Source of the DNA: a virus
Strand: one strand, 5' to 3'
Length of the DNA: 20,261 nt
Virus record (IMG/VR): IMGVR_UViG_3300024517_000138
Coordinates: 1-20,261 of that record
A program made the translations under genes and the position numbers. Under the pieces are notes generated by a model. It did no database searches. It was not told the origin of the DNA and was given only the letters and a program-made list of their open reading frames with translations. This document shows, piece after piece, positions 1-20,261 of the stretch (position 1 is its first letter; each line of letters starts with the position of its first letter).

Positions 1-90
1 CTTTGGTGAGTGGTGCCGCTTTGGTGAGGGGTGCCGCTTTGGTGAGGGGTGCCGCTTTGGTGAGTGGTGCCGCTTTGGTGAGGGGTGCCG
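1..90 (+). repeat. Five tandem copies of an 18-bp unit
   Basis: Five contiguous 18-bp units start at 1, 19, 37, 55 and 73. They are identical except at one base, where G or T switches the fourth codon of the encoded hexapeptide between GGG (Gly) and TGG (Trp). A sixth copy begins at 91 (CTTTG) and then diverges. The array probably extends left of the window. Because 18 is a multiple of three, gain or loss of units keeps the reading frame of the hexapeptide-repeat gene. Confidence 0.95.
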
Positions 91-355
91 CTTTGAGGGC
101 AAAGAAGGTGATACAGACCACGCGAGTCATAAACTACCATTTGTTGCTATGGGTGGTTTCGGATCAGAAAACAGAACCACCTACTTTTTCAATCTAAAGT
201 CAGGGATATTTGTTCGTTGTGGCTGTTTCTCTGGAACAATGGAAGAGTTTAGATTGAAAGTTAAAACCGAATACGGTAATTCCAATAATGGGAAGGAATA
301 CCAAATGATGGCTGATCTGGCAGTGATGCGGATTAATAACACGCCATTTAACTAG
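2..355 (+). CDS. FGxxC hexapeptide-repeat protein, 5'-truncated by window edge
   Basis: This open frame runs into the window from the left and ends at TAG 353-355, so the start codon lies outside. The first 30 residues are five copies of a six-residue repeat, FGEWCR or FGEGCR. After a short linker comes a globular tail beginning MGGFGSENRTTYFF, with a GCFSGTMEEF segment and an EYGNSNNGKEY segment. From memory, phage and bacterial proteins pair FGxxC hexapeptide arrays with just this kind of GCFxGTxxEF tail; their function is unknown. Six-residue periodicity is typical of left-handed beta-helix folds, so a beta-helical rod capped by the tail is a reasonable inference. The ATG at 149 is only an internal methionine. 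The frame starting at 3 (VRGAAL repeats) is its shadow. Confidence 0.7.
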   Translation, partial: FGEWCRFGEGCRFGEGCRFGEWCRFGEGCRFEGKEGDTDHASHKLPFVAMGGFGSENRTTYFFNLKSGIFVRCGCFSGTMEEFRLKVKTEYGNSNNGKEYQMMADLAVMRINNTPFN

Positions 356-366
356 AGGGTGAAGAG

Positions 367-567
367 ATGAGCGATTATCCCAAAGTTGTACGAAAAGTTA
401 ATCTATCAGGCAGGCAGATTAGAAAAACCTGCGTGGTATGCAAAGAGCACACTAACATGGGTATTGAGGTGCAGCACGACTGGTTTAGAGGCGGTGATAG
501 CGTGGTTAAGGTGTGTAAAAGCTGCCAGTTTGGGCTTACCGATAGCGGCTTACTTGACCTTATTTAA
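367..567 (+). CDS. Small CxxC/CxxC zinc-finger-like protein (66 aa)
   Basis: This ORF starts with ATG 9-12 nt after a GGGTGAAGAG purine-rich site. It contains two cysteine pairs, C22-x2-C25 and C50-x2-C53, the pattern of a four-cysteine zinc ribbon or treble-clef-like knuckle, with a basic N-terminus. I do not recognise a family with known function. The alternative frame 386-595 overlaps it, but this frame is preferred for its conserved cysteine geometry, better ribosome binding site and fit to the leader cassette that follows its TAA. It is the first of several cysteine-rich miniproteins in this arm and may bind nucleic acid or a host protein, which is inference only. Confidence 0.65.
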   Translation: MSDYPKVVRKVNLSGRQIRKTCVVCKEHTNMGIEVQHDWFRGGDSVVKVCKSCQFGLTDSGLLDLI

Positions 568-591
568 CCCATCAACAGGAGAGGCAGAACA

Positions 592-807
592 GTGAGTGAG
601 ACACAATACGAGCAGGAGACGGCTAGACTAAAGCGAATGCAATGGGATGCTGATTTCCCATGCGGATTGAGAAATTGCTTTCATGCGGCAGGTATCACAA
701 GTAAAAAGCAGCTTATAGATTACAGAAAGGCTGGAGGTAGCTTCACAAGATTTACGGGTATTGGTGAAAAATACGAATCTATGATACTGGAATGGCTGGA
801 TATTTAA
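592..807 (+). CDS. Small HhH protein resembling RNA polymerase alpha-CTD (71 aa)
   Basis: Translation starts at GTG 592, served by AGGAGAGG at 577-584. After a charged N-terminal helix (residues 1-18), residues 25-68 follow the layout of the RNA polymerase alpha-subunit C-terminal domain: an NC pair (N28-C29) in an LRNCFHAAGI segment, a K-x2-LIDY helix, then TGIGEKYESMILEWL. This resembles the alpha-CTD pattern NCLK...I...GDL...NLGKKSLTEI. Helix-hairpin-helix domains of this kind bind DNA and contact transcription factors. A phage protein of only this domain could compete with or recruit host RNA polymerase. The fold similarity is read by eye and the role is inference. Confidence 0.55.
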   Translation: MSETQYEQETARLKRMQWDADFPCGLRNCFHAAGITSKKQLIDYRKAGGSFTRFTGIGEKYESMILEWLDI

Positions 808-829
808 CCCATCCACAAGGCGAGAGACT

Positions 830-1006
830 ATGAAACTAAGATACCGAGGGAAATACAACGGCAAGCCGATTCAAGGGTTTAGCGTTAAGTTTTCGCTGCA
901 TGTAATGGATTGGTGGTGGAAGCCTATATTTTTCTGGAACTATGGAGAGCCTTATTTCATATGGCTTTGCTTCACCTTTCGCGGATACCCGGAATATAAA
1001 TCATGA
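830..1006 (+). CDS. Small aromatic-rich protein of unknown function (58 aa)
   Basis: The ATG at 830 follows a cassette with AAGGCGAGAG (817-826). The product is 58 residues, with a basic N-terminal 20 residues and then a strikingly aromatic stretch containing WWW at 28-30, FFW at 34-36 and further F/Y/W residues up to 53. No cysteine pattern or continuous transmembrane helix is seen, though the aromatic part could be peripheral to membranes. The stop TGA (1004-1006) overlaps the ATG of the next gene at 1003 as ATGA, which supports it as a real, translationally coupled gene. I do not recognise the family. Confidence 0.55.
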   Translation: MKLRYRGKYNGKPIQGFSVKFSLHVMDWWWKPIFFWNYGEPYFIWLCFTFRGYPEYKS

Positions 1007-1407
1007 GCAACATTAAATCAGGAGCAGTGGAAGGCGCAACAATACCGGCTAGGGTTGGGGATGTTGTTCGGGTAAAGCTTCTACATGGTAGCGCAGTGCA
1101 CACAATATCGAATATTCAAAACAGCCATATCATTGAGTTTGAGGGTACAGACTTCACAGCTAAAGCTTCTCAATGCACCCTCCAGCATAGGCCATTTATT
1201 GAATTCGACCAAATAATCTTTGCTAATGATATTGGTGAGAATGTGCATAAATTTACAGACACTAAGCAAGATGGACGGCATTACGTAATGCAGGGTGATG
1301 GGAGTTGTATATTCAGTGTTCCAGCAAACCACCCAAAATACGAAATGCTCCACAGGCTGCCCGCCCTCCGCAACGCACCCGACTATAACCCAACAGGAGA
1401 AAGGTAG
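1003..1407 (+). CDS. Hypothetical phage protein (134 aa)
   Basis: This ORF begins in the ATGA overlap with the preceding small gene and ends with TAG directly abutting the next ATG at 1408. The N-terminal half (about residues 15-65) alternates short hydrophobic and polar stretches (DVVRVKLLHG, HTISNI, IIEFEGTDF), suggesting a small beta domain. The C-terminal half has no recognisable motif. Its last codons carry a copy of the region's leader cassette (AACCCAACAGGAGAAAGG), which supplies the ribosome binding site for the next gene from inside this coding region. Function is unknown. Confidence 0.65.
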   Translation: MSNIKSGAVEGATIPARVGDVVRVKLLHGSAVHTISNIQNSHIIEFEGTDFTAKASQCTLQHRPFIEFDQIIFANDIGENVHKFTDTKQDGRHYVMQGDGSCIFSVPANHPKYEMLHRLPALRNAPDYNPTGER

Positions 1408-1638
1408 ATGGACTACGGAAACTCAATGATCCACACACGCACCCTTGAGAAAGTGCCTTCAAACAGCCGTAGAAGATGTACATGCGGGTGCAAAAAGAGG
1501 GCTACGCATATTGGATGTGCTAACGGGCTGGGCATGACAGGAGGCTGTGAGCTGTCAGTGAGACGGTGGGTTAAAGATCCTAAATCATGTATCCAGCAGA
1601 AAAACAGAAGCAATAACCCAGTCTATAGAGGAGAATAG
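1408..1638 (+). CDS. Cysteine-rich small protein, likely zinc-binding (76 aa)
   Basis: The ATG at 1408 follows the previous stop with no gap; AGGAGAAAGG at 1393-1402 is the ribosome binding site. The centre holds a dense cysteine cluster, C24-x-C26-x-C28, then H34, C37, C47 and C61, flanked by arginines (RRR at 21-23, VRRW at 51-54). This fits a metal-binding nucleic-acid-binding miniprotein. Similar RRRCxCGC-type proteins occur in phage genomes as far as I recall, without assigned function. Its last codons encode RGE from TAGAGGAGAA, doubling as the ribosome binding site for the lipoprotein gene downstream. Confidence 0.6.
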   Translation: MDYGNSMIHTRTLEKVPSNSRRRCTCGCKKRATHIGCANGLGMTGGCELSVRRWVKDPKSCIQQKNRSNNPVYRGE

Positions 1639-1642
1639 ATCA

Positions 1643-1822
1643 ATGAAGTACATTTTAATTTTGGTGTTTGTTGTTATAGCTGGTTGTGATGTTGAGGGCT
1701 GGAAGGTCAATCAAGCCACTCAAGTGTGTGGTGCTGACCGGATTGGAGTTATTATCGGTGAGGGAACGCCCTTTGAGTCGTTTCGCTGCGCTGATGGATC
1801 ACGGCATGAGTTTAAATATTAA
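1643..1822 (+). CDS. Predicted small lipoprotein (59 aa)
   Basis: The ATG at 1643 lies about 10 nt after GAGGAGAA (1627-1634). Residues 1-15 form a compact lipoprotein signal peptide: MK, a hydrophobic core ILILVFVV and the lipobox IAGC with cysteine at 15. The predicted mature part is 45 residues, starting CDVEGW and containing two more cysteines (C29, C49) that could form a disulfide. Such a protein would be lipidated and held at the inner or outer membrane. Phage lipoproteins of this size include superinfection-exclusion proteins (Cor/Llp type) and Rz1 spanins. Rz1 is unlikely because it is proline-rich and embedded in Rz. Exclusion is inference only. Confidence 0.65.
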   Translation: MKYILILVFVVIAGCDVEGWKVNQATQVCGADRIGVIIGEGTPFESFRCADGSRHEFKY

Positions 1823-1852
1823 CCCCACATAAACAAGAGGAAGGTAATAGAG

Positions 1853-2083
1853 ATGAGTAACACGGATAATCTGAAGGTGTGCCCAAAGTGCAGCACAACC
1901 GATTGTATTAAGGTAGGGCTAAATGATCATGGAAAGTGGGGCGTGTATTCCCCCTGCTGGACACGGCAGGAGGCTCTTCCACCACTGGAAGGCTGGGAGT
2001 ATTATGAAACAGGAAAGGCAATAGCAGAAATGTATCCAGATGCCGAGTGGTCAAAAGAGTTTAATTTGAGGGTTGGGAAATGA
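1853..2083 (+). CDS. Small protein with N-terminal CxxC motif (76 aa)
   Basis: The ATG at 1853 is preceded by AGAGGAAGG (1836-1844) in a leader cassette, with ATAGAG nearer the start. The N-terminus has C10-P-K-C13 and C18, plus C35, consistent with a small zinc ribbon. The remainder (GWEYYETGKAIAEMYPDAEW) reads as a helical, acidic tail. Its stop TGA overlaps the ATG of the next gene (2080-2083, ATGA), so the pair is probably translationally coupled. No specific function is recognised. Confidence 0.6.
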   Translation: MSNTDNLKVCPKCSTTDCIKVGLNDHGKWGVYSPCWTRQEALPPLEGWEYYETGKAIAEMYPDAEWSKEFNLRVGK

Positions 2084-2556
2084 GTAAATATTTTGTATAT
2101 GCCCCAGAGCAAGGAGGGTTTAAATACTTCCACACTGAGCGAGATGCATTAAAGGCGATGGAAAAAGAAAAAGCATACTGGCTAGAAGATGCCAAAGGAA
2201 GCGGTGAGTGGAATAGCTTGGCAGAAACTACATTTATGGGGAGAGTAACCCGCGAACACTGGATAGATGATAGTGGCAACCTTAAGCTGGTAGCTATAAA
2301 AGACGAGGAGCTGGATAGACTGGGAGGATTCTGTAAAGAGTTTGTATTCGGTGAGGATAACCCAGAGGAATACCAATCTGAAATTGATAAGCGTGATGCC
2401 GAGATAGAGCGGTTAAAGGTATTGCTAACACTAGCCACCTGTCCCGCGTGTGATGGTTCAGGGGTGTATTACGATAACTACGGCGAGCTAGAGCAATGCC
2501 AGTGGTGCTATGAGCGAGAGCAAGCCATTCAACCCAACACAGAGGGAGAGAAGTAA
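2080..2556 (+). CDS. Hypothetical protein with C-terminal DnaJ-like zinc knuckle (158 aa)
   Basis: This is the largest complete gene of the left arm. It starts in an ATGA overlap. Residues 1-30 (KYFVYAPEQGGFKYFHTERDALKAMEKE) resemble the start of a fold common in phage hypothetical proteins. Residues 95-117 are a charged helix. The C-terminus has C121-PA-C124-DGSG and C140-QW-C143, half of the CxxCxGxG zinc pattern seen in DnaJ and many phage Lar/ninF-type zinc proteins. The domain order suggests a sensor or scaffold region followed by a metal knuckle. Function is unknown. Its TAA overlaps the next ATG (TAATG, 2554-2558). Confidence 0.65.
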   Translation: MSKYFVYAPEQGGFKYFHTERDALKAMEKEKAYWLEDAKGSGEWNSLAETTFMGRVTREHWIDDSGNLKLVAIKDEELDRLGGFCKEFVFGEDNPEEYQSEIDKRDAEIERLKVLLTLATCPACDGSGVYYDNYGELEQCQWCYEREQAIQPNTEGEK

Positions 2557-2720
2557 TGGGTATTGAGGATTATGTTGTTTTAGTGGATAAGTTTGAGGAG
2601 AATACCAACGCAGCGGGGTTTTGCTTTCCTTGTAATTCCTGCAAGCATAATAAAAACGCAGACGATGAGGCACCTTGTAATGCGTGTGACCATAATTGCA
2701 ACAGCGTAACCACCGAATAG
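2556..2720 (+). CDS. Cysteine-rich miniprotein (54 aa)
   Basis: Translation begins at ATG 2556, overlapping the previous TAA; GAGGGAGAGAAG at 2541-2552 is a strong ribosome binding site. The protein is acidic at the N-terminus and cysteine-rich from residue 23 on: C23, C26, C29, H31, C41, C44, H46, C48. The spacing C-x2-C-x2-C...C-x2-C-x-H-x-C suggests coordination of one or two zinc ions. No family with known role is recognised. The coupling to the previous zinc-knuckle gene suggests the two are expressed together. Confidence 0.55.
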   Translation: MGIEDYVVLVDKFEENTNAAGFCFPCNSCKHNKNADDEAPCNACDHNCNSVTTE

Positions 2721-2733
2721 AGAGGAGAGTAAT

Positions 2734-2901
2734 ATGTTTAAAAGTTTAACTGGTTTAGTGACCGATGTTGTAAAAGTAGTTGCAGCCCCTGTTGAGATTG
2801 CGGTGGATGCAACCAGAGTCGTGACAAAGCCTGTTGCAGACTTAGCAGAAGAAGCGGTGGCAGAAGTCAAGGAAATAACGAGGGAGATTACGGAGGACTG
2901 A
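2734..2901 (+). CDS. Small amphipathic Val/Ala-rich phage protein (55 aa)
   Basis: The ATG at 2734 follows AGAGGAGAG (2721-2729). The product starts MFKSLTGLVTDVVKVVAAPVEIAVDA and ends with an acidic helix (EEAVAEVKEITREITED). It looks like one long amphipathic helix with valine and alanine on one face, with no charged-free stretch long enough for a convincing transmembrane span. Short proteins with this MFKxLxGLVxDVVKV-type start are common in tailed phages and remain uncharacterised. Membrane association is possible but not shown. Confidence 0.55.
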   Translation: MFKSLTGLVTDVVKVVAAPVEIAVDATRVVTKPVADLAEEAVAEVKEITREITED

Positions 2902-2946
2902 TTACCCTATAGAGCAACATTTAACCATTAACAAACAGAGGTAAGC

Positions 2947-3192
2947 ATGATAAACAGAGAAGAGGGAGCAATGTTACTAACTCACCACCTAAAAGGAGTG
3001 GGAAAGCTCTCTAAGGCGGCAGAAAGGTGCGGCTGTAGCGCCTCACAGCTCTCTAGAGCGAAATACAACGACGCCCCTATACCTATGGGTGTCCTAAAAG
3101 AAATGGGCCTGAGACGCATTACAGAGCGTTCTGGGGAGTCGCGTAACTACAAGCAGGTAATAGGATATGAGCATGATACGGAGAGAAGGTAA
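2947..3192 (+). CDS. Putative HTH DNA-binding protein (81 aa)
   Basis: The ATG at 2947 follows CAGAGGTAAGC. Residues 19-41 (GKLSKAAERCGCSASQLSRAKYN) have the spacing of a helix-turn-helix: a first helix with AAERCG, a turn, and a recognition helix SASQLSRA. They are followed by PIPMGVLKEMGL, a segment typical of small phage Cro-like or CII-like regulators where the domain closes with a VLxxMGL helix. The C-terminal 25 residues are basic and polar. A DNA-binding regulator of this gene cluster is the likely role. An extended -10 promoter lies just past its 3' end. Assignment to a named repressor family is not possible by eye. Confidence 0.55.
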   Translation: MINREEGAMLLTHHLKGVGKLSKAAERCGCSASQLSRAKYNDAPIPMGVLKEMGLRRITERSGESRNYKQVIGYEHDTERR

Positions 3193-3262
3193 GTTCTGGT
3201 TCTTTGAATATGGTATAATACGGGTCTTTGGTATTGGGTACAGATTTAAATTCATGAGGTAG
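3173..3262 (+). CDS. Micro-ORF, basic aromatic peptide (29 aa)
   Basis: The ATG at 3173 overlaps the 3' end of the HTH gene by 20 nt in another frame, and TAG ends at 3262, three bases before the next start. The peptide is basic and aromatic (FWFFEYG, RFKFMR). No strong ribosome binding site is seen (TAGGATATGAGC upstream is moderate). An extended -10 element lies inside it, so the DNA may instead serve mainly as a promoter. It may not be a protein at all. Confidence 0.3.
   Translation: MIRREGKFWFFEYGIIRVFGIGYRFKFMR
3211..3219 (+). promoter_or_regulatory. Extended -10 promoter element (TGGTATAAT)
   Basis: The sequence TGGTATAAT is a perfect extended -10 hexamer (TGn followed by TATAAT) for sigma70-type RNA polymerase. 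Extended -10 promoters can work with a poor -35, and none better than AAGTTC is seen at the right distance. Initiation would fall near 3226, giving a transcript that covers the overlapping micro-ORFs from 3265 on and then possibly the terminase genes. It sits just after the putative HTH gene, so that protein could control it. Confidence 0.45.
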
Positions 3263-3264
3263 AA

Positions 3265-3345
3265 GTGAAAGCAGTAGCAGTATGTTTATTAATGGTATGT
3301 GTAATAATTGGAATGTTGGTGAAAGAGGTGGTTACAACGGTATGA
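3265..3345 (+). CDS. Micro-ORF, hydrophobic membrane peptide (26 aa)
   Basis: GTG 3265 is preceded by GAGGTAGAA (3256-3264). The 26-residue product has one lysine, then a nearly uninterrupted hydrophobic stretch (AVAVCLLMVCVIIGMLV, residues 3-19) long enough to cross a membrane, and a short charged tail. It lies in a tight row of small genes, which supports expression, but its small size makes chance occurrence possible. No function can be named. Confidence 0.35.
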   Translation: MKAVAVCLLMVCVIIGMLVKEVVTTV

Positions 3346-3382
3346 AAGAGTGATAGCATGGGGTTTTCCAAGGGATTAGGTT

Positions 3383-3550
3383 ATGTTCAAATCGGAAACT
3401 ATAGAGGAGTTCATAGCAAGGGGTGGAACCATCACACCTGTTCCCAAAGGGCAATCAGCTCTAGACCACAAGAACTGTAGACCGGCAGGATACAACAAAG
3501 CCATGCTAAAGGCAGGAAAGAGTGGAACCAAGGCGAGTAGATCAAGATGA
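3383..3550 (+). CDS. Small phage protein with IEEFIARGGxI motif (55 aa)
   Basis: The ATG at 3383 follows AAGGGATTAGG (3370-3380). The N-terminus reads MFKSETIEEFIARGGTITPVP, a motif (IxEFLxRGGxIxxxP) that I recognise from many small uncharacterised phage and prophage proteins. The rest is basic and lysine-rich. The stop TGA (3548-3550) overlaps the next ATG at 3547 as ATGA. The competing frame 3358-3480 lacks this motif and is rejected. Function is unknown, although a helix plus basic tail would suit nucleic acid binding. Confidence 0.6.
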   Translation: MFKSETIEEFIARGGTITPVPKGQSALDHKNCRPAGYNKAMLKAGKSGTKASRSR

Positions 3551-3804
3551 GTAAATTCCAACTACATCAAAGAGACAGCGCTATAATCATCAGAGAGGGT
3601 GGTGTATTTGAGTTAAGACTACCAGGAGATGAAACCCTTTCTTTTAAGGCTGCTGATGTACAAGGTGATACAATGGATGAGGCTGCTAGTAAAATCATAG
3701 CCTACGCCCTCTGTAAGTCATGGGAGTGTGACGAGATAAGGGATTTAATACTCCAGTACGCTTTTAAAGAGGCGGAAGAGGATCGGAAGATTATACTACC
3801 ATGA
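3547..3804 (+). CDS. Hypothetical protein (85 aa)
   Basis: This ORF starts and ends in ATGA overlaps (3547-3550 and 3801-3804). Residues 1-45 look like a small beta domain (AIIIREGGVFELRLPG, LSFKAADVQG). Residues 46-85 look alpha-helical and acidic (DEAASKIIAYALCKSW, RDLILQYAFKEAEED). No known family is recognised. The strict overlap at both ends makes it a secure gene of the coupled cluster. Confidence 0.6.
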   Translation: MSKFQLHQRDSAIIIREGGVFELRLPGDETLSFKAADVQGDTMDEAASKIIAYALCKSWECDEIRDLILQYAFKEAEEDRKIILP

Positions 3805-3965
3805 ACTGCGAACACCCACACATAGCACAGATATTCTGGATTACCACAGTAGACAAAGGGGATACTAAGCACAACGGTAAATACTGTAGAGCCTGCGGTA
3901 AGGCTAAACGCAAAGAACTAAAGGAGGAGGGCATAGAATCCACTGTAAAGCCCTTAATAGGATAA
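3801..3965 (+). CDS. Small Cys/His protein (54 aa)
   Basis: The ATG at 3801 overlaps the previous stop and TAA 3963-3965 overlaps the next ATG. Candidate metal ligands are C3, H5 or H7, then C29 and C32 in YCRACGKAKRKEL, followed by a basic helix. The arrangement suggests a single zinc site with a lysine-rich DNA- or RNA-contacting helix. This is inferred from residue pattern only; no named family is recognised. Confidence 0.55.
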   Translation: MNCEHPHIAQIFWITTVDKGDTKHNGKYCRACGKAKRKELKEEGIESTVKPLIG

Positions 3966-4168
3966 TGGAAATACCAAACGAAATATTAGAACAGTTCAAA
4001 CCTTTATCTAAACGACCATCAGATAACGGATACGCACAAAACAGCGTCACAATGGTAAATGGCAAGCCGGTAGCCACTGAAGAGCTAGGACAGTTCGAAG
4101 TAGACATAGATAAAAGCCTATCGACCAAGATGGATATAGTAAACAGGTATAAGGATAAAACCAAATGA
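3965..4168 (+). CDS. Hypothetical protein (67 aa)
   Basis: This small polar protein sits in a TAATG overlap at its start and an ATGA overlap at its end (4165-4168). It begins MEIPNEILEQFKPLSKRPSDNGYAQ and ends in a lysine-rich tail (RYKDKTK). No domain, cysteine motif or membrane segment is visible. Its existence rests on the overlaps at both ends and on continuous coding without competing frames. A downstream purine-poor start suggests it depends on coupling to the previous gene. Confidence 0.5.
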   Translation: MEIPNEILEQFKPLSKRPSDNGYAQNSVTMVNGKPVATEELGQFEVDIDKSLSTKMDIVNRYKDKTK

Positions 4169-4350
4169 ACATAAAGAACTTATCACAAGAGGAAGCCCAG
4201 AACCTCGTCTATCTACTAGAGAATGAAGAGGTAGACAGCTTCAACATGCTAGCACTAGACATCAGAAAGACGTTTAACATGCAAACCAGGCACCAAGAAC
4301 GGGAAGCAGTAGAAGATATGCGCCGTAAACTAGGGAGTTCTCTACAGTGA
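4165..4350 (+). CDS. Hypothetical helical protein (61 aa)
   Basis: The protein is predicted to be almost entirely alpha-helical (LSQEEAQNLVYLLENEEVD, QEREAVEDMRRKLG). It overlaps its neighbours at both ends, with GTG of the next gene inside its stop (GTGA, 4347-4350). There are no recognisable motifs. Small helical adaptors like this are frequent between early genes and terminase in phages, but no role can be assigned. Confidence 0.5.
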   Translation: MNIKNLSQEEAQNLVYLLENEEVDSFNMLALDIRKTFNMQTRHQEREAVEDMRRKLGSSLQ

Positions 4351-4520
4351 TTAACAAATGGATAGAGATCTGGAACAAAGACGCCCTAGAGTATGAAGGT
4401 ATAGAATACATGGAGCTTCCTACCACTATACAAAAGATAACGAAATACCAGGACTATGCGGCCATACGTTTACATAATGGCTACGTGTATGAGGTTGATA
4501 TGAAATGTACGGATAGCTAA
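4347..4520 (+). CDS. Hypothetical protein with GTG start (57 aa)
   Basis: GTG 4347 overlaps the previous TGA, and TAA 4518-4520 overlaps the ATG at 4520. The product has an aromatic N-terminus (INKWIEIWNKDALEYEGIEYMEL) and a short beta-like C-terminus (AIRLHNGYVYEVDMKC). AGGGAGTTC at 4332-4340 can serve as ribosome binding site. I see no named family. The opposite-strand ORF 4426-4710 is treated as its shadow. Confidence 0.5.
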   Translation: MINKWIEIWNKDALEYEGIEYMELPTTIQKITKYQDYAAIRLHNGYVYEVDMKCTDS

Positions 4521-4873
4521 TGGTTACCGCAGCCGCTGTTACTAACGCTACAGGTATAACACACAGCCTAATAGGAAACCTGACGGTAGACTCCCCATAC
4601 TCAGGCACCACACCAGAGCAAAGGAGATGGAACAAACCGATAGCTACACAGTTAGGCAACATATCCCATCTAGACAACTGGTCACTACTAACAATGTTCG
4701 TTATGGACAACCATAATCCAACACCTACGCACAGAACTACATGTACTACTCATACAGCAGCAGCACGTAATTGCCGAATGATAAGAATAGGAAAGTACGA
4801 ATACACACAAGAAGCTGGTAAGCTAGCACGACAATTAGCCTCTTCTTACGAAAAATCTACAGATATCAAATAG
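4520..4873 (+). CDS. Hypothetical protein with doubtful middle region (117 aa)
   Basis: The frame is open from ATG 4520 (overlapping the previous TAA) to TAG 4873. Residues 1-65 read plausibly (SPYSGTTPEQRRWNKPIATQLG) and residues 87-117 (MIRIGKYEYTQEAGKLARQL) look like a helical miniprotein. Residues 66-86 are an odd Thr/Asn/His-rich low-complexity stretch. In that stretch another frame (to TGA 4781) reads more protein-like and overlaps ATG 4778 as ATGA, the junction type used throughout this cluster. The interval may therefore hold two or three micro-genes or a frameshifted gene, with a separate gene at 4778-4873. No function is recognised. Confidence 0.4.
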   Translation: MVTAAAVTNATGITHSLIGNLTVDSPYSGTTPEQRRWNKPIATQLGNISHLDNWSLLTMFVMDNHNPTPTHRTTCTTHTAAARNCRMIRIGKYEYTQEAGKLARQLASSYEKSTDIK

Positions 4874-4890
4874 ATAGGATTGTATCAATT

Positions 4891-5184
4891 ATGGCCAGCA
4901 CAGCAGGCGCTCCATTAGGTAACAACAACGCCTTCAAAGGTAAGCGGTGGGCTGATGCTGTGGAAAGAGCTTTGGAAGCGTGGCCAGATAAGACACAAAG
5001 TAAGAACAACAACGACTTGATGAAAGGAATGAACGCCGCTGCGTATGAGTTTGTTAAATGTATGATGGAAAAGAAAGAGCTATCCTGGTTTAAAGAGGTT
5101 GGCGATAGACTCGACGGTAAGGCGGTTCAACCAATAGATGCAAAAGTAACAACACATGAGCTAACCATCGATGACCTCAAGTGA
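4891..5184 (+). CDS. Terminase small subunit (97 aa)
   Basis: The start MASTAGAPLGNNNAFKGKRW matches the N-terminal GAPxGNxNAxKGKRW signature of a small-terminase family found in podoviruses, followed by helices (ADAVERALEAW, MNAAAYEFVKCMM) and FKEVGDRLDGKAVQPI, another hallmark of the family. The small subunit recognises phage DNA and hands it to the large subunit for packaging. TAGGA at 4874-4878 is a modest ribosome binding site. The gene overlaps the large subunit by 14 nt, the usual adjacent arrangement. At 97 residues it is short but typical for this family. Confidence 0.8.
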   Translation: MASTAGAPLGNNNAFKGKRWADAVERALEAWPDKTQSKNNNDLMKGMNAAAYEFVKCMMEKKELSWFKEVGDRLDGKAVQPIDAKVTTHELTIDDLK

Positions 5185-6694
5185 GTTACAGATTAGACAG
5201 CACCTAAAGGATGACTTCAAGCACTATGCAAGTAAGTGTCTGTTCATCAGAACAAAGTCAGGAAAGGTAGAGCCTCTAGTCCTTAACGAATCACAGCTAT
5301 ACATACACAAGAAGATAGAAGAGCAGAGAGCTAAGACCGGGAAGGTTAGAGCTATTATCCTAAAGGGACGCCAGCAGGGCTGTTCTACGTACGTTGAGGG
5401 GCGTTTCTATTGGAGAGCTACCCATACTAGAGGCACACGAGCATTCATCCTCACACACGACGACGAGGCTACTAGTAACATCTTCGACATAGCCAAGAGA
5501 TATCATGAAAACTGCCCAGCACCTGTTAAGCCACAGACTAACGCAGCATCGGCTAAAGAATTAAGTTTCAACCTATTAGACTCAGGATATAAGGTAGGCA
5601 CAGCAGGGAATAAAGCTGTTGGTAGGGGTTCAACTGTTCAACTATTCCATGGTTCAGAGGTAGCATTCTGGCCACACGCTGAAGAACATGCTGCTGGAAT
5701 ACTCCAAGCTATACCAGACGAGCTAGACACTGAAGATATAAGAGAATCTACTGCTAATGGGATTGGTAACTACTTTCACCAACAGTGGCAGAACGCAGAG
5801 AGCGGTCAGTCTGAATACATAGCAATCTTTGTCCCATGGTATTGGCAGTCAGAATATGCAAAGGAACTACCTGATAACTTCTCTATCTCTGAGGAAGAGA
5901 ACGAATATAAAGTTCTGTGGAACCTCAATGACAATCAGATATACTGGAGAAGGCAGAAGATAATAGAGCTTAACGACCCTATATTGTTTAAGCAGGAGTA
6001 TCCTGCCTGTGCTGCTGAGGCTTTCCAGGTATCAGGTGTTGATCCATACATAGAGCCTAACTGTGTGATTAAAGCCCGTAAGTGTGCTGTAAACGATCCC
6101 TACGGCCCTAAAGCATTAGGTGTTGACCCTGCTAGGTTTGGAGATGATAGAACCTCTCTAACGTATAGACAAGGCAGGAAAGCACACTGGACACGCAAGT
6201 ATAAGAAGAAAGACACCATGGAGGTCACTGGAATAGTGAAGAGCGCTATCGATGAGCTAGAAATGGACGCATCTGCGGGTGATAGGGTCTTTATTGATAT
6301 AGGTGGATTAGGTGCTGGAGTTTATGATAGATTACGAGAGCTGGTAGACCACAGGTTAATTGTAGATGTAAATGCTGGTGGTAAGCCGTTGGATGCAAAG
6401 AAGTATTCCAACAAGAGGGCAGAGATTTGGGGCACGACCAAAGAGTGGTTGAATGATGTGCCTTGTGATATACCTGATGATGATGAGCTACATGCAGATT
6501 TGACGCAGATAACCTACTCATACAACAGTAACAGCGCCTTAGTGATGGAGAAAAAAGAAGCAATGAAGAAGCGGGGGTTTAGGTCTCCAGATTGTGCTGA
6601 TTCTCTAGGGCTTACACTAGCGCAACCAATGATAGTAAGACGACAGACAACCCAACCAAGACAACCCAGACGAGCAGGAGGATGGATGAGATGA
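5171..6694 (+). CDS. Terminase large subunit, ATPase and nuclease (507 aa)
   Basis: This is the packaging motor that pumps DNA into the procapsid and cuts it. The ATPase domain carries a Walker A-like segment at about residues 65-73 (KGRQQGCST), followed by FILTHDDEATSNIFD. The nuclease domain begins at GVDPARFGDDRTS (317-329), with acidic residues D319, D376 (FIDIGGLGAG) and D474/D477 (SPDCADSLG) placed as in RNase H-like terminase nucleases. About 500 residues is the normal length for P22-type large terminases. The C-terminal tail is basic (PRQPRRAGG). It overlaps the small subunit at the 5' end and the next gene by ATGA at the 3' end. Confidence 0.93.
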   Translation: MTSSELQIRQHLKDDFKHYASKCLFIRTKSGKVEPLVLNESQLYIHKKIEEQRAKTGKVRAIILKGRQQGCSTYVEGRFYWRATHTRGTRAFILTHDDEATSNIFDIAKRYHENCPAPVKPQTNAASAKELSFNLLDSGYKVGTAGNKAVGRGSTVQLFHGSEVAFWPHAEEHAAGILQAIPDELDTEDIRESTANGIGNYFHQQWQNAESGQSEYIAIFVPWYWQSEYAKELPDNFSISEEENEYKVLWNLNDNQIYWRRQKIIELNDPILFKQEYPACAAEAFQVSGVDPYIEPNCVIKARKCAVNDPYGPKALGVDPARFGDDRTSLTYRQGRKAHWTRKYKKKDTMEVTGIVKSAIDELEMDASAGDRVFIDIGGLGAGVYDRLRELVDHRLIVDVNAGGKPLDAKKYSNKRAEIWGTTKEWLNDVPCDIPDDDELHADLTQITYSYNSNSALVMEKKEAMKKRGFRSPDCADSLGLTLAQPMIVRRQTTQPRQPRRAGGWMR

Positions 6695-6966
6695 CACCAT
6701 ATACAAGAGTTAAGGAAGTAGTACAGGAAGAGGTAAACGGGACTATTGACGTTACTTTGAAGGATGGATGGTTCTTTGAGGATGGCAGTACAAAGAAGAC
6801 ATTCAAGGGCACAGAGGAGTATAAAGCTGCTCTAGAAGCCACAGACAATGGCACAGAGAAAGCACCAGACCCTCAATTAGTAGAGGCTATGGCAGCTATC
6901 GGCAAGCCAAAGAGAACACGACGCACTAAGGCACAGATGGAGGAAGCAAAGAATGTGGGACTTTAA
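6691..6966 (+). CDS. Small protein with basic RRTKAQ tail (91 aa)
   Basis: The better start is ATG 6691: it overlaps the terminase stop as ATGA and lies nine bases after a perfect AGGAGG (6676-6681). The in-frame ATG at 6682 directly abuts that site and is too close. Residues 1-55 look like a small beta-rich domain (NGTIDVTLKDGWFFEDGS), followed by an acidic linker and a basic tail GKPKRTRRTKAQMEEAK. Tails of the RRTKAQ type recur in small proteins beside terminase or portal genes and could bind DNA. Its function is unknown. Confidence 0.65.
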   Translation: MTPYTRVKEVVQEEVNGTIDVTLKDGWFFEDGSTKKTFKGTEEYKAALEATDNGTEKAPDPQLVEAMAAIGKPKRTRRTKAQMEEAKNVGL

Positions 6967-7060
6967 TGAATTGATGGAGAAGGAGCCTTGCTTGATTGTA
7001 GAGGCGCTTATTGTTGGCACCTGTATTATCGTAGGGAGTTGTATTATCGCCTTTACTTAA
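6953..7060 (+). CDS. Small membrane peptide (35 aa)
   Basis: ATG 6953 lies inside the end of the previous gene in another frame, preceded by GGAGGAAG (6937-6944). The first 12 residues are acidic (MWDFNELMEKEP). Residues 13-35 form one hydrophobic span (CLIVEALIVGTCIIVGSCIIAFT) with two GT/GS small-residue positions. One transmembrane helix with a short acidic cytoplasmic head would suit a small membrane factor, but nothing identifies it as holin or antiholin. The good ribosome binding site argues that it is translated. Confidence 0.45.
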   Translation: MWDFNELMEKEPCLIVEALIVGTCIIVGSCIIAFT

Positions 7061-7082
7061 TAGCGCAACCTAGCTATAAGGG
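7052..7082 (+). promoter_or_regulatory. Putative promoter upstream of portal, sharing an 18-nt block
   Basis: TTTACT (7052-7057) and TATAAG (7075-7080) are separated by 17 bases, a fair sigma70-type pair. The block 7065-7082 (GCAACCTAGCTATAAGGG) recurs with one mismatch upstream of the scaffold gene at 12002-12019. The site lies in one of only two real intergenic gaps in the head module, which favours a functional element over chance. Confidence 0.5.
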
Positions 7083-7084
7083 TT

Positions 7085-7109
7085 TGGAGTTCACACACAA
7101 CGGACTCCA
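7085..7109 (+). promoter_or_regulatory. Hairpin just upstream of the portal start codon
   Basis: TGGAGT (7085-7090) pairs perfectly with ACTCCA (7104-7109) across a 13-nt loop. The stem ends five bases before GTG 7115. No Shine-Dalgarno sequence stands at the usual distance; the only GGAG is in the stem at 7086-7089, so folding could limit translation of the portal gene. Confidence 0.4.
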
Positions 7110-7114
7110 GACCA

Positions 7115-9436
7115 GTGACAGACGATAACACCGAGGAGAAATCCTCCGACTCGAAAGAAGAGAAACAAAAGAAGTTTCTGGAAGAGACCCGCGCCCTTTA
7201 TAAAGAATCCTCCGACTTTTACTCTGATATCCGTGATGATTGGGAAGACGATATGGAGTTTGCTGCTGGTGAGAACCACTGGCCAGACGACATTAAAGGA
7301 GAGCGAGAGGGGGACGGTCAAGCAACACTAACCATCAATCGAATGATGGGGTTTATCCGGCAAGTAACCAACGACTACAGACAGAACAGACCATCGGTTA
7401 AGGTTAAGCCTGCTGATAGTGGGGCTGATGTAGACACGGCTGAGATCCTTCAAGGGCTGATTAGGAATATAGAAGCCGTATCACATGCTGATGACGCCTA
7501 TGATAAGGCGTTCTTTGATACTGTAGCGGCTAGCTTTGGGTTCTTTCGGGTAACGACTGACTACATTGAGGGCACTTTTGAGCAAGAAATAAGAATAGAG
7601 CCTATTGTTAACCCTTTAACAGTACGGTGTGACCCGTTGTCCAGGAAGTACGATGGTGCTGACTCTCAATACTGGTTTATTGAAGAGAGGATGACAAAAG
7701 AAGATTTTGAAGAGAAATACCCTGATAACTCACCTGATAGTTGGGATACAGACGAAAAAGAAAACGACTGGTACGATGAAAAGACCGTACGGATTGTAGT
7801 TTATTACTACTTCGACACTGAACAAGACACCTTGTTACTGTTAAAGAACGGTGATACTGAGTATAAAAGCGATTATAAGGGCAGTGAGAAAGAGATAGAA
7901 GCAAAAAGACCAGCAGAGAAGCGTAGCATTAAGTGGAAGAAACTCTGTGCTAATGAAGTCCTAGAAGAAGGAGATTGGGCTGGCTCTATGATGCCTATCA
8001 TACCTGTCTACGGAGATATGATTGAGACTAACGGTGATTTAAAGATTCTCTCCCTGATACGCCCTGCAAAAGACGCCCAAAGAATGTATAACTACTTCCG
8101 GTCTACAGAAGCTGAGTTAATGGCATTACAGCCTAAAGCCCCGTGGATTGGTGCTGCTGGACAGTTTGAGAACTACGAAGAGGATTGGCAGTCTGCTAAC
8201 CGAGAGAACAAATCCTTCTTAGAATACAACCCTACCGACGTTAATGGAACAGCTCAACCTGCTCCCCAGAGAGTGCAGTTCTCACCACCGCCATCAGGGA
8301 TGCTACAGGGCGCTATAAACGCAGAGAAGGACATGATGGGTACGATAGGTATCCATGAGGCTGGATTAGGCCAGAGGAGCAATGAAAGCTCAGGAAAGGC
8401 TATCCTAGCGAGACAGGCAGAAGGAGACACGTCTACTTACCACTTTATCGACAATATGAGCAAGTCTATACGCCGCTGTGGTGAAGTATTAGTTGATTTA
8501 ATCCCTAAGATTTACGATACCCCTAGAGTTGTCAGGGTGTTGGGTGAAGATGGTTCGGATAAGATGGTAGAGATTAACCAGATTTTCCAGGAACAGAACA
8601 AGTACGGGGAGATAGAGGATAAAGAATATCAGCTAGGCATAGGTCGCTATGATGTTGTCTGTTCTACAGGCGCCAATTATGCAACCCGTAAGGAAGAGTC
8701 TAAGGAACACATGGCCACTCTGTTACAAGGAAATCCAGAGCTATGGCAAATTGCAGGCGATCTATTTGTTGAGTCTATGGACTTCCCTGATGGTGACCAG
8801 ATAGCGGAGAGACTACGGAAAACCTTACCACCGAACCTACAAGAGCCTGAAGAGGGAGAAGCACCACCTATCCCACCTGAACTACAAGCCCAGATGGAGC
8901 AATCACAAGCCCAAATTGAGGAGATGGGGCAGGTCATCGAGCAAATGAGTGAAGACCTTGAAAGCCAAGAGGCTGAGCAGATGAAGCAGGCCAATGAGCA
9001 GCAAAAGCTAGATCTGGAGCAGTTTAAGCTAGAAACCGAACGTATGCAGATAGAGAACAACGACGACCTATCTGAACAGGAGAAGGTACAGTTTGAGGCT
9101 GATCTAAAGTTAAGGCTACAAGACAACGAAATAGAACACAAAGAGAACGTTAAGATTATAGATGCCAAGGTAGAGTTAGCGAAGGCTAATCTAGATCCTA
9201 GTATTGCTGGTTTCGATGATGAATTGAACCCGATAGAGAGTGAGCTAGGCGCTAAGATGGAGCAAATGGAAGCTGATAAGGGTGAACTGGCTGCTGTTAT
9301 TGCTAACCTAAGTGATGAACTAGCCATAGCTAAAGAGCCTAAACAGATAGACTACGATGAGGCAGGTAATGCTGTCGGGGTTAATGGAAGGAAGATAGTT
9401 ATGAACGATAAAGGTGAGATTACAGGGCTAGAATAA
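7115..9436 (+). CDS. Portal protein, P22 gp1-like (773 aa)
   Basis: The portal forms the dodecameric ring at the capsid vertex through which DNA enters and leaves. The family shows in the N-terminal third (a DWEDDMEFAAGENHWPDDIKGERE segment, then TINRMMGFIRQVTNDYRQNRPSVKVKPAD) and the middle (RSNESSGKAILARQAEGD with STYHFIDN), characteristic of P22-type portals. Length is close to the roughly 725 residues of P22 gp1. Residues about 585-745 form a long Gln/Glu-rich coiled-coil region, matching the helical barrel that projects into the capsid. The only start in range is GTG 7115, without a clear ribosome binding site; internal starts would remove conserved sequence. The TAA overlaps the next ATG (TAATG). 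Confidence 0.93.
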   Translation: MTDDNTEEKSSDSKEEKQKKFLEETRALYKESSDFYSDIRDDWEDDMEFAAGENHWPDDIKGEREGDGQATLTINRMMGFIRQVTNDYRQNRPSVKVKPADSGADVDTAEILQGLIRNIEAVSHADDAYDKAFFDTVAASFGFFRVTTDYIEGTFEQEIRIEPIVNPLTVRCDPLSRKYDGADSQYWFIEERMTKEDFEEKYPDNSPDSWDTDEKENDWYDEKTVRIVVYYYFDTEQDTLLLLKNGDTEYKSDYKGSEKEIEAKRPAEKRSIKWKKLCANEVLEEGDWAGSMMPIIPVYGDMIETNGDLKILSLIRPAKDAQRMYNYFRSTEAELMALQPKAPWIGAAGQFENYEEDWQSANRENKSFLEYNPTDVNGTAQPAPQRVQFSPPPSGMLQGAINAEKDMMGTIGIHEAGLGQRSNESSGKAILARQAEGDTSTYHFIDNMSKSIRRCGEVLVDLIPKIYDTPRVVRVLGEDGSDKMVEINQIFQEQNKYGEIEDKEYQLGIGRYDVVCSTGANYATRKEESKEHMATLLQGNPELWQIAGDLFVESMDFPDGDQIAERLRKTLPPNLQEPEEGEAPPIPPELQAQMEQSQAQIEEMGQVIEQMSEDLESQEAEQMKQANEQQKLDLEQFKLETERMQIENNDDLSEQEKVQFEADLKLRLQDNEIEHKENVKIIDAKVELAKANLDPSIAGFDDELNPIESELGAKMEQMEADKGELAAVIANLSDELAIAKEPKQIDYDEAGNAVGVNGRKIVMNDKGEITGLE

Positions 9437-10497
9437 TGGACTTAACCGTAACACACGCTAAAGAAGCAACTATTGCAGATGATGAGCCATCGGTATCACA
9501 GGGCGATGTTGTCCCCTCTGATTGGAATGCTGACCACGGGTTAGTTGGTGCTGATGAGCTGGTTGCTAATGTTTACGGCTTAGCTCTAATTAATATGGGA
9601 GCTGATGACTATACCCTCACAGAGACTGAGGCCGCCCAGGCATTTAAGGTTATAACTAACGTAGGTGATGGAACTAAGAACCTGATCTATCCAGATGCTT
9701 ATTCTAGTAGCGTGGGCGTTATTCAAACCCTCTCCACAGGGTTAGCGACTAATACGATCACTGTTAAATGGGAGTCGGGGTCTACAGAAACAGCGATAGA
9801 AAGCGGTATCTCTACAACCTTGTACCTAGAGAAGTCCACTGACACAGTGTCCAGAGAGGATGCACTGTACGCCACCTACGCTAGAACTACCTCTACAGCG
9901 CTGCTTACAATGCAGACAGCGGCCCTTACAGGCACAGCAGGAGCCGGCACCTTTGAATACTTAACGAATACGCCTTACTTCACGCCTACAGCTAGTAATC
10001 GAGGTGTGATGGTAACAGAACATATAACCGCTAACGCCTCCGATAAATCACTGAACAACGACAACACAGCACAAAGCCCTTTTAATACAGGGACATTGAC
10101 CGTTACTGAGAACACTACGTATTTATTTGAGGCACAGATTTATTTAACCACTGGTACAACCTCACACACACTTAGCTTCCAGTTTGATGGAACGGCTACG
10201 TTTGACGACTGTCATTACTTCTCTACAACACGGTCTACCAACACACCTAATCATGGTGCTGTCACAGGTGGATGGGTAGCGGTTGAAACTGTTTCTACAG
10301 TGGGGTCTAGTTCTACAGCCACAGGGCGCGGGGTCACGTTAAAGGGTTCATTTAGAATTACCACAGGTGGAACCGTCATCCCGAAGATTAAGTTTAGCGC
10401 AGCACCTAGCAGTACAAACTTGTGCAAAAAAGGGTCATTCTTTAAGTGTAACCCTGCTGGGCCTGATACATTAGCAACCGTAGGAAACTGGTCTTGA
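9436..10497 (+). CDS. Virion structural protein with jelly-roll-like C-terminus (353 aa)
   Basis: Residues 1-37 contain THAKEATIADDEPSVSQGDVV followed by SDWNADHGLVG, a signature seen at the start of many phage fibre and decoration proteins. The middle (about 50-160) is beta-rich. The C-terminal half (about 185-350) reads as a Ser/Thr/Asn-rich beta sandwich (TGTLTVTENTTYLFEAQIYL, SHTLSFQFDGTATFDD) resembling trimeric jelly-roll domains of phage head and tail fibres. The gene directly overlaps the portal gene. A capsid-associated fibre or decoration protein is the best guess; a tail fibre is an alternative. No exact family can be named. Confidence 0.6.
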   Translation: MDLTVTHAKEATIADDEPSVSQGDVVPSDWNADHGLVGADELVANVYGLALINMGADDYTLTETEAAQAFKVITNVGDGTKNLIYPDAYSSSVGVIQTLSTGLATNTITVKWESGSTETAIESGISTTLYLEKSTDTVSREDALYATYARTTSTALLTMQTAALTGTAGAGTFEYLTNTPYFTPTASNRGVMVTEHITANASDKSLNNDNTAQSPFNTGTLTVTENTTYLFEAQIYLTTGTTSHTLSFQFDGTATFDDCHYFSTTRSTNTPNHGAVTGGWVAVETVSTVGSSSTATGRGVTLKGSFRITTGGTVIPKIKFSAAPSSTNLCKKGSFFKCNPAGPDTLATVGNWS

Positions 10498-10498
10498 T

Positions 10499-10885
10499 AT
10501 GGCTCTTGGTGGATTTCAGCCTAGCGCCTTCCAGAGTCCAGGCTTTCAACAGGCTAGTTATTCAGGTGGCTCGGGGTTTGATGCTGCATTTGCTGATGTA
10601 TATGCCAAATTCAGGCGGAGGAATGAAGAACAGCTAGAAAACATCCCTAAAAAGGTTGTAGATGCTATCAAAGAGGTAGCACAGACCGATAACAAGAAAG
10701 AAAGGGAGGAAGAGCTAAGGAAGGAGATCAAGTCCTTAGAACTACGTTATAGACGTAATTGGGCCTTATTGGCTGATAAGTTACACAACGATCTAATAGA
10801 TCAACAGATTAAAAAGGCGTTTGCTGATAAAGCGGCAGACCTTAAGCGTAGAAACAACAGAGCGCTAATACTCTTATTGATGTGA
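10499..10885 (+). CDS. Structural-region protein with FQxxxFQ N-terminal motif (128 aa)
   Basis: The ATG at 10499 sits one base after the previous stop. The first 20 residues have the repeated pattern GGFQPSAFQSPGFQQ, which recurs at the N-terminus of small phage structural-region proteins. The rest is one long, highly charged helix (residues 35-120, rich in K/E/R), probably coiled coil. It may anchor to the head or to the neighbouring fibre-like proteins through the aromatic N-terminus. This is inferred from composition and context; no function is established. Confidence 0.55.
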   Translation: MALGGFQPSAFQSPGFQQASYSGGSGFDAAFADVYAKFRRRNEEQLENIPKKVVDAIKEVAQTDNKKEREEELRKEIKSLELRYRRNWALLADKLHNDLIDQQIKKAFADKAADLKRRNNRALILLLM

Positions 10886-10892
10886 GGTTATT

Positions 10893-11999
10893 ATGAGATA
10901 TTTTCTTTTATTACTGCTGAGTTTTTCTGTTCATTCAGCAAATTTAAACGTTCCCCCTAAGTCGGATGCATATGGTGAGGTTGTAAGAGTTGCATCGACT
11001 GTAGATTACTTTCTAGATGTAGCAGAAGGAGACGAAGGTGGAAGCGCGGCGATAGCTAAGTTTGGTGAAGCGCCAGATATAGACACGGCAGATGGTTTTT
11101 TAACTATTTGGGGTAATAAGGCCGCTACCCTGGGTGACCGTGGAAACTATACCCCTCCGACTACGGCTAGACTTCATAATATTGTATCTACAAGCACCGC
11201 AGATGTGGGAACAGTATTATCTTCTGGAACGGTGACAACAGGTACAACTACGGTATTAGAAGATTCAAGCGCTACCTTCTCAACAGATACTGTCGCTGCT
11301 GGTGATCTTGTTTTAAATGACACGAATGACTCTATAGGCATAGTAACAACGGTAGATAGTGAGACTAAACTATCGATTCTTGGTGTTATGCGCCAAGCAG
11401 CCAACGGTAGGGCAAACGGGGCAAATGCTAACGGGGATGCGTATAGAATTGTAACCAATGGATCTACAGGCGCTTCTGTCATCCATATAGACGGGCTTGA
11501 CATATCCAGGCTAGAACAGGAAGAGTTTGTAGTTCTTAATGGTACTACAGATGTTGCAACGGCTACCGCGTATGTAGCTATGAACAGAGCTAAGACCTTT
11601 GGTGTCGCTAGCACACAAGACAATACTGGCACTATAACCGCTACAGCTCAAACAGACTCTACCGTTACGCTTCAAATACAAGCATCTGAAAATCAGACGA
11701 TGCAAGCAGTCTACACAGTACCAATAAACAAAGACGGCTATATATATAGATGGTGGGGAGCCTTAAGTAAGAAAGGTACAGCTAGTGCTAGAATTGTCCT
11801 ATGGGTAGGTATATTGGACGGCTATCATTACCCAATACAACCTAGATCACTTAACTCTACAGGAAATTCATCATTCAGCGACAGATTCTCACTGCCTTTG
11901 TTTATCCCGGGAGGCGCCTCTGTATGGGTGGCTGCCGACTCTGACACCAACAACATAGGCGTGAGTGCAGGCTTTGATGTAATTCTAGTTGATAAGTAG
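10893..11999 (+). CDS. Structural protein with signal-peptide-like N-terminus (368 aa)
   Basis: ATG 10893 has GAGG (10883-10886) at a good distance. Residues 1-16 (MRYFLLLLLSFSVHSA) look like a Sec signal peptide with a leucine core and a possible cleavage near S15/A16. The body is beta-rich and Thr/Ser-rich. The last 90 residues (GYIYRWWGALSKKGTASARI, then LFIPGGASVWVAADSDTNN and VSAGFDVILVDK) match a C-terminal beta-sandwich I recognise from phage structural proteins. It sits between portal and scaffold with other likely decoration proteins. A virion protein with a secretion signal would be odd; the hydrophobic head may instead be a membrane or packing element. Confidence 0.6.
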   Translation: MRYFLLLLLSFSVHSANLNVPPKSDAYGEVVRVASTVDYFLDVAEGDEGGSAAIAKFGEAPDIDTADGFLTIWGNKAATLGDRGNYTPPTTARLHNIVSTSTADVGTVLSSGTVTTGTTTVLEDSSATFSTDTVAAGDLVLNDTNDSIGIVTTVDSETKLSILGVMRQAANGRANGANANGDAYRIVTNGSTGASVIHIDGLDISRLEQEEFVVLNGTTDVATATAYVAMNRAKTFGVASTQDNTGTITATAQTDSTVTLQIQASENQTMQAVYTVPINKDGYIYRWWGALSKKGTASARIVLWVGILDGYHYPIQPRSLNSTGNSSFSDRFSLPLFIPGGASVWVAADSDTNNIGVSAGFDVILVDK

Positions 12000-12019
12000 A
12001 GGCAACATAGCTATAAGGG
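11989..12019 (+). promoter_or_regulatory. Putative sigma70-type promoter upstream of scaffold and coat
   Basis: TTGATA (11989-11994) and TATAAG (12012-12017) are separated by exactly 17 bases, each five of six matches to consensus. The -10 lies in the 18-nt block (12002-12019) shared with the gap before the portal gene. Transcription would start near 12024 and deliver the heavily needed scaffold and coat messages. The -35 overlaps the last codons of the upstream gene. Confidence 0.55.
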
Positions 12020-12025
12020 AGAATC

Positions 12026-12065
12026 ATAGTTAAGTTTTAACTGTTCCACTTGCAAGGATTTTGCA
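12026..12065 (+). promoter_or_regulatory. Structured leader of the scaffold mRNA
   Basis: Two small hairpins lie between the putative promoter and the scaffold start. AGTTAA (12028-12033) pairs with TTAACT (12037-12042) over a GTT loop, extendable by a T-G and an A-T pair. TGCAA (12051-12055) pairs with TTGCA (12061-12065) over GGATT. The 88-nt stretch 12000-12087 contains no other gene. P22 scaffold is known to repress its own synthesis after transcription, so a regulatory leader is plausible but unproven. Confidence 0.35.
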
Positions 12066-12087
12066 TGGCCCTAACCGGGATATAACT

Positions 12088-12861
12088 ATGAACGATGAAG
12101 AGACGGTAGCAGACACCGATGAGGTTATTGAGGAAGTTGCAGAAGAGGAAACTCCTAAAGCAGAAGAATCAGAACCAGAAGCCACTGAGACCACTGAAGA
12201 GTCCGATTCAGAACCGGAGAAAGAGGAGCCAAAGCCAGAGAAGAGAGATTCGAAGGCAGAAAGGCGAATCAAGAAGCTAAGCCGAAAGACAAGAGAGCAA
12301 GAGGCAAAGATTGCTGAGTTAATGAGCAAATCAGAGCCTTCAGGAACACCACCAGCGTTATCAGACTTTGACGATCCAGATAAGTATGTAGACGCGGTGA
12401 ATGACTTTAGGCAGAAGCAGGAAGACCAGGTAAAAGATCAGCGGGCTAAGAAAGAAGCTGAAGCGGATTTTAACGATGCAGTATCGGAAACAATGGAAGA
12501 TGCAGCGGAGTTAATTGAGGACTTTGACCCGGAAGTGTTTAGTGAGGTTCAGATCACTCAAGCTATGGCCGATGTTATAGCATTTAGTGACATAGGGCCG
12601 GAGCTAGTCAAGCATTTCTATGAGAATCCTGAAGAAGCCAAGAAGATTGCTAAATTATCTGGTAGGCGGCAAGCGGTAGCGATGGTACGAGCAGAAGTTA
12701 AACTTTCTGAACCATCAAAACCAAAACCGAAGTCGAAAGCACCTGCACCTCCTCCAAAGACAGAGGGCAAAGGGAAAGCGGGCAAATCTGGTTACTTTTC
12801 TGGGATGACAAACGCCCAGTTTAATAAACAGAGAGCTTTAGACATAAAGAATCGTAGTTAA
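12088..12861 (+). CDS. Capsid scaffolding protein (257 aa)
   Basis: Position directly before the coat gene, extreme charge and lack of globular sequence identify this as the internal scaffold that guides procapsid assembly and then exits. Residues 1-55 are almost all E/T/D/S/P. Next come a basic helix (KRDSKAERRIKKLSRKTREQ), a central acidic helical part, and a Lys/Pro-rich linker (KPKPKSKAPAPPPK). The tail SGYFSGMTNAQFNKQRALDIKNRS may be the coat-binding end, as basic C-termini are in P22 gp8. ATG 12088 is preferred over the upstream TTG 12061, because ACCGGGA stands closer to the ATG and the extra nine codons carry no family features. P22 scaffold is about 300 residues. Confidence 0.82.
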   Translation: MNDEETVADTDEVIEEVAEEETPKAEESEPEATETTEESDSEPEKEEPKPEKRDSKAERRIKKLSRKTREQEAKIAELMSKSEPSGTPPALSDFDDPDKYVDAVNDFRQKQEDQVKDQRAKKEAEADFNDAVSETMEDAAELIEDFDPEVFSEVQITQAMADVIAFSDIGPELVKHFYENPEEAKKIAKLSGRRQAVAMVRAEVKLSEPSKPKPKSKAPAPPPKTEGKGKAGKSGYFSGMTNAQFNKQRALDIKNRS

Positions 12862-12875
12862 TTCAGGGGTATACA

Positions 12876-14060
12876 ATGACTAATACACTATCAGTCATCG
12901 ATATGGTGGCAAAAGAAAGTTTAAGGGTAGCACATGAACAGCTCTCCTTTATCAAGACCACGGATAATCAGTATGACGACTCATTTTGCAAGACAGGCGC
13001 AAAGATAGGTCAGACACTGAGAGTACGTGAACCAAACCAATACACACGACGTCAAGGTAGTCGTGTAATGGACGTACAAGATCAAGCAGAGTCAACTCAA
13101 ACTATTACTGTAGCAACCCAAGACGGTGTTGATATGCGGTTTAATAGTTCAGAGCTGGCACAGGATATTGATTACATCTCTAAACGTTATATTGAGCCTG
13201 CGGTTAAGGTTCTAGTAGCGGGTATTGAAGGTGATTATCTCCAAGCAATGCAGAAAGCTGTCTATCATCAGGTTGGTACTGCTGGTACTCCTCCTACTGA
13301 TTTGGTTGCTGTAGGTAACGCACGTGCCAAGCTTAACCAACAGTTAGCACCCACTGGAGACCGCTGTATTCAAGCTGACTCCATCACTATGGGTGGTATG
13401 GTTAATGGTCTTAAGGGTCTCTTCCAAGACTCAGAGCAGATCAAAAAGCAATACAACGAAGGCATTATAGGCCGGACTTCGATGGCTGATTGGTATGAGA
13501 ACGAAAAGACTTGGACTCTGCCTAACTCTGGTGATGTTGCCGGTGCGATCAATAACGGTACTTTGACGTCCGGTGTGACTACTTTGACTGTAGACGGCTT
13601 TACCGCTGCTCCGGTTGAGGGAATGGTGTTTACCATTGCAAGTATGTCAGACGTTCACCCAGAGACTAAAGACGCTTATTCACATCTAAAGCAATTCACT
13701 GTGACAAGTGCGACCACTACTAGTATCACGTTTACTCCGGCTATCATCTGGTCTACAACTGATGCCAAGCAAAACTGTAGTGGAACCCTGGCTAATGATG
13801 ATGCTATTGCGTTCTTTGGATCTGCATCTACCAACTACCGACAGAGCCTCATGTATCACAAGGAAGCGTTTACTTTTGTAACTGCTGACTTGCCTTTGAT
13901 GGATGATGCCTTGAAGTGTTCGCGTCAGGTACAGGACGGATTGAGTTTGCGAGTATGGCAAGCGCCTGATATCCGTAACGATGAACTGCTGATGAGGATT
14001 GATATTCTCTATGGCTATAAAGCGCTACGTCCCGAGTGGGCTTGCCGCATATCTAACTAA
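12876..14060 (+). CDS. Major coat protein, P22 gp5-like (394 aa)
   Basis: The coat builds the icosahedral shell with an HK97-type fold. The N-terminal part (MTNTLSVIDMVAKESLRVAH, then KIGQTLRVREPNQYTRRQG) and the segment VDMRFNSSELAQDIDYISKRYIEPAV are typical of the P22 gp5 coat family. Residues about 225-320 (VAGAINNGTLTSGVTTLTVDG and following) are a beta-rich insertion where P22 carries its I-domain. Length is close to the 430 residues of P22 gp5. AGGGGT (12865-12870) precedes the start. Codon choice (CGT, GGT, CTG, AAC) is visibly more biased than in neighbouring genes, as expected for the most abundant phage protein. Confidence 0.95.
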   Translation: MTNTLSVIDMVAKESLRVAHEQLSFIKTTDNQYDDSFCKTGAKIGQTLRVREPNQYTRRQGSRVMDVQDQAESTQTITVATQDGVDMRFNSSELAQDIDYISKRYIEPAVKVLVAGIEGDYLQAMQKAVYHQVGTAGTPPTDLVAVGNARAKLNQQLAPTGDRCIQADSITMGGMVNGLKGLFQDSEQIKKQYNEGIIGRTSMADWYENEKTWTLPNSGDVAGAINNGTLTSGVTTLTVDGFTAAPVEGMVFTIASMSDVHPETKDAYSHLKQFTVTSATTTSITFTPAIIWSTTDAKQNCSGTLANDDAIAFFGSASTNYRQSLMYHKEAFTFVTADLPLMDDALKCSRQVQDGLSLRVWQAPDIRNDELLMRIDILYGYKALRPEWACRISN

Positions 14061-14071
14061 GGAGGTATATC

Positions 14072-14542
14072 ATGAGCTTAGAACAATTAGGATACGATGG
14101 CCCAGATGGGAGTGTAGCTCCAGGTTTACACCGAGAGGTGATTGCCTGTGGCTCTTCAAAGACACTGTTAGCATCTGATTCGGGCGCTTTAGTTTTACAG
14201 GACACTGCCGCCGGCAGCACTGTGACTCTACCGGCACCTGTAGCTGGAATGCAGTTTGAGATTGCTACCAGTGTTTCAGTGACCTCTAACAGTCACGTTA
14301 TCAATACAGACGCCGCTACTACCTTTATTAATGGTGGTATCGACTCTACTTCTACTGTTGTTGCAGAGGGTGGAGATACGTTTGTTGCAGATGGCACAAG
14401 TCATGTAACGCTGACCTCTAACGGATCTACTACTGGGGGTCTGAAAGGGTCTTGTTACAGGTTCACAGCGGTAAGCTCTACCGTGTGGATGTGTACAGGT
14501 GTTATGGCGGGAACTGGCACTTTAGCCACTCCATTCGCTTAA
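14072..14542 (+). CDS. Beta-rich capsid-region protein, possible decoration protein (156 aa)
   Basis: The ATG at 14072 follows a near-perfect ribosome binding site AAGGAGG (14059-14065), the strongest in the window, implying high expression. The product is Gly/Ser/Thr/Val-rich with short beta strands throughout (KTLLASDSGALVLQDT, STVTLPAPVAGMQFEI) and few helices. Placement directly after coat, strong translation and beta composition fit a capsid decoration or cement protein that binds many copies on the shell. This is inference; no exact family is recognised. A terminator follows it, so it closes the head transcription unit. Confidence 0.55.
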   Translation: MSLEQLGYDGPDGSVAPGLHREVIACGSSKTLLASDSGALVLQDTAAGSTVTLPAPVAGMQFEIATSVSVTSNSHVINTDAATTFINGGIDSTSTVVAEGGDTFVADGTSHVTLTSNGSTTGGLKGSCYRFTAVSSTVWMCTGVMAGTGTLATPFA

Positions 14543-14550
14543 CTGTTTAG

Positions 14551-14585
14551 CCCTTCTCTTTCGGGGGGAGGGTTCTTTTTCTTTT
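14551..14585 (+). terminator. Intrinsic (rho-independent) terminator after the head genes
   Basis: CCCTTCTC (14551-14558) pairs with GGGGAGGG (14565-14572) as an 8-bp stem with two G-U pairs and a 6-nt loop, followed by a T-rich tail (TTCTTTTTCTTTT, 14573-14585). This is the only convincing intrinsic terminator seen. It would end the scaffold-coat transcript and leave the tail genes dependent on readthrough or antitermination. Confidence 0.75.
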
Positions 14586-14595
14586 CGGGTGCGTT

Positions 14596-15306
14596 ATGGC
14601 TACAGCTCAAGACATCATTGAACGCGCTTACAAACTAGCAAAGGTTACAGGTTTAGGTGAATCTCCCACTGATGAACAGATATCAGAGGGTTTAGTCTAC
14701 TTAAACGACCTGATTCAATCTTTGTCTAACGAATCATTAATGATTTATCAGAACGTACAGGAATCTATCACCTGTGACGGTTCTACTTCTTACACAATTG
14801 GCTCCGGCGGTGATTTAGATACTGTTCGACCTTTTGAGATTACAGGCGCGTTCTTTCGCATAAATGGAACCACGGTAGATAACCCTGTTGAGGTGATAAC
14901 CAAGGATGAATACGATTCAATCTCATTCAAGACCTCGACCTCCGACGCTATTGATTACTTGTACTTATATAATACTTATCCTCTGGCTGAGTTGTTTGTT
15001 TACCCCTTAGCACAGAACGGAACGCTGTTTATCACGTCTAGGAAGCCGCTCACGGGCTTTGCTGCTAGAACCACTACCGTAGCCCTACCTGATGGCTATG
15101 AGCCTATGCTGCGCTATAACTTAGCTGTGGAGCTAATGCCACAATATGGAACGCCTGCGAATATGGCTATGTTCCAATTAGTTGTACAGAACGCTAAGAC
15201 CTTAAAGGCCAATATTAAGATGGTTAACTCTAAGACTAAGATTGCGTCGATTATTCTACCTGTTAGCGGGGTACATAACCGCTCTAAGATCGAGAGGGGA
15301 TACTAA
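14596..15306 (+). CDS. Tail accessory factor, P22 gp4-like (236 aa)
   Basis: P22 gp4 binds below the portal after packaging and helps to seal the head. This product begins MATAQDIIERAYKLAKVTGLGESPTDEQ, followed by EGLVYLNDLIQSLSNE, the helical N-terminus typical of the gp4 tail accessory family, with PDGYEPMLRYNLAVELMP and an alanine/lysine helix (QNAKTLKANIK) in the C-terminal half. At 236 residues it is longer than P22 gp4 (166), as in many relatives. The start ATG lies 10 bases after the terminator T-tract with only a weak GGGTG site. It ends in a TAATG overlap with the cupin gene. Confidence 0.82.
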   Translation: MATAQDIIERAYKLAKVTGLGESPTDEQISEGLVYLNDLIQSLSNESLMIYQNVQESITCDGSTSYTIGSGGDLDTVRPFEITGAFFRINGTTVDNPVEVITKDEYDSISFKTSTSDAIDYLYLYNTYPLAELFVYPLAQNGTLFITSRKPLTGFAARTTTVALPDGYEPMLRYNLAVELMPQYGTPANMAMFQLVVQNAKTLKANIKMVNSKTKIASIILPVSGVHNRSKIERGY

Positions 15307-15776
15307 TGGAATACCTAGCTGAAAAAGATATTAATTGGAGTGATGGCCGCAGAGCTATTGTAGCTTTACAGACCACGATTGAAGAAGGTATTGAGAGTGG
15401 TGCATTTGAGAAGTATGAAGGAAAGCTAACACATCACTTTGCCCCTGGGTTATATGCTAGGGAGTTCTTCATGGAGGCGGGGAAGGTGGTTGTTGGCAAG
15501 ATCCATAAACACGCTCACGTTAATACTATTTCTAAAGGACATGTAGTCGTCTCTACTGAACACGGTGAAGACCCTATTGAATATGTAGCGCCTATTACTT
15601 TTGTATCCGTACCGGGCACTAAGAGAGCTGTACATGTATTAGAAGATACAATTTGGACTACTTATCACCCTACAGAAGAAACCGACCTCAAGAAGATCGA
15701 AGAGGATGTAATAGCTGAGACATTTGAGGATCTAGAGGTATTTCTCTGCTATGAGCAAATGGAGCGTTTAACATGA
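15306..15776 (+). CDS. Cupin-fold protein in the tail module (156 aa)
   Basis: After a short helical N-terminus, residues 45-120 show a single cupin barrel: GLYAREFFMEAGKVVVGKIHKHAHVNTISKG contains the metal-site HxH pair (H69, H71), and a second motif has VSVPGTKRAVH with P103, G104 and H110. E86 or nearby residues may complete the site. The TTYHPTEETDLKKIEEDV segment follows. Similar proteins occur beside podovirus structural genes, as I recall, with no established function. It overlaps both neighbours (TAATG and ATGA) in the gp4-to-ejection cluster, suggesting a role in virion assembly rather than metabolism. Confidence 0.75.
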   Translation: MEYLAEKDINWSDGRRAIVALQTTIEEGIESGAFEKYEGKLTHHFAPGLYAREFFMEAGKVVVGKIHKHAHVNTISKGHVVVSTEHGEDPIEYVAPITFVSVPGTKRAVHVLEDTIWTTYHPTEETDLKKIEEDVIAETFEDLEVFLCYEQMERLT

Positions 15777-16471
15777 GTTGGGTAGCAGCCGGTACAGCCG
15801 CTGTAGCTGTTGTCGGGAGTATGAGTTCTAGCAGTGCGGCGAAGAAACAAAAGAAGTCGAATAAAAAAGCTTTAGAGTTCCAGCGTAAAGTATGGGAGCA
15901 GCAAAGAAAGGACACAGCAACATACAGAAAGGGGGGAGAGGCTGCTCAAGCTAGACTATCCGGCTTACTATCAGAGGGTGGCGGGTTCGATAAGCGCTTT
16001 GGGGTTGATGACTTCGAAACAGAGCCGGGCTATCAGTTCAGAATGGAGGAAGGTGCCAAGGGTGTTGAAAGGGGTGCTGCTGCTAGAGGTGGCGCTTTGT
16101 CAGGTCGTGCCCTTAAGGCAATGGAGAAATACCGCCAGGGTTTTGCCTCTAACGAATACGGAAACGCTTATAACCGTTTTAATCAAGACAGAGGCCAGAA
16201 ATATAACATGCTAATGGGTCAGGTAGGGTCAGGGCTTAGGGGTGCCGGTATGGCTGCTGCTGCCAATCAAGCCTATGGCGCGCAGGGCACAAACCAGATG
16301 GTTCAGCGTGGAAATATAGGTGCGGATAAGTCTATAGGAATAGGTAATGCGATTAGCCAGGGTATTGCAGGCATGGCTAATAACCGGAAAGGTCAGGAAG
16401 GCCAGGATCAAAACACGGATAATAACCGGAAGAGGAATAACCGACAAGAAACTAACTGGTGGAACTATTAA
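15773..16471 (+). CDS. DNA ejection (internal virion) protein, gp7/gp14-like (232 aa)
   Basis: The start overlaps the cupin stop as ATGA. A hydrophobic small-residue N-terminus (residues 4-20) precedes a charged helix (23-50) and a conserved-looking core, PGYQFRMEEGAKGVERGAAARGG with SGRALKAMEKYRQGFASNEYGNAYNRF (residues 85-136). That core is typical of phage DNA-transfer or ejection proteins, here the P22 gp7/gp14 role. Such proteins travel in the head and form a conduit across the host envelope. The C-terminus is Gly/Ala-rich then Asn/Arg-rich (NNRKGQEGQ, NNRKRNNRQE). Its exact equivalence to one P22 protein is uncertain. Confidence 0.75.
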   Translation: MSWVAAGTAAVAVVGSMSSSSAAKKQKKSNKKALEFQRKVWEQQRKDTATYRKGGEAAQARLSGLLSEGGGFDKRFGVDDFETEPGYQFRMEEGAKGVERGAAARGGALSGRALKAMEKYRQGFASNEYGNAYNRFNQDRGQKYNMLMGQVGSGLRGAGMAAAANQAYGAQGTNQMVQRGNIGADKSIGIGNAISQGIAGMANNRKGQEGQDQNTDNNRKRNNRQETNWWNY

Positions 16472-16473
16472 TC

Positions 16474-17547
16474 ATGGCTAATGTAATGACAGTTTCCGAT
16501 AAGATCAGAATGCCTCGAATCAAGTCTGATCGTGAAATCCAGATGGAACAGGCTAAGGTTTCGAATGTTCAACAACGAAATGCTATGGCACAAGCTGAGT
16601 TTGATGAATACCAAGCTAATGCACCTGCTCGAAACAAAATGGCGCAAGCACAGCAGATGAAGGACGAAGAGTTCTTAGGTGGAGCCGAGCAAAGGCAGTT
16701 AGATCAGCAAAGAGCCAACACCGCCGCAGGAATGGGCCAAGATAAAGACGCTATGTCCTGGGAGTACGGCCAACTATCACAAGTAAACGATGAGGCTGGA
16801 TGGGATCGATACACAGCTAATCGTGAGAAGATGGGCTTTGATTCCACACACTTGCCAGATTCTTACAATCCAGAGCTAGTTTCTACTGCTCTAGAGGGTC
16901 TTGAGAAGGGTTTGGGTACTGCTGGTGGTGTCACTGCTAGAGAGAAGCTAGACCAACAGATATTAGAGGAAGAAGGTAGGCAGGGTCGCTATGAGGGTTT
17001 GAAAGGTAGCCAGCAGCTTGATTACATAGGCGAGGCGGAAGAGCTTAAAGCAGAAAGAAAAACAGTCGGTAAGCTAAGAGGTGAGGATATTGATAAGCTT
17101 GCGAGTCTTGAGGCTGGTATGCCAGGGCTTACGGAGGTTGCGGATAAGTTAGCCGCTCTTTCAGAAGTTGCTACCTTTACTAAGGTAGGTATGGCAAGGG
17201 ATGCAGCAGCAAGACAGATGGGAAAATCGACTGAAGGCGCAGAGGCTAGGGCTGAATTTATTGCAACTATCGACAACGAAGTGCTTCCTTTGTTGCGGCA
17301 GACATTTGGTGCTGCATTCACCGTTCCGGAAGGGGACGCGCTTAGAGCGACAATGGGCGACCCTAACCTAACCCCACAAGAGAGAAAGGCCCAGCTAGTG
17401 GCATTTATAGAAGGAAAGCAGAGAGAGGTAGCAAAATTAAAAGCTAAGGTTGGATCTCAGCCACAACAAGAATACACCGAAGGACAGATTGCTATACAAA
17501 ACGGAAATAGGTTCCAATACCAAAACGGTAAGTGGGTGCAACTCTAA
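16474..17547 (+). CDS. Internal virion / DNA ejection protein (357 aa)
   Basis: ATG 16474 is favoured over GTG 16459 because TGGTGGA (16457-16463) lies ten bases before it and the upstream codons overlap the previous gene. Residues 1-60 are a Gln/Arg-rich helix starting MTVSDKIRMPRIKSDREIQ. The middle is helical. Residues about 240-320 (EARAEFIATIDNEVLPLLRQ, then FTVPEGDALRATMGDPNLTPQE) match a segment I recognise from podovirus internal virion proteins. The C-terminus is a short beta motif (NGNRFQYQNGKWVQL). The position between two other ejection-type proteins supports a P22 gp20-like role, which is inference. Confidence 0.65.
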   Translation: MANVMTVSDKIRMPRIKSDREIQMEQAKVSNVQQRNAMAQAEFDEYQANAPARNKMAQAQQMKDEEFLGGAEQRQLDQQRANTAAGMGQDKDAMSWEYGQLSQVNDEAGWDRYTANREKMGFDSTHLPDSYNPELVSTALEGLEKGLGTAGGVTAREKLDQQILEEEGRQGRYEGLKGSQQLDYIGEAEELKAERKTVGKLRGEDIDKLASLEAGMPGLTEVADKLAALSEVATFTKVGMARDAAARQMGKSTEGAEARAEFIATIDNEVLPLLRQTFGAAFTVPEGDALRATMGDPNLTPQERKAQLVAFIEGKQREVAKLKAKVGSQPQQEYTEGQIAIQNGNRFQYQNGKWVQL

Positions 17548-19460
17548 TGCCAGAATTTGACCCGAATCAACCTTTCGAGGTGGAAGAGCAGGCAGCGCCA
17601 GCAACCTTTGACCCTAATCTACCGTTCGAAGTTGAGAGTAAGGAGAAGCGCTTAAACCTGCCAGAGCAAAAGCAGTCTACATTAAGCAAAACCCTTAATA
17701 ATGTAAAGATGGGTACACGCTCCGCACTAAAGGGTGGAACATTTGGGTTTGCTGATGAAATAGGCTCTGGGATTGCTGCTGGAGTAGCTAAAGGCGCTCA
17801 AGAGGTTGGATTACTGCCAGGTGAAAAGTCATATGGCGAAATTTATTCGGATATACATGGTTCAGTAGGGGAGGAGGATAGGCAGTGGGAAGAAGAAAAC
17901 CCTGTACTGTCTACTGGTCTAGAGATTGCTGGATCGATGCCTACAGCGTTAGGGGGTGCGGCTACTGCGGGAAAGCTGGGTTTAAAGGCTGCTACTAGCA
18001 TGAAGGGGCTTGCTGCGCGTGGTGCTGCTGGTGGTGGTGCTTATGGTGGGCTATATGGTGCTGGTACTGCTGATGAAGGTGAAAGGCTTGCAGGAGCTGG
18101 TGAGGGCGCTCTTTTAGGTACTATTATGGGTGGGACAGTCCCTGTTGCGATCTCTGGTGCTGGTAAGGGCATACAGAGTGCCTACGGTAGTGTTAAAAAC
18201 CTAATGGCCGGTAAGGGAGAGCAGGCGAATAGATTTATTGCTCAACTCGCTAAAAGAGCGGGCATGAGTCCGGATGATGTAGCAAAGAAACTTAATGACT
18301 TAGGGTCAGAGGGGACGTTGTCAGATGTGGATGAAAGTTTTCTGTACACGGCAAGAGATATGCTTAATAAACTTGGCCCCGTTAAGCAGCAAGCGCGTGA
18401 TATGGTTGATGCGCGACAACTCAAACAACACGGAGACATACTCAAGTCGTTTTCTGATGAGTTGGGTGACATTGGCACTGATAATCTTGATGATGCGCTG
18501 GCTACATTAAAGACTAAACGATCAGAACAGGCTGGCCCGCTGTATAAAGCTGCTTTTGATGCGGACTTTGCAGAGGATTTATCTAAAAACAAAGTATTGC
18601 GTTTAGATAACATACAAGAAGCGTTAAGGGCTGGGGAGAAAATAGCAAAGAATGACCCTAATAGGATTGCCTCATCTGGAGCGTTAAAACCTGTGGAGCG
18701 TTTGCATTATGCAAAAAAAGCGTTATGGGATCAGGCGCAGGAATTAAAACAGAAAGGCCAAAGAGAGTTTGCCGGGACAATCGACAAGCAAAGAAAGGCT
18801 GTTGATGAAATATTAAACACTGTCCCAGAGTATAAGCAGGCTAGAAAAATATGGTCTAGCTCTATGGAGAATGAAGCTGCTGTTGATGTAGGCAATAAAA
18901 TACTCTCTAACAAAGTTAGGCCCAGAGAGTTTGCTAGGGAATTAGCGGGAATGAATGACGCTGATAAGAGTATGGCTAGGCTAGCAGCATTTGAGGAGGT
19001 ATCCAACAAAATAGGCGGTACTGCTGATACCCGCGCAGTCTCTAAGCTGCTGACTAATAACGTCAATATTAGAGACAAAGTAAGGGCGCTATTTGGTAGT
19101 GACGAAGCGTTTAAGAAGTTCGCCAAAAAGGCCGATAAGTGGGATACGTTTAACAGAACCCGCCAAACCTTAATAGGTGGAAGCCCTACCACACAACAGC
19201 AAAAGGCATCCGTAGGGGTTGAAGAGATTGCTCAAGCTGCGATAGCTCCTAAACTAGCGGTAGTTAATTGGGCTAAAAACAAGCTCACAGGCGGTTTAAG
19301 CCCTGACGTAGTAGAGGAGGTAGGCAACAAGCTAATAAAGCAAGGTATGGCCCCTCAAGAGGTTATGAGCATACTCACAGAGCATGGTGTCCCTAAGATG
19401 ATGCAAACTAACGCTATGGCTCCAGCTTTAGCTATTACACAGAACCGGATGTCTAGATGA
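17547..19460 (+). CDS. Large internal virion / DNA ejection protein, gp16-like position (637 aa)
   Basis: ATG 17547 overlaps the previous TAA (TAATG). The upstream in-frame GTG 17532 lies inside the preceding gene and is less likely. The N-terminus has two copies of FDPN(Q/L)PFEVE (residues 4-13 and 21-30), a motif found at the start of large podovirus internal proteins. Residues 60-210 form Gly/Ala-rich segments able to insert in membranes (GGAAGTAG-like runs such as RGAAGGGAYGGLYGAG). The remaining 420 residues are helical and charged. Such proteins form the ejection channel; P22 gp16 is 609 residues, a similar length. No transglycosylase motif is evident. Confidence 0.72.
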   Translation: MPEFDPNQPFEVEEQAAPATFDPNLPFEVESKEKRLNLPEQKQSTLSKTLNNVKMGTRSALKGGTFGFADEIGSGIAAGVAKGAQEVGLLPGEKSYGEIYSDIHGSVGEEDRQWEEENPVLSTGLEIAGSMPTALGGAATAGKLGLKAATSMKGLAARGAAGGGAYGGLYGAGTADEGERLAGAGEGALLGTIMGGTVPVAISGAGKGIQSAYGSVKNLMAGKGEQANRFIAQLAKRAGMSPDDVAKKLNDLGSEGTLSDVDESFLYTARDMLNKLGPVKQQARDMVDARQLKQHGDILKSFSDELGDIGTDNLDDALATLKTKRSEQAGPLYKAAFDADFAEDLSKNKVLRLDNIQEALRAGEKIAKNDPNRIASSGALKPVERLHYAKKALWDQAQELKQKGQREFAGTIDKQRKAVDEILNTVPEYKQARKIWSSSMENEAAVDVGNKILSNKVRPREFARELAGMNDADKSMARLAAFEEVSNKIGGTADTRAVSKLLTNNVNIRDKVRALFGSDEAFKKFAKKADKWDTFNRTRQTLIGGSPTTQQQKASVGVEEIAQAAIAPKLAVVNWAKNKLTGGLSPDVVEEVGNKLIKQGMAPQEVMSILTEHGVPKMMQTNAMAPALAITQNRMSR

Positions 19461-20261
19461 GAAACGTCCCCATGATGGGCTTAGGCGTTCAGAGCGGATC
19501 ACCTTCTGTCACTGCCCAAGAGCGATTAAATTGCTACCTTGAACCACAAAAGGATCAAGAGAAGTCTACTGTGGTTGCCTATGGTACACCGGGACTCGAG
19601 CTATTCAAAGACTTTGGTGATGCTCCTATAAGAGCTTCCTTAACGTTTAGCACAACAAACTATTCTATCCAGGGTGGAACCTTTCAGAGATTGAACAACG
19701 CTGGCATATCCACACAGCTGGGCACCCTAAGCACTAGTAATGGTCGTGCTGCGATGGCTTGTAATGGCCAACAGATCATTTTAGTAGATGGCTCGAGCAC
19801 CGGTTATATATACGAAATAGCTGATGACAAAGAAGTTACGTTAGCGGTAGCCTCTCCTGGCGTTGTAGGATGGACTGCACACGGATTGCCTGTTAACGCT
19901 GCTGTAAAGTTCTCAACTACTGGGACATTGCCTACAGGGCTTGTGGCTGGCACTGTGTACTATGTAGAGACTGTGGTGGATGTTGATAACTTTAACGTGT
20001 CTGCGACTCCTGGTGGCGCACAAATCAACTTTACGGTATCGGAGTCTGGAACACATACCGGGCAGAGTGTACTAACGACTATTACTGATGCGGATTATCC
20101 GGGGCTTAAGACAGTTGCTTTCATGGATGGATATTTTGCTGGCCACGTAGACGGAACAGGACGTTATTATATATCTTCACAATATGACGGTATGACCTGG
20201 GATGCTTTAGACTTTGCTACTGCGGAGGCAAACCCTGATAACCTGATCGCTGTTGTCCCTA
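19457..20261 (+). CDS. P22 gp10-like tail hub (packaged DNA stabilization), cut at window end
   Basis: ATG 19457 overlaps the previous stop (ATGA). The frame stays open to the end, giving 268 residues. The start (VPMMGLGVQSGSPSVTAQERLNCYLEPQ, with GTPGLELF at 43-50) and DADYPGLKTVAFMDGYFAGH with YYISSQYDGMTWDALDFATAE are hallmarks of the gp10 family, which forms a tail hub below gp4 and holds packaged DNA in. Residues 126-201 (TAHGLPVNAAVKFSTTGTLP and following) are a separate beta domain inserted in the propeller-like fold. P22 gp10 is 472 residues, so roughly half or more is shown. Confidence 0.88.
   Translation, partial: MRNVPMMGLGVQSGSPSVTAQERLNCYLEPQKDQEKSTVVAYGTPGLELFKDFGDAPIRASLTFSTTNYSIQGGTFQRLNNAGISTQLGTLSTSNGRAAMACNGQQIILVDGSSTGYIYEIADDKEVTLAVASPGVVGWTAHGLPVNAAVKFSTTGTLPTGLVAGTVYYVETVVDVDNFNVSATPGGAQINFTVSESGTHTGQSVLTTITDADYPGLKTVAFMDGYFAGHVDGTGRYYISSQYDGMTWDALDFATAEANPDNLIAVVP

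Follow-up and report, generated by a model that had tools for sequence, protein, structure and literature searches.

The window analyzed here is the entire IMG/VR record IMGVR_UViG_3300024517_000138, 20,261 bases long, and because its reading frames are open at both ends, it is a fragment. At its left edge, on the plus strand, lies a single tandem array (positions 1 to 95) with a period of 18 bases, 5.3 copies, 96% matches, and a Tandem Repeats Finder score of 176, compared to a best repeat score of 61 in 60 dinucleotide shuffles of the window. The five whole 18-bp units differ solely at the first base of codon 4, which is TGG or GGG, consistent with the proposal of an earlier sequence-only reading that the array recently expanded or is being homogenized. 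Translation from base 2 gives FGEWCR FGEGCR FGEGCR FGEWCR FGEGCR FEG and then a tail, in a frame that lacks an upstream stop and remains open to the stop codon at 353 to 355, encoding 117 amino acids. That reading had described a near-perfect, in-frame array cut by the window edge and read on into a globular tail, and both features were found. Its interval of 1 to 148 is correct for the array as far as position 95; the remaining ~53 bases encode tail.

Since the window is the whole record, the gene lacks its 5' part, and its true copy number is not given by the window. What is present, at positions 2 to 355 of the plus strand, is the 3' part of a solenoid gene (117 amino acids plus stop) that, judged by complete relatives, is missing its N-cap. 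These relatives begin upstream of the array with that N-cap, in agreement with the suggestion that the ATG at 149 is not the true start.

The FGxxC family and its predicted solenoid

The FGxxC phage solenoid family is defined here by four or more FGxxC hexapeptides that run in frame straight into the C-terminal domain, and by the N-cap MKxYTQxEFDALPxVDG..CPTGDYS. The window protein, with five such units followed by FEG and the tail, belongs to it by its repeats. Relatives were recovered from IMG/VR and a species-level genome set, on ~55 viral contigs and in a few bacterial MAGs. Complete genes encode an N-cap (MKxYTQxEFDALPVVDGxxQCPTGDYSxI), an array of 4 to 40 FGxxC[SR] hexapeptides, and a C-terminal domain; with degenerate units counted, the arrays range from 7 to 42 units, with a median of 17 (50 genes with both ends). 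Tails are of several kinds, including PHROG 20532, which is that of the window, a YWSFVYEPPFETxGKIYP kind, and a YPIIIY..LSIGCxNF kind. The second of these ends the arrays of L009, L141, L150, and L152. Several contigs, among them L007, L132, and L148, carry two arrays; at L148:5338-6833, two neighboring FGxxC genes of 37 and 25 units have almost no C-terminal domain.

Neither megablast against named phages nor a portal scan of viral contigs found close relatives of the whole phage, and 78 terminase relatives had no FGxxC array within the stretch covered. Named phages have portals up to about 42% identical to that of the window, and in one of them, MW202674, a gene ~6 kb upstream of the terminase encodes a GNAxV solenoid that ends in the tail domain of the window protein. 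Literature searches on phage hexapeptide or solenoid families returned nothing on the FGxxC family.

The +1 frame of the window array is also open (positions 3 to 197) and reads ALVSGA/ALVRGA. It lacks a stop in 55 of 59 family arrays and is often AxVxGA-like. The idea that FGxxC and GNAxV arrays are frame-shifted versions of each other was set aside, as this property of the +1 frame follows from the codon make-up.

In a set of 65 arrays with 971 units, Gly occupies position 2 in 92% of units and Cys occupies position 5 in 96%. Variability is greatest at position 4, where Gly, Trp, and Arg are the most frequent residues, and intermediate at positions 3 and 6; units were picked by Phe at position 1, any of four residues at position 2, and Cys or Ser at position 5, so that conservation there is partly imposed, while position 4 was left free. 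Within-array pN/pS for codons 1 to 6 was 0.00, 0.23, 0.93, 1.44 (1.23 to 1.77), 0.08, and 0.85, the values for codons 1, 2, and 5 being partly fixed by the choice of units. A fixed inner ladder combined with a variable residue facing outward would produce such diversity at position 4, as might mutation bias around NGG codons. The arrays are roughly charge neutral, with a median net charge per unit of -0.21 (0.0 in the window).

The AlphaFold2 model (L093 plus 22 relatives; mean pLDDT 94.4, pTM 0.84) places short strands every six residues, followed by the tail. When this fold was compared with solved structures, GlmU ranked first by Z score (13.9) but with an rmsd of 11.5, and right-handed helices and pentapeptide proteins came next, at Z scores of 8 to 10. 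The best Foldseek E value for the solenoid model was 0.03, and LpxA-like structures did not head its list. The gathering cutoff of the Hexapep family (PF00132) was exceeded in L135, L148, and L161; several relatives fell below it, and the truncated window protein was not listed. From these models and matches, the FGxxC array is confidently predicted to be a beta-solenoid, probably of the hexapeptide type, as the proposed beta-helix implied. The further idea that each FGE(W/G)CR unit makes one turn fits less well: a hexapeptide probably forms one face of a coil, three to the coil if the solenoid is of the left-handed hexapeptide type. Matches to CCCH zinc fingers were driven by Cys spacing, histidine being absent, and those to Cas5/Cas6 by the repeats. 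A defense-system library gave no convincing match.

A C-terminal domain carried by several kinds of solenoid

The C-terminal domain of the window protein (FEG...GFGSENRTTYFFN..VRCGCFSGTMEEFRLKV) is encoded at positions 92 to 352 of the plus strand. Residues 37 to 113 of the protein match PHROG 20532 with an E value of 6.7e-15, and relatives match it at 5e-5 to 8e-9. Modeled alone by AlphaFold2, the window tail is predicted to form four strands and two helices (pLDDT 88.8). There was no significant match of the window tail in the PDB; a methionine sulfoxide reductase match around the tail GCF (E value, 0.3) was not significant and is a lead only, and a PUR-repeat-like match (Z score, 5.4) was within noise.

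Searches with the tail also retrieved proteins with GNAxV repeats (L169 to L174, L178, L179, and L183) and with pentapeptides (L180, L181, L187, L190, and L191). Pfam confirmed the pentapeptides and assigned the YdcK repeats to PF18836. At L188:2650-3192, a Cys-triplet repeat (CSDCSYCRSCSS...) that matches no Pfam family precedes the same tail domain. A profile built from FGxxC tails alone retrieved GNAxV, pentapeptide, and Cys-triplet representatives and none of 10,000 shuffled sequences; the named phages that it found include BF766P1, phiAGATE, LWP01, B025, and CKA15. By these profile matches, one tail domain is carried on solenoids of four different repeat chemistries, each kind of solenoid with its own N-cap. 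The closest tail to that of the window by identity belongs to a GNAxV protein, phiRM10 gp34 (52% over 73 columns). The tail tree has six changes of solenoid kind, with a minimum of three, but the AU test does not reject a single origin for each kind (P values of 0.25 to 0.35), so we make no claim of repeated exchange. The tail is accessory: within one bacterial class, 5 of the 391 genomes have it.

These observations suggest a protein in which a short N-cap is followed by a rigid beta-solenoid, built from FGxxC hexapeptides, and then by a compact C-terminal domain. Residue 4 of the unit, predicted to point outward, is diversified, and Gly 2 and Cys 5 are conserved. The C-terminal domain may be the conserved part that acts or docks, and the solenoid would then be a rod, adjustable in length and surface, that presents it. 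The roles could instead be reversed, with the solenoid as the functional part, a length-variable surface for binding a host protein or nucleic acid in the manner of pentapeptide gyrase inhibitors, and the C-terminal domain a mere folding cap for the open end of any solenoid. Like a general cap, the tail always directly follows the last coil, and it does so on four repeat kinds; the diversified outward residue 4 suits a binding surface, and the authors of the CKA15 study compared CKA15_017 to pentapeptide gyrase inhibitors (PMC12282133). However, a cap should suit one cross-section, and pentapeptide and hexapeptide solenoids differ in theirs. The tail is also large for a cap, at about 65 residues with its own predicted fold and a conserved GCFxG and Tyr, and it is dispensable as a cap, since some FGxxC proteins end in a different tail or in almost none. 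The near neutrality of the arrays also sets them apart from DNA mimics. We regard the cap as the less probable role, though a serious contender.

Variation in array length

Near-identical relatives differ by whole 18-bp units, as the sequence-only reading had anticipated in proposing in-frame variation in copy number. These differences are taken from metagenome assemblies, where repeats can collapse. In two pairs (L091 and L096, L138 and L140), the genes are identical except for 90 bp, or five units, with a flanking identity of 99.7 to 100%. L130 and L133 have 6.2 kb in common at 99.9% and differ by ~19 units, and L093 and L102, which are 91% identical, have two separate single-unit differences. 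Because the changes are in whole units, the frame is kept, as it is in all four pairs. Fixed copy number with diverged units in every relative was not the pattern found. Array length would shift in this way presumably via replication slippage or unequal recombination.

The FGxxC array at L176:2530-3225 contains a frameshift, so that the N-cap and early repeats are read in a different frame from the later repeats and the tail; either the gene is broken or the assembly is in error.

Arrays contain more contig ends than expected (7 observed versus 1.5 expected; P of about 0.001; two of the 7 are both ends of one contig), and for this reason the left edge of the window is most simply an assembly break. 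The same excess bears on whether the apparent length variation is mostly an artifact, short reads having collapsed near-perfect arrays that in reality keep one length in each phage, and the near-identical pairs do come from metagenome assemblies. Some differences in copy number may indeed be assembly collapse. Those between L093 and L102 are the hardest to explain so, as single units differ at two places in diverged genes, and the spread of array lengths across the family is wide. We therefore consider a predominantly artifactual origin improbable; it would in any case affect the recent variation and not the architecture. Near-perfect arrays of this kind offer a natural system for studying how phages lengthen or shorten a protein rod while staying in frame.

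Genome setting, proposed role, and known systems

The window encodes a P22-like portal and coat protein, with a DNA-ejection protein further right. Two of its other genes drew our attention. A small protein encoded at 15306 to 15776, between structural genes, is grouped by PHROGs with tail fiber proteins (E value, 1.9e-37) and appears cupin-like by eye. Adjoining the DNA-ejection gene, positions 16459 to 17547 encode a 362-amino-acid protein whose residues 187 to 336 match an endolysin PHROG model (E value, 2.9e-26).

The solenoid gene lies nearly 5 kb upstream of the terminase, and its early location is inferred from that distance and from relatives. In named phages, solenoid genes occur among Gam, Rad52, and Nin genes (phiRM10), near RecT and an exonuclease (587AP2), near Gam and Sak4 (B025), and near erf and single-strand-binding genes (MW202674); in the metagenomic set, the neighbors are mixed DNA metabolism genes (Gam, NinG, RusA, dUTPase, and Dam). 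CKA15_017, the pentapeptide relative with the same tail in Listeria phage CKA15, lies in an operon (015 to 019) near the genome end, and the authors remark of the genome ends in general that they hold mainly genes peaking at 5 min (PMC12282133). The early and recombination neighbors, together with this timing, point to an early intracellular accessory protein.

On balance, we lean toward an early-region intracellular accessory protein, composed of the N-cap, the FGxxC solenoid, and the conserved tail, in which a length-variable, exchangeable rod presents the tail, most likely to a host target. The rod-borne domain would probably face that target in takeover or counterdefense. In this sense, the "antagonistic" half of the proposal that the array is an adhesive or antagonistic module may stand, as an intracellular host-takeover factor. 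More tentatively, one small effector or docking domain may be borne by solenoids that are interchangeable, tunable in length, and of four or more repeat types. Such proteins would form a modular, early, host-directed class whose rods change in length and in outward residues through the dynamics of tandem repeats.

The "adhesive" half fares worse. Beta-helices are common in tailspikes, and some tailspikes appeared in the fold comparison at Z scores of about 8 to 10, a level common to many solenoids, but it is very unlikely that the protein serves the virion in adhesion or receptor binding: the genes adjoin early, recombination, and small accessory genes rather than tail or fiber genes, that of the window is far from the terminase, and the window protein has no tail or fiber family match. 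Least credible is a hexapeptide acyltransferase, the annotation of several database entries, for which the six-residue periodicity and weak LpxD/LpxA matches among models and structures are offset by NCBIfam scores of about 22 or less against cutoffs above 200, no match for the window protein, and arrays without a conserved histidine. A pentapeptide DNA mimic of the MfpA/Qnr type, with A(D/N)LxX repeats and a strongly acidic surface, is likewise disfavored by the six-residue repeat and near-neutral charge, although some tail relatives do carry pentapeptides.

Phage solenoid proteins are scattered under unrelated names, including acyltransferase, polymer-forming cytoskeletal protein, pentapeptide repeat, and hypothetical protein. 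Since one tail occurs with four repeat chemistries, many of these proteins may make up one functional class, and the GCFxG domain could serve as a handle for finding what they do.

FGxxC proteins belong to a kind already known, the phage beta-solenoid proteins. They resemble the Hexapep left-handed beta-helix (PF00132; LpxA, LpxD, and GlmU) in their six-residue hydrophobic-G-x-x-small-x repeat, by which three relatives pass the cutoff, but have Phe and Cys where Hexapep has Leu/Ile/Val and Ser/Thr/Ala, and their units are near identical with no conserved histidine. YdcK-type phage solenoids (PF18836; PHROG 7964 and 5070), such as gp34 of Ruminococcus phage phiRM10, have the same C-terminal domain (identity with that of the window, 48% in the alignment and 57.6% across the matched portion), a six-residue repeat, and an early-gene position; their repeat, GNAxVYG, and N-cap, LGGYVEKEENL, are both unlike those of FGxxC proteins. 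Phage pentapeptide proteins (PF00805; Listeria phage B025 gp51 and CKA15_017) share a related C-terminal domain and an accessory gene on the early side but differ in their five-residue repeats, solenoid, and N-cap. In NeuO, variable repeats lie outside the helix and permit on/off switching. NeuO, from prophage CUS-3 (PMC3046976), is similar in being phage encoded, with variable tandem repeats and a left-handed beta-helix, whereas the FGxxC repeats would be the solenoid itself, and changes in them keep the frame.
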